Shown here piece by piece: positions 1 to 64,000 of a stretch of 64,000 bases of DNA. The stretch lies in NCBI RefSeq assembly GCF_004360145.1, contig NZ_ML178715.1:188069-252068 (forward strand). The letters are read 5' to 3'. Source of the DNA: Aliiroseovarius marinus. GTDB taxonomy: Bacteria; Pseudomonadota; Alphaproteobacteria; Rhodobacterales; Rhodobacteraceae. Under the pieces are notes generated by a model. It had not been told where the DNA came from, made no database searches, and worked only from the letters and a program-made list of their open reading frames with translations. Position numbers and translations under genes: made by a program. Within the stretch, counting starts at the first letter, position 1; each line of letters begins with the position of its first letter.

Positions 1-531
1 GGCATAATGCGCCCCGCCGGGGAACGTCGCTGAGCCGTTGTAGTTTCCGCTATGCCCCAACCCCAGCGCGTGACCGATTTCGTGTACATAGGTCTGGAAC
101 GAATAGCTGTGCAGGTCGTATTCCTCGCCGGAATACCAGCTTGGATGCACGTTCACCGTTGATTGAATGATGGTTCTGCCAGAGGTGCTTGAGAAGTTGA
201 ACGCCCCGGATTGATGATCCTGAAACACGATATCCGCCGTGCCGGTGGTCAGCACGAAGTTGATACCGGTGACCGCAGTCCACGCTTCCAAAGCTTTCTC
301 GACAAACCAGATCCCGGCAGCTTCCAGCCCTGCGACGGAATAGGTCAGCGTGCCGCCAGCGGACACATCGAATTTACGCGAGAGGCGGCCCGTATCATTC
401 CAATATCCATTGACCAAATAGTCCGCGATTTGCGTGACCGAGAAGGTCGGCAATGACGCCGAAACCTGAGCAATGGAGACGCCAGTCCCCCCGCCTTCTA
501 CGTGCCTGAAATCACCGCATTTTTCACACAT
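1..531 (-). CDS. serralysin-type (M10) zinc metalloprotease, C-terminus cut by window edge
   Basis: The 177 residues visible are the N-terminal part of a secreted zinc protease. Residues 150-160 read HEIGHALGLGH, the HExxHxxGxxH zinc site of the M10/metzincin clan, followed by HSGNYNGSATFPGGAHYA, a context typical of serralysins with an RTX C-terminal domain. There is no Sec signal peptide. Serralysins normally leave through a type I secretion system that reads the missing C-terminus, so type I export is an inference. The ATG at 531 is preceded by a purine-rich GAGGTC, and no better start is seen upstream. The Met-turn, the RTX repeats and the stop codon lie outside the window, and no secretion genes are visible beside it. 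Confidence 0.85.
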   Translation of the reverse strand, partial: MCEKCGDFRHVEGGGTGVSIAQVSASLPTFSVTQIADYLVNGYWNDTGRLSRKFDVSAGGTLTYSVAGLEAAGIWFVEKALEAWTAVTGINFVLTTGTADIVFQDHQSGAFNFSSTSGRTIIQSTVNVHPSWYSGEEYDLHSYSFQTYVHEIGHALGLGHSGNYNGSATFPGGAHYA

Positions 532-651
532 GCCGACCTCACATAATATTTATTTGCGTACTTCAAAGCAAATATTGACTCTCACCGCAAGGTTGAATCT
601 TTGGATCAGCGGATTTGCGCGGGCAGAGCGGAGTGCCGCCCGCGCATCGTT

Positions 652-3341
<2,690 letters not shown>

Positions 3342-3474
3342 GATGATCAAATTCGCAGGCCGAAATGTAACTGGGTAGAACTACGTTTTCTGCATTTTCT
3401 TGCGGCATTCTCTCTTGCGTCCGGTTAAAAGCCCCGTCAAACACCTGCAAACTTCGCGGCCTTGGAAAGGGCAC

Positions 3475-4206
3475 ATGGACAGTCAGATGAAACCCGCGCG
3501 GATCGAATTCCAAGCTGCCAGCTTTGCGGTGGCCGAGCGCCGGATTCTTGCGGACATGTCCGTAGACCTGACCGCCAAACGCATCGGCATCATCGGGCGC
3601 AACGGGTCGGGCAAAACCACCTTTGCGCGGCTCTTGTCGGGCTTGGTGGAACCCAGCGCGGGCACCGTCCGCGTCGACGGGATCGACCCGGCCAAAGACC
3701 GTCGCGCGGCGCTGTCGCTGGTGGGCATCCTGTTCCAGAACCCAGACCACCAGATCATCTTCCCCACTGTGGTCGAGGAACTGGTCTTTGGCTTGCGTCA
3801 GCTCGGGCTGGACGACCCCGAGGGTGCTGCCCGCGCGCAACTGGACCGCTTTGGCAAAAGCCATTGGGCGGACAGCCATGTGCACGGGTTGTCTCAGGGG
3901 CAAAAACAACTGGTCTGCCTGATGGCGGTGCTGGCGATGGCCCCGCGCATTCTGGTGCTGGACGAACCCTTCGCCGGGCTGGACATCCCCACGCGGATGC
4001 AACTGGGCCGCTATCTTGATCGCTACGAGGGCACGCTGGTCCATGTCACCCATGACCCCGACGAGCTTTCGGCCTATGATCATGTCATCTGGATCGAGGC
4101 TGGCGCGCTGGCGCAGCAAGGTCTGCCCGCCGATGTGCTGCCCGCCTTCACCGCCCAGATGAAACAGCAAGGAGAGAGCGATGATATCTCTGACCTCTCC
4201 GATTGA
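3475..4206 (+). CDS. bioM: biotin ECF transporter, ATPase component BioM
   Basis: An ABC ATPase (243 aa) of the energy-coupling-factor type. Walker A is GRNGSGKTT (41-49), the Q loop QNPDHQIIFPTV is typical of ECF ATPases, the signature is LSQGQKQL (139-146), and Walker B is ILVLDEPFAG (159-168). It powers biotin uptake with the permease and S component encoded just downstream. The start at 3475 has GGAAAGG 5 nt upstream; the open frame extends to 3400, but that stretch looks like leader sequence. The end overlaps the next gene by 26 nt, indicating tight translational coupling. Confidence 0.92.
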   Translation: MDSQMKPARIEFQAASFAVAERRILADMSVDLTAKRIGIIGRNGSGKTTFARLLSGLVEPSAGTVRVDGIDPAKDRRAALSLVGILFQNPDHQIIFPTVVEELVFGLRQLGLDDPEGAARAQLDRFGKSHWADSHVHGLSQGQKQLVCLMAVLAMAPRILVLDEPFAGLDIPTRMQLGRYLDRYEGTLVHVTHDPDELSAYDHVIWIEAGALAQQGLPADVLPAFTAQMKQQGESDDISDLSD

Positions 4207-4792
4207 GACCCGCGCCCATGGCTGGCCCGCCGGTCTGAAGCTGGCGGCGCTCTGCGTCGTAACCATCGTGCTGTTTCAGATGCAAAGCCTGTGGTTCCAC
4301 ATGGCCACGTTCGCCACCACACTGACGTTCTATGCCCTGCCCGGCCAAAGCTTCCTGCGCGCAGGACTGCGGTCACTGAAAGTCCTGTGGCCCTTCGTGC
4401 TGCTGGTCGGGATCTATCACATCGTGACCCGCAGCCCCATCGACGGGCTGGTGATCATCCTGCGCATGCTGACCGCCGTGGGGCTGGCCAATCTGGTCAC
4501 CATGACCACGCGACTGTCCGATATGATCGCCGTTGTCCGCTGGCTGGCAACGCCCTTGCGCGCGCTCGGGCTACGCACCGAATACCTTGAGACCGCCATC
4601 GCGCTGGTCATCCGTTTTACGCCTGTGCTTCTAGCCAAAGGCACCCACCTGACCGAGGCTTGGCGCGCCCGGTCCGCCCGCCGTCCCGGCTGGCGCATCA
4701 TCCTGCCATTCACGGTTCTTGCGTTGGAAGACGCAGACCACATTGCCGATGCGCTGCGTGCGCGCGGCGGTTTCGACGCCATGAAGGAGTGA
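4181..4792 (+). CDS. bioN: biotin ECF transporter, transmembrane coupling protein BioN
   Basis: The 203-residue product has several hydrophobic segments and, in its cytoplasmic region, the paired Ala-Arg-Gly-type coupling motifs of ECF T components (EAWRARSARRPG and ADALRARGGFD). It connects the BioM ATPase to the S component BioY. Its start lies inside the end of bioM (AAGGAGAGAG lies immediately upstream), and the stop is 6 nt before bioY, whose AAGGAG ribosome site sits at the end of bioN. Length and gene order match the BioMNY system of Rhodobacter capsulatus. Confidence 0.9.
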   Translation: MISLTSPIETRAHGWPAGLKLAALCVVTIVLFQMQSLWFHMATFATTLTFYALPGQSFLRAGLRSLKVLWPFVLLVGIYHIVTRSPIDGLVIILRMLTAVGLANLVTMTTRLSDMIAVVRWLATPLRALGLRTEYLETAIALVIRFTPVLLAKGTHLTEAWRARSARRPGWRIILPFTVLALEDADHIADALRARGGFDAMKE

Positions 4793-4798
4793 GTCACC

Positions 4799-5350
4799 AT
4801 GGAAAAGAACGTAACCCTTATTGCGTTGTTCGCAGCGCTGATCGCGGCCTTGGGCCTGATCCCGAAGATCGACCTGTTCTTCGGTGTTCCGATCACCGCC
4901 CAAAGCCTTGGCATCATGCTGTGCGGCACCATTCTGGGCGCCAAGCGCGGCGCGCTGGCCGTGCTTCTGTTCCTGCTGCTGGTCGCCATTGGCCTGCCGC
5001 TTCTGTCGGGCGGTCGCGGCGGACTGGGCGTCTTCGCGGGCCCCTCGGTCGGCTTCCTGATCGGCTTCCCGGTCGCAGCCTTCGTCACCGGCCTGATCAC
5101 TGAAAAATGGCGCACCGGCCCTGTCTGGCTGAGCGCCGGTGTGGCTGCCGTCGTGGGCGGCATCATCGTGCTTTACGGCTTCGGCATCCCGGGCATGGCG
5201 ATCATGCTGGACAAGACGCTGGTGGAATCGACCGCTCTGGTCACCGCCTTCATTCCCGGCGACGTGATCAAAGCCGCGCTGGCTGGCATGTTGACCGCAG
5301 CCTTGGTCAAGGTCCGTCCGGCCAGCGTTCTGTCGCGCGCCGAAGCCTGA
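4799..5350 (+). CDS. bioY: biotin-binding S component BioY
   Basis: A 183-residue integral membrane protein with about six transmembrane segments. It contains the BioY-characteristic IPKIDLFFGVPITAQSLG and the GGRGGLGVFAGPSVGFLIGF region that forms the biotin pocket and contacts the T component. It binds biotin on the outside and works with BioM and BioN. No biotin synthesis genes are present nearby, so uptake may be the main source or synthesis is elsewhere. A clear intrinsic terminator follows. I looked for a BioR-type palindrome (TTAT-A-ATAA) upstream of bioM and did not find one. Confidence 0.92.
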   Translation: MEKNVTLIALFAALIAALGLIPKIDLFFGVPITAQSLGIMLCGTILGAKRGALAVLLFLLLVAIGLPLLSGGRGGLGVFAGPSVGFLIGFPVAAFVTGLITEKWRTGPVWLSAGVAAVVGGIIVLYGFGIPGMAIMLDKTLVESTALVTAFIPGDVIKAALAGMLTAALVKVRPASVLSRAEA

Positions 5351-5375
5351 TCTAAACACACCCTCTTGGGTTTCA

Positions 5376-5410
5376 GCCGCAGCGCCCCCACGCGCTGCGG
5401 CTTTTCTTTT
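5376..5410 (+). terminator. intrinsic terminator after bioMNY
   Basis: GCCGCAGCG (5376-5384) pairs perfectly with CGCTGCGGC (5393-5401) and is followed by TTTTCTTTT. It lies 26 nt after the bioY stop on the coding strand. Confidence 0.9.
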
Positions 5411-5514
5411 GCCGGACGTACCAGTTTGTCGAATTCGACGGCGCCAGTGAAACTTCCGCTGGACGCGGTGAAAATCCATGCCCTATCAATTTCATGACAG
5501 GGGAGGGATCCGCG

Positions 5515-7050
5515 ATGACCGCCAAGAAAAACGTGCTGTTTATCATCATCGACCAGCTGCGGGCGGACTGCCTGCATGGCGCGCTGGCGGACCATGTCGA
5601 TCTGCCCAACCTGCGCGCGTTGATGGACGACAGCGTGACCTTCAAGCGCCATTTTTCGGTCGTGAACCCGTGTGGGCCGTCGCGCGCCTCGATCCTGACG
5701 GGGCAATATGCGATGAACCACCGCTCGGTCCGTAACGGCACACCGCTGCGCCACGACACGCCCACCATCGCGAGCGAGATGCGCAAGGCGGGCTATTTGC
5801 CGATGTTGTTTGGCTATACCGACACTTCGCAGGATCCGCGTGTCTTCGCGCCGAATGACCCGGCTGTGCAGACCTATGAACAAGCCATGTCCGGCTTTGT
5901 CGAGCAGGTCGAGATGCGGTTAGAGATGTCTTATCCGTGGCGCTCTTACCTGATGGGCAAGGGGCATCATTGGGACAATTACTGGCAGCTTTACATTCCC
6001 GGCGGTGATGGGTCCGCGATCAACGCGCCTGCCGTATACACCGCCGAGGACAGCGACACCGCCTTCCTAACCAATCAGTTCCTTGACCGGATGCCCGCCT
6101 ATGCCGATCAAAGCTGGTTCGCGCATCTAACCTATATCCGTCCGCACCCGCCGCTGGTCGCGCCCGCGCCCTATAACGACATGTACGACCCGACCACCCT
6201 GCCCGCGCCCACCCGCGTTGGCTCGCGGGATGACGAGGCTGCCGTGCACCCGTTCTTTGGGCCTGCGCTGGCCAAGGAAAAAGCCGCGAACTTTGTGCTG
6301 GGCGCCAAGGCCGACGACAGCGATGAGACCCTGCAAGCCCTGCGCGCGGTCTATCTGGGGCTGGCGACCGAAGTGGACCATCACATCGGGCGTGTGGTCA
6401 GCTTCCTGAAAGAGAGCGGCCAGTGGGACGACACGCTGCTGATCGTGACCGCCGATCATGGCGAGATGCTGGGCGACCACCATGCGTGGGGCAAACACTC
6501 GGTCTATGACGCGGCCTATCACACGCCGCTGATCATCCACGCGCCGGGCTGTGTCGCTGGGCATGTGGTGGACGTACCGACCGAGAGCATCGACCTGACG
6601 CCCACAATTCTGTCATGGGTCGGACAAGAGGTTCCGAACGCGATGGATGGGCGGTCTTTGCTGCCGCTCCTGTCGGGCGAGACACCGGGCGATTGGCGCG
6701 ACTACTCGTTCTCAGAACTGGATTTCGGCGACCCGATCACCCCGACCTTGTGGCAAAAAGAACTGGGCACCGATGCCAGCAACTCCTGCGTTGGCATCCT
6801 GCGCGACAGCCGGTTTACCCTAATCGAATTCGCCGCAGACCTGCCCCCGCTTCTGTTCGATCACGACGGTCAGGGAGAGCTGGAAAACGTGGCCGACAAC
6901 CCAGCCTTCGCCACCGATCTGGCCCGCCTGACACGGCAAATGCTGCGCCATCGGATGCGCAACATGGACCATACGCTATCGTATGACATGATCACCGATC
7001 AGGGACCGCGACGCGCCCAGCGTCACCCGGAAAACGACGCCAACGCATAA
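5515..7050 (+). CDS. alkaline-phosphatase-superfamily hydrolase, phosphonate monoester hydrolase/arylsulfatase-like
   Basis: This 511-residue enzyme has the formylglycine-forming motif C53-G-P-S-R57 followed by ASILTG, so C53 should be converted to the catalytic aldehyde. Metal-site and catalytic residues are visible at D13 (IIDQLRAD), D314-H315 (TADHGEMLGDHH) and K327-H328. Segments such as MNHRSVRN, GYTDTSQDPR and YIRPHPPLVAPAPYNDMY are, from memory, close to the rhizobial/Burkholderia phosphonate monoester hydrolases, which also cleave phosphodiesters and sulfate esters. It lacks a signal peptide and is predicted cytoplasmic. The start at 5515 has GGGGAGGG upstream. The 3' end overlaps the convergent dehalogenase gene by 28 nt. 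The natural substrate is not deducible; choline sulfatase is a less likely alternative. Confidence 0.85.
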   Translation: MTAKKNVLFIIIDQLRADCLHGALADHVDLPNLRALMDDSVTFKRHFSVVNPCGPSRASILTGQYAMNHRSVRNGTPLRHDTPTIASEMRKAGYLPMLFGYTDTSQDPRVFAPNDPAVQTYEQAMSGFVEQVEMRLEMSYPWRSYLMGKGHHWDNYWQLYIPGGDGSAINAPAVYTAEDSDTAFLTNQFLDRMPAYADQSWFAHLTYIRPHPPLVAPAPYNDMYDPTTLPAPTRVGSRDDEAAVHPFFGPALAKEKAANFVLGAKADDSDETLQALRAVYLGLATEVDHHIGRVVSFLKESGQWDDTLLIVTADHGEMLGDHHAWGKHSVYDAAYHTPLIIHAPGCVAGHVVDVPTESIDLTPTILSWVGQEVPNAMDGRSLLPLLSGETPGDWRDYSFSELDFGDPITPTLWQKELGTDASNSCVGILRDSRFTLIEFAADLPPLLFDHDGQGELENVADNPAFATDLARLTRQMLRHRMRNMDHTLSYDMITDQGPRRAQRHPENDANA

Positions 7051-7706
7051 TCCGCCACGTCCTTTAAGCTAGCGCCGCGCGCCATTGGCTCGACGCCCAG
7101 CCGCTCCATCGGCAGGCCATAGCGGTTCAGCCAGATCGAGTGATAGCCGAACCATGTCGCCCCGCAGATGTCCCAGCAATTCGAGGACACGAACAGGATC
7201 TCTGACGCATCACAACCGAACGCATCCGGGCCCATCTGATACGCCTCGGGCGCGGTTTTGAACTTGCCGACGCTGTCGACGGACAGCACATGATCCAACA
7301 GCCCATCCAGCCCAGCGGCCTCAAGCGCGCTGTCAAGCATCGCGGGCGTCCCGTTCGACAGGATCGCCATCGGCACCCCAGCGGCTTTCAGGCGGGTCAG
7401 TTGGGCGTGGTTTTCCTGAAACGCGGTCAGCTTCTCATAGGCACCCATCAGGGCTGTGCGTTGCGCGGCGGTTGGCGCTACCCCATGCAGCTCGCAGGCA
7501 TAGTCCAACCCATCCCCGGTCACTTGCCAGAAATCGGCGTAGCGATCGCACATCGTCCGCAGGCGGGTGTACTCGATCTGCTTGTCGCGCCAAGTGACGG
7601 CGATGTCTGCACCTTTGCCGGGGAAGAACTCTTCTGCCAAGGCGCCGACCGAATAGACATCCAGAAGCGTTCCGTAAGCGTCGAAGGCAATCGCTTTGAT
7701 GGGCAT
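7023..7706 (-). CDS. haloacid dehalogenase, type II (L-2-haloacid dehalogenase-like)
   Basis: A 227-residue HAD-superfamily hydrolase. The nucleophile is D9 in FDAYGTLLD, motif II is the SNG of MAILSNGTPAML, motif III is the lysine in GKFKTAPEAY, and motif IV is SSNCWDICGA, the form found in type II haloacid dehalogenases. The expected reaction is hydrolysis of L-2-haloacids to D-2-hydroxyacids in the cytoplasm. GGAAAGGATCCCCC precedes the ATG. The gene lies downstream of ilvD on the same strand but is separated from it by a terminator, so it probably has its own promoter. Substrate specificity among HAD enzymes is not fixed by sequence. Confidence 0.88.
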   Translation of the reverse strand: MPIKAIAFDAYGTLLDVYSVGALAEEFFPGKGADIAVTWRDKQIEYTRLRTMCDRYADFWQVTGDGLDYACELHGVAPTAAQRTALMGAYEKLTAFQENHAQLTRLKAAGVPMAILSNGTPAMLDSALEAAGLDGLLDHVLSVDSVGKFKTAPEAYQMGPDAFGCDASEILFVSSNCWDICGATWFGYHSIWLNRYGLPMERLGVEPMARGASLKDVADYALASFSG

Positions 7707-7759
7707 GGGGGATCCTTTCCGTTCGCATCCTTAGCCTAGGGGCAGAGAGGGCGGTCGGG

Positions 7760-7800
7760 AAAGGGAAAACGGGCGCGTGGGTATTCCTACCTACGCGCCC
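7760..7800 (-). terminator. intrinsic terminator after ilvD
   Basis: The arms GGGCGCGT (7771-7778) and ACGCGCCC (7793-7800) pair perfectly. Read on the minus strand the stem is followed by GTTTTCCCTTT. It sits 9 nt past the ilvD stop. Confidence 0.8.
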
Positions 7801-7808
7801 GATTGTGT

Positions 7809-9644
7809 TTAGTCGATGACGCGAACCGCGCCTTTTGCAGCCGACGACGCCAGCATCGCATAGGCTTTCAGAGCCTTGGATACTTTGCGTTTGCGCGGCT
7901 CGGCGGGGACCCAGCCTTTTTTGTCCTGCTCAGCACGGCGGGCCGCCATTTCCTCGTCCGAGATGGCAAGGTTGATGGTGCGGTTCGGGATGTCGATCTC
8001 GATCTTGTCGCCGTCCTGCACCAGACCGATGGCACCACCTTCGGCAGCCTCTGGCGAGGCGTGGCCGATCGACAGACCGGACGTGCCGCCCGAGAAACGA
8101 CCATCGGTCAACAGCGCACAGGCTTTGCCCAGACCCTTGGATTTCAGATAGCTGGTCGGGTACAGCATTTCCTGCATCCCCGGACCACCGCGCGGACCTT
8201 CGTAACGAATGACAACCACGTCGCCTTCCTTGACCTTGCCGGTCAGGATGTTGTTCACAGCCGCGTCTTGGCTTTCGCAAACATGAGCGGTGCCGGTGAA
8301 GGTCAGGATGCTTTCATCCACGCCTGCTGTTTTCACGATGCAGCCGTCTTCGGCAATGTTGCCGAACAGAACCGCCAGACCACCGTCTTTCGAGAATGCA
8401 TGTTCCGCCGAACGGATCACGCCACCTTCGCGGTCGGTGTCCAGTTCCTTGAAGCGGTTGGCTTGGCTGAACGCTTGCGTGGTGCGCACGCCACCGGGGG
8501 CAGCTTTGAACAGCTCTTCAGCAGCCGGGTTGTTGGCAACCTTGATGTCCCATTTGGCGATCGCCTCGCCCATGGTGGTCGAGTGGACGGTCGGCACGTC
8601 GTTGTGCAGCAGACCAGCACGCGACAGTTCGCCAAGGATCGAGAAGATGCCACCGGCGCGGTGCACGTCTTCCATGTGGACGTTGTGGATGTTCGGCGCG
8701 ACCTTACACAGGCAGGGCACTTTGCGCGACAGGCGGTCCATGTCCGTCATGTCGAAATCGACCTCGCCCTCGTTGGCAATGGCCAGCAGGTGCAGAACCG
8801 TGTTGGTGGACCCACCCATGGCGATGTCCAGCGACATGGCGTTCTCGAACGCTTCAAAAGTCGCAATCTCGCGCGGCAGCAGGCCTTTTTCTTCATCCTG
8901 ATAGTGACGCTTGGTGATCTCGACGATCTTGCGGCCAGCCTCCAGGAACAGACCCTTACGATCCGCGTGGGTCGCCAGTGTCGAGCCATTGCCCGGCAGC
9001 GCCAAACCCAGCGCCTCGGCCAGACAGTTCATCGAGTTCGCGGTGAACATACCCGAGCACGACCCACAGGTCGGGCAGGCGTTCTCTTCGATATGCTGAA
9101 CCTGCTCATCGGTGTATTTGTCATCGGCAGCGGCGACCATCGCGTCCACAAGGTCGATCTTCTTGGCGTCCAGATCGGCAATATCGATCTTGCCCGCTTC
9201 CATTGGGCCACCCGACACGAAGATCACCGGGATGTTCAGGCGCATCGCGGCCATCAACATACCGGGGGTGATCTTGTCACAGTTCGAGATACAGACCATC
9301 GCGTCAGCGCAGTGCGCGTTGACCATGTACTCGACCGAGTCCGCAATCACTTCGCGCGACGGCAGCGAATAAAGCATGCCGTCATGACCCATCGCAATCC
9401 CGTCATCGACGGCGATGGTGTTGAATTCCTTGGCGACACCGCCTGCGGCCTCGACCTCGCGGGCGACCATCTGGCCCAGATCCTTCAGGTGGACGTGACC
9501 CGGCACGAATTGCGTGAAGCTGTTCACAATGGCGATGATCGGCTTGCCGAAATCGCTGTCGGTCATCCCGGTCGCGCGCCAAAGGCCACGGGCACCGGCC
9601 ATGTTGCGGCCATGGGTCGAGGTTCTGGATCTGTAAGCAGGCAT
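7809..9644 (-). CDS. ilvD: dihydroxy-acid dehydratase
   Basis: The 611-residue product is the branched-chain amino acid enzyme that converts 2,3-dihydroxy-isovalerate or -methylvalerate to the 2-oxo acids for valine and isoleucine. The iron-sulfur cysteines are in [10 protein letters not shown] and [16 protein letters not shown]. The terminal [15 protein letters not shown] stretch and full length match the short, E. coli-like IlvD class. The ATG at 9644 ([20 protein letters not shown]) matches the conserved N-terminus and has AAGGGTGGG upstream; the open frame to 9692 is not needed. It is monocistronic, divergent from the epimerase gene, and ends in a terminator. Confidence 0.96.
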
Positions 9645-9694
9645 GTGGTTCCCACCCTTATCTGAATGTTCCTGTCTGGCAGCGATTATCACCT

Positions 9695-9734
9695 CGCGCG
9701 CAGTGAAACCAGTGATATTCGCGCGCGCAGTGAA
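9695..9734. repeat. 13-bp direct repeat between ilvD and the epimerase gene
   Basis: CGCGCGCAGTGAA occurs at 9695-9707 and again at 9722-9734, a 27-bp period; a third partial copy, CAGTGA, lies between them. It is located 51-90 nt upstream of the ilvD start on the divergent side, so it may bind a regulator of ilvD. The function is unknown. Confidence 0.6.
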
Positions 9735-9756
9735 TGCACTAGGGAAGATTTAGGGT

Positions 9757-9809
9757 GCCAAGATGCTTGGCGCTAGAAGCGGGCGTCGATAGAATTGTAC
9801 TATACGATT
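9757..9809. promoter_or_regulatory. palindromes upstream of the epimerase gene
   Basis: GCCAAG-ATG-CTTGGC (9757-9771) is a perfect inverted repeat, and AATTGTA-CTA-TACGATT (9793-9809) is a 6-of-7 inverted repeat that contains a TATACG -10-like element 20-30 nt before the start at 9829. They are probably operator and promoter of the epimerase gene. No regulator can be named. Confidence 0.4.
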
Positions 9810-9828
9810 TTAGAAAAGGTCATTTTCA

Positions 9829-10848
9829 ATGGGTAAACGTAAGGTTCTTGTGACGGGCTCGGCCGGATTTATCGGCTATCACCTGTCAAAACTGCTGCTG
9901 GAAGAGGGCTTTCAGGTCCACGGCTTCGACGGGATGACGGATTATTACGACGTCACCCTGAAGCAGCGCCGCCACCAGATGCTTCTGCAAAACGAAAGCT
10001 TCTCGGCCACCGAAGGGATGCTGGAAGATCTAGAACTGTTCGACCAGATGGCGGACGCGTTCGAACCCGACGTGATCGTGCATCTCGCCGCGCAGGCGGG
10101 GGTGCGTTACAGCCTTGAGAACCCCCGTGCCTATATCGACTCGAATGTCGTCGGTACCTTCAACGTGATGGAGGCCGCCCGTCGCCACGAGGTCGACCAC
10201 CTGCTGATGGCCTCGACAAGTTCCGTCTATGGCGCGAATGACGAGATGCCGTTTACGGAAACGGAAAAGGCCGACACGCCACTGACCATCTATGCGGCGA
10301 CCAAGAAAGCGAACGAGGCCATGGCGCATAGCTATGCGCATTTGTGGAACATCCCGTCCACCATGTTTCGGTTCTTCACCGTCTATGGTCCTTGGGGCCG
10401 CCCCGATATGGCGCTGTTCAAGTTCACCAAGGGGATCATAGAAGGTACGCCCATCGACATTTACAACAATGGCGACATGTTCCGTGACTTCACTTATGTC
10501 GAAGATCTGGTCCGTGGCATCCGCCTGCTGATCGACAGCCCTCCGGTCCGGCCAGACAGCAAGGACGACATCGAGGACGGCGATAGCCTATCCCCCGCCG
10601 CGCCTTACCGCGTGGTGAATGTAGGGAACTCGGACAAGGTGCGCCTGCTGGATTTCGTCGAGGCGATCGAGGACGCCTTGGGCAAGAAAGCCGTGCGCAA
10701 TTACATGGAGATGCAGAAGGGCGATGTGCCCGCCACGTGGGCGGATGCGACATTGCTGCAACGTCTGACTGGCTACCGCCCGGCCACCGATTTCCGCGAG
10801 GGGGTGAACAGTTTCGTGGCGTGGTATCGGGATTACTACAAGGTTTAA
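9829..10848 (+). CDS. NAD-dependent sugar-nucleotide epimerase, UDP-glucuronate 4-epimerase-like
   Basis: An extended short-chain dehydrogenase/reductase of 339 residues. The nucleotide fold begins GSAGFIGYHL (9-18), the catalytic residues are in STSSVYG and YAATKKANE, and VYGPWGRPDMALFKF with FRDFTYVEDLVRGI is typical of UDP-glucuronate C4-epimerases (LspL/Cap1J type), which produce UDP-galacturonate for capsule or lipopolysaccharide. A stretch near residues 240-258 (DSKDDIEDGDSLSPAAP) also matches that class. There are no glycosyltransferases beside it. It is convergent with the two GTA-spike-like genes and shares a bidirectional terminator with them. Confidence 0.88.
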   Translation: MGKRKVLVTGSAGFIGYHLSKLLLEEGFQVHGFDGMTDYYDVTLKQRRHQMLLQNESFSATEGMLEDLELFDQMADAFEPDVIVHLAAQAGVRYSLENPRAYIDSNVVGTFNVMEAARRHEVDHLLMASTSSVYGANDEMPFTETEKADTPLTIYAATKKANEAMAHSYAHLWNIPSTMFRFFTVYGPWGRPDMALFKFTKGIIEGTPIDIYNNGDMFRDFTYVEDLVRGIRLLIDSPPVRPDSKDDIEDGDSLSPAAPYRVVNVGNSDKVRLLDFVEAIEDALGKKAVRNYMEMQKGDVPATWADATLLQRLTGYRPATDFREGVNSFVAWYRDYYKV

Positions 10849-10866
10849 GTCCCTGCGCGAAAAGCA

Positions 10867-10893
10867 AAACCCGCCTTCACAGGGCGGGTTTTA
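10867..10893. terminator. bidirectional terminator between epimerase and spike genes
   Basis: AAAACCCGCC (10867-10876) pairs with GGCGGGTTTT (10884-10893) around a 7-nt loop. With A/T arms on both sides it can end transcripts from either strand. Confidence 0.88.
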
Positions 10894-10926
10894 AGCACTC
10901 TATAATCCAGTTAGCCACGCAAAAGA

Positions 10927-11742
10927 TCACAGCGTCACGCCGATCTTGTCAGCCATCCAACTTTCCAGTTGATCAATCTGCGCCGCGTCAGGCTGGGTTG
11001 CCGGATCATTCCAGACCTGCAAGCCAAACAGGCGGAACGCGCCCGGCATACTTGCCCCGCTGACGCCAATGCCGACTCGCAAAGGCTGCGCATCGGTAAA
11101 TTCGCTGGTCAGGTTCTGGGTCGTGTTTAGGACAACATTGCCATCCATCCGAATGATCACCTGCCCCGAGGTCGCCTGCAACGTCACAACACGCTTTTGA
11201 TGGCCGCCGTAAGGGGGCTGAGCGCTCACGTGGGAAATACTCACGCTCTTTTCGCTCAGTCGGCTCAGATACTGCAAACGGTCGATGGAAGGGCGCGAGC
11301 CGATCGACATTGCATTGATCGAATTCTTGCTGATCTCGGCAAAGTTCACACGCCCCGTGCCTTCGGTCGCCAGCATCTGATAGCCGATGACCATCGTCGT
11401 CGGGTTTCCGATCCGCAGAATCGGCGTCGAGATCAGACTGTCATCCACCCCATCCATCTCGGCCCAGTGAAAGGTGCCATCGGTGCGATAGCTAGGGCGC
11501 GCGGCGCTGGTCGACTGGCTTAGATCCAGCCCGTTCGGCGTTTCATCCTGCCACAGCCCGATCGGCTGGTTGTCTGCGGTCACGGCAGTCGTGCCGCCAT
11601 CGTCTTGATAAAGCTGTGCCGTGTTCTCTGGATCAAACATCGCAGACGGCGCGAGCTGCAGAGGAGAGAACGGACCAGGTGAAGGCGACGACCCTGCGCT
11701 GCGCAGTGCCACCGCCGGAAGCTCAAAACCCAGAGACAGCAT
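10927..11742 (-). CDS. putative GTA head-spike protein (GhsB-like), LamG-like fold suspected
   Basis: A 271-residue protein without a signal peptide or membrane segment. The N-terminal 35 residues are rich in Pro/Ala/Ser. Then MFDPENTAQLYQDDGG, a motif I associate with phage or GTA tail-fibre/spike proteins of Rhodobacteraceae, opens a beta-rich domain (residues about 55-260) that resembles concanavalin-A/LamG carbohydrate binders. It shares one base with the upstream gene (TGATG), whose product looks like the Rcc01079 spike-base family. In R. capsulatus the matching neighbours rcc01079/rcc01080 encode GTA head spikes that bind the host capsule. The assignment rests mainly on that pairing. 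Confidence 0.65.
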   Translation of the reverse strand: MLSLGFELPAVALRSAGSSPSPGPFSPLQLAPSAMFDPENTAQLYQDDGGTTAVTADNQPIGLWQDETPNGLDLSQSTSAARPSYRTDGTFHWAEMDGVDDSLISTPILRIGNPTTMVIGYQMLATEGTGRVNFAEISKNSINAMSIGSRPSIDRLQYLSRLSEKSVSISHVSAQPPYGGHQKRVVTLQATSGQVIIRMDGNVVLNTTQNLTSEFTDAQPLRVGIGVSGASMPGAFRLFGLQVWNDPATQPDAAQIDQLESWMADKIGVTL

Positions 11743-12008
11743 CAGATCAGCACGAAAGCATGGATGCCCGACGCGGTTGTGCCCGTCGACCGAACTTTGC
11801 GCACACCGACCGGCAGGATCGCGTTGTCCCCGACCGTCACAGTGCGCACGCCGCCTGCCACGCTTTCAAAGGAAACGGCGCCGCCAGTTTCCACATACAG
11901 CGACACAGCCACATTGGGCAGATCGCTAAGATCGGACGGCAGAACGGGTTCCATATCGGTGGCCGGACCCCGCAGGGACGGCATGCGGTTTTCAAAGGGA
12001 TTGGACAT
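11742..12008 (-). CDS. spike base protein, RCAP_Rcc01079 (GhsA) family
   Basis: The 88-residue product begins MSNPFENRMPSLRGPATD and ends GTTASGIHAFVLI. I recognise this pattern as the small spike-base family named after R. capsulatus Rcc01079, which holds the head spikes of gene transfer agent particles. The middle (PNVAVSLYVETGGAVSF and TVGDNAILPVGVRKV) looks like a short all-beta domain. It is first in a two-gene unit with the larger spike-like gene. The main GTA capsid/tail cluster is not in this window, as in R. capsulatus, where these genes are also unlinked. GCAAGCTCCTGACAAG precedes the ATG in plus-strand orientation, giving AGGAGC on the coding strand. Confidence 0.82.
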   Translation of the reverse strand: MSNPFENRMPSLRGPATDMEPVLPSDLSDLPNVAVSLYVETGGAVSFESVAGGVRTVTVGDNAILPVGVRKVRSTGTTASGIHAFVLI

Positions 12009-12098
12009 TGCAAGCTCCTGACAAGTTCACACGCATTCCGGTAGCCACAATCAGGGCGCCTTTGCGTGATGGGATGACGAGCTTTCTAAGCAGAGGGG

Positions 12099-12113
12099 TT
12101 GAAGAAGGCTTAA
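12099..12113. promoter_or_regulatory. CtrA-like box upstream of GTA spike genes
   Basis: TTGA-N7-TTAA at 12099-12113 (TTAAGCCTTCTTCAA on the minus strand) differs by one base from the CtrA consensus TTAA-N7-TTAA. It lies 91-105 nt upstream of the spike-base start. CtrA is known to be needed for GTA expression in Rhodobacteraceae, but a match this short can arise by chance. Confidence 0.35.
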
Positions 12114-12334
12114 CTGGGCCGAACGCCCCGTTGCGTCGTCTTCAGGGTGCGGGCAAAACCTCGGGCCCCAGATCGGACAGATGATCCAAGGCCCAAACCG
12201 GTCGCGCCCAACACTTCAAGGCTGAAGCGGTGTGCTTGGGATGCAGCGAAGGCGGCACGAAGCGTAGTGTGCGCGGTTACGTCGATCGCCGATTAGTCGT
12301 CGCAGGCGGCGGTGACGAGCTCGAGCAGCGCGCG

Positions 12335-12475
12335 CTTTACGGCCCAACCGGGCGCATGGAGTTCGTCGGTCCGGTTGGTAAGGGCACGCTGCACCCCCAC
12401 GCCTATGACAAACCGGTTATGGAGCGGCTCTGGGTGCTCTCCGAGCAGGAAACCGGGTTCAGTTGGGGCTTTTGA
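12335..12475 (+). pseudogene. remnant: C-terminal end of a short-chain dehydrogenase
   Basis: The 46 codons before the TGA at 12475 read LYGPTGRMEFVGPVGK and DKPVMERLWVLSEQETG in one frame. This pattern resembles the C-terminus of retinol-dehydrogenase/protochlorophyllide-reductase-like SDR proteins. The frame continues upstream to about 12230 without recognisable SDR sequence, and no Rossmann fold or YxxxK is present in any frame nearby. I take it as the last fragment of a lost gene. The rest of the 12009-12812 gap holds no credible coding sequence. Confidence 0.5.
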
Positions 12476-12682
12476 CCGAACCCGCATTCTCCCAGACGCG
12501 GATACTGAGACGATATGCAGCTCTCAAAAGATTGGATTCATCGCGGCCCTTCGCCGCGAATGTCGGCAATGGGCTGTTCGTGTAATCTGAGCTAGTGTCC
12601 GCTAATGGCACTAATAGAAGGCTGACGCCAATTTGCGACTCAGCTGAAGAAAGGCTGATATCCGCGTTCTGAAAATCTTCAG

Positions 12683-12734
12683 ATTTCGGCGAATTTCGGA
12701 GCACTTTTTTGCCTGTCCAGAAACTCGCCGAAAT
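12683..12734. repeat. 10-bp inverted repeat downstream of gyrB
   Basis: ATTTCGGCGA (12683-12692) and TCGCCGAAAT (12725-12734) are perfect inverted copies 32 nt apart. The sequence around them is more A/T-rich than the neighbouring genes. No transposase is seen, and the pair may be a degenerate terminator or a small mobile-element relic. Confidence 0.5.
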
Positions 12735-12751
12735 TTAACAAAACGAACGAC

Positions 12752-12797
12752 TATGGGCGTCTCGCGAAAACCTATGGGCATCGCGAAAGATTATGGG
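12752..12797. repeat. short imperfect tandem repeat downstream of gyrB
   Basis: TATGGGCGTCTCGCGAAA is followed by TATGGGCATCGCGAAA and a third truncated TATGGGGA, with a period of about 19-21 nt. It ends 16 nt from the gyrB stop codon. The function is unknown. Confidence 0.6.
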
Positions 12798-12812
12798 GAA
12801 TCCTGCAGGCGA

Positions 12813-15329
<2,517 letters not shown>

Positions 15330-15950
15330 CTAGACGAACGGGATCGCCAATCCGACCAGAACAAGAAGGCCTCCAGCGGCGTAATTCATCCGTGTCAGCG
15401 CCCGTTCTGACGACAAAAGAGCGCGCGCGCGATCGACGAAATAGGCCAGTATCAGGTTGCCCACCAAAGGAACGATGAAGGACGCCACAGCAATGGCCGT
15501 GATGTCCGCCGCTGTCAGGCGCGAGAGGTCGAAGAACCCCGGAAGCACGCCCATGTAGAACAAGATCGCCTTGGGGTTAGACAGGATCACAATAAGCCCT
15601 GCTACAAAGCCTGCATACATGCCGGGACGTGTCAGGCGGCTGTCCCCCGTCACTTTGTGACCCGCGGACCGGATGATCGTCACGCCCAGCCAAAGGAAAA
15701 ACAGGGCCGCCACGATCCGCAGCACCAGCATCCCGCCCTCGACACTCGAGGCGACCCAGCCCATGCCCAGCGCCGCAAGGATCGACCAGAAGATATCTCC
15801 AACGGCGCCCCCCAACGTCAGCGGCCACGCTTGCGTGAAGCCCCCGGCCAGCACGCGTGCGACCAGCGCCACCCAGACGGGCCCCGGTGTCAGGAACAGA
15901 ATGAACAGGCCGAAGATGTAGAAACCCAGTTCGGCAGGCGAGATTGTCAT
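15330..15950 (-). CDS. LysE/RhtB-family amino acid exporter
   Basis: A 206-residue membrane protein with about six hydrophobic segments. The N-terminus FGLFILFLTPGPVWVALVARVLAGG is characteristic of LysE/RhtB exporters, as are LWLGVTIIRSAG and SNPKAILFYMGVLPGFFD. It probably exports an amino acid or homoserine-like compound across the inner membrane; the substrate cannot be assigned. The ATG at 15950 overlaps the stop of the VOC gene by ATGA, so the recF-VOC-LysE genes appear translationally coupled. Confidence 0.88.
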   Translation of the reverse strand: MTISPAELGFYIFGLFILFLTPGPVWVALVARVLAGGFTQAWPLTLGGAVGDIFWSILAALGMGWVASSVEGGMLVLRIVAALFFLWLGVTIIRSAGHKVTGDSRLTRPGMYAGFVAGLIVILSNPKAILFYMGVLPGFFDLSRLTAADITAIAVASFIVPLVGNLILAYFVDRARALLSSERALTRMNYAAGGLLVLVGLAIPFV

Positions 15951-16363
15951 GTCAGGTGACCGTCTTCGTCCATCTCCCAGAACGGGTTCATGGCATATTC
16001 CCAAAGATGCCCGTCCGGGTCAGCGATATAGCCCGAATACCCGCCCCAGAAGACCTTTTCTGGCCGGGCGATTTCCGTCGCCCCGGCGGCCAGCGCCTTG
16101 TCAAAAGCCGCATCGACATCCGCCTCGGTCGGGAAGCATTGCGCAAGGGTCATGGCGCCGGTTTTCAGCTCCTCCACAGGCTTGCGCGTGTCCTTGGCCA
16201 GCCCTTCTAGCGTGTAGAAGCCGAACTTCATGCCGTTCATGTCATAGAACACGACCTCGTCCTGTACGTTCGACGGCTCCCACCCGATCGCCTCGTAAAA
16301 CGCACGCGCACGGTTCAGGTCTTTGACGCCCAGAGTGATCAGGGTCACGCGATTGGTTTTCAT
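15947..16363 (-). CDS. VOC (glyoxalase/bleomycin-resistance) family protein
   Basis: The 138-residue product has one vicinal-oxygen-chelate fold: VTLITLGVKDLNRARAFYEAIGW at the start and GYSGYIADPDGHLWEYAMNP at the end, with E122-like and H-type metal ligand positions in the second motif. Family members are metal-dependent lyases, dioxygenases or drug-binding proteins; the reaction here is unknown. The start overlaps the recF stop by ATGA and the stop overlaps the exporter start by ATGA. Confidence 0.88.
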   Translation of the reverse strand: MKTNRVTLITLGVKDLNRARAFYEAIGWEPSNVQDEVVFYDMNGMKFGFYTLEGLAKDTRKPVEELKTGAMTLAQCFPTEADVDAAFDKALAAGATEIARPEKVFWGGYSGYIADPDGHLWEYAMNPFWEMDEDGHLT

Positions 16364-17469
16364 GGTGTCACCTCTTTGACTTCCGACACGCCGTCGGTCT
16401 CGGTCACTTCAAAATGCGCGGCGCGGTCGCCGAGTTCCTCGAACAATTCTGGCCCCGTGCCGGTCATGAAGGCCTGCGCGCCCAAGGCGCAAATCTCATC
16501 ATACAGCGCAGCGCGACGCCCCGCGTCCAAATGCGCGGCGACCTCGTCCAGCAGCAAGATCGGAGGTGCCCCGAAATCCCGCGCCAGCGCACGGCCATTG
16601 GCAAGGATTAAAGACACCAATAGCGCCTTTTGTTCACCGGTCGAACAATCCCGCGCCGCAACTCCCTTTGCGGCATAGACCGCGCCAAGATCGGTGCGAT
16701 GCGGTCCAACCAACGACCGCCCCGCCAGAAGGTCCCGCGACCGGCTTTCCGCAAAGGCCTGCGCCAGATCGCTTTCGTCACCCGGCAAGCTGCTATCATC
16801 CACCTGCACCAGCGATAGATCCGCCACGGGAAAGGCGGTTTCGGCCATGCCCTGCGCCTCTTGCAGCTGTTCCAGACAATAGGCGCGGTTTGCGATGATC
16901 CGCGCGCCGGCCTGCGCCATTTGCGCTTCCAGCGCGTCATACCAATGGGCATCCCGCTGCCCGTCCTTCAGCAAACGATTGCGTTCGCGCATCGCCTTTT
17001 CATAGGTCAAAACCGCGTCTGCATGGCCGGGCTCGAAGCTCATCGTCATGCGATCCAGAAACCGCCGCCGCCCTTCCGCGCCTTCGACCCACAGCCGGTC
17101 CATCACCGGAACCAACCAGACGATCCGCGCGATCCGGCCCAACGCCACCTGCGCCGCCGCCTTTCCGTCGATCTTTACCTGCCTGGACGCTCCGGCCTCG
17201 CACCAGGTTTCAACCTCGTGCATCTGATGAAGGCTTTGCAGCACGGCCGAGATCTTCCAGCCCACCGCTTCGGGTTTCCGGATCATCTCGTCCAGTGCAG
17301 CGCGGCGCAGCCCCCGCCCCGGGGACAGCATCGAGACCGCCTCAAGAATATTGGTCTTCCCCGCCCCGTTGCGCCCATGCAGCACAACAGGCCGCCCATC
17401 CAAGGACAGGCGGGCCAGTTTGTGGCTACGAAAATGGCTGAGTGTCAGCTCGCGAAGGGCGAGTGTCAT
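16360..17469 (-). CDS. recF: DNA replication and repair protein RecF
   Basis: An SMC-like ATPase (369 aa) that helps load RecA at single-stranded gaps. Walker A is HGRNGAGKTNILEA (about residues 33-46); the signature STGEQKALL and the Walker B region PILLLDEVAAHLD are present near the C-terminus. Two start codons are adjacent, GTG at 17472 and ATG at 17469; AGGAGG is placed 5 nt before the ATG, which I prefer. It lies 36 nt after dnaN on the same strand, the usual order. Confidence 0.95.
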   Translation of the reverse strand: MTLALRELTLSHFRSHKLARLSLDGRPVVLHGRNGAGKTNILEAVSMLSPGRGLRRAALDEMIRKPEAVGWKISAVLQSLHQMHEVETWCEAGASRQVKIDGKAAAQVALGRIARIVWLVPVMDRLWVEGAEGRRRFLDRMTMSFEPGHADAVLTYEKAMRERNRLLKDGQRDAHWYDALEAQMAQAGARIIANRAYCLEQLQEAQGMAETAFPVADLSLVQVDDSSLPGDESDLAQAFAESRSRDLLAGRSLVGPHRTDLGAVYAAKGVAARDCSTGEQKALLVSLILANGRALARDFGAPPILLLDEVAAHLDAGRRAALYDEICALGAQAFMTGTGPELFEELGDRAAHFEVTETDGVSEVKEVTP

Positions 17470-17505
17470 CACGCCCTCCTTTTCAACGCTTTAAGGACCC
17501 GCAGG

Positions 17506-18624
17506 TCACACGCGCATCGGCATGACGACGTAAACGGCGCTGGTGTCATTGCCTTCACGCATCAGGGTCGGATCGCCCGACGAGTTGAACATGAAGACGG
17601 CGTTTTCACGGTCCACCTGGCTGGCGATCTCCAGCAGGTACTTGGCGTTAAAGCCGATTTCCAGACGTTCGTCATTGTAGGCAACGGCCAGTTCTTCTTC
17701 AGCCGCACCGGCATCCGGCGCGTTGACCGACAGAACCAGACGGTCTTCGTCCAGCTGCAGCTTCACAGCGCGCGAACGTTCGCTGGACACGGTGGCCACA
17801 CGGTCCACGGCCTGCGCGAACGCGGTCGCGTCCACCTCCAACTTGCGCGTGTTGCCCGAGGGGATCACGCGGGTGTAGTCCGGGAAGGTGCCGTCGATGA
17901 CTTTCGAGGTCAGGGTGATCACCGGGGTCGCAAAGCGCACTTTGGTTTCCGATACCGAGACGGCAATTGTCGCATCGTCATCGTCCAGCAGCTTGCGCAG
18001 CTCGCCTACGGTTTTGCGCGGGACGATCACGCCCGGCATGTCTTCGGCACCTGGGGGCAGATCAGCGTCAATGCGCGCCAGACGGTGACCATCGGTGGCC
18101 ACAGCGCGCAGAACTTTGCCGCCATCGGCGTCCGAGACGTGCAGATACACGCCGTTCAGATAGTACCGGGTTTCCTCGGTCGAAATCGCGAATTTCGATT
18201 TATCAAATAGGCGGCGCAGAACCGGCGCAGGGGCCGAGAAGTTTGCCGAGTATTCCGACGAGGCCATGACCGGGAAATCTTCCTTGGGCAGGGTGGCGAG
18301 CGAGAAGCTCGACCGGCCAGCTTCGACGCTCAGACGCCCGGTGGCGCCGTCATCGGTCAGCTGTACCAGCGCCCCGTCGGGCAGCTTGCGCACGATCTCG
18401 TGCAGGGTCACGGCGGACACGGTCGTCGCGCCTGCGCGTTCGACCATCGCGTCGGTCTTGTCGACCACCTCGATATCCAGGTCGGTGGCGCGGAAGGATA
18501 CACTGTCGCCTTCGGCTTCGATCAACACGTTTGCTAGGATTGGAATGGTGTTCCGACGCTCAACAACCGATTGCGCCTGTGCCACGGCCTTCAGAAGCGC
18601 GCCGCGTTCGATACTGATCTTCAT
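17506..18624 (-). CDS. dnaN: DNA polymerase III beta sliding clamp
   Basis: The 372-residue processivity clamp has three repeated clamp domains. It starts MKISIERGALLKAVAQAQSV and ends GNDTSAVYVVMPMRV, as expected; the C-terminal MPMRV contributes to the hydrophobic partner-binding pocket. TCAGGAGTGGGAC precedes the ATG on the coding strand. The 136-nt gap to dnaA probably holds its own promoter. Confidence 0.97.
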   Translation of the reverse strand: MKISIERGALLKAVAQAQSVVERRNTIPILANVLIEAEGDSVSFRATDLDIEVVDKTDAMVERAGATTVSAVTLHEIVRKLPDGALVQLTDDGATGRLSVEAGRSSFSLATLPKEDFPVMASSEYSANFSAPAPVLRRLFDKSKFAISTEETRYYLNGVYLHVSDADGGKVLRAVATDGHRLARIDADLPPGAEDMPGVIVPRKTVGELRKLLDDDDATIAVSVSETKVRFATPVITLTSKVIDGTFPDYTRVIPSGNTRKLEVDATAFAQAVDRVATVSSERSRAVKLQLDEDRLVLSVNAPDAGAAEEELAVAYNDERLEIGFNAKYLLEIASQVDRENAVFMFNSSGDPTLMREGNDTSAVYVVMPMRV

Positions 18625-18760
18625 GTCCCACTCCTGACAGATACCGGGGCGGAGACCATATCAGGATCACCGCCCGGCTCAATTCTTTATTTGGAATGTC
18701 CGCTTCTTTCGTGGGCGGGTCAAGGGTTTAAGGCCCAAAACCCACCGTTTTGCCGCTGCT

Positions 18761-20125
18761 TTACGCTTCCAGCGCGCGGCGCAGCAATTCCAGATCTTCC
18801 GCGATCTGATCATCCACGCCCTTCAGCTCGTCGATGCGCTTGACGCCATGCATGACCGTGGTGTGATCCCGGCCACCAAAACGACGCCCGATTTCCGGCA
18901 GCGAGCGCGAGGTCATGTGCTTGGCCAGATACATCGCAACCTGACGGGGGCGCGCGATGGTGCGCACGCGGCGCGGACCGATCAGATCCGACAGGCGGAT
19001 ATTGTAGTGCTCGGACACTTTGCGCTGGATTTCCTCGACGGTGACCTTGCGGTCCGACGCACGAAGGATGTCGCCCAGACAGTCCTGCGCCAGCTCCAGC
19101 GTGATCTCGCGACCCACCAGCGAGGCAAAGGCGAAGAGACGCATCAAGGCACCTTCCAGCACGCGGACGTTGGTCGAGATGCGGTGTGCCAGATATTCCA
19201 GCACGCCATCGGCAATCACCAGACCTTTGTACTGTTCACGGTACGCATTGACCTTGGTTTGCAGCACGCCCAGACGCAGTTCGTAATCGGTCGGGTGCAG
19301 GTCCACAACCAAACCACATTGCAGGCGGCTTTTGATGCGGTCCTCAAGATCCTTGATCTCGCCCGGTGCGCGGTCGGCCGAGATGATGATCTGTTTGTTC
19401 TGGTCCACCAGCGCGTTGAACGTGTGGAAGAACTCTTCCTGGGTGCTGTCTTTGCCAGCGATGAACTGAACGTCGTCCACCATCAGTACATCGACCGAGC
19501 GGAACAGTTGTTTGAAGTCGATCATCTGCTTTTCGCGGATCGCCTGAACGAAGCGGTACATGAATTGCTCGGCAGACAGGTAGACCACACGCAGGTCGGG
19601 CTGGCGGGTCTTCATCTCGTGCGCGATGGCGTGCATCAGGTGGGTTTTACCCAGACCAACGCCACCATAGAGGAACAGCGGGTTGAACGTGACAGGGCCA
19701 CCTTCGGCCACACGACGGGCAGCGGCATGGGCCAGTTCGTTCGGCTTACCGACAACGAAGCTGTCGAAGGTGAAACGCGCATCAAGCGGCGCGCCCGGCA
19801 GGTCGCTTTGATCGGGTTTGGCAACGGCAGATGCTGGGGACGATGCCGCATCAGCAGGTTGCGCAACCGGACGGGGCTTTACCTTTTCAGGTACTTTGAA
19901 CTCGAGACGCGCAACTTTGACGCCCTCGCTATTCAGGTGGCTCAGAATTTGATCCCCAAAATTCTGGCTAACCCAGTTGCCCAAGAAGTTCGTCGGCACC
20001 AAAAAACGGGCCACGCCGCCATCCAGTTCGGCAAATTCCAAGGGTTCGATCCAGCTGGTATAGTTGTTTTGTCCCACTGCTTTTTGCAGCTTGTTGCGGA
20101 CCTTGCCCCATTGTTCGTTCGTCAT
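18761..20125 (-). CDS. dnaA: chromosomal replication initiator DnaA
   Basis: The 454-residue initiator has domain I (QWGKVRNKLQ...), a Pro/Ala-rich linker at about 81-112, the AAA+ domain with Walker A YGGVGLGKTH (153-162) and Walker B VLMVDDVQFI, and the DNA-binding domain IV with the signature GRRFGGRDHTTVMHGVKRI. It binds DnaA boxes and opens oriC. The ATG at 20125 follows the conserved MTNEQW opening. The 606-nt region upstream to rpsT is described separately. Confidence 0.97.
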   Translation of the reverse strand: MTNEQWGKVRNKLQKAVGQNNYTSWIEPLEFAELDGGVARFLVPTNFLGNWVSQNFGDQILSHLNSEGVKVARLEFKVPEKVKPRPVAQPADAASSPASAVAKPDQSDLPGAPLDARFTFDSFVVGKPNELAHAAARRVAEGGPVTFNPLFLYGGVGLGKTHLMHAIAHEMKTRQPDLRVVYLSAEQFMYRFVQAIREKQMIDFKQLFRSVDVLMVDDVQFIAGKDSTQEEFFHTFNALVDQNKQIIISADRAPGEIKDLEDRIKSRLQCGLVVDLHPTDYELRLGVLQTKVNAYREQYKGLVIADGVLEYLAHRISTNVRVLEGALMRLFAFASLVGREITLELAQDCLGDILRASDRKVTVEEIQRKVSEHYNIRLSDLIGPRRVRTIARPRQVAMYLAKHMTSRSLPEIGRRFGGRDHTTVMHGVKRIDELKGVDDQIAEDLELLRRALEA

Positions 20126-20731
20126 CTTACCTCGACCCAGCGTTTAGTTAGACAGCCCAAGACCGTCCTTCACAGGTACTAATATCCCATTCATATGGCG
20201 CACTTTCAGCGCACCCCTTCATAGCGACACACGAAATCCGCAGCACGCAACCAACGCGCATGCTTTAAACGCCGTGCCCAATAGCAGGCCGCCCCAAATG
20301 GTTACCCATTCTGGCGACATAGCCCAATCGGGCGTCCGGGAACTGAACAGTCTCCTCCTTCCACCCTAGCAGTTAGGGTGGCGACATGCCTTCAGGCGCG
20401 GCCTTGTAAGTTGGCGCACAACAGGCATTGGGATCTGACCTCAAAGAATCAAATCCAGATGTGGCAAAAAGGGTATTCCCCTTAAAAGTCGTGGGTTTAG
20501 CCCACTTATGTCTGATAGTCCCAAGTCGGCGAAGTGAATCGCTGCATGCAAGCTAGCAATCCCTCTGGGACTAGCGCAATAGAACTTCACGCTTGACTCT
20601 GTGATTGCCGAAACGAATCCCGAGAGCGCTTTACAAAATCAAATTTCTTGGCGGGTTTAGCAAAAAGAGCGTGCCCATTTGGACACGCTCTTTTTTTGTT
20701 TTCGAGATGCTGTTCAGCAGTAAAAACTGAT
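20126..20731. other. 606-nt non-coding region between dnaA and rpsT with several inverted repeats
   Basis: No open frame here looks like a gene. I see CCACCCTA-N5-TAGGGTGG (20361-20381), GTGGG-N5-CCCAC (20491-20505), TAGTCCCA (20516-20523) paired with TGGGACTA (20566-20573), and the terminator at 20662. I found no TTATNCACA DnaA boxes on either strand, so an origin here is not supported by that criterion. The region could carry the dnaA promoter and a structured non-coding RNA. Confidence 0.55.
20662..20698. terminator. strong terminator between dnaA and rpsT, T-tract on both strands
   Basis: GAGCGTG (20667-20673) pairs with CACGCTC (20684-20690); flanking A5 and T7 tracts extend the stem. 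On the minus strand it ends rpsT transcripts. The longer T-tract (TTTTTTTG) is on the plus strand, where no gene precedes it. Confidence 0.88.
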
Positions 20732-20995
20732 TCAGCCCAGTGCTTTTACACGAGCCGACAGACGCGAGATTTTACGCGATGCGGTGTTCTTGTGGTAAAC
20801 GCCTTTGGTGACGCCGCGCATCAGTTCCGGCTGGGCCGCTTTCAGAGCAGCAGCTGCAGCTTCTTTGTCACCCGAAGCGATGGCTTCTTCGACGTTGCGC
20901 AGGAAGGTGCGGATGCGCGAACGGCGGGCTTTGTTTACGGCGAAACGACGCTCGTTCTGACGGGCGCGTTTTTTAGCTTGGGGCGAATTTGCCAT
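20732..20995 (-). CDS. rpsT: 30S ribosomal protein S20
   Basis: An 87-residue basic protein beginning [17 protein letters not shown] and ending [12 protein letters not shown], the normal length and sequence pattern of S20, which binds 16S rRNA early in 30S assembly. The ATG at 20995 with AGAGGGA upstream gives the conserved N-terminus; the frame open to 21049 is ignored. Position next to dnaA is common in alphaproteobacteria. Confidence 0.96.
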
Positions 20996-21104
20996 GTGTC
21001 TGATCCCTCTTTCGGGTGTGTTACGTTGTCTAAGCTGCGCGTACAGCACCCGACCGGGTTCAGAACCGGTGATTCTGGCCTAAGCGGGCCTCACGCGCAT
21101 GGAT

Positions 21105-21144
21105 GGGCTGCCCTTTAAGCCATTTCGGCCCTAAAGGGAAGCCC
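21105..21144 (-). terminator. stem-loop after the enoyl-CoA hydratase gene
   Basis: GGGCT-g-CCCTTTA (21105-21117) pairs with TAAAGGG-a-AGCCC (21132-21144). It is a strong hairpin 8 nt past the stop codon but lacks a T-tract on the minus strand, so it may be an RNA-stabilising or rho-assisted terminator. Confidence 0.55.
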
Positions 21145-21151
21145 TATTGGT

Positions 21152-21928
21152 TTACTTGTCGCGGAACTGCGGTTCGCGCTTTTCAGCGAAGGCGGCCATG
21201 CCCTCTTTCTGGTCTTCGGTCGCGAAGAGCGAATGGAAGACGCGGCGTTCAAACAGAATGCCTTCGGTCAGCGGCAGCTGCTCGGCACGGTTCACGGCTT
21301 CTTTGATAGCCATCACCGTGATCATCGACTTCTCAGCGATCTTGGCGGCGGCCGACATCGCTTCGTCCATCAGCTTCTTGGCAGGCACAACGCGGCTGAC
21401 CAGTCCCGAGCGCTCGGCCTCTTCCGCGTCCATGAAACGACCGGTCAGGTTCATGTCCATCGACTTGGCGCGGCCGACTAGTTTGGTCAGGCGCTGTGTG
21501 CCGCCCATGCCAGCCATCACGCCCAAGTTCACCTCGGGCTGGCCAAATTTGGCGGTGTCGGACGCAATGATGAAGTCGCACATCATGGCCAATTCACAGC
21601 CACCGCCCAGCGCGTAGCCGGAAACGGCTGCGATGATCGGCTTGCGGATGCGCATGATCGCATCTTCTTCCGGGGTGAACAGGTCACCGGCAAACACGTC
21701 AACAAAGCTCTTCTCGGCCATCATCTTGATGTCGGCACCCGCAGCGAACGCTTTTTCCGAGCCGGTGATGACGATGCAGCGCACCTTGTCATTGGCTTGC
21801 GCCTCGGCCAGTGCCTCGCCCAGCTCGCCCAGAAGCTCCAGGTTCAGCGCGTTCAGCGCGTCAGGCCGGTGCAGCTTGACCAGCGTCACATGATCTTCGG
21901 TTTCAACGATGATGTTCTTATAGGCCAT
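21152..21928 (-). CDS. enoyl-CoA hydratase
   Basis: A 258-residue crotonase-fold enzyme that hydrates trans-2-enoyl-CoA in fatty acid or related degradation. The oxyanion-hole segments AFAAGADIKMM and ALGGGCELAMMCDFIIAS are present, as are both catalytic glutamates (GGGCEL and FGQPEVNLG). The length and sequence match the general short-chain enoyl-CoA hydratase commonly sited between mutM and rpsT in Rhodobacteraceae. No other beta-oxidation genes are adjacent. CAGGGGAAC precedes the ATG. Confidence 0.94.
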   Translation of the reverse strand: MAYKNIIVETEDHVTLVKLHRPDALNALNLELLGELGEALAEAQANDKVRCIVITGSEKAFAAGADIKMMAEKSFVDVFAGDLFTPEEDAIMRIRKPIIAAVSGYALGGGCELAMMCDFIIASDTAKFGQPEVNLGVMAGMGGTQRLTKLVGRAKSMDMNLTGRFMDAEEAERSGLVSRVVPAKKLMDEAMSAAAKIAEKSMITVMAIKEAVNRAEQLPLTEGILFERRVFHSLFATEDQKEGMAAFAEKREPQFRDK

Positions 21929-21993
21929 GGTTCCCCTGCCTTTGTCACGAGTGGTTGGAGCGGAGTCCTAACACGCCACCCCAATGGATCAAG

Positions 21994-22845
21994 CTATCTT
22001 TGGCATTGCGGACAATAGAATGTCGAGCGCCCAGATTGCGTAATACGCGCAATTTCCCCCGTGCAGCCGGATGTGACGCAACGTTCACCCTCGCGGCCAT
22101 AGACGCGGAAATTGTGTTGAAAATAACCCAGATCGCCATCCGCCTGCCGGTAATCCTTCAAGGACGACCCGCCACTTTCGATCGCTTCCGACAACACGTC
22201 GCGGATGATCGGTACCAAACTGGCAACACGCTGTTTCGAGATCTTGGCCGCCTTTCGCGCCGGGTGGATCCCAGCGCGAAACAGCACCTCGCAGACATAG
22301 ATATTGCCCAGCCCTGCTATGATTCTCTGATCCAGCAGCGCCGTTTTGATGGGCGAGTTCTTCGTCCGCAGCGCCTCGACCAAATAGGCTTCGTCGAACT
22401 GATTGCCCAGTGGCTCCGGCCCCAACACGCGGATCAGCTTGTGATCGTCCAGCGCGCCTGTCGGGCACAGATCCATCGCCCCGAAGCGACGCGGATCATT
22501 GAACGTCACCCGCGCGCCGTTCTCCATGTCAAAAACCACATGGTCATGCTTTTCCGGCGCAGGGTGTTCGTGATGGAACTTCCCAAGCTTGTGGCCCGAG
22601 ATCAGCATCCGCCCCGACATGCCCAAATGCACGATCAGCGTCTCGTCCGTATCCAGATCCACCAGCAGGTATTTCGACCGCCGCCCCAGCCGTTGCACGG
22701 TGGCTCCGGTCAGACGCTCGGCCATGCGTTCGGGAAAGGGCCAGCGCAGCCCCTCGCGCCGGGTTTCGGCCCGCCCAATCCGCACGCCCTCCATCACAGG
22801 CAGCAATCCGCGACGTACTGTCTCGACCTCGGGTAATTCGGGCAT
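21994..22845 (-). CDS. mutM: formamidopyrimidine-DNA glycosylase (Fpg/MutM)
   Basis: This 283-residue base-excision enzyme removes 8-oxoguanine and cuts the abasic site. The catalytic N-terminus after Met removal is [13 protein letters not shown] (Pro and Glu essential), the H2TH helix region is present ([19 protein letters not shown]), and the C-terminal zinc finger has CVTSGC and CPQC. It is divergent from ubiE, with 74 nt between the starts. Confidence 0.96.
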
Positions 22846-22919
22846 GTTGAAAGCCTCTCCATTGTGCGTCCCTTACTGTCACGATATGAGGGATCAACCG
22901 CAAGAAGCGAGTATGCCCA

Positions 22920-23672
22920 ATGAGCACGTCAGACAACCGCACCACGCATTTCGGGTTCAAAACCGTGAACGAGGACGACAAGGCCGGAATGGTCCACGGC
23001 GTCTTTACCAATGTGGCCTCGAAATACGACATCATGAACGATGTCATGTCGGTGGGCATCCACCGCGTCTGGAAAGACGCGATGATGGATTGGCTGACCC
23101 CGCGCGACGGGCAGCGCCTGTTGGATGTAGCGGGTGGCACCGGAGACATCTCGTTCCGCTTTCTGGGTCGCGCCCCGGGGGCCGAGGCCGTCGTTCTGGA
23201 CATGACCGAAAGCATGCTGGTTGAAGGTCGCCAACGCGCAGAAGCCTCGCATTTGGCCAATCATCTGGACTGGGTCGTCGGTGACGCCATGGCCCTGCCG
23301 TTTGAGGACAACAGCTTTGATCGCTACACGATCAGCTTCGGCATCCGCAACGTGACCCGCATCCCGGACGCGCTGAAGGAAGCCTATCGTGTGCTGAAAC
23401 CCGGCGGCCGCCTGATGGTGTTGGAGTTCAGCCAGCTGCCCGATGAAGGCATGCAGAAGCTTTATGACCTCTATTCCTTCAACGTGATCCCGCGCATGGG
23501 CAAGCTGATTGCCGATGACTACGACAGCTATCAGTATCTGGTGGAATCGATCCGCAAGTTCCCCGATCAGGAAACCTTCGCCCGTATGATCCGCGAGGCC
23601 GGGTTCGAAAACGTGAAATATCGCAACCTGTCGATGGGCATCGCGGCCCTGCATTCGGGGTGGAAAATCTAA
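22920..23672 (+). CDS. ubiE: demethylmenaquinone/ubiquinone methyltransferase UbiE
   Basis: A 250-residue SAM-dependent C-methyltransferase of ubiquinone synthesis. The signature [17 protein letters not shown] is present, motif I is [15 protein letters not shown], and the later signature [15 protein letters not shown] is complete. It ends one base before ubiB, so the two form an operon. The start at 22920 has an ATG directly after GTATGCCCA; a ribosome site is only weakly visible (AAGAAGCGAG). Confidence 0.95.
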
Positions 23673-23673
23673 G

Positions 23674-25203
23674 ATGCGTGGCCCTCACAACATCTGGCGC
23701 CTGATCCGAACCGGCGCGACCTTCCAACGAACCGGCGCAATGGGCGTCGTGCTGGACGCGATGAGCGCACCGGCATCCATCCGCATCGCCGCCCATGTGG
23801 TCGGCTGGCCCTTCGCATGGCTGGGCAAAAAGGGCGACCCCGCTTTGCCCCCCGTCACCCGCGCCATTACCGCGCTGGGTCCGGCCTACATCAAGTTCGG
23901 TCAGATCCTGTCGACGCGTCCTGACGTGGTCGGCCCGGAACTGGCAGACCAGTTGCAGTACCTGCAAGACAAGCTGCCCCCGTTCAAACAGGACGTGGCG
24001 CGCCGCATGATCGAGAAAGAGCTTGGGATCGAGATCGACACGGTGTTTTCCGAGTTTTCGGAACCCGTCGCAGCCGCCTCGATCGCGCAGGTCCACAAGG
24101 CACGTCTGGCCGACACTGGACAGGCCGTCGCCGTCAAGGTCCTGCGTCCCGGCATTGAACGCGCCTTCCGCACCGATATCGACGCCTTCCACTTCTCGGC
24201 CCGCGTGATCGAGATGCTGTTGCCGTCAACTCGCCGCCTGCGCCCCACCGATGTGGTCGAGCATTTCGAGCACACTGTGATGGGCGAGCTGGACCTGCGC
24301 CTCGAAAGCGCCTCGGCCAGCGAGTTTGCCGAGAACACTGCGCAGGATGAGGGCTTTGTCGTTCCCGAGGTGAACTGGGGCCTGACCGGCCGTACCGTCA
24401 TGACGCTGGGCTGGGGTGAAGGCATTCCGGCCAATGATCTGGTCGCCATCCGCGCCTCGGGTTTGGACATGCAGCAGCTGGGCGAACGTGTGTTGCAGCT
24501 GTTCCTGTCCCACGCTCTACGCGACGGGCTGTTTCATGGCGACATGCATCAGGGCAACCTGAAATTTGCCGCGAATGGTGACATCATCGCCGTGGACTTT
24601 GGCATCATGGGGCGGATCGACGAATACACCCGCCGCGTCTATGCCGAGATCCTGTATGGTTTCATCACCCGCAATTACCGCCGCGTCGCCGAGGTGCATT
24701 TCGAAGCAGGCTACGTCCCCGCCGACCGCGATGTTGAAGAATTCGCCCGCGCCCTGCGCGCCGTTGGCGAGCCGATTTTCGGCATGAACGCCACACAGAT
24801 TTCCATGGGCCGCCTGCTGGCCTATCTCTTTGAAGTGACCGAGAAATTCGGCATGGAAACCCGGACCGAGCTGATCTTGCTGCAACGAACCATGGTTGTG
24901 GTGGAAGGCGTCGCGCGCTCGCTATCGCCGGACATCAACATCTGGAAAGTCGCAAAGCCCGTGGTGGAAAGCTACATCTCGAACTCGATCGGGCCGAAGG
25001 CTTTGCTGCAAGACCTTGTGCACACCGCCCGCGTTCTGGCCCGCTTTGGTCCGCGCCTGCCCGAATTGGCAGAAGCCGCTTTGATCCGCCAGTCCGAGCC
25101 CCATCAGGAAGCCGACCGCGCCCGCCCGTTGCGTGCGATGAGCTATGTGACTTTGGGTGGCGGATTGGCCTTGGCAGCAGTCTGGGTCTCAACCCTGCTC
25201 TGA
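23674..25203 (+). CDS. ubiB: ubiquinone biosynthesis kinase-like protein UbiB
   Basis: The 509-residue product belongs to the ABC1/ADCK/UbiB atypical kinase family required for ubiquinone synthesis. The KxGQ motif is in AYIKFGQILSTRPD, the alanine-rich nucleotide loop is AAASIAQVHKA, and the catalytic-like segments GDMHQGNL and AVDFGIMGR follow. A C-terminal hydrophobic segment (VTLGGGLALAAVWVSTLL) probably anchors it in the inner membrane. The stop overlaps the convergent phosphotransferase gene by 15 nt. Confidence 0.95.
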   Translation: MRGPHNIWRLIRTGATFQRTGAMGVVLDAMSAPASIRIAAHVVGWPFAWLGKKGDPALPPVTRAITALGPAYIKFGQILSTRPDVVGPELADQLQYLQDKLPPFKQDVARRMIEKELGIEIDTVFSEFSEPVAAASIAQVHKARLADTGQAVAVKVLRPGIERAFRTDIDAFHFSARVIEMLLPSTRRLRPTDVVEHFEHTVMGELDLRLESASASEFAENTAQDEGFVVPEVNWGLTGRTVMTLGWGEGIPANDLVAIRASGLDMQQLGERVLQLFLSHALRDGLFHGDMHQGNLKFAANGDIIAVDFGIMGRIDEYTRRVYAEILYGFITRNYRRVAEVHFEAGYVPADRDVEEFARALRAVGEPIFGMNATQISMGRLLAYLFEVTEKFGMETRTELILLQRTMVVVEGVARSLSPDINIWKVAKPVVESYISNSIGPKALLQDLVHTARVLARFGPRLPELAEAALIRQSEPHQEADRARPLRAMSYVTLGGGLALAAVWVSTLL

Positions 25204-26100
25204 CGCGTGGTGTTCCAGCGCGGCGACATCGCGATAGGCGGCGTCCCCATGTGCGGCTTTCCAGTGGCAATAGCACGCCATCCGCCAGTGAAAGAGCGGC
25301 GCCAATGCCGTGTAGCGCGCCACGCCAACCGCATCTCCGCCCGAGGCCAGATAGGCTGACAAGAATGCCGACTGCTCCTCAGTCGACAAGGGCTGGTTGC
25401 CATACAAGATCTGCATCGCCGGGGACAGGAAGATCGCAAGATCGGCAGCGGGATCCCCGATGCTTGGGCACTGCCAGTCAATCAAGCGCAATTCGTCCGA
25501 CATCACGACGACATTGCCGGGAACAACATCCCCATGCAGGAACCGTCGAGTTGGTTGTGGCAGGTTGGTTGTGATGTCTGGCGGGGGCGGCAAATCCATC
25601 CCAATCGCACGCGCCATTGCCTGCGTTTCAGCGATCAAGGATATAGGCGAAGTGACCGTCTCGGGCAGTTCCTGGGGCGGAATGATCTGGTGCAAGCGGG
25701 CCATCAGCTGGGCAACGCCCTCGACGGCGCTGCTCCACGGTACGCCATCCACGTGACGGTAGAGCACACTCGCGCCCAGCGCGCTGTCCAGAAAGCACAC
25801 GAAATCGGGTGCAATCCCCATGCCCGCCAGATGTTTCAACACCAACGCCTCGCGTGTACCATCATTGGCAAACAGGGGCGTGGCGGCCGAGGCATCATAC
25901 AGTTTGCAGACAAGGTCATGCGGCATGTCGTCTGACGTGATCTGCCAGATCGGATTGCTCCGCCCGCCCATCAGCTGGGACCAAGTTGCCCGCTTGGACA
26001 CATGCCCTTCCTCCTGCCAAATCAGGGCAAGCGCCTGTTGCAGAGCGTCCTGATCTTGCCGCGCGGGCAGATCGTCCAACATGAAGTCGCGAAGTGTCAT
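25189..26100 (-). CDS. phosphotransferase of the choline/aminoglycoside kinase family
   Basis: A 303-residue kinase-like protein. The Brenner motif is FLHGDVVPGNVVV and the DFG-equivalent is LRLIDWQCPSIGDPAADLA, both as in APH/choline kinases. An N-terminal lobe with GGRSNPIWQI and LVCKLYD resembles nucleotide-binding strands. The substrate (choline, ethanolamine, a sugar or homoserine) is not deducible. It sits between the ubiquinone genes and the flagellar locus, convergent with ubiB, and no clear ribosome site is seen at the first ATG; a second ATG seven codons in is possible. Confidence 0.82.
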   Translation of the reverse strand: MTLRDFMLDDLPARQDQDALQQALALIWQEEGHVSKRATWSQLMGGRSNPIWQITSDDMPHDLVCKLYDASAATPLFANDGTREALVLKHLAGMGIAPDFVCFLDSALGASVLYRHVDGVPWSSAVEGVAQLMARLHQIIPPQELPETVTSPISLIAETQAMARAIGMDLPPPPDITTNLPQPTRRFLHGDVVPGNVVVMSDELRLIDWQCPSIGDPAADLAIFLSPAMQILYGNQPLSTEEQSAFLSAYLASGGDAVGVARYTALAPLFHWRMACYCHWKAAHGDAAYRDVAALEHHASEQG

Positions 26101-26136
26101 ACAAGCTATATAGCCAACCCGCCCCGCGACGAAAAC

Positions 26137-26817
26137 TTATTCAGCGGCTTCGCGCAGGGCGGAAACGGCATCTGCGGTCACTCGCTCGCCACTTTCCAGC
26201 ACAAGCCACAATTGCCCGCCACTATTTTGGGTTTCCACGATCCGGCCATAGCTTTCCATCGGGTCCGTCGACAGATGTCGCCCGTTACTGCGGCTGGTCA
26301 GCTCGAAGGAATAGACCCCGTGGGGCAGAGCATTCCCATTCTGATCAAGACCATCCCACTCTACCGGGTCAGTCGACACTGGCAGCGGCTCGCTATCAAC
26401 GATGATTCCTTCGGCGTTTTTGACCACCATGATGGTCTCGTCCGCGGCCGCAACCGGGTTCGGGGACAACGTAATCGGGTCACCATCGAACAAAACCGGA
26501 GCCGCCACACGCGCCTCTTTCCCAACCCAATCCGCAATATCCGACATCCCCATCAACCCAAGCTGGGTTCCCATCGACTTCAACAGATCATTGGTCCGTA
26601 CCTGCTGCTCAACGCCCGAGAATGTCGCAAGCTGCACCGCATAATCCGTCGACTCGATCGGGTTCAGCGGATCCTGGTTTTCCATCTGGGCGGTCAGCAT
26701 CACCAAGAAGGTTTCGAAATCAGACGACACCATCGGCCCGTCCGAGGCTGATGCCTCGGCATAATCCGCGGCGGGTGCCGTCAGGGCGGCGGGCATGGCT
26801 GTAGGGGTAACGTTCAT
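26137..26817 (-). CDS. flgD: flagellar hook assembly/capping protein FlgD
   Basis: The 226-residue product caps the growing hook. The conserved N-terminal motif is DFETFLVMLTAQMENQDPLNP followed by TDYAVQLATFSGVEQQ; after it come beta domains (FlgD Ig-like, with WDGLDQNGNALPHGVYSFEL). The ATG at 26817 has AAGGAGCAC upstream, and the frame open to 26847 is not used. It lies 10 nt after fliK on the same strand, so both hook-length proteins are co-transcribed. Confidence 0.93.
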   Translation of the reverse strand: MNVTPTAMPAALTAPAADYAEASASDGPMVSSDFETFLVMLTAQMENQDPLNPIESTDYAVQLATFSGVEQQVRTNDLLKSMGTQLGLMGMSDIADWVGKEARVAAPVLFDGDPITLSPNPVAAADETIMVVKNAEGIIVDSEPLPVSTDPVEWDGLDQNGNALPHGVYSFELTSRSNGRHLSTDPMESYGRIVETQNSGGQLWLVLESGERVTADAVSALREAAE

Positions 26818-26827
26818 GCTGTGCTCC

Positions 26828-28465
26828 TTACACTCGAATATCCACACCCGCGCGGCCCGCGATATTCAATGCGCGTGGCAGGGGGTCTTCCGGCGCATCT
26901 TGCGGGTCAAACTGTGGGTGTTGGGAAGGGGTAGCGGTGTCGTCATCGGAATGCGCTCCGTTGCCTCCTTCTGATGTTTGTTGCTGAAATGTGAAACTCA
27001 CATCCGACATGCCAAGCTCGCGCATGTCTTGTGCCAGCTGGTCGATATGACGCCGCATCAAGTCCAGCGTGTCTGGCCGTTCGAAGCTGAGAACGACATG
27101 CATGGCAGAGCCTTCGGTCTGGAAAGACATGCGCAATCTGCCAAGCTCCTCGGGGCTCAGCGTCAGTTCAACCGGGCGATCCGGTTGCTGCCGGACGATC
27201 TCGGCGATTTGAGCCATGACCATGCGGGGAAGCTCGGCACCACGCGCAATGGCCGCTGGCTTCAGGTCTGCTGACGTCTGCGATACCTGATCGACCACGC
27301 GAAATCCGGTCTCGTCAGATGCCGGCCGCTCGGCCTCTTGTTCGACCGTGAATATCAATGGCGTGGCGGACACCGGCATCGGAGCGTGTTTCATCATATC
27401 CGGAGCCTGCGCGGTCTTCAGATCAGACCCCGGCGCAGGGCTCGGTGCAGGGCCGTTGGGCGCTGCTTCCTCGGCTTGCGGCACGGGGGTGCTCTGCGGC
27501 TGAACTGCGTCGACCGGTTTGGGCGTAGTCACACTCACGTTTTGTGGTGAATCGGACTTCTGCGCCACAAGGTGCTTTTCATGATGTGAGGCCCCCGATT
27601 CTGTCGGGCGCTCCAGAGCGGATCTGGGGATATCTACACCCGCACGGTGATCCAGAACCCGTGTGAACGCCGCCGCAACGCCCGGCTCTGCAGGACGCTG
27701 GTTCAGAAGACTGGGGCCGGGCATCACATCTTTCCGGGCCAACAGCGCGTCATGAACCATCCCGGCCATTGAGCGTGGCTCTGAACGCGCTTGCCCTGCG
27801 GATGACACCTCCTTATCTGCGGGCGCTTGGGGATGCTCGATTGCTTTTGGTGCCTGCTGATCTGGCGTCAAAAGCGCGGCAACGGGCGCGTCCGCCGCAC
27901 CCTCGACGACCGGCTTGGACATCTCAGCTTCGGCGACATCTGAAGCGCCATCCCCCACGTCCTGCGGAGCGTCAACAGCTACCACGGAGCGCGCGAGGGA
28001 CACATCTGTCCCGTTCGCCAACGGCGCAGAAATCGGTTCAAGACGTGCCGACACCCCATCATCCGGAATGGTGTTCGCTGACGACAAGGGCTTTGCCAGA
28101 TCTACGTCGCCTCGCGTGTAATCTTCAGGCATACGTTTTGACGCGACCGTCAGCTCTGGCAGTGTCCTGCGCAGGTCGCCCGCAAGCTTAGGCGTATCCG
28201 CTGGAAGCTCTGTCATATCAAAAGGCGTGTCTGGCGCGGGGATGGCATCCCCCTTTTGAATCTGCGCCTTTTCCTCCCTAGGACTTGGTTGAATCATCGC
28301 TTCGATCGGCAGTTCCAACTCCATCGATGGCTTTTCCTGACCCAGAAAAACCATATCAAATGCGGCCTCTGGCGGCACAATCGACTCGCCCCATTCCACA
28401 ACAGGGATTTGAGTGTCGCGATCCGTCTGTCCCGCAGGTGCGAAAAGAAACTGTGCAATTTGCAT
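26828..28465 (-). CDS. fliK: flagellar hook-length control protein FliK
   Basis: A 545-residue protein with a long, low-complexity, Pro/Ala/Ser-rich N-terminal ruler region and a conserved C-terminal domain: ELTLSPEELGRLRMSF and FERPDTLDLMRRHIDQLAQDM followed by a Gln-rich tail. The FliK C-terminus contacts FlhB to switch export from hook to filament. The flhB gene is not in the window. Identification rests on the C-terminal domain and on flgD immediately downstream. Confidence 0.88.
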   Translation of the reverse strand: MQIAQFLFAPAGQTDRDTQIPVVEWGESIVPPEAAFDMVFLGQEKPSMELELPIEAMIQPSPREEKAQIQKGDAIPAPDTPFDMTELPADTPKLAGDLRRTLPELTVASKRMPEDYTRGDVDLAKPLSSANTIPDDGVSARLEPISAPLANGTDVSLARSVVAVDAPQDVGDGASDVAEAEMSKPVVEGAADAPVAALLTPDQQAPKAIEHPQAPADKEVSSAGQARSEPRSMAGMVHDALLARKDVMPGPSLLNQRPAEPGVAAAFTRVLDHRAGVDIPRSALERPTESGASHHEKHLVAQKSDSPQNVSVTTPKPVDAVQPQSTPVPQAEEAAPNGPAPSPAPGSDLKTAQAPDMMKHAPMPVSATPLIFTVEQEAERPASDETGFRVVDQVSQTSADLKPAAIARGAELPRMVMAQIAEIVRQQPDRPVELTLSPEELGRLRMSFQTEGSAMHVVLSFERPDTLDLMRRHIDQLAQDMRELGMSDVSFTFQQQTSEGGNGAHSDDDTATPSQHPQFDPQDAPEDPLPRALNIAGRAGVDIRV

Positions 28466-28517
28466 AAGGTCCGTCCGGGAGTTCTGCCTCGGTTCAGCGC
28501 AGAATTGCAGATGGGAA

Positions 28518-28532
28518 TTACCAAATCTTTAC
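28518..28532. promoter_or_regulatory. degenerate CtrA-like box between fliK and the rod-binding gene
   Basis: TTAC-N7-TTAC lies in the divergent region 28466-28583. It differs at two positions from TTAA-N7-TTAA. The support is weak, but CtrA control of flagellar genes is usual in this group. Confidence 0.25.
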
Positions 28533-28583
28533 CGCTGACAGGGACACTGGGAAAAACTGTGACGAATTTGAAAGGGCGACATC

Positions 28584-28880
28584 ATGGATCCTGTCTCAGG
28601 TGTATCGCAGCCTATCGCGACGCAAAAACCGCTCGCAGCGGACCCGGACAAAGCGCTTTGGGACGCCGCCAAAGAACTGGAAGCCAGCTTCCTGTCCGAG
28701 ATGCTGAAATCCGCCGGGATCGGCAAGACGCCGGACAGTTTTGGCGGCGGCATTGGCGAGGATCAGTTCGCGTCGTTTCTGCGTCAGGAACAGGCGCGCA
28801 GCATGGTCGACAGCGGCGGGATCGGCCTTGCCCAATCCCTTTTCGAAGCATTGAAGGAGCGTTCGGATGCACAAGTTTAA
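28584..28880 (+). CDS. rod-binding protein (FlgJ N-terminal-like)
   Basis: A 98-residue protein equal to the rod-binding domain of FlgJ, without the muramidase domain found in enterobacterial FlgJ: KALWDAAKELEASFLSEMLKSAG and FASFLRQEQARSMVDSGGIGLAQSLFEAL. It would cap the rod during assembly; a separate peptidoglycan hydrolase would be needed and is not visible. The end overlaps the next gene by 14 nt. Confidence 0.86.
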   Translation: MDPVSGVSQPIATQKPLAADPDKALWDAAKELEASFLSEMLKSAGIGKTPDSFGGGIGEDQFASFLRQEQARSMVDSGGIGLAQSLFEALKERSDAQV

Positions 28881-29202
28881 CGAACTGCTCACCCTGCTTG
28901 AGGAAGAGCGCCAGATGATTCTGAATGGTGATCTTCACGATCTGCCAAAACTGACCGAAGCAAAGACGGGCGCGCTGTCTGAGCTCGGGCAAACAGCCGT
29001 CACTCAACAGCAGTTGGCGCATCTACAGGCGATGGCTGCACGCAATCAAAACCTGCTTGCCGCGGCAGCAAATGGCATTCGCTCGGCGCGGCAACGGCTC
29101 GACGCCATTCGCAATCGGGATCAGGGGGTTAAAACATACACCCGTACAGGCGCCTCGGAGCTTCTGTCACGCAAGCCCTCGAACTTTGAAAAACGCGCGT
29201 GA
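28867..29202 (+). CDS. FlgN-like flagellar chaperone
   Basis: A 111-residue helical protein (NELLTLLEEERQMILNGDLHDLPKLTEAK) with the helical-hairpin pattern of FlgN, the chaperone for hook-filament junction proteins FlgK and FlgL. The start is inside the end of the rod-binding gene with AAGGAGCG upstream, so the two are coupled. Sequence similarity in this family is low, and the call depends on size, helicity and neighbours. Confidence 0.75.
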   Translation: MHKFNELLTLLEEERQMILNGDLHDLPKLTEAKTGALSELGQTAVTQQQLAHLQAMAARNQNLLAAAANGIRSARQRLDAIRNRDQGVKTYTRTGASELLSRKPSNFEKRA

Positions 29203-29375
29203 CCCGCCCCAGTTTAGTTCAACTTGTATGAAATCAAGCCAGCGAGATTCAGTATTCGTTCAGAGTTTCCATTGCAGTTTCGCTTTGCATCCAAACGGAT
29301 GGCGCGGCCGATCAAATTGGCTTGCAGATGTCAGAAGGCAAAGTCGTCCCGCGTAAATCCGGGGACATGGGAACA

Positions 29376-29388
29376 GGCGCAAAGCGCC
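29376..29388 (+). promoter_or_regulatory. hairpin in the flagellin 5' leader
   Basis: GGCGC-AAA-GCGCC lies 22 nt before the fliC start and just upstream of the GAAGGGAA ribosome site. In Caulobacter FlbT acts on the flagellin leader RNA. Because flbT is two genes downstream, this stem is a plausible target, by inference only. Confidence 0.4.
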
Positions 29389-29409
29389 ATAGATTGAAGG
29401 GAATATAAT

Positions 29410-30747
29410 ATGTCCAGCATTCTGACCAACAACAGCGCGATGGTGGCGCTTCAAACGCTGAAGTCCATCAACTCGAACCTTGCCAGCACGCAGGCCGAGA
29501 TCTCGACCGGTAAATCGATCAGTTCGGCCAAAGATAACGCAGCCGTCTGGGCGATTTCGAAAGTCATGGAATCTGACGTAAAGGGTTTCAAGGGCATTTC
29601 GGAAAGCCTTTCGCTAGGGGAATCGACCGTTGCCGTTGCACAGAAAGCAGCGGAAACAGTGACCGATCTTCTGACGCAAATGAAAGGCAAGATCGTTGCC
29701 GCGCAGGAAGAAAACGTGGACCGTTCGAAGCTGCAGACTGATATTGCTGCACTACGCGACCAGATCGGCTCGGTTGTGAACGCAGCCCAGTTCAACGGTT
29801 TGAACCTGATCGACGGCACCAGTACCGACACAATGGACGTTCTGGCTTCGCTGGATCGTGATTCGTCGGGCAACGTGACGGCCCGCCACATCGAGGTCGA
29901 TCGCCAGAACCTGTCGGTGACCACGCCGGTGACTTCGGCAGCATTCGGGACCACCGACCCGGCAGACCAGGCAGCAGCGAACGCGTTGATTCAGGCGGGT
30001 GCGAACAACACCCAGTTCAACGATGCGGCTTTTGACCCGGCCTCGCCGACCGCAACCATTGCGGATGGTGGAAGCCTGACCTTCACGATCGGATCGGTCA
30101 GTGAAGGCGACAGCTATCAGGTCATTCTGGATGACGTAAATGTCAACGTTGCCGGAGGCGGCACGTCGTTGGGTCAGCGCACCTTTGAATATGTCGCTGG
30201 CGCCAATGACGGTACTGCCGACGTCGCACAGCAGCTGGTCTCGCAGATCAACTCGTTCTTTGCGGCAGCAACCGGATCGGCTGAAGGCTACTCGATCACG
30301 CAAGGAACCGGCAGCAATACCAACCAGTTTACCATCACGAATGCGACTGGCGGTGTTACTGATGCCATCAACGTGGGCGTACGTGCACAGACTGGTGGTA
30401 CACCGGGCACTACGGCAGCTTCGGGTGGCCTGGGTGCATTGCAAAACATTGATGTCACAACTGATTCCGGTGCGACCGGCGCGCTGACCGCGATCGAGGG
30501 GCTGATTGACAAGTCGATCGATGCTGCCGCCGCCTTTGGCTCGGCTCAGGGCCGGATCGAGACACAGACGAACTTTATCTCGTCTCTGTCCGACTCGCTG
30601 ACCTCGGGGATTGGTGCGCTTGTGGACGCGGACATGGAAGCGGCCTCGGCACGTTTGCAGGCGCTGCAGGTTCAGCAACAGCTGGGTACTCAGGCACTGT
30701 CGATTGCCAACCAGGCACCGCAGAACATCCTGTCGCTGTTCCGTTAA
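29410..30747 (+). CDS. fliC: flagellin
   Basis: The 445-residue filament protein has the conserved D0/D1 N-terminus (SSILTNNSAMVALQTLKSIN and STGKSISSAKDNAAVWAIS) and C-terminus (DADMEAASARLQALQVQQQLGTQAL split over D1/D0, ending NILSLFR). The variable middle from about 150 to 355 is Gly/Thr-rich and should face outward. A 207-nt leader precedes it, and flaF and flbT follow. Only one flagellin gene occurs in the window. Confidence 0.95.
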   Translation: MSSILTNNSAMVALQTLKSINSNLASTQAEISTGKSISSAKDNAAVWAISKVMESDVKGFKGISESLSLGESTVAVAQKAAETVTDLLTQMKGKIVAAQEENVDRSKLQTDIAALRDQIGSVVNAAQFNGLNLIDGTSTDTMDVLASLDRDSSGNVTARHIEVDRQNLSVTTPVTSAAFGTTDPADQAAANALIQAGANNTQFNDAAFDPASPTATIADGGSLTFTIGSVSEGDSYQVILDDVNVNVAGGGTSLGQRTFEYVAGANDGTADVAQQLVSQINSFFAAATGSAEGYSITQGTGSNTNQFTITNATGGVTDAINVGVRAQTGGTPGTTAASGGLGALQNIDVTTDSGATGALTAIEGLIDKSIDAAAAFGSAQGRIETQTNFISSLSDSLTSGIGALVDADMEAASARLQALQVQQQLGTQALSIANQAPQNILSLFR

Positions 30748-30758
30748 AGGGCGTGACG

Positions 30759-30783
30759 GTGGGGCGCCAAAAAGGCGCCCCAC
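30759..30783 (+). terminator. perfect 10-bp stem-loop after fliC
   Basis: GTGGGGCGCC pairs with GGCGCCCCAC around AAAAA. There is no T-tract afterwards, so it may protect the abundant flagellin mRNA or attenuate read-through into flaF. Confidence 0.7.
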
Positions 30784-30827
30784 ACATCCCTTCTCCCTGA
30801 CCACCATTGTTTCCGGAAGGACATCCT

Positions 30828-31205
30828 GTGACCGCTATGAACATGACCAAAACGGCTTATGCGGCAACTCAAAACACCGTACGCACACCGCGCGGTATCG
30901 AATACGAGGCGTTTGCTCGTATCACACATCGCCTGAAATCCTCGGCAGAGAAAGGCCGCGGCGAATTCGGGCAACTGGCGCAAGCCATTCACGAAAATCG
31001 TCAACTATGGACCTTGCTGGCCGCCGACGTCGCCGCTGCAGACAACGGCCTACCCGCCGATCTGCGCGCCCGCATTTTCTATCTTTATGAATTCACCAAT
31101 CAGCATTCGCGCAAAGTTTTGAAAGACCCTGATGAGGTTGGCGCACTTGTCGAAATCAACACAGCCGTCATGCGCGGCTTGCGCCAGACAGGAGTAGCAG
31201 CATGA
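30828..31205 (+). CDS. flaF: flagellar biosynthesis regulator FlaF
   Basis: A 125-residue helical protein with the FlaF pattern (TPRGIEYEAFARITHRLKS; NRQLWTLLAADVA; RARIFYLYEFTNQHSRKVL). FlaF supports flagellin translation and secretion and acts against FlbT. GTG at 30828 is preferred because GGAAGG lies 7 nt upstream; the ATG at 30837 is 16 nt away. The stop overlaps the flbT start by ATGA. Confidence 0.9.
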   Translation: MTAMNMTKTAYAATQNTVRTPRGIEYEAFARITHRLKSSAEKGRGEFGQLAQAIHENRQLWTLLAADVAAADNGLPADLRARIFYLYEFTNQHSRKVLKDPDEVGALVEINTAVMRGLRQTGVAA

Positions 31206-31606
31206 GCGGATTGGTCCTGAAACTCAGCCCGAAAGAACGTGTGTTGATCAACGGCGCGGTCATCGAAAATGGTGACCGGAGATCACGGCTGTCCGTCGTC
31301 ACACCGAATGCCAACATCCTGCGCCTGAAAGACGCCATCCACCCAGAGGAAGTGAACACGCCTGTGCGACGGGTCTGCTACATTGCGCAACTGGTTTTGT
31401 CTGGCGACGCGAAACAGGAAGATGGGCAACTTCAATTACTGCGCGGAATTGAGCAGCTCTCTCAGGTGCTCACAGATCCAGACAGCCGTAAGTTTCTGGA
31501 TGCGGCCTCTGGTGCGGTTCTGGACAACCAGTACTATCAGGCGCTCAAGCAACTCCGCGCCTTGCTACCGCGAGAAGAACGCCTTCTGTCGGCACGGTTC
31601 GCATGA
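31202..31606 (+). CDS. flbT: flagellin mRNA regulator FlbT
   Basis: The 134-residue product fits FlbT: LKLSPKERVLINGAVIENGDRRSRL at the N-terminus and LYYIAQL-like RRVCYIAQLVLSGD in the middle. FlbT binds the flagellin 5' leader and limits its translation until the hook is complete in Caulobacter. It overlaps both neighbours by 4 nt, which points to a flaF-flbT-DUF1217 unit behind fliC. Confidence 0.9.
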   Translation: MSGLVLKLSPKERVLINGAVIENGDRRSRLSVVTPNANILRLKDAIHPEEVNTPVRRVCYIAQLVLSGDAKQEDGQLQLLRGIEQLSQVLTDPDSRKFLDAASGAVLDNQYYQALKQLRALLPREERLLSARFA

Positions 31607-32397
31607 GCTTTCAACCGGTCATACCGTTCAGCGGCGCGGCCGGTTGGGCGTTTTTGCAACGCACGAAAGAGGCGCAGCAAACTGCGTTCGAAAGCGGCGC
31701 GGTCCCTCAACGCGACGTACAGTATTTCCAAGAGAACATCGGAAACGTCACAACGGCTGAAGAACTGGTCAGCGATCGCCGACTGCTCTCGGTTGCGCTT
31801 GGGGCTTATGGGTTAAGCGAGGATATCAATAGCACCTATTTCATCCGCAAGGTTCTGGAAGACGGAACGCTAAGCGCCGACGCATTGGCCAACAAGCTGT
31901 CCGACCAACGCTATTTTGAAATGGCTCGGGATTTCGGGTTCGGAGACTACAATGTTCCGCGCACCCAAATCTCGGATTTTGCCGCCAAGACGGTCGCAGC
32001 ATATAAAGAACGGCAGTTCGAAGTCGCGGTGGGCAATCAAGATCAGGATATGCGCCTCGCGATGAGCCTGGAGCGTGATCTAGGCAATATCATTGGAAAG
32101 TCCACTTCAGATACTGCGAAATGGTATTCGGTCATGGGGAATCCGCCCTTGCGTCAGGTGTTTGAAACAGCGCTGGGGCTTCCGTCCTCTTTCGGGACCA
32201 TCGACATCGACAAGCAGCTTGAAGTCTTTCAGGAGAAATCCGAACGCTATTTCGGGTCCTCTGCGGTTGATCAGTTTTCAGATCCTGCACAGCTGGAGGA
32301 ACTTACCCGCCTGTTTCTTGCACGGTCTCAGATTGCGCAGGGAACAGCGGCGCTCAGCTCAAACTCAATCGCTCTGACATTGCTGCAGAACGTGTGA
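31603..32397 (+). CDS. DUF1217 family flagellar-associated protein
   Basis: A 264-residue soluble protein with DUF1217 features: GWAFLQRTKEAQQTAF, ALGAYGLSEDINSTYFIRKVLEDG, and FEVAVGNQDQDMRLAMSLERDL. The family occurs in flagellar clusters of Alphaproteobacteria, and its role is not established to my knowledge. The start overlaps flbT by ATGA; the stop is 2 nt from the convergent fliI stop. Confidence 0.8.
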   Translation: MSFQPVIPFSGAAGWAFLQRTKEAQQTAFESGAVPQRDVQYFQENIGNVTTAEELVSDRRLLSVALGAYGLSEDINSTYFIRKVLEDGTLSADALANKLSDQRYFEMARDFGFGDYNVPRTQISDFAAKTVAAYKERQFEVAVGNQDQDMRLAMSLERDLGNIIGKSTSDTAKWYSVMGNPPLRQVFETALGLPSSFGTIDIDKQLEVFQEKSERYFGSSAVDQFSDPAQLEELTRLFLARSQIAQGTAALSSNSIALTLLQNV

Positions 32398-32399
32398 CG

Positions 32400-33725
32400 C
32401 TAGTCCGCATTCTTGGACAAACAGGCCGCCAACCGATCGAAACTGGTGCGCGTGTCCAGCACCTCGGGTGCGGCCAGAAATCCATCTATCCTTGGCCATG
32501 CCTCAACCGCGTGATCCAACAACACGTCATTTCCTGCAGAATATAGTCCTGCTTGGATCATCATTTCAGACCGATCATACAAGCCCAGCAGCTTGCGCCC
32601 TTCGAGAATAAGGGCGTTCTCGTCGTTCGAAGCCGCTTCGGGAAGGGCGCGCGATACCGACCGCAAAACATCAATCGCTGGAAACCGCCCGCGTTCTGCA
32701 ATCTTTCGATCAAGCACAACATGACCGTCCAAAACTCCTCGCAAGATATCCGCGACCGGCTCTTCCATATCCGATCCCGCCACAAGGACCGAAAATACGG
32801 CTGTGATGTCTCCTGTCTCGCCGACACCCGGCCCCGCCCGCTCACAAAGCGAAGTAATCTGCTGCGTGGTAGATGGGGGAAACCCACGCAGATTTCCCGT
32901 CTCGCCCGAAGCAAGCGCAATCTCGCGATGCGCCTCGGCAAATCGGGTTACGCTGTCGGCCAGAAACAACACCTGCCTCCCCAGATCGCGAAAATGTTCA
33001 GCAACCGACATTGCCATCCATGCACAGCGCCGCCGCATCATAGGAGACTGGTCCGATGTCGCGGCGACGACAACCGCCCGCTTCATCCCCTGCTCGCCCA
33101 GGACGCGTTCCACAAATTCACGCACCTCGCGCCCACGTTCACCAATCAATGCGATCACGACCACATCGGCGTGCACGCCCCGTGCAAGTTTGGCCAGCAG
33201 GGTGGATTTGCCCACACCCGAGCCCGCAAAAAGCCCGATCCGCTGCCCCGAGACAATCGGAAGAAAGGTGTTGAACACTGTCATTCCGGTTTCAAGCCGA
33301 TCCCCCAACGGGCGGCGTGCAGTTGGGTTCGGCACCTCGCCCTTCAGCGCACGCGCCTGCGTCCCCTGTAGGATCGGCTGCCCATCCAGACTTTTCCCTA
33401 ACGGATCCACAACCCGCCCGATCCAACTGTCATCTGGGGAAATGCTGGAGCCACCCAGCAATTCGACCTCGTCTCCGATCTGCAGTCCGGCGCAATCCCC
33501 ATCTGGCAAGACCGAGATCGTGTCACCCGACAGCCCCAGAACCTCGCCCATCCGGGGTGTACCACCGCGCGGATGGATCTGCACCAGATCCGCCTGTGCG
33601 GCGATTTTTGCAAGCCCCGACACCTCGACCATACCCTGCCGAATGTGAGTCACACGCCCGATATGTCGAACGACCTGCAGTGATAAAAGCTGTGCGGTCA
33701 CCTGCTCGAACCCAACATTGTGCAT
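32400..33725 (-). CDS. fliI: flagellum-specific ATPase FliI
   Basis: The ATPase of the flagellar type III export apparatus (441 aa), related to F1-beta. Walker A is GSGVGKST (168-175), the catalytic region is GERGREVREFVE, Walker B is VLFLADSVTRFAEAHREIALASGE, and QITSLCERAGPG follows. Two ATGs, at 33731 and 33725, lie near AGGAG; the second has the right spacing (7 nt) and is chosen. The frame continues upstream to 34283 but overlaps flgB. The gene is on its own on the minus strand, divergent from flgB. Confidence 0.95.
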   Translation of the reverse strand: MHNVGFEQVTAQLLSLQVVRHIGRVTHIRQGMVEVSGLAKIAAQADLVQIHPRGGTPRMGEVLGLSGDTISVLPDGDCAGLQIGDEVELLGGSSISPDDSWIGRVVDPLGKSLDGQPILQGTQARALKGEVPNPTARRPLGDRLETGMTVFNTFLPIVSGQRIGLFAGSGVGKSTLLAKLARGVHADVVVIALIGERGREVREFVERVLGEQGMKRAVVVAATSDQSPMMRRRCAWMAMSVAEHFRDLGRQVLFLADSVTRFAEAHREIALASGETGNLRGFPPSTTQQITSLCERAGPGVGETGDITAVFSVLVAGSDMEEPVADILRGVLDGHVVLDRKIAERGRFPAIDVLRSVSRALPEAASNDENALILEGRKLLGLYDRSEMMIQAGLYSAGNDVLLDHAVEAWPRIDGFLAAPEVLDTRTSFDRLAACLSKNAD

Positions 33726-33774
33726 CGGCATTCTCCTAAAATTTTCACTGAAACTGTTTATAAAGGAATCAGGG

Positions 33775-33789
33775 TTAAGCCTTGGTTGA
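33775..33789 (+). promoter_or_regulatory. CtrA-like box between fliI and flgB
   Basis: TTAA-GCCTTGG-TTGA differs by one base from TTAA-N7-TTAA. It lies 24-38 nt upstream of flgB and about 50-65 nt upstream of fliI, so it could serve both. It shares TTAAGCCTT with the box upstream of the GTA spike genes. Confidence 0.4.
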
Positions 33790-33812
33790 AGCCAATCGAG
33801 GGAGAAGCCCCG

Positions 33813-34205
33813 ATGTTTGAAAAACTGAGTATTTTTGCCAAGGCAAACGACCTTGCGCTCCATGCTGCGGCACGGCAGTCCGTCATCGCGCAGAACGTGG
33901 CGAACGCGGATACGCCGGGGTATCGCGCCCGCGACGTTGCCTCGTTTTCTGAGACGTATAAGCCCGGCCGGCCCGATCAAATGCGCGCCACGCGCAGCGG
34001 CCATATCGGGGCAGATGCGGCGACCTCCCCCGCAACAGAATCCAATGTCGTCTATCGCGCTGGCGCGACCTCGCCCAACGGGAACTCGGTGTCGCTTGAG
34101 ACCGAGATGATGATGGCTGCCGAGGCCAAGAGGGACCACGACATGGCACTGGCCGTTTACAAGTCCACGCTGGGCATCATGCGCAGCGCGCTGGGACGGA
34201 GGTAA
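33813..34205 (+). CDS. flgB: flagellar proximal rod protein FlgB
   Basis: A 130-residue rod protein with the shared axial-protein motif ARQSVIAQNVANADTPGYRARDV near the N-terminus and a helical C-terminus (YKSTLGIMRSALGRR). GAGGGAG precedes the ATG at 33813; the frame open from 33720 is upstream leader. It is the first gene of a compact nine-gene unit. Confidence 0.93.
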   Translation: MFEKLSIFAKANDLALHAAARQSVIAQNVANADTPGYRARDVASFSETYKPGRPDQMRATRSGHIGADAATSPATESNVVYRAGATSPNGNSVSLETEMMMAAEAKRDHDMALAVYKSTLGIMRSALGRR

Positions 34206-34211
34206 CGGGCC

Positions 34212-34604
34212 ATGAGTGATCTTCGCAATTCGGTAGCCGCCGCCGCATCGGGCATGAAAAGTCAGGCCAACCGCCTGCGCCATGTGTCTGAAAACATCGC
34301 CAATGTGGACACGCCCGGCTATCGTAGAAAAATGGTCAGCTTCCAGGCCGCGCTTGAAGGTGGCCGCGCCACGGGACTGGTGGAAACAGGTCGCGTCCAG
34401 TTGGACAAGACCGCCCTGCCCAGCATCTACGATCCCTCACATCCGCTGGCCGATGAAAGCGGTCATTATCAAGGCTCGAACGTCGATCTGGTGATCGAGA
34501 TCGCGGACGCTCGTGAAGCGCAGCGGAGCTATGAAGCTAACCTGAAAATGTTCGACCAGTCGCGCCAGATGTCGCGCGGGCTGTTGGATCTGCTGCGCCG
34601 CTAG
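34212..34604 (+). CDS. flgC: flagellar proximal rod protein FlgC
   Basis: The 130-residue product has the rod motif NRLRHVSENIANVDTPGYRRK and the C-terminal VDLVIEIADAREAQRSYEANLKMF pattern of FlgC. It follows flgB by 6 nt, the standard order. Confidence 0.94.
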   Translation: MSDLRNSVAAAASGMKSQANRLRHVSENIANVDTPGYRRKMVSFQAALEGGRATGLVETGRVQLDKTALPSIYDPSHPLADESGHYQGSNVDLVIEIADAREAQRSYEANLKMFDQSRQMSRGLLDLLRR

Positions 34605-34615
34605 GAGGATAGATT

Positions 34616-34906
34616 ATGGATATTCGTGCAACACTCGCTTCGCAGCAATATGCGGCCTCGCGTCAGGCGGCTCAGCCGACGGCGAATAATGAACAAAAAG
34701 TGAACAATTTCGCCGGTGTCGCGCAGGACTTTGCGCAGACCCTGCAAAACGGGGAACGCACCGCGATGGCCGCGCTATCTGGTGACGCCGATCCGCATGC
34801 ATTGGTGCAGGCCTTGGCCCAGACCGAGTTAGCGGTCGAGACCGCCGTGACCGTCCGCGACAAGGTGGTCGAGGCCTATCAGGAAATCTTAAGGATGCCG
34901 GTCTGA
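34616..34906 (+). CDS. fliE: flagellar hook-basal body protein FliE
   Basis: A small 96-residue protein that joins the MS ring and rod. The C-terminal helix VQALAQTELAVETAVTVRDKVVEAYQEILRMPV is the FliE signature. AGGAGG precedes the ATG. Its stop and the fliQ start share one base (TGATG). Confidence 0.92.
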   Translation: MDIRATLASQQYAASRQAAQPTANNEQKVNNFAGVAQDFAQTLQNGERTAMAALSGDADPHALVQALAQTELAVETAVTVRDKVVEAYQEILRMPV

Positions 34907-35172
34907 TGGACGAGATTATCTTCTATGACACGCTGCGCGCGGGGCTTTGGGATGCGGTCCTGATTTCGCTGCCCATCCTGTCGGTTGCGCTGATCGCCGG
35001 TCTGATCGTTGGCCTGTTCCAAGCACTGACTTCGATCCAAGAAATGACCCTGACCTTTGTCCCCAAGCTGGTGGCCATTCTGGTCGTCTTCTGGGGCAGC
35101 ATGGGCTTCATGACCGAAACGCTGGTCAGCTTCTTCCAGTTGCGCGTCGTTCCCTTGATTGCAGGAGGCTGA
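34906..35172 (+). CDS. fliQ: flagellar export apparatus protein FliQ
   Basis: An 88-residue membrane protein of the type III export gate with two transmembrane helices (AVLISLPILSVALIAGLIVGLFQALTSIQE and LVAILVVFWGSMGFMTETLV). FliP and FliR, its partners, are not in this window. The last codons contain the AGGAGG ribosome site for flgF. Confidence 0.94.
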   Translation: MDEIIFYDTLRAGLWDAVLISLPILSVALIAGLIVGLFQALTSIQEMTLTFVPKLVAILVVFWGSMGFMTETLVSFFQLRVVPLIAGG

Positions 35173-35173
35173 G

Positions 35174-35896
35174 ATGGACAATATCGGCTATACCTCCCTG
35201 ACACGGCAATCCGGCTTGATGCGCGAGATGCAAAGCATCGCCAACAACATTGCCAATGCCTCGACCACCGGGTTCCGGCGCGAGGGCGTCATCTTTTCCG
35301 AGTACATTCATGCACTTGAGCGGGGTGATCCCTCACTTTCCATGGCAACGGCCAACACGCGGGCGCTGAATTTGGAACAAGGCGCGCTGACCCAAACCGG
35401 GGGCACATTCGACTTCGCAATCGAAGGCGATGGTTTCTTTCTACTGGACGGACCAACCGGCCAATTCCTGACCCGTGCAGGAGTCTTCACGCCATCCGCC
35501 GAGGGCGAGCTTGTGACCCCTGACGGCTATCGTCTGTTGGACGGTGGCGGGTCCCCCGTCTTCATTCCGCCCGATGCGAAAACCGTATCGATGGCCGCGG
35601 ATGGGACGCTGTCTGCCGACGGCCGGGCACTGGCCTTGATTGGTCTGTTCACCCCGGTCGATCAGACCGACCTTCAGCACCGCGACGGCGTCCGGTTCGA
35701 AGCGCCCAGCGGGGTCGAACCGGCCCTATCTGAGGCCTCGATCCTGCAGGGGTTTGTCGAAGGATCCAACGTCGATCCCATCGCCGAAATCGCCCGCATG
35801 ATCGAGGTGCAGCGCAGCTATGAGCTGGGTCAGAAATTCATGGAAAAAGAAGATGAGCGCATCCGCTCAGTCACCAAAACGGTCATCGGACAATAG
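35174..35896 (+). CDS. flgF: flagellar proximal rod protein FlgF
   Basis: The 240-residue protein has the axial motif REMQSIANNIANASTTGFRREGV and a C-terminal VDPIAEIARMIEVQRSYELGQKF. The ATG at 35174 is immediately behind AGGAGGCTGAG at the end of fliQ; an in-frame ATG at 35159 lies upstream of that site and is not used. Confidence 0.94.
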   Translation: MDNIGYTSLTRQSGLMREMQSIANNIANASTTGFRREGVIFSEYIHALERGDPSLSMATANTRALNLEQGALTQTGGTFDFAIEGDGFFLLDGPTGQFLTRAGVFTPSAEGELVTPDGYRLLDGGGSPVFIPPDAKTVSMAADGTLSADGRALALIGLFTPVDQTDLQHRDGVRFEAPSGVEPALSEASILQGFVEGSNVDPIAEIARMIEVQRSYELGQKFMEKEDERIRSVTKTVIGQ

Positions 35897-35905
35897 GAGG
35901 CTTAA

Positions 35906-36691
35906 ATGCGCGCACTGAACATTGCAGCAACCGGGATGTTGGCCCAGCAAATGCGGGTCGAAACGATCTCGAACAACCTCGCGAACATGTCGACTACGGG
36001 TTACAACACTCGGCGGGCCGAGTTCGCGGACCTACATTATCAGCAGGCCACGCGGGCAGGCACGATCAATGCCGCGGACGGGACAGTCCTGCCGACTGGC
36101 GTCCAGCTGGGTCTTGGTGTGCGTCCGACCTCGGTCACGATGATGGTCCAGCAGGGGACATTGGCGCAGACCAATGGCGATCTGGATCTGGCCATCGAAG
36201 GGCGTGGATATCTAGAGGTCACGCTGCCTTCTGGCGCATCAGGTTACACGCGGGACGGCGGGCTGAAATTGTCCGGCGACGGCTTGATCGTGACCTCGGA
36301 CGGCTATCCGGTCGCGCCTGAAATCACCATCCCCAGTGACGCGCGCCAGATCTCGATCAACTCGGATGGCGAGGTCTATGCCTTTTTCGACAACACGATC
36401 GAGCCCGAACTTCTGGGCGCTTTCACCCTTGCCAGCTTCACCAATGACAAGGGGCTCGAGGCGATCGGCTCGAACCTGTTTCGTGAAACGCCTGCCTCGG
36501 GGCCCGCTTTTGTTGGGGCCCCCGGTACAGACGGGCGCGGCACGCTGCGGCAGGGTTATCTGGAAAACAGCTCGGTCGACGCCGTGCGCGAAATCACCGA
36601 ACTAATCGCGGCCCAGCGCGGGTACGAACTGAATTCGAAAGTCATCACCGCGGCTGACCAGATGCTTGCGGCAACCACACAGGTGCGCTGA
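35906..36691 (+). CDS. flgG: flagellar distal rod protein FlgG
   Basis: A 261-residue rod protein: MRALNIAATGMLAQQ, ETISNNLANMSTTGYN and the C-terminal SSVDAVREITELIAAQRGYELNSKVI are typical of FlgG. TAGGAGG is placed 6 nt before the ATG. Its stop overlaps the flgA start by one base. Confidence 0.96.
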   Translation: MRALNIAATGMLAQQMRVETISNNLANMSTTGYNTRRAEFADLHYQQATRAGTINAADGTVLPTGVQLGLGVRPTSVTMMVQQGTLAQTNGDLDLAIEGRGYLEVTLPSGASGYTRDGGLKLSGDGLIVTSDGYPVAPEITIPSDARQISINSDGEVYAFFDNTIEPELLGAFTLASFTNDKGLEAIGSNLFRETPASGPAFVGAPGTDGRGTLRQGYLENSSVDAVREITELIAAQRGYELNSKVITAADQMLAATTQVR

Positions 36692-37125
36692 TGAAACGAT
36701 TTCTGACATTCCTTTTGATGGGACTCGCAGCGCCTGCTGCCGCCGATACCGTCGTCGCAGCCAAGAACCTACGGCCCGGCATGATCGTCTCGGCGATGGA
36801 TGTGAAGCTGGTCGAGGCCGATATCCCGGGCGGATTTCGGCTGCTCGAGGATGTCATCGGACAAGAGGCCCGCGTGGTGCTGTATGCTGGGCGGCCCGTG
36901 TTGCCCAATGACATTGGCCCGCCCGCTCTGATCGACCGAAACCAGATCGTCACTCTGGTTTATACCGCCGGGTCGATGACCATCCTGGCCGAAGGGCGCA
37001 GCCTGGGGCGCGGAGCGGTCGGGGACCGTGTGCGGGTAATGAACCTGTCCTCGCGCACGACGATCACCGGATCGGTATCCCCCAATGGCGACGTCATCGT
37101 CTCGAATTCTCACACCCAATTTTGA
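36691..37125 (+). CDS. flgA: flagellar P-ring assembly chaperone FlgA
   Basis: The 144-residue periplasmic protein starts with a cleavable signal peptide (MKRFLTFLLMGLAAPAAA) and contains an SAF domain (VVAAKNLRPGMIVSAMDVKL; GQEARVVLYAGRPV). FlgA helps assemble the P ring made of FlgI, which is not in the window. It is shorter than enterobacterial FlgA, as is usual in this group. Confidence 0.9.
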   Translation: MKRFLTFLLMGLAAPAAADTVVAAKNLRPGMIVSAMDVKLVEADIPGGFRLLEDVIGQEARVVLYAGRPVLPNDIGPPALIDRNQIVTLVYTAGSMTILAEGRSLGRGAVGDRVRVMNLSSRTTITGSVSPNGDVIVSNSHTQF

Positions 37126-37137
37126 CAAGGAAAACCA

Positions 37138-37866
37138 ATGCGTTTGACCCTGCCCATCCTGATCCTATCCATGGCTGTGACCGCCTGTTCTCGCATCGAG
37201 AACGTCGGCAAGGCCCCCGATTTGAACCCCGTAGAAATGAGCGCCGAGCATCAGGCGATGCAAGCGTCGGCGCTGCCACAGGATCTTCCGCCGCAAGGCA
37301 CGGTGGACCGCTCGTCCCTGTGGAGCGGCGGGCGGCAATCGCTGCTTGGGGATCGGCGCGCTCAGAAGTCGGGTGACATTCTGACCGTGGTCATCGAGAT
37401 TAATGATCGCGCCGAGTTCTCGAACAGCTCGTCCCGCGCGCGTGGCGCGTCTGACGACATGGGTATCCCAAACCTGTTTGGCATCCCGCAAGCCATCGAC
37501 AACAGGCTGCCCGAGGGTGCCTCAATGGCGAATGCGGTCGGAATGTCATCCAGCAGTGCGTTCAATGGAAATGGATCGGTTAAACGAAACGAAAAGCTGG
37601 AACTGCGTGTGGCTGCGACGGTCTTGGGCACGCTACCGAATGGTGTGTTGAAAATTCAAGGCACGCAGGAGGTTCGGGTCAATTTCGAACTGCGCGAGCT
37701 TCTGGTCACCGGTTTTGTGCGCCCCGAGGACATCTCGCGCCAGAACGAGATCCCGTATGACAAGATCGCCTCGGCCCGTATTTCCTATGGCGGTCGCGGA
37801 CAGATCACCGACGTTCAGCAGCCGCGTTATGGCCAACAGGTCGCTGACATCATTCTTCCGTATTAA
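37138..37866 (+). CDS. flgH: flagellar L-ring protein FlgH
   Basis: The 242-residue outer-membrane lipoprotein forms the L ring. The lipobox is VTAC at about residues 16-19, and the conserved middle includes GDILTVVIEINDRAEFSN and NGVLKIQGTQEVRVNFE, with the end PYDKIASARISYGGRGQI. Its partner FlgI is missing here. Confidence 0.95.
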   Translation: MRLTLPILILSMAVTACSRIENVGKAPDLNPVEMSAEHQAMQASALPQDLPPQGTVDRSSLWSGGRQSLLGDRRAQKSGDILTVVIEINDRAEFSNSSSRARGASDDMGIPNLFGIPQAIDNRLPEGASMANAVGMSSSSAFNGNGSVKRNEKLELRVAATVLGTLPNGVLKIQGTQEVRVNFELRELLVTGFVRPEDISRQNEIPYDKIASARISYGGRGQITDVQQPRYGQQVADIILPY

Positions 37867-37875
37867 GGGGGCACT

Positions 37876-38367
37876 ATGGGCAAGATCATCCCAATCATTC
37901 TGGCCTTGATCGGGCTTGGGGTCGGCGCGGGGGCCGGCCTGATGCTTCAGCCTGAACCGGAACCAGTGGTGATGAACCCGTGCGGAGACACGGAAACCGC
38001 CGAAAAAGATGAACATAAAGACATGGACGAGGACACGCCCTCGGACACTGAATTCGTGAAGATCAACAACCAGTTCGTTGTGCCCGTCGTCGCAGATGGC
38101 AACATCTCGTCCCTTGTGGTGATGTCTCTGAACATCGAGGTCGAACTGGGCGGACGAGAGACAGTGTATCAACGCGAGCCCAAGCTGCGCGACGAGTTTC
38201 TTCAGGTGATGTTCAACCACGCCAACACGGGTGGATTTGACGGGGTTTTCACGCAATCCAGCCGCTTGGACCCTCTGCGCGCGGCCTTGCTTGAGGTGGC
38301 GCAATCCATTCTAGGGCCGAGCGTGAAAGACGTGTTGGTGACAAACATCGTCCGGCAGGACACGTAA
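37876..38367 (+). CDS. fliL: FliL-like flagellar basal body protein
   Basis: A 163-residue protein with one N-terminal transmembrane segment (IIPIILALIGLGVGAGAGLML), an acidic linker (KDEHKDMDEDTPSDTE) and a periplasmic FliL domain (YQREPKLRDEFLQVMFNHANTGGF). FliL sits at the stator-rotor interface and affects swimming torque. No motA/motB genes are adjacent. It is the last gene of the flgB unit. Confidence 0.85.
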   Translation: MGKIIPIILALIGLGVGAGAGLMLQPEPEPVVMNPCGDTETAEKDEHKDMDEDTPSDTEFVKINNQFVVPVVADGNISSLVVMSLNIEVELGGRETVYQREPKLRDEFLQVMFNHANTGGFDGVFTQSSRLDPLRAALLEVAQSILGPSVKDVLVTNIVRQDT

Positions 38368-38452
38368 GAGCTGGTTGGCTGGCGTTGCGCCCTTTGAAAC
38401 ACTTCAACCTGCCCCGCGATATTGGTAGTCTGCCCCTAAGGGAGACCATTGA

Positions 38453-39106
38453 ATGCAGTTGAAATCCGTGGACGTGTCGAAGACCGCCTCAGCCACCACC
38501 ATTATTTTCGAGGCGCTGAAACAGGCCATCGTCGAAGGCGAGTTAGAGGACGGCACCCCTCTGCGTCAGGATGAAATTGCGAAAATGTTCAACACATCGC
38601 GCATTCCGGTCCGCGAGGCCATCCTGAAGCTGGAAGAGCACGGATTGGTAACATCACAGCGCTACAAGGGCGCGGTTGTCTCGTCCCTGTCGCAGGACGA
38701 GGTGCGCGAGATCTTCGACTTTCGTGCTTTGTTAGAGCCGCATGTCATCGCGCAAGCCGTACCGAAAATGGATGCCGAAACGCTGCGCACAGCGCGGGGG
38801 TACTACGAGGCGCTGGCCTCGTCGAACGATTCCTCGGAATGGGGCGATCTGAACCGGAAGTTTCACGCGACGCATTACGCCGCCAGTGGCCTGACCTATC
38901 ATCTGGCTGCCATCGACAACGCCCTGAACCGGATCGACCGCTATCTGCGGGCGCGCATCATGATGGATGATGGCATGATCCGCGCCAATCATGACCACCT
39001 GATGATCCAAGAAGCCTGCGAGGCCGGAGACGCGGATAGAGCGGCCGATTTGACGCTGACGCATATTCAAGAAGCACGCGACAAGCTGTTGGCCTATTTT
39101 GGGTAA
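38453..39106 (+). CDS. GntR/FadR-family transcriptional regulator
   Basis: The 217-residue protein has an N-terminal winged helix (IFEALKQAIVEGELEDGTPLRQDEIA and NTSRIPVREAILKLEEHGLV) and a C-terminal FCD effector domain (FDFRALLEPHVIAQAV; FHATHYAASG; NHDHLMIQEACEAGDADRAADL), with the metal/ligand histidines of that domain. It is convergent with the FAH-hydrolase-ABC genes and may regulate them, though its target is not shown by the sequence. Confidence 0.88.
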   Translation: MQLKSVDVSKTASATTIIFEALKQAIVEGELEDGTPLRQDEIAKMFNTSRIPVREAILKLEEHGLVTSQRYKGAVVSSLSQDEVREIFDFRALLEPHVIAQAVPKMDAETLRTARGYYEALASSNDSSEWGDLNRKFHATHYAASGLTYHLAAIDNALNRIDRYLRARIMMDDGMIRANHDHLMIQEACEAGDADRAADLTLTHIQEARDKLLAYFG

Positions 39107-39112
39107 GCCGTC

Positions 39113-39799
39113 CTAGGCGATATGCGTGGTGACGCTGCCCAGCCCGTCGATCTGCGCAACGCATGTGTCACCTGACTGAAGCGGCCCGACATTTTCCGGC
39201 GTTCCGGTGAAAATCAGATCTCCTGCGCTCAGCTCGACCAGCGTCGACAGATAGGCGATCACGTCGGCCACCGGCCAGATCAAATCTGAAATATCCGAGT
39301 TCTGGCGCGTCTCTCCGTTCACGCTCAGAGAAATGGCGCCTTTGGTGAAATGCCCCACCTCGGCCACGGGGTGCAGCGCGCCGCACGGGGCGGAACGGTC
39401 GAACCCCTTGGCCATATCCCACGGACGCCCGTTCGATTTCGCATCGGCCTGCACATCGCGGCGAGTCAGGTCGTTGCCAACCGCATAACCCCATACATGA
39501 TCCAGCGCGGCGTCGGCGGCGATGTTCACACCACCTTTGCCGATCGCTACGACCAGCTCGACCTCGTGATGCAGGTTCGACGTGCCCGGCGGGAAGGGAA
39601 TGGTCGCGCCATCCGCCACCAAGGCATCCGCAGGTTTCGAAAAGAAAAACGGCAGTTCCCGATCCGGGTTCGATCCCATTTCACGCGCGTGGGCGGCGTA
39701 GTTCTGCCCGACGCAGAAAATCCGGCGCACCGGGAATTTCTGGTCCGAGCCAGCGATGGGAAGAAACGGTTGTGCGGGAGCGGGAATGGTCCAAGTCAT
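39113..39799 (-). CDS. fumarylacetoacetate hydrolase family protein
   Basis: The 228-residue FAH-fold protein contains IFCVGQNYAAHAREMG, the metal-site glutamates in LHHEVELVVAIGKGG, GYAVGNDLTRRDVQ, KGFDRSAPCGA and the terminal DLIFTGTPENVGPL. Such enzymes hydrolyse or decarboxylate beta-diketo acids and related acylpyruvates, using Mg2+. The start at 39799 overlaps the upstream hydrolase stop by ATGA; the frame open to 39883 lies within that gene. The physiological substrate is unknown. Confidence 0.88.
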   Translation of the reverse strand: MTWTIPAPAQPFLPIAGSDQKFPVRRIFCVGQNYAAHAREMGSNPDRELPFFFSKPADALVADGATIPFPPGTSNLHHEVELVVAIGKGGVNIAADAALDHVWGYAVGNDLTRRDVQADAKSNGRPWDMAKGFDRSAPCGALHPVAEVGHFTKGAISLSVNGETRQNSDISDLIWPVADVIAYLSTLVELSAGDLIFTGTPENVGPLQSGDTCVAQIDGLGSVTTHIA

Positions 39800-40632
39800 T
39801 TCAGGAACACCTTGCCTTTCATCGTGTCTGCAATCGGCGCGCCCATCAGGGACAGGATCGTGGGCGCAAGCTGAATTTGGCACAAAATATCGCTGTCATC
39901 GACCACGTCCGCATCCCCGAAATAGTAAAGCGCGACGTCTTGTTGCACGTCCTCGTGCCCGCCGTGATGGCCGCGATTGGTCTGGCCGTGATCTGCGGTC
40001 ACAATCACCTCGTATCCCTGATCCCGCCAGCGCTTGATAAACGGGGCCAGCTGTTCGTCCATCTTGAAGCAGGCATCGTCCATCTCGTGGCACTCGTGCC
40101 CGAACCGGTGGCCCATGCTGTCCAACGTGCAGGTGTGCAAGATACCATAGTCGATCCCCTTGCGCTCGCACAGCATGGTCAGCGTGCCGAACAGGTCGAC
40201 ATCGGCGGGGGTGCATTGGTTGATCATCCCATAGCCGGTCATCGTGTGGAAACGCCCGTGGTTGATCGAGGTGCTCTCGGGCTCGTCATATTCCACGTCG
40301 CGCACCACATCGAAGGGCGCGCGATTGAAGAACTCGGACCAGAAGGAATGCGTCACCGCGCCGGTTACGCCGCCAGCCTTGCGGACTTGGCTGAAAATGT
40401 CGTCATGCGACAGGCGGAAGACATCGTGATTGCCAGTGCAGCCGTGTTCTTGCGGGGTCACGCCCGTATGGATCGACGCATAGCAGCTGGCCGAGGTCGA
40501 CGGCAACACAGCCCGCATTTTCAGCAGCTTCGCATCGCCAGATTGCACCCAACCTTCCAGATTACCAAACAACCGCCGCCAGTTGCGATGCGGCACACCG
40601 TCGATGATAAGAAGCAGGAGTTTTCTGTCCAT
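39796..40632 (-). CDS. alkaline-phosphatase-superfamily hydrolase (type I phosphodiesterase/nucleotide pyrophosphatase-like)
   Basis: A 278-residue cytoplasmic enzyme without a signal peptide. Metal-ligand segments typical of the superfamily are LLLIIDGVPHRNW, LDSMGHRFGHECHEMD and TADHGQTNRGHHGGHED; the expected Ser/Thr nucleophile lies in LPSTSASCYASIHTG. The family includes nucleotide pyrophosphatases, phosphonoacetate hydrolase and phosphoglycerate mutases. It is coupled to the FAH gene downstream and follows an ABC importer from which it is separated by a terminator-like stem. A phosphoester or phosphonate substrate is likely but unidentified. Confidence 0.83.
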   Translation of the reverse strand: MDRKLLLLIIDGVPHRNWRRLFGNLEGWVQSGDAKLLKMRAVLPSTSASCYASIHTGVTPQEHGCTGNHDVFRLSHDDIFSQVRKAGGVTGAVTHSFWSEFFNRAPFDVVRDVEYDEPESTSINHGRFHTMTGYGMINQCTPADVDLFGTLTMLCERKGIDYGILHTCTLDSMGHRFGHECHEMDDACFKMDEQLAPFIKRWRDQGYEVIVTADHGQTNRGHHGGHEDVQQDVALYYFGDADVVDDSDILCQIQLAPTILSLMGAPIADTMKGKVFLK

Positions 40633-40735
40633 GTCAGCGCCCTTCCGATTTGCGCGTTGATTTGCCCAAGACTAGGCGGGGGACGTCACGGATTTATGCA
40701 ACGGACGCGTCAGAAAAGGGTCGGTTTTGACCCGG

Positions 40736-40771
40736 CAAAAGAAAACCGGGGGCGTCGTGTGACACCCCCGG
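40736..40771 (-). terminator. stem-loop terminator between the ABC ATPase and hydrolase genes
   Basis: CCGGGGG (40746-40752) and CCCCCGG (40765-40771) form the stem. On the minus strand TTTTCTTTT follows, and the plus strand also has TTTTTTT. It probably attenuates or ends the ABC transporter transcript. Confidence 0.82.
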
Positions 40772-40789
40772 CCTGTTTTTTTCGATGGC

Positions 40790-42427
40790 TTAGTTGCCGG
40801 CGCTTTCCATCTTGCGGTTCTGGACAACCTCTTCCAGCCAACCCAGTCGCATCTCGGGGACCGAGCTAAGCAGCAGGTCGGTATAGTCGTCGAACGGAGG
40901 CGCCAGCACCTCGGTCTTCGGACCATAGCGCACGACGCGGCCCTGATACATCACGGCGATGCTGTCTGCGATGGCCTTCACCGTCGCAAGATCGTGGGTG
41001 ATGAACAGATAGGCCACGTTCTCGACCTTCTGCAGGTTTTCCAACAGCTTCAGGATGCCATCTGCCACCAGCGGGTCCAGCGCCGAGGTCACCTCGTCAC
41101 AGATGATGACCTTGGGCTTGGCGGCCAGCGCGCGCGCGATACAGACACGCTGTTTCTGACCACCTGACAGTTCCGCCGGGTAGCGGTCGATGAATTCGAC
41201 CCCCAGTTCGATCTCGTCCAGAAGTTCGATGATCCGCGCGCGCTTTTCCTTGCCCTTCATGCCGAAATAGAATTCCAGCGGACGACCGATGATCGTGCCC
41301 ACGGTCTGGCGCGGGTTCATGGCGACATCCGCCATTTGATAGATCATCTGCAACTCGCGCAGATCCTCGCGCGAGCGGCCCTCAAGATCCGGCGACAGGT
41401 CACGCCCGTCGAAATGGATCTTGCCTTCGCGTGGCGGCAACAAGCCGGTAATCACGCGGGCCGTGGTCGACTTACCCGACCCGGATTCGCCCACAACGGC
41501 CAGGGTTTGGCCCGGGTGAAGCTCCATCGTGACATTGTGCAACACGTCGAAGTTGGTGCCCTTGTAGCGGGCGGTGACGTTTTCCACGGTCAGGACGGGG
41601 TTGTCCGTCGGCGGTTTGCCTTCGTGCTGGGTGGACCGGACCGATACCAGGTCGCGGGTATATTCCTCAACGGGATTGTTGATGATCTGATCCGTGGTGC
41701 CATGCTCGACCATGTCGCCCATACGCAGCACCATGATCTCGTCCGAGACCTGAGCCACCACCGCAAGGTCGTGCGTGATATAAAGCGCCGCAACGCCAGT
41801 ATCCCGAATGGCATCCTTGATCGCCATCAGAACGTCGATCTGCGTGGTCACATCCAGCGCCGTGGTGGGTTCGTCGAACACCACCAAATCGGGCTCGGGG
41901 CACAGGGCCAAAGCCGTCATACAGCGTTGCAACTGACCACCCGACACCTGGTGCGGATAGCGATTGCCGATATTTTCAGGATCAGGCAGACCCAGCTTGG
42001 TAAACAGCTCTACCGCGCGCGCTTCAGCCTCTTTCTTCGAGAACTTGCCTTGGTGCAGCGAAGCTTCGATCACCTGCTCCATGATCTTCTTGGCAGGGTT
42101 AAAGCTGGCCGCAGCCGACTGGCTGACATAGGTCACCTCGGTTCCGCGCAGCTTGCGCAGGTCGCGTAGGTTGGTGCCAAGGATCTCGCGACCATTGACC
42201 CAGACCTTGCCGCCGGTGATCTCGACCCCACCCCGGCCATAGGCCATCGAGGCCAGACCGATGGTGGATTTACCAGCGCCCGATTCACCGATCAGACCCA
42301 GCACCTTGCCCTTTTCCAGCTCGAAGGACACGCCGTGAACAATATCAATGTTGCGGGGCTTTTCGCCGGGCGGATAGATCCGCGCGCCGATTTTCAGGTT
42401 TTCGACCTTCAGAAGTTTCTCGCTCAT
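40790..42427 (-). CDS. dipeptide/oligopeptide-type ABC transporter, fused double ATP-binding protein
   Basis: The 545-residue protein joins two ATPase domains, equivalent to DppD and DppF. Walker A motifs are GESGAGKST (47-55) and GESGSGKST (313-321), and both signature and Walker B motifs are present (VSGGQLQRC 161-169 with LVVFDEPTTALD; LSGGQKQRVC with VIICDEVTSALD). It energises the importer with the two permeases upstream. Its start overlaps the permease stop by ATGA. Confidence 0.93.
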   Translation of the reverse strand: MSEKLLKVENLKIGARIYPPGEKPRNIDIVHGVSFELEKGKVLGLIGESGAGKSTIGLASMAYGRGGVEITGGKVWVNGREILGTNLRDLRKLRGTEVTYVSQSAAASFNPAKKIMEQVIEASLHQGKFSKKEAEARAVELFTKLGLPDPENIGNRYPHQVSGGQLQRCMTALALCPEPDLVVFDEPTTALDVTTQIDVLMAIKDAIRDTGVAALYITHDLAVVAQVSDEIMVLRMGDMVEHGTTDQIINNPVEEYTRDLVSVRSTQHEGKPPTDNPVLTVENVTARYKGTNFDVLHNVTMELHPGQTLAVVGESGSGKSTTARVITGLLPPREGKIHFDGRDLSPDLEGRSREDLRELQMIYQMADVAMNPRQTVGTIIGRPLEFYFGMKGKEKRARIIELLDEIELGVEFIDRYPAELSGGQKQRVCIARALAAKPKVIICDEVTSALDPLVADGILKLLENLQKVENVAYLFITHDLATVKAIADSIAVMYQGRVVRYGPKTEVLAPPFDDYTDLLLSSVPEMRLGWLEEVVQNRKMESAGN

Positions 42428-43239
42428 CCGCGGCCTCCTTTCAGGCTGGTGGTGCGGTTCAGCACCCAGTCGGCAACAAGGTTCACGGAAATCGCCAGCG
42501 TCGCAATGGCCACGGCGGGCACAAGGGCTGCCGGGATGCCATAGACGATGCCGTCTTTGTTTTCCTTCACGATGCCGCCCCAGTCAGCGTTCGGCGGTTG
42601 CACGCCAAGGCCAAGGAACGAAAGCGTCGACACGAACAGCACTGCAAAGATGAAGCGCAGGCCCATTTCGGCCACCAGAGGCGACAGCGCGTTGGGCAGG
42701 ATCTCGCGGAAGATAACCCAGCGGCGGCCTTCGCCGCGCAGTTTGGCGGCTTCCACATAATCCATGACGTTGATGTCCACGGCGACCGCGCGGGCAAGAC
42801 GATAGACACGCGTCGAATCCAGAAGACCCATCACAAGGATCAGGATAAGCAGCGTCACGGGCATGACCGACAGAACAACCAGTGCGAAGATCAGGGTCGG
42901 GATCGACATGATCAGGTCGACGAAGCGGCTCATCACCTGATCGACCCAGCCGCCGACAACGGCTGCCGTGAAGCCAAGGATCGAGCCCAGCGTGAAGCTG
43001 AGGATCGTGGCCGCGGTGGCGATGAAGATCGTCGTCCGCCCGCCATAGATCATACGGGTCAGCAGATCACGGCCGATATTGTCGGTGCCCAGCCAGTGCT
43101 CGGACGAGGACGGCTCCCAGACGTCACCAACGATCTCGGTCATCGAATAGGGCGCAATCAATGGGGCGAAGACTGCCACAAAGAAATACAGCCCGGTGAA
43201 AAACAGGCCGATCAAGGCCGCGGGGGGTATTCTCATCAT
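42424..43239 (-). CDS. ABC transporter permease, DppC-like
   Basis: A 271-residue inner-membrane protein with about six transmembrane segments. HWLGTDNIGRDLLTRMIYGGR near residues 67-87 is the DppC/OppC signature, and the permease loop EAAKLRGEGRRWVIFREILPN contacts the ATPase. It overlaps both neighbours by ATGA. Confidence 0.93.
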   Translation of the reverse strand: MMRIPPAALIGLFFTGLYFFVAVFAPLIAPYSMTEIVGDVWEPSSSEHWLGTDNIGRDLLTRMIYGGRTTIFIATAATILSFTLGSILGFTAAVVGGWVDQVMSRFVDLIMSIPTLIFALVVLSVMPVTLLILILVMGLLDSTRVYRLARAVAVDINVMDYVEAAKLRGEGRRWVIFREILPNALSPLVAEMGLRFIFAVLFVSTLSFLGLGVQPPNADWGGIVKENKDGIVYGIPAALVPAVAIATLAISVNLVADWVLNRTTSLKGGRG

Positions 43240-44192
43240 TTCGGATGCCTCAGCCTTGGGTTCGCCAGGATCGACACGATGTCAGCCACCATGTTCAATC
43301 CGATATAGACCGCCGCAAAGATCAGACCGCAGGCCTGCACAACGGGCACGTCACGTTTGGCCACGTGGTCAACCAGATACTGGCCCATGCCGGGATAGAC
43401 GAAGACCACCTCGACAACCACAACGCCCACGACAAGGTACGCAAGGTTCAGCATGACCACGTTCACGACCGGCGCAATGGCGTTCGGGAAAGCGTGGCGG
43501 GCGATGACCTGAAAACTTGTCAGACCCTTCAGCTCAGCCGTCTCGATATAGGCCGACTGCATCACGTTCAGAATGGCGGCGCGCGTCATGCGCATCATGT
43601 GCGCCAGCACGACCATGGTCAGAACGGTCACGGGCAGTGCAATCGCGCTAAGCTTTTCGCCCAGAGACATGCTGTCATAGATCGTGGACACGGTCGGTGC
43701 CCAGCCCAGTTTCACGCCGACATAGTACATCAGCACGTAACCGATCAGGAATTCCGGAACCGAGATCGATGCCAGCGTCACTGCCGAAATCAGCTTGTCC
43801 GGCCACCGCTCGCGATAGCGCACGGCAAGCAGGCCAAGGAAAATGGCCAGCGGCACGGCAACAACTGCGGCCCAGAACGCCAGGAACAGCGTGTTTTTCA
43901 GACGCCCGCCAAGGCTGTCGACAATGTCACGCCCGTTGGTCAGGGCTGTGCCAAGGTCGCCCTGCAATGCACCAAACAGCCAGTTGAAATAGCGTGTGGT
44001 GGCAGGTTGATCCATACCCAGCTCTTTACGCAGGTTGGCAAGGCTTTCGGGGGTGGCGGATTGTCCAAGGATGTTTTGTGCGACATCACCCGGAAGGATG
44101 GTGGTGCCCGCAAAGATCAGCACCGACGCCGCAAGAAGAAGGAGGGTGCTCAGCGCAAGACGCTGAGCCACCAGTTTAAGGATGGGATGCAT
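43236..44192 (-). CDS. ABC transporter permease, DppB-like
   Basis: The 318-residue inner-membrane protein starts LKLVAQRLALSTLLLLAASVLIF, has the typical large periplasmic loop after the first helix (LPGDVAQNILGQSATPE) and the ATPase-coupling motif YIETAELKGLTSFQVIARHAFPN. It pairs with the DppC-like permease immediately downstream. Confidence 0.93.
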   Translation of the reverse strand: MHPILKLVAQRLALSTLLLLAASVLIFAGTTILPGDVAQNILGQSATPESLANLRKELGMDQPATTRYFNWLFGALQGDLGTALTNGRDIVDSLGGRLKNTLFLAFWAAVVAVPLAIFLGLLAVRYRERWPDKLISAVTLASISVPEFLIGYVLMYYVGVKLGWAPTVSTIYDSMSLGEKLSAIALPVTVLTMVVLAHMMRMTRAAILNVMQSAYIETAELKGLTSFQVIARHAFPNAIAPVVNVVMLNLAYLVVGVVVVEVVFVYPGMGQYLVDHVAKRDVPVVQACGLIFAAVYIGLNMVADIVSILANPRLRHPK

Positions 44193-44201
44193 GAGCTGGC
44201 C

Positions 44202-45788
44202 TTATTTCAACCAGCAACGCGAGCCTGCCAGACCGGCCATCAGTTCAGCGTTCGGATCTGGCATATAGCCACCGATGTCATTGCTGACACCGTCGATGAA
44301 GTCGTTGAACATCGGAGCAATCAGGCCGCCTTCTTCGTGTAGGATGCGGGCCATTTTGCCGTACATCTCTTTGCGCTTGGCTGCATCCAGTTCGGCCTTG
44401 GCGGATTGCAGAAGGCTGTCGAACTCGGCGTTGTTGAAACGGGTGTCGTTCCAGTCAGCGGTCGACAGATACGCGGTCGAGTACATCTGGTCCTGAACCG
44501 GACGACCCGTCCAGTAGGACGCACAGAAGGGCTGTTTGTTCCAGACTTCCGACCAGTAGCCGTCATTCGGCTCGCGCTTGATTTCCAGCGGGATGCCAGC
44601 GGCCGCAGCGCTTTGCTGGAACAGCTGGGCTGCATCAACAGCACCCGGGAAGGCGGTTTCTGCAACGCGCAGAATGATCGGCGTGCCATCATGGCCCGAG
44701 TTCTTATAGTGCTCGGCCGCTTTGACCGGATCGTACTCGCGCTGCTCAAGGCTGTCATCAAACAGCGGGTAAGCTGCGTTGATCGGAATGTCGTTGCCAA
44801 CACCACCATAGCCGCGCAGGATCTTGTCCACCATTTCCTGGCGGTTGATTGCGTATTTCAGCGCGAGGCGCAGCTCTTTGTTGTCAAAGGGCGGCGTGTC
44901 GGTGTGCATGATGAACACATAGTGGCCACGGCCCGAAACGTTTTGCACGGTGATGTTGGGCGCACGATCCAGCAGTCCAGCGATCTTCGGATCAACCGAG
45001 TTCACCATGTGTACCTGACCCGACTGCAAAGCAGACATACGGGCAGTGTTGTCATTGATCACCAGAATCTCGACCGAATCCGCATGACCTACGCTGTCAT
45101 CCCAGTAGTTGGCGAACTTGGTGAAAGTGTGACGAACACCGGGCTCATTGCTCTCGATCTGATAGGGGCCTGTGCCGATCCCGGCGGTGGGATCATCCAT
45201 GCCACCATTGGGCTGGATCGCCAGGTGATAGTCAGCCATCAGATAGGGAAGGTCAGCATTCGGTGTATCAAGGTTCAGCGTCAGCGTGTTGCCACTGACC
45301 GACATGCTTTCGATGCCTTTCACGATCCCCAAAGCACCCGATTTGGATTCTTCGTTCGAATGACGCTCGATCGTTTTCATCGCGTCTTCAGCAGTCAGGG
45401 ATTTACCATTGTGGAATTCGACACCCTGACGAATGTTAAAATGCCAAGTTTTCGCATCAGCCGAGCTGTCGATGCTTTCGGCAAGGCGCATGTCGATCTC
45501 GCCAGTCGGCGAAACGTTCACAAGGGTATCACCCCAGTTGCCCAATGCCGCACGAGGAGTCTGCGATGCAACCAGACCCGGATCCAGCGAATCCGTACCA
45601 GCACCGCCGTTCATCCCCAGCTTGATGGTGCCGCCTTTGTTGGGGCCGGCTGCCATGGCCGCGGTCGACAGCATCGTGCTGGCCGCAGCGGTCGACACGC
45701 CCAGTGCGCTTGCGCGACCCATAAAGTCACGACGCGACAGCTTGTTTTCCGCTACGCGCTTGGACAGAAATTCTAGTTCTTTCGACAT
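44202..45788 (-). CDS. ABC transporter substrate-binding protein, family 5 (Tat-exported)
   Basis: The 528-residue periplasmic binding protein begins with a twin-arginine signal (LSRRDFMGRASALG at 17-30, then a hydrophobic stretch ending TAAMAA). The mature part has the SBP family 5 pattern: KTWHFNIRQGVEFHNGKSLTAEDAMKT, GTGPYQIESNEPGVRHTF and RLALKYAINRQEMVDKIL. Family members bind peptides, opines, glycosides or other compounds, and the ligand cannot be stated. It is first in the operon, 9 nt before the permease gene. Confidence 0.92.
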   Translation of the reverse strand: MSKELEFLSKRVAENKLSRRDFMGRASALGVSTAAASTMLSTAAMAAGPNKGGTIKLGMNGGAGTDSLDPGLVASQTPRAALGNWGDTLVNVSPTGEIDMRLAESIDSSADAKTWHFNIRQGVEFHNGKSLTAEDAMKTIERHSNEESKSGALGIVKGIESMSVSGNTLTLNLDTPNADLPYLMADYHLAIQPNGGMDDPTAGIGTGPYQIESNEPGVRHTFTKFANYWDDSVGHADSVEILVINDNTARMSALQSGQVHMVNSVDPKIAGLLDRAPNITVQNVSGRGHYVFIMHTDTPPFDNKELRLALKYAINRQEMVDKILRGYGGVGNDIPINAAYPLFDDSLEQREYDPVKAAEHYKNSGHDGTPIILRVAETAFPGAVDAAQLFQQSAAAAGIPLEIKREPNDGYWSEVWNKQPFCASYWTGRPVQDQMYSTAYLSTADWNDTRFNNAEFDSLLQSAKAELDAAKRKEMYGKMARILHEEGGLIAPMFNDFIDGVSNDIGGYMPDPNAELMAGLAGSRCWLK

Positions 45789-45977
45789 TTATTGCTCCCT
45801 GAGTTTCGGCGCTACCTGTTGGTGCACCGCGTTTTATTGGTTCCGGTAACAGAGTTGCCTAGTTGCCGCCTTTCTGCAAGGGCGGTTCCCGACTCTCGAA
45901 ACCATGTTTACGACATTGGATGACGTAAAACGGCAAGTTTTATAGCAGAAACGACCGCTGCGATCGTTCCATTTTCA
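45789..45977. other. leader/promoter region of the ABC importer operon
   Basis: The 189-nt stretch upstream of the binding-protein gene shows a small stem CCGCC-N10-GGCGG near 45867-45886 and A/T-rich sequence around 45905-45945, where a minus-strand promoter could lie. I see no coding sequence and no clear operator. Confidence 0.4.
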
Positions 45978-46008
45978 ACAAAAAGGGCCGGATAAAATCC
46001 AGCCCTTT
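45978..46008 (-). terminator. intrinsic terminator after the TRAP permease gene
   Basis: AAAGGGC and GCCCTTT form the outer stem, with GGAT/ATCC continuing it (45982-46008). On the minus strand TTTTTG follows. It ends the dctPQM transcript. Confidence 0.85.
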
Positions 46009-46040
46009 CAAGTATTTATATATTTGTCCGCGTTTGCAGA

Positions 46041-48695
46041 TCAGAAATTCAACGAGATGTCGCGGTGATAAGCCGTACAAGAAGCCATCTCGAGCGCCTG
46101 ATCTCGCGTAAAGCGAGCCTGCTGGCGGATCCCCAGAGTGTCCCTGATTCCGTCCAGATAGGTATTCAGCCCGCTACGCAGCTTGGCGTCAGCCTCGGCG
46201 CGCCATGCCAGCTGTGCCTCATAGGCGGCGACGGCATCGTCATAGGCCTCAAGCGCTTTTTCGCGATCCGGGGTCTTGGACTTCAACGCTTTGCGCGCCT
46301 TGCCAAGGGCCTTCTTCACGTCATCCGCACCTTCGACCTTGCCGAACACTTTGGACAGCTCATTCACAAGTTCCTGCGCTTCGTCTTCCGGCGTCGACAT
46401 GATCGTTGCCTTCATATTCCGCAGATCCTGCTCCAACGCAGCGAATGCGTCGTTGGCGTCCAGCACGGCCAGAACCGAAAGCGGGGCTTCCCACGCCTCG
46501 TCCGCCGCACGACGATACTTGGTCCGTGCGCCGTTTTCGGCCTTGGTCAGGGTCAGGAACTCTTTGTTCACCCCTGCCCAGCTCTCAGGGATCTCGGTCT
46601 CAAGATGCGCGATCTCGGCTTTCAAAGCAGTCGCCTTGGTCTCAAGCTTGGCGCGCTCAGCCGCCTGACTTTCGTCACGCATCCGGCTGGCGGTTTTCTC
46701 GATCTCGTCCACTTCGCGCTGGATGTTGCGGATCTGCTTTTCGATCCCGCGTACCAGCCGCAACTGCGGACGATATTCGCCCGAGGCCGCCTGCACGTTG
46801 TCAGCCGCCACGAAGGCCCCTTCCAACTGCGCAATCGCGTCGTCAGCCGCATCCAGACCATCGGTCAGATCACCGGCCAGATCCTTCGGCAGCACAGCCA
46901 GATCCAGACCGCGCGCAGCCGCAATTGCATCACGCGTGGCCGAGCTTTCGGCAAGTCGTTGACCCACGTAATCCTCGACACACAGCTGCAGTTTCGGGTT
47001 ACGCGGCGGCGGGCTGCTTTCCGACAGGAAGCTGACGCGGTTCGGCAGATAGTTCACCAGCGGCGGGTACAGACCCACGATCACCAGCGCTGCAATCTGC
47101 AGCGAGATAAAGGCAATCACGCCCTTGTACATCTGCACCGTCTTCACGATCGCAGGGGCCACACCGCGCAGATAGAACAGCGCGAACCCGAACGGCGGCG
47201 TCAAGAAGCTGGTCTGAATGTTCAGACCAATCATCACACCCAGCCACACGGCGGTGATGTTTGCCTCGGGATCGGCCAGCAGGATCGGGGCCACGATGGG
47301 CACCACGACCACGGCGATCTCGATGAAGTCCAGGAAGAAGCCCAGAATGAAGATCACCAGCATGACGATGAAGAACTGCGTCCAGAACCCGCCCGGCAGA
47401 CCCTGAAGGAACTCTTTCACCAGATCCTCGCCCCCGAATGCACGGAAGGCGGCGGTCAGCATGGCGGCACCCAGCAGGATGATGAACACAAGCGAGGTCG
47501 TCTTGGCCGTTTCCAGCATGACGCCTGCCAGCGTGTTTTCGATCTTCAGAACGCGCCAGCACGACCAGATCAAAGCGGTCAACAGCATAATCGACCCGAT
47601 GGCGCCAAGGATGATGCCGAACTGGTCCGTGCTATCCTCGATCGCTTTCACGTTCATGTCGAAGTTGATCAGGGCAAAGGCAATTACGGCCAGCGATGCA
47701 ATCGCCAGAAGCGCCGGATAGTAGAGCGTTTTGTTGGCTTCCGGCAGGCGATACCCCGCCATGATCATCGCACCCGCGGCACCGATGGCACCGGCTTGGT
47801 TCACGGTGGCAACACCCGCAATGATCGAGCCCAGCACAAGGAAGATCAGGGCTAGCGGCGGCACCAGAGTGATCAGCACGTTCTTCAGGAAGGCTTTGTC
47901 ATACTTGCCTTCGTAAGGCACCGCCGGCGCCTGCTTTGGCTTCAGGATCGCGTAGACAAGAATGTACAGCATGTACAAACCCACCAGCAGCAGACCCGGA
48001 ATGAACGCACCCAAAAACATCTCGCCCGCCGAGGTCGATCCCACATCGAAGACCGACGGCATCGACAGCTCGCCCGTGGCTTCCTTGTGCAGCGCCTTAC
48101 GCGCGGTCGAGGCTTGGTCCGTGGCCGAGGCCAACTGGTCGGCCAGAATAATCAGCACGATCGAAGGCGGAATGATCTGCCCCAGCGTGCCCGAAGCCGC
48201 GATGGTCCCGGTCGCCAGCGACGGCGAATAGTTGTTGCGCAGCATTGCAGGCAGCGAGATCAGGCCCATTGCCACGACGGTTGCACCGACGATCCCGGTG
48301 GTGGCCGCCAGCAGCGCACCCACGAAGACAACCGAAATGCCCAGACCGCCCGGCACCGGGCCGAACAGCTGCGCCATCGTGACCAACAGGTCCTCGGCAA
48401 TCTTTGACCGTTGCAGCATGATGCCCATGAAGATGAAGAGCGGGATGGCGATCAGGGTATCCCTCTCGACCTCCCAATAGACGCCCCTTAAGTTCGTGAC
48501 CCCAGCGGACAGCCATTGGTTTGGCCCGCCCGAGTGGAAATAGGCATCTGTCGAGCCTGCAAAAATGTAACCGGCACCAGCCGCAAGGCCGATGGTGATG
48601 ATGGCCGCGCCGGGAAGCGCAAAGGCCACGGGATAGCCGGACCCAAGGGCTGCGGCCATGATCAGGATAAGAAGGGCTAGGAAGTAGAATTCCAT
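46041..48695 (-). CDS. TRAP transporter large permease (DctM) with a ~330-residue C-terminal coiled-coil extension
   Basis: Residues 1 to about 545 are a DctM-type permease with many hydrophobic segments (PLFIFMGIMLQRSKIAEDLL; TTGIVGATVVAMGLISLPAML; SGTLGQIIPPSIVLIILADQ). A further 330 residues follow the last membrane helix: PPPRNPKLQLCVEDYVGQRL, then long charged, heptad-like helices (EKQIRNIQREVDEIEKTAS; ERAKLETKATALKAEIAHLE) to the end at 884. Ordinary DctM proteins are 425-450 residues, and insertions between helices also enlarge this one. I recognise no named domain in the extension. The gene follows dctQ by 11 nt and ends in a terminator. Confidence 0.9.
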   Translation of the reverse strand: MEFYFLALLILIMAAALGSGYPVAFALPGAAIITIGLAAGAGYIFAGSTDAYFHSGGPNQWLSAGVTNLRGVYWEVERDTLIAIPLFIFMGIMLQRSKIAEDLLVTMAQLFGPVPGGLGISVVFVGALLAATTGIVGATVVAMGLISLPAMLRNNYSPSLATGTIAASGTLGQIIPPSIVLIILADQLASATDQASTARKALHKEATGELSMPSVFDVGSTSAGEMFLGAFIPGLLLVGLYMLYILVYAILKPKQAPAVPYEGKYDKAFLKNVLITLVPPLALIFLVLGSIIAGVATVNQAGAIGAAGAMIMAGYRLPEANKTLYYPALLAIASLAVIAFALINFDMNVKAIEDSTDQFGIILGAIGSIMLLTALIWSCWRVLKIENTLAGVMLETAKTTSLVFIILLGAAMLTAAFRAFGGEDLVKEFLQGLPGGFWTQFFIVMLVIFILGFFLDFIEIAVVVVPIVAPILLADPEANITAVWLGVMIGLNIQTSFLTPPFGFALFYLRGVAPAIVKTVQMYKGVIAFISLQIAALVIVGLYPPLVNYLPNRVSFLSESSPPPRNPKLQLCVEDYVGQRLAESSATRDAIAAARGLDLAVLPKDLAGDLTDGLDAADDAIAQLEGAFVAADNVQAASGEYRPQLRLVRGIEKQIRNIQREVDEIEKTASRMRDESQAAERAKLETKATALKAEIAHLETEIPESWAGVNKEFLTLTKAENGARTKYRRAADEAWEAPLSVLAVLDANDAFAALEQDLRNMKATIMSTPEDEAQELVNELSKVFGKVEGADDVKKALGKARKALKSKTPDREKALEAYDDAVAAYEAQLAWRAEADAKLRSGLNTYLDGIRDTLGIRQQARFTRDQALEMASCTAYHRDISLNF

Positions 48696-48706
48696 CTGTC
48701 GTGTCC

Positions 48707-49699
48707 TTAATGGGCCGCCGGGGCGACTTCGCGGTGTCCGGGCTCGTCAAGTTTGTCGGCGACGGCCTCGAGGAAGTAGCTAACGAACTGGATCAGCATG
48801 GTGATGGCAAACACGCCAAGGAAGGCGGCCATCTGGTATTTGATGAACATGCCCACGCCACCAGACTGCGAGATCTCGAAGTTGATGATCGGGCTGTTGA
48901 TGATCGCGGTCTTGCCGTTGAAGCCAACCGCCAAGATCACCCAGACGGTGCTCATCCCCAGCGCGATCGAGCCAAAGGCGTTTACAAACCCGCGGGTGGT
49001 ACGGCCAAAGCCTGCATACAGAACGTCGACGCGGACGTGGCCTTCTTCGAACAAGGTATAGGCCGAGGCAAACAGGAATAGGGCTGCGTACCAGTAACGG
49101 ACAAGGTCGCCCATCAGCGCTTGTTCATAGCTGAACACGAAGCGCGAGATGACGATCAGAAGCTCGGCAGCGACGATCATCAACGCCAGCCACGTAAAGC
49201 CCAGTGTGCGGGTAAACAGGGCGATGACGAACCCTGCCACGATCAGCGGCATGTGGATGTACGGACCAACCCAGCGCGACTTGTTAAACAGCTTGGCGGT
49301 GTCTTCGCTGAACATGCCCGCCAGAATGCCCTCGACCCGCATGAAGGCGATGGCGCTGTCGGCGATCCCGACCAGCAGAACAACCCAGAACGACGCACGG
49401 ATCAGGTAGACGTTGAACTTGTGGATCTTCATCGCATCCCAGCGCAGCGCAGTGGCCTTCGTGCTGACAACATAAAACGCTGCCACCGCGATGCAGACGA
49501 CATAGACTGCCAGATTGGCCCAGCTGCCACCTGTGGCGCCGCCTTGGAAAATCGGCTTTGTGCCGGGCATGCCGAAGCCTACGACCAGTGTGTTGTTAAC
49601 CAAGAACGCGAACAGGAAGCCAAGCATGCCCCATGCAAACAGCCGTGGGCCAATCGCCGGACTGCCTTCGCGTGAAATGTCGGAAAAATCGGTTGCCAT
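48707..49699 (-). CDS. TRAP transporter small permease (DctQ), long form
   Basis: The 330-residue membrane protein is much longer than the usual 160-200-residue DctQ. The C-terminal half contains the DctQ core (YWYAALFLFASAYTLFEEGHVRVDVLY, a typical HVRVD motif, and VWVILAVGFNG); the N-terminal half adds extra hydrophobic segments (FAWGMLGFLFAFLVNNTLV; LAVYVVCIAVAAFYVVS). Long DctQ proteins go with TakP-type TRAP systems. GGGGGAG precedes the start. Confidence 0.9.
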   Translation of the reverse strand: MATDFSDISREGSPAIGPRLFAWGMLGFLFAFLVNNTLVVGFGMPGTKPIFQGGATGGSWANLAVYVVCIAVAAFYVVSTKATALRWDAMKIHKFNVYLIRASFWVVLLVGIADSAIAFMRVEGILAGMFSEDTAKLFNKSRWVGPYIHMPLIVAGFVIALFTRTLGFTWLALMIVAAELLIVISRFVFSYEQALMGDLVRYWYAALFLFASAYTLFEEGHVRVDVLYAGFGRTTRGFVNAFGSIALGMSTVWVILAVGFNGKTAIINSPIINFEISQSGGVGMFIKYQMAAFLGVFAITMLIQFVSYFLEAVADKLDEPGHREVAPAAH

Positions 49700-49756
49700 C
49701 AGCTCCCCCGGGGTCGGTTTGCGTAAGGATCAGGGCAGTGGTCGCCCTTGCGCCTT

Positions 49757-49788
49757 ACAAAAGAGCGGGACCATTTCGGCCCCGCTCT
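49757..49788 (-). terminator. intercistronic stem-loop between dctP and dctQ
   Basis: AGAGCGGG (49762-49769) pairs with CCCGCTCT (49781-49788), followed on the minus strand by TTTTG. Such a partial terminator keeps the binding protein in excess over the permease in many TRAP operons. Confidence 0.75.
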
Positions 49789-49812
49789 GATTGCTTTTCA
49801 GCGATCTGCGAC

Positions 49813-50901
49813 TTATTCGCCCAGACCCAGCACGCGGTTACGCTGGTTGATGTAGCCCACTTCGAACTGAGCCATCATGGTACCCATCTCGCGCAGTTTC
49901 GACTGGAAGTCGTCGTTGATACGCGCAGCCAGCTCCGAGTGGTCGCGGGTTTCTTCGAACACTTCTTCTGCGGCTTCACCGAAGCTGTCCCAAACATCAT
50001 CGTTGAACGAACGAACTTCTACGCCCTGCTCGTCAACCAGCTTGGCCAGATACTCGCCGTTCTTCGCGATGTTTTCTTCGTGCGATGCGGCGTGCTCTTC
50101 GTTACAGGCGGCCTCGATCACGGCACGCTCCCAGTCGGACAGGCCGTCATAGAACGCACGGTTCATGCTGAAGGACAGACCGCCACCCGGCTCGTGCATA
50201 CCAGCGGTGTAGTAGTACTTGGCCGCTTCGTAGAACTTCATGAAATAGTCGTTGTACGGACCAACCCACTCGGTCGCGTCGATGGCGCCCGACACCAGGT
50301 TTTCATAGATCTGCGAACCGGGAACCGACACGGTCGATGCACCAAGCTTCGACAGAACCTGACCACCCAGACCAGGAATACGCATTTTCAGACCTTTCAG
50401 GTCATCAGCGCTTTCGATCTCGCGGTTGAACCAGCCACCGGCCTGCGTACCGGTCGAACCAGCAGCAAGAGCTTTCAGGCCAAACTCGCCCGAGACTTCG
50501 TCCCACAGTTCCTGACCGCCACCAAACTTGATCCACGCATTCCATTCAGGCGTCGACATGCCGAACGGCACCGAGGTGAAATACGCAAAGCCGGGGTGCT
50601 TGCCGGTGAAGTAGTATTCAGCGCCGATATAGGCCTGAGCGTTACCCGATGCGACTTCGTCGAATACGTCGAAAGCCCCAACACGTTCGCCGGACGCAAA
50701 GTATTCAACATTCAGTGCACCGTCGGACAGTTGGCCGATACGGGCGGCCAGACGCTGCGCCGAAATACCCAGACCCGGGAAGTCCCGCGGCCAGGTCGAT
50801 ACGATGGTCAGGGTTTTGCCACTTTGAGCAAGGGCGGGCGTTGCAAGAGCGGTTGCACCAGCGCCCAGCGCTGCACCCTATAGAAACTTACGGCGTTCCA
50901 T
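49813..50901 (-). pseudogene. TRAP substrate-binding protein DctP (TakP-like) with in-frame TAG at codon 8
   Basis: One frame of 363 codons encodes a TakP-like TRAP binding protein: mature part TIVSTWPRDFPGLG, GGWFNREIESADDLKGLKMRI, the family signature DATEWVGPYNDYF, and end. The N-terminus reads MERRKFL, then TAG at 50880-50878, then GAALGAGATALATPALAQ, which is clearly the rest of a twin-arginine signal peptide. The ATG at 50901 has GGAGGAGG upstream. Everything after the stop is intact. The next in-frame ATG is at 50571, inside the folded domain, so re-initiation would not give an exported protein. A single change from a lysine codon (AAG) would explain it; sequencing error or suppression remain possible. 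Confidence 0.9.
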
Positions 50902-51004
50902 ATTGGAATTTCCTCCTCCGAGTTCTTAATTTTGTTCTTCTGAGACGCACAGGAAAACCAATGGCCCGCCCGCGCTGCCACGGTAATTACTACGCAGCTA
51001 GATT

Positions 51005-51050
51005 TAGATTTCAATTGGAATCTACTTAACTGGTAAAATAATCTTACCAG
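51005..51050. promoter_or_regulatory. two adjacent palindromes upstream of the TRAP operon
   Basis: TAGATT-t-CAATTG-g-AATCTA (51005-51024) is an 18-of-20 palindrome. CTGGTAA-N7-TTACCAG (51030-51050) is a perfect 7-bp inverted repeat. They lie 104-150 nt upstream of the dctP start. They could be binding sites of one or two regulators, none of which can be named. Confidence 0.5.
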
Positions 51051-51209
51051 AAAACACCCCTATGCTGTCGGTTCTCGGGAACCGGCATGACGGCGCTATC
51101 GCTTGATCTGAACTGAACCGCACCACGCAGGAAATTGACACCGTTATTTTGAGGATGCGCCGCTTGACGTAACGTCCGCCTCTCGTGTCGGCGGATTTGA
51201 TTTATTTTC

Positions 51210-51247
51210 TGGACATTTCATTTTCTGAACTATATGTGAGCGCTCAC
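51210..51247 (+). promoter_or_regulatory. MarR gene promoter with a perfect GTGAGCGCTCAC operator
   Basis: TGGACA (51210-51215) and TATGTG (51233-51238) make a 17-nt-spaced promoter-like pair. The perfect 12-bp palindrome GTGAGCGCTCAC (51236-51247) overlaps the -10 end and lies 20 nt before the MarR start. This placement suits autorepression by the MarR protein. Confidence 0.55.
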
Positions 51248-51266
51248 CATGGAAGGAGTCCGTCCG

Positions 51267-51725
51267 ATGAACGCACCAATAGGCCACGATACCGCCGGGC
51301 TTGAGCCCGAATTGCGCGCCCTGATGGGCGTCTTCTCACTCTACACCTATATCGACACGAACATGCGTCAGCAGGGTGACGACTGCGGCGGCCCCAACCT
51401 GGAACGCAAGGTTCTGGTCAAGCTGGACCGGCCCAAGCGGATCGGCACGTTGGCCCGCGATCTGGACGCATTGCCGTCAACCATGACCGCCGTGGCTGAC
51501 CAGATGGAAGAGCGCGGCCTGATCGAACGTATGCGCGACCCGAACGACCGTCGCGCGTGGCTGTTGTGCCTGACAGAGAAAGGCCAGCAGCAACGAAAAG
51601 AAACGGTCGGCCTTGCCCACGCGCTTCTGCACGAGACGCTGGGCCTGACCGATGACGAGGTCGAGGCCTTCGCCCAGATCTCTTTAAAAATTCACCTGAA
51701 AATCCAAGAATTGAACAACGGCTGA
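51267..51725 (+). CDS. MarR-family transcriptional regulator
   Basis: A 152-residue winged-helix regulator. The recognition region is RIGTLARDLDALPSTMTAVADQMEERGLIER, followed by the wing MRDPNDRRAWLLCLTEKG, the MarR hallmark. It probably represses the RND pump encoded 3 nt downstream and itself. The ATG at 51267 has AAGGAG 8 nt upstream; an ATG at 51249 precedes that site. Confidence 0.9.
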   Translation: MNAPIGHDTAGLEPELRALMGVFSLYTYIDTNMRQQGDDCGGPNLERKVLVKLDRPKRIGTLARDLDALPSTMTAVADQMEERGLIERMRDPNDRRAWLLCLTEKGQQQRKETVGLAHALLHETLGLTDDEVEAFAQISLKIHLKIQELNNG

Positions 51726-51728
51726 GTA

Positions 51729-52802
51729 ATGCACATGACCCAGTATACCCGCCCCCTTGTTGCCGCCGCTTTGGCATCCGCATTGTCCTTCGGCTCGGCC
51801 GTCGCACAAGACAGCACCGCCCAGCCGGACACCGTGAAGCCGGTCAAACTGATGACCATCTCGGAAAGCCAGCAGACGTTCTCGCGTACCTTCTATGGCA
51901 AGGTCGTCGCGCGTCAGACTATTGATCTGGCCTTTCAGGTCGGCGGTCAGATTGTCGACTTCCCGATCATCGAAGGCGAGCTTCTGCCCGAAGGCAGCTT
52001 GATTGCCCAACTGGATCAAGAGCCGTTCTCGCTGGCGCTTGAGCAGTCCATCGTCCAGAAGGATCAGGCCGACCGCACCGTTGAACGTCTGACCAAGCTA
52101 AGCGGCAACACGGTTAGCCAAGTCACGATCGACGACGCCGAAACGCAGGCCAGCCTTGCTGACATCGCCTTCCGTCAGGCCGAGAAGAACTTGGACAACG
52201 CCACGCTTTACGCACCGTTCGACGCGCTGGTCGCTTCGCGCAATGTTGGCAACTTCAACACCATCGGCGCCGGCACCCCCATCGCCCGCCTGCATGACAT
52301 GAGCGAGATCCGCATCGAAATCGACGTGCCCGAGATCCTGTTCCAGTCCGCAGGCGACGAAGAAAAAATCGCGATCATGGCGCATTTCGCAGGCCACCCC
52401 GAGGCCTATCCCCTTGGCATCCGCGAGTTCAACGCCGAAGCCGCCGCCGCCGGCCAGACCTATCGCCTGACCCTTGGGATGGCGCCAGTTGAAGGGCTGC
52501 AACTGCTGCCCGGCTCCTCGGTCGACGTGCGCGTCAGCGCGACCACTAGCGTGCAGGAAATCAAACTGCCCGCCACCGCCATTTCCGTTGATCCGCAGGG
52601 CAACACACTGGCCATGCGCTTTGTGGAAAGCGGCGAAGGCACCGGCACGATTGTCGCGACCCCGATTGACGTGACCACTGCCTCGGACGGCAATTTCATC
52701 GTGACCTCAGGCCTGTCGGACGGTGACGTGATCGTCGCCGCCGGCGCCGCGTCGGTGAAGGACGGAGAAACTGTGCGTCCGTTTAACGGCTTTGCGAACT
52801 GA
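51729..52802 (+). CDS. RND efflux periplasmic adaptor (membrane fusion protein)
   Basis: The 357-residue protein has a signal peptide (cleaved after about FGSAVA), a lipoyl/barrel-sandwich half motif (GKVVARQTIDLAFQVGGQI), a helical hairpin (LEQSIVQKDQADRTVERL) and the second half (DNATLYAPFDALVASRNV). It bridges the inner-membrane pump to an outer-membrane channel, which is not encoded nearby. Two ATGs (51729, 51735) are possible. Confidence 0.92.
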   Translation: MHMTQYTRPLVAAALASALSFGSAVAQDSTAQPDTVKPVKLMTISESQQTFSRTFYGKVVARQTIDLAFQVGGQIVDFPIIEGELLPEGSLIAQLDQEPFSLALEQSIVQKDQADRTVERLTKLSGNTVSQVTIDDAETQASLADIAFRQAEKNLDNATLYAPFDALVASRNVGNFNTIGAGTPIARLHDMSEIRIEIDVPEILFQSAGDEEKIAIMAHFAGHPEAYPLGIREFNAEAAAAGQTYRLTLGMAPVEGLQLLPGSSVDVRVSATTSVQEIKLPATAISVDPQGNTLAMRFVESGEGTGTIVATPIDVTTASDGNFIVTSGLSDGDVIVAAGAASVKDGETVRPFNGFAN

Positions 52803-52810
52803 GGCCCGAC

Positions 52811-55800
52811 ATGTTGAACATCGCCCGCGCCTCGATCGAGAAGCCGCTTTATACGTGGCTGATCATCCTCACCATGCTGTTTGGGGGAACCTATGGGTTC
52901 TTCAATCTGGGCCGTCTTGAGGATCCCGCATTCACCATCAAACAGGCCGTTGTGGTCACCCAATACCCCGGTGCCAGCGCCGAACAGGTCGCGACCGAAG
53001 TGTCCGAACCGTTGGAAAGCGCCCTTCAGAAGATGGAGGAGGTGGACAAGATCACCTCGACCAACCGCCCTGGGGAAAGCCGGATTGATATCGAGATCAA
53101 ATCAACCTACCCGGCCGAGGCTTTGCCCGACATCTGGACCCGGCTTCGTGCGAAAGTCCGTGACACTGCGCGCAACCTGCCATCAGGCGCCATGACGCCC
53201 TTCGTGAATGACAGCTTCGGGGATGTGTTTGGCCTTTACTATGCCGTCACCAGCCCCGGTTTCACCGACGCTGAACGGCACGAGCTTGCCACCTTCCTGC
53301 GGCGCGAACTGTTGGTCGTGGATGGCGTGGCCGACGTGGATCTGGCGGGCCTTCCCGACGAAGTGATCTATGTCGAGCCCAACATGACACTGGCCGTCAA
53401 TCAGGGCATCCCGCCCAATGCGATTGCGGGGGCCTTGTCGACTTCGAACTCGGTCGCCTCTGCGGGCGGGTTGGACAATGACGCAGGCCGCACCATGTTC
53501 CGCGCGCCGGAAGGGTCGGAAACCATCGACGATATTGCGTCGCTGAACGTCGGCGTGAACGGCGTTCTGGTCAACGTGGCAGACATCGCTCAGGTGTCGC
53601 GCGAACGTCTGGCGAACCCCGATCAGGTCATCCGCTTCAACGGGCAAGAGGCCTTCACCATCGCCATTGCCGGCCTTGAAAGCGAAGACATTGTCGAAGT
53701 CGGCCACCGTGTCGATGCGCGTCTGGCCCAGCTTAGCCAAGACATCCCGCACGGGATCGACCTGCACCCGATCTATCAGCAGCATCTGGTGGTCGAGCAG
53801 AGCTCGAACGACTTCCTTGTGAACCTCGCCATGTCTGTGGGGATCGTGATCGTCGTGCTGGGGGCCTTCATGGGCTGGCGTGCGGCCATCGTCATCGGCA
53901 CCACGCTTCTTCTGACAGTTGTGGGCACGATCCTATTCATGTGGCTCTTTTCCATCGAGATGGAGCGGATTTCGCTGGGCGCCCTGATCATCGCCATGGG
54001 GATGCTGGTGGACAACGCGATCGTTGTGGCGGAAGGGATGCAGATATCCATGCTGCGTGGGCGCAACTCGCGCCAGGCTGCGGATGATGCGGCCAAGAAA
54101 ACGCAAATCCCGCTTCTGGGCGCGACCGTCATCGGCATTATGGCCTTTGCGGGCATCGGCTTGTCGCCGGATTCGACTGGTGAATTCCTGTTCTCACTCT
54201 TTGCGGTGATCGGCATTTCGCTTCTGCTGTCGTGGGTGCTGGCGCTGACCGTGACGCCCCTGCTGGGCCACTATCTGTTCAAGCATGACAATCAGAACGC
54301 CGAAGACGCCTATAACGGCCCGTTCTTCCGTCTGTATAAACGCACGCTGGATCTGGCGCTGTCGGCCCGCTGGATGGTGATCGCCGCATTGGTCGCTATC
54401 ACAGTGGTCTGCTTCGCCGGTTTTGGCCAAGTGAAACAGCAGTTCTTCCCGAACTCGAACACACCGCTGTTCTTCGTCTACTACAAGCTTCCGCAAGGCA
54501 GCTCGATCCATCAAGTGTCGGATGATCTGGCGCAGATGGAAGCGTGGTTGCTGGAACAGGAAAAGGTGGTCTCGGTGGCCTCCTACGCCGGGCGTGGGGC
54601 ATCGCGCTTCATGCTGACGTACGATGGCGGCAAGGACAATCAAAGCTACGGTCACCTGATCATCCGGACCGAGGTTCTGGACGACATTCCTAACCTGCAC
54701 GCACGGCTTGAAAGCTTCGGCAAAGAGACCTTCCCGCACGCAGAATTCCGCGTACAGCGTCTGGTCTTTGGTCCGGGCGGCGGCGATCCCATTCAGGCGC
54801 GTTTCTCGGGCAGCGATCCGAAGGTGCTGCGCGAACTGGCTGATCAAGCCACGCAAATCATGCAGGAAAACTCGGATAGCCTGTTGAACCTCCGCACCGA
54901 TTGGCGCGAGCAGGAACTGGTGATCAAACCGATCTACGCCACCGAACGCGCGCAGACCGCAGGCGTGACCCGCGAAGACATCGCAGGCACCTTGCAGTTT
55001 GCCACCGACGGGCAACGCATCGGCGTCTATCGCGAACGCGAGCGTCAGATCCCGATCATCATGCGCCGCCCGCAGGAAGAGCCGTTCAACATCTATGATC
55101 AGCTGGTCTATTCGCCGGTTGCGGGCAGTCATATGCCGATCGAACAGGTGACCGACGGGTTCGAGGTGCGCACGGAAAACACCCTTGTGCACCGCCGCAA
55201 CCGCGTTCCCACGATCTCGGTCGGGGCGGATGTGGTGCAGGACGTGACCGCCGCACAGGCGCATTCCGATATCCGCGCCGCAATCGAAGCGATGCCGCTT
55301 CCCCCCGGCTATAAGCTGGAATGGGGTGGCGAGTTCGAAAACGCCAGCAACGCGCAAGCCAGCCTTGGCGCGCAGCTGCCAGTCAGCTTGCTGATCATGG
55401 TCATGATCTCGATCCTCTTGTTCAACGCGATCCGCCAGCCGATCATCATCTGGCTTTTGGTGCCCATGTCGGTGAACGGCGTTGTGGTCGGCCTGCTTGG
55501 CACGGGTCTGCCCTTCAGCTTCACCGCACTTTTGGGTCTGCTCAGCCTGTCGGGGATGCTGATCAAGAACGGCATCGTTCTGGTCGAAGAAATCGACCTC
55601 GTCCGCGCCGAAGGCAAAGCCCTGCGCCCTGCGATCATCGAGGCCTCGGCCTCCAGGGTTCGCCCGGTGATCTTGGCCGCCGTGACCACCATCCTTGGCA
55701 TGGCGCCACTGCTCAGTGACGCGTTCTTTGTGTCGATGTCGGTCACCATCATGGGCGGTCTGGCTTTCGCGTCGATCCTGACGCTGGTTGCCGCCCCGGT

Positions 55801-55858
55801 GTTCTACTACGTGTTTTTCAAGCGCGACGAAAAACGCGAAGCCATTTCTGCGACCTGA
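52811..55858 (+). CDS. RND-family efflux pump inner-membrane transporter
   Basis: A 1015-residue AcrB/HAE1-like transporter with twelve expected helices. The proton-relay segment is GALIIAMGMLVDNAIVVAEGM (split by membrane helix 4), and the large periplasmic loops include PGASAEQVATEVSEPLE. The C-terminal half repeats the pattern (LSLSGMLIKNGIVLVEEIDLV). It exports drugs or other toxic compounds using proton motive force. The MarR-adaptor-pump unit ends with a terminator. Confidence 0.95.
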   Translation: MLNIARASIEKPLYTWLIILTMLFGGTYGFFNLGRLEDPAFTIKQAVVVTQYPGASAEQVATEVSEPLESALQKMEEVDKITSTNRPGESRIDIEIKSTYPAEALPDIWTRLRAKVRDTARNLPSGAMTPFVNDSFGDVFGLYYAVTSPGFTDAERHELATFLRRELLVVDGVADVDLAGLPDEVIYVEPNMTLAVNQGIPPNAIAGALSTSNSVASAGGLDNDAGRTMFRAPEGSETIDDIASLNVGVNGVLVNVADIAQVSRERLANPDQVIRFNGQEAFTIAIAGLESEDIVEVGHRVDARLAQLSQDIPHGIDLHPIYQQHLVVEQSSNDFLVNLAMSVGIVIVVLGAFMGWRAAIVIGTTLLLTVVGTILFMWLFSIEMERISLGALIIAMGMLVDNAIVVAEGMQISMLRGRNSRQAADDAAKKTQIPLLGATVIGIMAFAGIGLSPDSTGEFLFSLFAVIGISLLLSWVLALTVTPLLGHYLFKHDNQNAEDAYNGPFFRLYKRTLDLALSARWMVIAALVAITVVCFAGFGQVKQQFFPNSNTPLFFVYYKLPQGSSIHQVSDDLAQMEAWLLEQEKVVSVASYAGRGASRFMLTYDGGKDNQSYGHLIIRTEVLDDIPNLHARLESFGKETFPHAEFRVQRLVFGPGGGDPIQARFSGSDPKVLRELADQATQIMQENSDSLLNLRTDWREQELVIKPIYATERAQTAGVTREDIAGTLQFATDGQRIGVYRERERQIPIIMRRPQEEPFNIYDQLVYSPVAGSHMPIEQVTDGFEVRTENTLVHRRNRVPTISVGADVVQDVTAAQAHSDIRAAIEAMPLPPGYKLEWGGEFENASNAQASLGAQLPVSLLIMVMISILLFNAIRQPIIIWLLVPMSVNGVVVGLLGTGLPFSFTALLGLLSLSGMLIKNGIVLVEEIDLVRAEGKALRPAIIEASASRVRPVILAAVTTILGMAPLLSDAFFVSMSVTIMGGLAFASILTLVAAPVFYYVFFKRDEKREAISAT

Positions 55859-55887
55859 CCCACCCCAACTCACGGAAGCAGAAACGG

Positions 55888-55915
55888 AAGGGCGGCCCAT
55901 TGGGTCGCCCTTTTT
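55888..55915 (+). terminator. intrinsic terminator after the RND operon
   Basis: AAGGGCG-g-CCCA pairs with TGGG-t-CGCCCTT and runs into TTTTT. It is 30 nt past the pump stop codon. Confidence 0.88.
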
Positions 55916-55976
55916 CCTTGGCGGGGGATGCGCGGCGCGGGTATGGAACAGGTATCTGCAGACATGGGAGGCGATC

Positions 55977-56843
55977 GTGGAGATCAAAGTAAACCTGATC
56001 GGCGCAGGACGCGTAGGGAGAACCCTGCTGTGCCTTTTGCAGCGGCTTCCCGGTTGCACAATCCAAGATGTGCTCAGCCCCCGGCTGCAGTCGGCACAGG
56101 ATGCGGTGACCTTTGCGGGGGCGGGGCGTGCGATCTCGGACTATGCAAAGCTCAGACCCGCGGACCTATGGATCATCGCCACGCCGGACACCCAAATCGA
56201 AGCCGCCGCCGCTTCGATCGCGAATGCGTTCGAACCGCGTAAAGCAAACACCCCAGCCCCAATTGCTTTTCACTGCAGCGGCTTCTTTCCGGCCCAGCAA
56301 ATGGTCCCCCTTCGTGATCTGGGCTGGCATCTGGCCAGCGTCCATCCCGTGCTGTCCTTTGCGGATCCCCAGGACGCAATGGCTCAGTTCGAGGGAACCT
56401 ATTGTGGGATCGAAGGGGATGCCGAAGCGTTGAAAATTCTTGCTCCGCTGATGTCAAAATTGGGCGCGCAGCCCTTTGAAATCAGGTCCGACAGCAAAAG
56501 CCTCTATCACGCTGCTGCGGTGATCTCGAACAACTTCGCCGTCGTTCTTCAAGCCATCGCGCGCGACGCGTGGGCCGCCTCAGGCGTACCGGACAACATC
56601 GCGCAGCAACTCAACGAAAAGCTGCTGAAAGCGACCTATGAAAACGTGGTGGCAAAAGGCCCGTGGGAGGCGCTGACCGGCCCCGCCGCGCGTGGCGACA
56701 CCTTGGTGGTCACCCAGCAAGGCGAAGACGTCGCCCGTTGGGATCCGGCGGCGGGCAAATTGTACAAAGACCTCAGCCGGATCGCCCGGAACTTGAAGGC
56801 TGGCGCGTCGACGGGCACATTGCTGACCGAGCACACGGAGTGA
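55977..56843 (+). CDS. Rossmann-fold/DUF2520 protein, predicted oxidoreductase
   Basis: The 288-residue protein starts VEIKVNLIGAGRVGRTLLCLL (GxGxxG of a NAD(P)-binding fold at about 9-14), has ADLWIIATPDTQIEAAA and FHCSGFFPAQQM in the first domain, and a helical C-terminal DUF2520 domain (LYHAAAVISNNFAVVLQAIA; WEALTGPAARGD). The start is GTG at 55977 with GGGAGG 5 nt upstream; the frame open from 55788 would overlap the pump gene and terminator. The substrate is unknown. Confidence 0.82.
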   Translation: MEIKVNLIGAGRVGRTLLCLLQRLPGCTIQDVLSPRLQSAQDAVTFAGAGRAISDYAKLRPADLWIIATPDTQIEAAAASIANAFEPRKANTPAPIAFHCSGFFPAQQMVPLRDLGWHLASVHPVLSFADPQDAMAQFEGTYCGIEGDAEALKILAPLMSKLGAQPFEIRSDSKSLYHAAAVISNNFAVVLQAIARDAWAASGVPDNIAQQLNEKLLKATYENVVAKGPWEALTGPAARGDTLVVTQQGEDVARWDPAAGKLYKDLSRIARNLKAGASTGTLLTEHTE

Positions 56844-56945
56844 GGGAACTCACAAGCTGCCTCTGGAAAAGAAAATAAATAGATGGTGGTGGAGACGCTG
56901 CATCTTGTTTTGTGGAACGCGCGACAGCTATTAATTCCCATGCTT

Positions 56946-57725
56946 CTATGAACTGGCCAGCTTGCGGATCGCATCCATAACTGCGCCAACATGGGCAGGG
57001 TTCGAGGCCGCCGCATGAGGGGCCGCGAACCGACCGCTGTCATTGTCGAAATACTTGCCTGACGCGTCCGAGAATTCCTGCGAGAGCGCTGCGCGGATCA
57101 GAATGTCGGCGCCGATACTCAGGTCGTTCCCCGCGATGCCAAACCCTTCTTTCACCATTTTTGACGCCAACAAAGACCCCGGATTTACCGACACAACCAC
57201 CGGCCCGCCGGGCATCTCGCGGGCCATTTCGGACGACCATATGGTGATCGCCAGTTTGCTTTGTGCGTAGGCCTCCATGTCGTCCATAGGGCGATAGCTG
57301 ATCATGGCGTCCACATCCACGGGGGCTTGGGCAGCGGAAGACAAATTCACCACACGGCCACCCGAGGGCATGATGGGCAGTAGGGCGCGGGTCAACAGAT
57401 AGGGGGCAATCGTGTTCACATCGAACCGAATATCGCGTCCCGCTTCAGTCTGCGTTTGCGGCGCTTTCAGGATGCCTGCGTTGTTGAACAGCACGTCCAA
57501 TTGATTATGCGTGGCGCGGATCGCTTCTGCCATCGCCTTGACGTCACCCATGCGGGACAGATCGGCCAGATAGGTTTTAGCCCCGCCAACGGACTCGGCG
57601 GCCTTGGCCAGCTTGACCTCGCTACGTCCATGCAACAGGACGTGGTGTCCGTCAGCAGCCAGTTTTTGCGCAGTCAGAAGGCCGATGCCGTCGGTTGCGC
57701 CCGTAATCAAGATCGTTTTGGTCAT
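56946..57725 (-). CDS. short-chain dehydrogenase/reductase
   Basis: A 259-residue classical SDR. The cofactor motif is GATDGIG (8-14), NNAGIL follows, and the catalytic Ser and Tyr-Lys are in VVNLSSAAQ and YAQSKLAI. It is last of three co-directional genes with an LLM oxidoreductase and a nitroreductase. The substrate is unknown; retinol-dehydrogenase-like sequence features are visible. Confidence 0.9.
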   Translation of the reverse strand: MTKTILITGATDGIGLLTAQKLAADGHHVLLHGRSEVKLAKAAESVGGAKTYLADLSRMGDVKAMAEAIRATHNQLDVLFNNAGILKAPQTQTEAGRDIRFDVNTIAPYLLTRALLPIMPSGGRVVNLSSAAQAPVDVDAMISYRPMDDMEAYAQSKLAITIWSSEMAREMPGGPVVVSVNPGSLLASKMVKEGFGIAGNDLSIGADILIRAALSQEFSDASGKYFDNDSGRFAAPHAAASNPAHVGAVMDAIRKLASS

Positions 57726-57737
57726 CGCTTTCGCTCT

Positions 57738-58703
57738 CTACAAACTGAACTCGGACAGCAAGTCATCTGCCAACCGTTCCATGGTGCCTTCAATATCCGC
57801 CCGATTGAACCGCAGGTTCAGGGCGACGTGATTAATGCCGAGGCTTTGAACCTCGCGCAGGTAGTGCTTCAGATAGGCGCTGCCGGACGAGAACCCCAAA
57901 TGGATGGGACTCGGCGCGGCGCTTGGGTCAGATTGCAAATCGACATAAAGCGACTGCATCACCGGTTTGTTCTGACCCCCGGATGCGGCAATACGACGGC
58001 GATAGTCTCCGACAACGCGGGCCTGAGACACAGGATCGCGCGGGTAGGTCATCCAGCCATCTCCGTTCTGCGCCACCCAATCCGGCGTTTGTTGCGACCC
58101 GCCGGTAATCAGCAGCGGCAACCTCCCGCCTGTGGGTTTGGGCAGCATATCAGCGCGTCCGGCCAGACTGCCCTGCGCCGTCTGCGCCACCGGATAGTCC
58201 TTCGCCATCGCGCGGATATAGTCGACGCTGTCACGAAAACGGTCGCCGCGCGTGGCAAAATCCATGTTCATCGCCGGGTATTCCTCGGGCCGGTCCCCAG
58301 ATGCGACCCCAAGCAACAACCGCCCGCCTGACAACGCATCAGCGCTGGCCGCAGCCTTTGCCACATGGGCCGGATGGCGCAGGGGCAGCACGATAGACGC
58401 CACCCCCAACGCAATGCTTTTTGTAGCTCCGGCCAGATGCCCCAAATAGACAAACGGATCAAAAATCTGCCCCGCATCGCCGAAGCTGGGCACGTTGAAC
58501 GGCACGTCCCGCAGCCACAAAGCCGAGAACCCAAGCTGATCCGCCAATTGCGCCCGCTCCACATGCTGCACCATCCCGGGCACGGCGCTGTCAGGATATG
58601 CCTCCAGAGGCACCACAAGACCAAGCGTCAGCTTGTTGGGCTGAAACACCTGTGCATAGGCGCGATTGATGGTGGGGAAGTCTTGCAACTGTGTGTTCAA
58701 CAT
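57738..58703 (-). CDS. LLM-class (luciferase-like) flavin-dependent oxidoreductase
   Basis: The 321-residue TIM-barrel enzyme resembles bacterial luciferase-type monooxygenases and reductases: LGFSALWLRDVPFN, SIALGVASIVLPLRHPAHVAKAAAS, LLLGVASGDRPEEYPAMN and LLITGGSQQTPDWVAQNGDGW. It would use reduced FMN or F420; FMN is more likely here. The nitroreductase encoded 19 nt upstream could supply reduced flavin. Confidence 0.88.
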   Translation of the reverse strand: MLNTQLQDFPTINRAYAQVFQPNKLTLGLVVPLEAYPDSAVPGMVQHVERAQLADQLGFSALWLRDVPFNVPSFGDAGQIFDPFVYLGHLAGATKSIALGVASIVLPLRHPAHVAKAAASADALSGGRLLLGVASGDRPEEYPAMNMDFATRGDRFRDSVDYIRAMAKDYPVAQTAQGSLAGRADMLPKPTGGRLPLLITGGSQQTPDWVAQNGDGWMTYPRDPVSQARVVGDYRRRIAASGGQNKPVMQSLYVDLQSDPSAAPSPIHLGFSSGSAYLKHYLREVQSLGINHVALNLRFNRADIEGTMERLADDLLSEFSL

Positions 58704-58722
58704 AGGGCCTCGGCCTTTTAGG

Positions 58723-59442
58723 CTAGAACCAACTGACGGTTTCTTCCATCGTGCGGCGGGTTTTGCCGAACTCGGGATCGCCCGCGCGGTGGCCGAATGC
58801 GAACATGACCGCCGGTTTCCATTTGGTGGTGTCGATGTCGAAATGGTCGGCCAATGTTTGCGTGGTCAGATCCATGTCAAATCCTTCGATCGGACAGGAA
58901 TCAATCCCCATCAGCGCCGCAGCGGTCATCATGTTGGCCAGAACGATATAGGCTTGCTTGCCCGACCAGTCGGTGATCTCGCGGTCCGAGGTGATGTGGT
59001 GGTCGGTCGACTGGAAGTTGCCATAGGCGCCGTTGAACAGCTCGATGACCTCATCGGGAAGCTGTTTGGTGGTCCGATAATGGGCTTGCAGATACTCCGA
59101 TCCTGCGGACATCAGTTCAGCGGTGCTTGCCAGAATGATACCGAAATGGCTGGCCGTACCGAGCTGCCCAGTCGTGCCATTCATCATGCCATTGGCACCC
59201 CACGAGAACTCACGAAACAGATCGCGCTTTTCGGGGGTTTGAATCATCAGGATTTTAAACGGTTCATGACCGAACGAGGTCGGCGATAGCCGTCCGGCTT
59301 CCAAAATGGTTTCAATTTCCGCATCACTCAGCTTGCGCGCAGGGTCAAAAACCTTGGTGGCATGACGAAAGTTGAAGGCCTCAAGGATCTGATCCTGAAT
59401 TTCGGACCGAATTTCAGTGTGAGCGTTCATCTGTGTTTCCAT
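58723..59442 (-). CDS. nitroreductase-family NAD(P)H:flavin oxidoreductase
   Basis: A 239-residue FMN enzyme of the NfsB/YfkO type: FNFRHATKVFDPARKLSDAEIETILEAGRLSPTS at the N-terminus and ALMGIDSCPIEGFD with FAFGHRAGDP near the C-terminus. It can reduce nitro compounds, quinones or flavin with NAD(P)H. Two starts are possible, 59442 and 59430; GGAAACACAG before 59430 is a weak ribosome site. It is divergent from the LysR gene, which probably regulates the three-gene group. Confidence 0.9.
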   Translation of the reverse strand: METQMNAHTEIRSEIQDQILEAFNFRHATKVFDPARKLSDAEIETILEAGRLSPTSFGHEPFKILMIQTPEKRDLFREFSWGANGMMNGTTGQLGTASHFGIILASTAELMSAGSEYLQAHYRTTKQLPDEVIELFNGAYGNFQSTDHHITSDREITDWSGKQAYIVLANMMTAAALMGIDSCPIEGFDMDLTTQTLADHFDIDTTKWKPAVMFAFGHRAGDPEFGKTRRTMEETVSWF

Positions 59443-59538
59443 TCGACGTTATGTTTCTTGCCAAAGGATTTATCACTTGCGTTGCGATATAAAACGGCAG
59501 AGTTTGGATTTCAGTTTTCCGATTTTGGATATAATCAA

Positions 59539-60444
59539 ATGGATACCGATGCCCTTCGCCTGTTCGTTCTTGCGGCCGACAAGCTGAATATCAGCGCTGC
59601 AGGGCGCGAGCTGGGCCTTGCCCCTGCCGTGTCCAGCGCACGATTGGCCAAGCTGGAACGGACCATCGGCGCAGATCTATTGCACCGCTCGACCCGCAAA
59701 GTCTCGCTGTCGTTGGAAGGGGCTGAGTTTCTACCCTATGCCCGTGAAATCCTCGCTCAACAGGACGCGGCAATGGCCGCCCTTGGCCAAGGCAGCGCTG
59801 AGGTAAAAGGGACGCTGCGCTTCACCGCGCCCAGCACATTTGCACAGCTGTATATCGCACCAATTCTTCCGAAATTTCAGGATCAGCACCCCAGAGTGAA
59901 ACTGGATCTTCGCTTGTCGGATGCCTCGTTCGACTTGATCGAAGGAAGCTTTGATCTGGCGCTGCGAAACATGGAACTGGAGGATTCAAACCTTAAGGGG
60001 CGCAAGCTGGCAAATGACACCCGGATCCTGTGCGCTGCCCCGGAATATCTTTCGCAGCGCGGGCAACCCGCCACACCCGAGGGCTTGGCATCGCATTGCC
60101 TTGTTTCTTTTAAAAACACGTCTATCCGACCGCTGATTTCCTCAGACGGACAACCCGGTGTGTTCGATCCCCAAAACTCATTGCGCTGTATGGTCATAGA
60201 TGACGGGCTCAGCCAAAAGATCGCGACCATGAGCGGTGCTGGAATATCGATAAACTCGGTTTGGAGTGTCCGTAACGAGCTGGCAGAAGGCAGCCTTGTT
60301 CAGGTCCTTCCCGGTTGGCGTTTAAGGGAGCAAACTGGCCTATGGCTGGTCTATCCCAAAGCGAATGTTCTTTCGCCCAAGGTCCGAGTCTTCATGGAGT
60401 TTCTGCTGAAGGAAATCGACGGAGGCATTGCACGTTTGGATTAG
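59539..60444 (+). CDS. LysR-family transcriptional regulator
   Basis: The 301-residue product has the LysR winged helix (NISAAGRELGLAPAVSSARLAKLERTIG) and a CrgA/DsdC-like effector domain (PILPKFQDQHPRVKLDLRLSD; LIEGSFDLALRNMEL). It is transcribed divergently from the nitroreductase gene with 96 nt between the starts. ATG at 59539 was chosen from the family N-terminus; the frame continues upstream through the intergenic region. Confidence 0.88.
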   Translation: MDTDALRLFVLAADKLNISAAGRELGLAPAVSSARLAKLERTIGADLLHRSTRKVSLSLEGAEFLPYAREILAQQDAAMAALGQGSAEVKGTLRFTAPSTFAQLYIAPILPKFQDQHPRVKLDLRLSDASFDLIEGSFDLALRNMELEDSNLKGRKLANDTRILCAAPEYLSQRGQPATPEGLASHCLVSFKNTSIRPLISSDGQPGVFDPQNSLRCMVIDDGLSQKIATMSGAGISINSVWSVRNELAEGSLVQVLPGWRLREQTGLWLVYPKANVLSPKVRVFMEFLLKEIDGGIARLD

Positions 60445-60501
60445 ACGAGCGCCTTTGGTTCGTCATCCTCTAATCGGGATCGCAATACTTACGAACGCCG
60501 C

Positions 60502-61482
60502 TCAGGCCAAGATTTTAAAAGAAAATTCGGTGTCAGCAGAAAAGATATCTTCAGGTCCCAGAGCGCACTGGTGGGACCACGGCTGATTGGGCGCGTCAAT
60601 CCAGCCATGTGGCTCAAGTGCCAGCCCGGAACGCGAACCATAGTCTGCTCCTCGGAGACCCGCACCCTGAACCGACAATCCGCTTCCGTCATAGACCTGA
60701 AGCCCCGGCGCGGTGGATCGAAGCTCCATTGCGATCCCCGGTGCCGAAAGCTGCGCCATTTTCTGGAGCGGCCCGGAAGCAGGTCGAAAGCAGAAATGGT
60801 GGTCGAGACCTTGGGGCACAGCGTTTGGTTTTCGGAAATCGTAGCCGAGTGTTTCCGCGGAAATCGGGCCCGATATTGGGAGACCTTGATCAGTGGGGAG
60901 CACCTGATTGGTGTCGATTTGCAGGCGGTGATTTCCTATGTCCGCATGTCCATCGAGATTGAAATAGATATGCGGCGCTGGATTGCAGACCGTCTGGGCA
61001 TCTGTGCGCGCGGTCAACGCGACCTGCAAACTGGCGGCGTTTAACCGATAGGTCGCCGTCAGCTCCAAGCGACCGGGAAACCCCATATGTCCATCCGGCA
61101 AGACGCACCCCAAGGACACATGAGACGGGCCATGTTCAAGCACATCCCAGTTGCGATGACTGCACCCATCGCGCCCTCCATGAAGCGTGGTGGCACCGCT
61201 CTCGTTTTTGTCCAGCTCGTACCGGGCCCCATTGACTGTGATCGCACCGCCAGAGATCCGATTGGCGACCCGCCCGACAATCACGCCCAGATAGGACGGG
61301 TTTTGAAGGTAGTCGAGCGGGTTCTGATAGCCCAAAACAAGAGGGGATGAATGTCCCTCGAGGCGCAAATCCTGCAACGCGGCTCCGAAGCTCAGCACTT
61401 TGGCGGTCAGCTGATCCGAGCGCAATGTCACGCCCAACAACGGGCTGCCATCCGGCAAGCTGGCGACATGCGTCACTGTCAT
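60502..61482 (-). CDS. galM: aldose 1-epimerase (galactose mutarotase)
   Basis: A 326-residue mutarotase with the catalytic histidine in APHIYFNLDGH and the catalytic glutamate in LALEPHGWIDAP; VGRVANRISGG and TTLHGGRDGCSHRNW are family motifs. It interconverts alpha and beta anomers of galactose or related sugars. The start overlaps the beta-galactosidase stop by ATGA, which supports action on galactose released by that enzyme. Confidence 0.92.
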   Translation of the reverse strand: MTVTHVASLPDGSPLLGVTLRSDQLTAKVLSFGAALQDLRLEGHSSPLVLGYQNPLDYLQNPSYLGVIVGRVANRISGGAITVNGARYELDKNESGATTLHGGRDGCSHRNWDVLEHGPSHVSLGCVLPDGHMGFPGRLELTATYRLNAASLQVALTARTDAQTVCNPAPHIYFNLDGHADIGNHRLQIDTNQVLPTDQGLPISGPISAETLGYDFRKPNAVPQGLDHHFCFRPASGPLQKMAQLSAPGIAMELRSTAPGLQVYDGSGLSVQGAGLRGADYGSRSGLALEPHGWIDAPNQPWSHQCALGPEDIFSADTEFSFKILA

Positions 61483-63380
61483 AGCGGGCGGCGTGCGACA
61501 CCTGCCGGGGACAGCACTCCGGCGGGGGTTTCAACGGCCTCGGTGGTGTGGTTGAACCAGAACTCTTCTGTCGCGGTTCGGCGGGTGCGAACACCTTCTG
61601 GCATAGCGCGGGTCTCGAGCCCCGCATGGTCGGCCAGTAGCGCAACATGACGATCCAGCCCATCTGCATCCAGCCACGCCCCGCAATAGCTCTGCCCTGC
61701 CCCGCCCATCACGACAGGGGCGCCGGCGTCGGTTTGCATCAAAACAGGCGCAGTGCCTTCCAGCTCTTCGATATATCCAGACACGGCGCCCTTGCCATCA
61801 AGCGAAATCGGCATATCGGGGCGCAGGCTTTCCAGCCGGGCCACTGTCACATCCAGTCCGTCAATCGCGGGGGGCAGCGGCACGGGGATCTGGAAACCCG
61901 CATCCCGCGCTCCGGTACGGGGGCCATAACAGACGTGACCCTCGGCTTTGGACAGTGCCGCGCGCAACCCATCCGCCAGGTGCATTACCCCCGGTGCCAA
62001 AATCAGCTTGTAGCCAGCGAAATCCGCATGTTCGGGCGGCACAATATCCACCGTCAACCCCGCGCGACGAAGCGCCTTATAGTGGTCAAACACCAACCCG
62101 AAATAGCTGAGCCCCGCGCCATGCGGTTGCGTATCCCACGCCCAATCGGCGTCATAGTCAAAGATCAGCGCGACGGGGGCTTGTGCGGGCTGGACGTCCG
62201 GAGCGTCGGCCAATTCGCGGGCGACCTCTTGTGCCTCGGCCATAGCGGGCGCGTCTTTGCTGTCGGGGCGCAGAAGGCCCGCGTGCAGTTGCTCTTGCGC
62301 GAAAGGAGCCTGACGCCAGCGGAAGTAGCAGACAGCCTCAGCCCCGTGGGCAAAGGCCTCCCACGTCCACAGACGCACCATGCCGGGCAGCGGCGACGGG
62401 TTGTAGGGCGCCCAGTTCACCGGACCGGGCTGTTGCTCCATCACCCACCAGCGGCCGCGCCCGACGGCACGATAGAGGTCGTGGTGAAAGGCTTGGAAAT
62501 CCGGATCGCCCTGCCGGGCATAGGCGCGTTGATGGGCCGCATCGGCCCCAACGCGGTCTTCCAGAAAGCCCAACGGATAGCTGTCCCATGTGGCGATTTC
62601 CAAATCCTCGCCCACTTTGTAGTGGTCGAAATCCGTGATCCGCCCCATATAGTTATGCGAGATCGGCGCGCCCGAGTGCGCCTTGATTTCGTCCACCTGT
62701 ACCTTGTTAAACGCCACCACCATATCCGAGCTGTAACGCCGGAAATCCTGCACATGTGCGGGGTTGGGTTCGGTGACGGTCAGGTTGGGCAGGTCGATGT
62801 CGTCAAAGCCGCGATATTCCATCGACCAGAAAATGTTGCCCCACGCAGCGTTCAGCGCATCGATGTCGCCATAGCGCTTGGCCAGCCAAATGCGAAACCC
62901 GACGCGCGCCGCGTCCGAATAGGACACCGTCGTGTCATGGCACCCATATTCATTGTCGGTCTGCCACGCCGCCACATGTGGATTCCGGCTATAGCGCTCG
63001 GCCATCAGACGCGTGATGCGGCGGCTTTCCTCGCGGTAGCCAAGATGGCTGAAGCAGTAATGCCGGCGCGAGCCGAACTTGCGCGGATTGCCATCCACGT
63101 CCACCGCCAGCATGTCCGGATGCTTGTCGATCATCCAGCGCGGGGGTGTGGCGGTGGGTGTGCCCAATACGACCCTCAGCCCGGCCTGCCCCAACACGTC
63201 AATCGCGCGATCCAGCCACTCCCACTGCATGTCACCCGGCGTGGGCTCCAGACGCGACCACGAAAACTCTCCGATCCGGATCCATGTCAGGCCTGCCTCG
63301 GCCATACGGCGCGCGTCGTCGGACCACATCTTTTCGGGCCAGTGTTCTGGGTAATAGCAGGTGCCAAGTGTGCGTTTCAT
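61479..63380 (-). CDS. beta-galactosidase, glycoside hydrolase family 42
   Basis: The 633-residue enzyme opens LGTCYYPEHWPEKMW, the typical GH42 start. The acid/base is E144 (WQTDNEYGCHDT) and the nucleophile E315 (WVMEQQPGPVNW). A trimerisation domain follows, and the C-terminal beta domain is present. It has no signal peptide and acts in the cytoplasm on lactose or beta-galactosides. It lies 7 nt after the lactonase gene. Confidence 0.94.
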   Translation of the reverse strand: MKRTLGTCYYPEHWPEKMWSDDARRMAEAGLTWIRIGEFSWSRLEPTPGDMQWEWLDRAIDVLGQAGLRVVLGTPTATPPRWMIDKHPDMLAVDVDGNPRKFGSRRHYCFSHLGYREESRRITRLMAERYSRNPHVAAWQTDNEYGCHDTTVSYSDAARVGFRIWLAKRYGDIDALNAAWGNIFWSMEYRGFDDIDLPNLTVTEPNPAHVQDFRRYSSDMVVAFNKVQVDEIKAHSGAPISHNYMGRITDFDHYKVGEDLEIATWDSYPLGFLEDRVGADAAHQRAYARQGDPDFQAFHHDLYRAVGRGRWWVMEQQPGPVNWAPYNPSPLPGMVRLWTWEAFAHGAEAVCYFRWRQAPFAQEQLHAGLLRPDSKDAPAMAEAQEVARELADAPDVQPAQAPVALIFDYDADWAWDTQPHGAGLSYFGLVFDHYKALRRAGLTVDIVPPEHADFAGYKLILAPGVMHLADGLRAALSKAEGHVCYGPRTGARDAGFQIPVPLPPAIDGLDVTVARLESLRPDMPISLDGKGAVSGYIEELEGTAPVLMQTDAGAPVVMGGAGQSYCGAWLDADGLDRHVALLADHAGLETRAMPEGVRTRRTATEEFWFNHTTEAVETPAGVLSPAGVARRPL

Positions 63381-63387
63381 GTCGATC

Positions 63388-64000
63388 TCAGAGAATAACC
63401 CGGTGTTCGGGTTGGCCAGTTACGTTTGTGTCGATGGCAAAGGTTTTGCCTGCCATGTCGTCGCCTGACAGCCCGTCTGCGGCTGTGGTCACGAATAAGG
63501 TGCTCAGATCAGAACCGCCAAAGCAAGGGCAGGATGCTTGGGGCGTCGGCACCGCGCGGGTTTCGATAAGCGTGCCATTGGGTGCATAGCAGGCCACACG
63601 AGACGCGCCCCATTGGGCGTTCCAGAAATTGCCGTGGGCGTCGATCACGGCGCCATCTGCACCGAGTTCTTCGTTGCGGAGGTCCAGATAGACCTGCGGA
63701 TCACCGTCTGGCCAGCCATCAGCATCCAGCGTCACACGCATCACGCACCCATCTTTGGTGTCGGTGAAATAGGCAGTGTCCCCATCCGGACCGAAACAGA
63801 TCGCGTTCGAGATGGTGATCTTGTCAAAAAGTTTGCGCAGCTCACCGCGATAAAAGCGATAGATCGCCCCCGCACCCGGTTCGGCGTTATAGCCCATGGT
63901 TCCAATCCAGAACCCACCCAGCGGATCCGCGCGTCCGTCGTTCGAGCGCGTGACGGGATTGTCGGCTTCCAGGTCAATCAACTTCTCGCGCCTGCCAGTC
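63388..64000 (-). CDS. SMP-30/gluconolactonase-family lactonase, 5' end outside window
   Basis: About 200 residues are visible of a six-bladed beta-propeller. NPVTRSNDGRADPLGGFWIGTM, ISNAICFGPDGDTAYFTDT and GADGAVIDAHGNFWNAQWG carry the metal-ligand Asn and Asp of the SMP-30 family, and the C-terminus is complete. The frame stays open to the window edge. Beside beta-galactosidase and mutarotase a galactonolactonase or arabinolactonase role is plausible, by context only. Confidence 0.88.
   Translation of the reverse strand, partial: TGRREKLIDLEADNPVTRSNDGRADPLGGFWIGTMGYNAEPGAGAIYRFYRGELRKLFDKITISNAICFGPDGDTAYFTDTKDGCVMRVTLDADGWPDGDPQVYLDLRNEELGADGAVIDAHGNFWNAQWGASRVACYAPNGTLIETRAVPTPQASCPCFGGSDLSTLFVTTAADGLSGDDMAGKTFAIDTNVTGQPEHRVIL

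Follow-up and report, generated by a model that had tools for sequence, protein, structure and literature searches.

An in-frame amber codon in the leader of a TakP-like TRAP binding-protein gene of Aliiroseovarius marinus, probably a recent loss

Introduction

Strain-specific nonsense pseudogenes are of a known kind in bacteria. It has been argued that in-frame stops are often tolerated by bacteria and that, where purifying selection acts on the gene, many of them are read through (PMC7918605); the large-scale part of that study centred on stops common to two or more species.

TakP (SmoM) of Rhodobacter sphaeroides (PDB 2HZK and 2HZL) is a described 2-oxoacid-binding TRAP receptor. Its cation-binding residues, as given in PMC1839085, are Gln156, Glu214, the main chain of Trp215 and Glu240. 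The genus Aliiroseovarius includes an oyster pathogen (PMC4796133), and a search of a limited paper library found no paper that mentions Aliiroseovarius together with a TRAP transporter. Here we describe a TRAP transporter locus of Aliiroseovarius marinus, in a stretch of 64,000 nucleotides that was analysed as a whole (the window), in which the binding-protein gene, dctP, carries a TAG at its eighth codon.

Results

Minus-strand translation of positions 49813-50901 gave 363 positions, in which codon 8 is a stop and the frame is otherwise open up to the terminal stop (Table 1). The start of dctP reads MERRKFL-TAG-GAALGAGATALATPALAQ on the minus strand, the TAG appearing as CTA at 50878-50880 of the plus strand, and the signal is, by its motif, presumably of the twin-arginine type. 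The AGGAGG of the ribosome site ends ten bases 5' of the ATG, and the site is strong. Both permease frames are open and full length when compared with genome G018. A preliminary description of the locus, made from the letters alone, had placed the amber codon at this position, frame and length of dctP and had judged the ribosome site and both permease genes to be intact; it was right on all of these points. Owing to the TAG, the export signal is not translated in frame with the mature DctP. Beyond the stop, the first in-frame ATG, GTG or TTG is codon 111, within the mature protein, and an in-frame CTG is found at codon 12, shortly past the TAG. No ribosome-site motif was found before any ATG, GTG, TTG or CTG candidate at codons 9 to 140.

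Table 1. Features of the dctP locus, in window coordinates
Feature	Position	Strand	Remark
dctP, TakP-like TRAP solute-binding protein gene	49813..50901	minus	362 codons and terminal stop, broken at codon 8
In-frame TAG, codon 8 of dctP	50880..50878	minus	within the presumed twin-arginine-type signal
Ribosome-binding region AGGAGGAAATTCCAAT	50902..50917	minus	upstream of the dctP ATG, intact
dctQ-like small permease subunit, 330 aa	48707..49699	minus	PF04290 (DctQ), frame open
dctM-like large permease subunit, 884 aa	46041..48695	minus	PF06808 (DctM), frame open
Operator-like inverted repeat TGGTAA-N7-TTACCA	51031..51049		about 148 bases upstream of the dctP start

The frame that follows the stop matches PF03480 with 168.1 bits against a cut-off of 23.4. 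The dctP product also exceeds the cut-off of NF037995 and falls under that of TIGR00787. In a phmmer comparison, residues 3-326 of this frame matched TakP (2HZK) with an E-value of 4e-61, and the structure matches were headed by 4PET and 5CM6, which slightly outscore TakP, with 2HZK and the ketoacid-binding protein 7UG8 coming after them. The cation residues of TakP, as listed in PMC1839085, align with Gln, Glu, Trp and Glu in the dctP product, in an alignment counted by eye that speaks to residue identity only; the two proteins are alike in this respect. The loci are alike too, with dctQ and dctM genes directly downstream in each (PMC1839085 for the TakP locus). Unlike TakP, dctP is stopped at codon 8 here, and its mature protein is only moderately similar. 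Taken with the PF03480 match over its length, the cation and 2-oxoacid residues of TakP and the adjoining DctQ and DctM genes place dctP in the DctP-type family. Given these structure matches and the cation-holding residues that the dctP product shares with TakP, it is reasonable to regard the system as a 2-oxoacid importer, its substrate probably being a compound such as pyruvate.

At its C terminus the DctM-like permease is extended by about 330 aa with a weak resemblance to coiled-coil proteins, the SMC and SpiroCoCo matches being under their cut-offs; the protein is of equal length in G018 and is conserved in G002. Upstream of dctP, 18 of the 19 genus loci, the window among them, have the inverted repeat TGGTAA-N7-TTACCA in exact form; L015 departs from it by a single mismatch, and the letters of the spacer vary. 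We take the repeat to be a putative operator, probably of a GntR-type regulator. Further upstream, a perfect 12-base palindrome, GTGAGCGCTCAC, occupies 51236-51247 directly ahead of a divergent MarR-type gene at 51249, and was also present in three (L007, L010 and L012) of 19 other loci checked. The MarR gene is followed by genes for an RND adaptor and an RND permease.

The genome holds six PF03480 genes, and each of the five besides dctP adjoins DctQ and DctM genes of its own. A search for another orphan dctP, as the preliminary description had proposed, was run within the PF03480 family and found no orphan or spare binding protein in the genome; rescue of the locus by an orphan binding protein was rejected, all five other genes lying beside their own Q and M genes. 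Because no spare PF03480 protein was found, the permeases of the broken locus are, as far as the genome sequence tells, probably left without a partner. The earlier remark that they would be useless in that state fits the pairing of the five other PF03480 genes with their own permease genes. On contig C4 of this genome (G000), two DctM matches with identical scores (16051-16818 and 24235-25002) lie 8.2 kb apart, which suggests a recent tandem duplication.

Orthologues of dctP were present in 18 of the 20 same-genus genomes searched, at an identity of at least 73%. In every one of them a sense codon stands in the place of codon 8 (Lys in 14, Thr in 4) within a nearly identical leader, so the observation is not a chance one. 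Comparison of codon 8 among orthologues, which had been put forward as a check, thus showed no stop in the relatives examined. Orthologues starting downstream with another signal peptide, an arrangement that the preliminary description had considered, were not seen among these 18, which all keep the MERRKFL start upstream. The codon is likewise a sense codon in four out-of-genus loci with a readable start (L018, L027, L028 and L029); the alignment covered L007 to L031 of the set L007 to L036, and L030 and L031, which do not align at the N terminus, were left uncounted. From 586 relatives matched in a public genome collection the best 80, all named loci, were kept. Each of these 80 is free of stops from an in-frame Met up to the mature protein, and 78 of the leaders fit a simple RR-type motif, the other 2 being variants. 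These 80 loci overlap the 18 same-genus genomes in at least three cases (L037, L038 and L039), and L042 and L043 represent a single contig, going by name and length. The inactivating change is therefore missing from sister genomes, as in a recent nonsense pseudogene.

The protein past the stop is identical in two genomes, G018 and G002, the former being about 94% identical to the window over 43 kb. In dctP, 31 sites differ from G018 and/or G002, namely 30 synonymous third positions and the stop itself. Against G018, dctP has a dN of 0 and a dS of 0.057, the medians for 39 gene pairs being 0.214 for dS and 0.032 for dN/dS. With a dN of 0 and synonymous differences only, dctP must have been strongly constrained until recently. 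Its dS is the third lowest of the 39 pairs, and the two lower pairs are probably wrong-frame ORFs; dctP is also close to that of G002, though its flanks are less close. The low dS may stem from codon bias, as in a highly expressed gene, or from past exchange between species.

The 39 pairs were what remained of 44 ORFs in the shared 43 kb once five had been set aside: two that matched in part, one that reached 98% coverage, one whose alignment had gaps and a 239-aa ORF. The pairs at 20648 and 29022, whose dN/dS exceeds 1, were kept in, and are probably wrong-frame ORFs. An internal stop was found in dctP only. In the 239-aa ORF that was set aside, the stop sits in a 15-codon extension ahead of the window's own start, apparently an alternative-start extension. 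When dctP was tabulated for six genomes and read by eye, the window lineage had only two clear private changes besides the stop, both synonymous, and no private missense change. With so few private changes the loss is not firmly datable, and the undecayed state of the gene is a poor guide to age, with a probability of about 0.06 under neutrality (about 0.24 squared, a rough hand estimate).

Rfam gave 40 tRNA matches in the genome. ARAGORN typed 39 of them and assigned a CUA anticodon to none; the remaining match contains the 3' half of tRNA-Lys. Neither the window nor any locus searched yielded a CUA tRNA with ARAGORN, and a gapped pattern for tRNAs with this anticodon had one match in the genome. 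A tRNA-Tyr was not identified in the genome by Rfam with ARAGORN, by patterns or by BLAST, and patterns found none in G018. When the tRNA-Tyr of Escherichia coli served as a BLAST query against the window's genome, G018 and G011, all hits were fragments of other tRNAs or short stretches; for G018 and G011 the Rfam tRNA matches were listed by place alone. The tRNAs for Thr(UGU), Ile(GAU) and Ala(UGC) are, like tRNA-Tyr, missing from the 39 typed. The non-detection of tRNA-Tyr is probably due to a limit of the searches or to a stretch absent from the sequence searched. The proposed check for an amber suppressor tRNA is thus answered in part: no CUA anticodon occurs among the 39 typed tRNAs, and the survey is incomplete because tRNA-Tyr was never identified, so that a suppressor derived from it is still conceivable. 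Release factor RF1 is present, above its curated cut-off. TAG terminates 6 of the 39 compared ORFs, the same six in G018, one of which (at 29022) is probably a wrong-frame ORF.

Separately, the 3' half of tRNA-Lys was observed as a perfect repeat of 54 bases on contig C1 of this genome (G000), at 1525-1578 of L117 and 225-278 of L155, about 15.8 kb apart. The matching tRNA arm has two exact matches in the genome and one in G018. The repeat resembles a scar left at the attachment site by an integrated element of 15.8 kb.

Discussion

The preliminary description had offered three readings of the amber codon, namely a very recent loss, an assembly error and read-through of the stop. Recent loss is the best supported of these, because the stop is found in no relative examined, the rest of the frame is undecayed, and no other internal stop occurs in the 39 pairs; a base-call error is possible and is not favoured, and read-through gained no positive evidence. 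We consider it probable that a private and very recent nonsense mutation, natural or acquired in culture, in the first codons of dctP has disabled a TakP-like 2-oxoacid TRAP importer. Ribosomes starting at the intact dctP site would make a peptide of seven residues and then meet the stop. Because no in-frame ATG, GTG or TTG occurs until codon 111, no exported binding protein would be expected, and the importer would be non-functional despite its intact permease genes, whose expression would probably also be lowered through polarity. The absence of DctP and the loss of uptake should follow, as we infer from the nucleotide sequence.

An error of base calling or assembly, or a minor allele taken into the assembly, would leave the gene intact in the cell. 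The lesion is a single substitution with no more decay in dctP, and the assembly is a draft of 33 contigs, both of which are compatible with such an error. However, the substitution lies outside any long homopolymer, and 38 of the 39 genes compared across the 43 kb around it are free of internal stops, most of them under strongly purifying selection, as the median dN/dS indicates. Stops are also missing from 40 of the 42 ORFs whose recovered length was 98% or more, the exceptions being dctP and the 239-aa ORF with its apparent alternative-start extension. General sequencing noise was not seen in the 39 gene pairs, and there is no other clear break in the 43 kb. For this reason an error is not the favoured reading, and we hold it to be unlikely, although it deserves more weight than the readings that follow. 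The lack of missense changes does not separate these accounts, being expected under read-through or a base-call error as well.

Read-through of the amber at some level, by a near-cognate or a suppressor tRNA, would keep dctP functional, perhaps with lower output. The frame past the stop has no missense change relative to G018 and G002, as such a reading would have it, and the argument of PMC7918605 that many such stops are read through speaks for it as well. Against it, the stop occurs in none of the relatives examined (0 of 18 in the genus and 0 of the 80 named loci that ranked best among 586), and recoding by a conserved stop was rejected on this ground. TAG also serves as the terminator of six of the 39 compared ORFs, RF1 is encoded, and the typed tRNAs include no CUA anticodon, in a survey that lacks tRNA-Tyr, Thr(UGU), Ile(GAU) and Ala(UGC). 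We therefore regard read-through as very improbable. The more specific idea that the lineage reads UAG at low efficiency and so retains a little of a normally abundant binding protein, with the leader stop as a dial on transporter output, is a speculation to which we give still less credence. If the codon were read through, the locus would be a clean natural case in which to measure amber read-through in a marine alphaproteobacterium, and nothing points that way. Translation might instead begin past the stop, at the CTG of codon 12 for instance, or the real start might lie elsewhere with another signal peptide. The CTG is not preceded by a ribosome-site motif, and a signal starting there would lose its arginines; a product begun at codon 111 would have no signal and an incomplete fold, and the upstream MERRKFL is kept in all 18 same-genus orthologues. 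An alternative start was rejected, as no candidate from codon 9 to 140 has a ribosome-site motif, and this is the least credible of the explanations, with almost no weight left to it.

As a recent loss, the dctP stop has little import beyond the strain: an importer kept by most of the genus would be silent here, and metabolic models that count the dctP transporter as working would be wrong for this genome. The cases in PMC7918605 are like dctP in having a single in-frame stop with the remaining frame under purifying selection. In contrast to the large-scale set of that study, the dctP stop is found in only one of the genomes examined and lies at the far 5' end. The stop is most likely an ordinary gene loss and not a new way of reading the genetic code. 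With strain-specific nonsense pseudogenes dctP shares a single private substitution, undamaged neighbours and the absence of more decay, and nothing sets it apart from them save the location of the stop inside the signal peptide.
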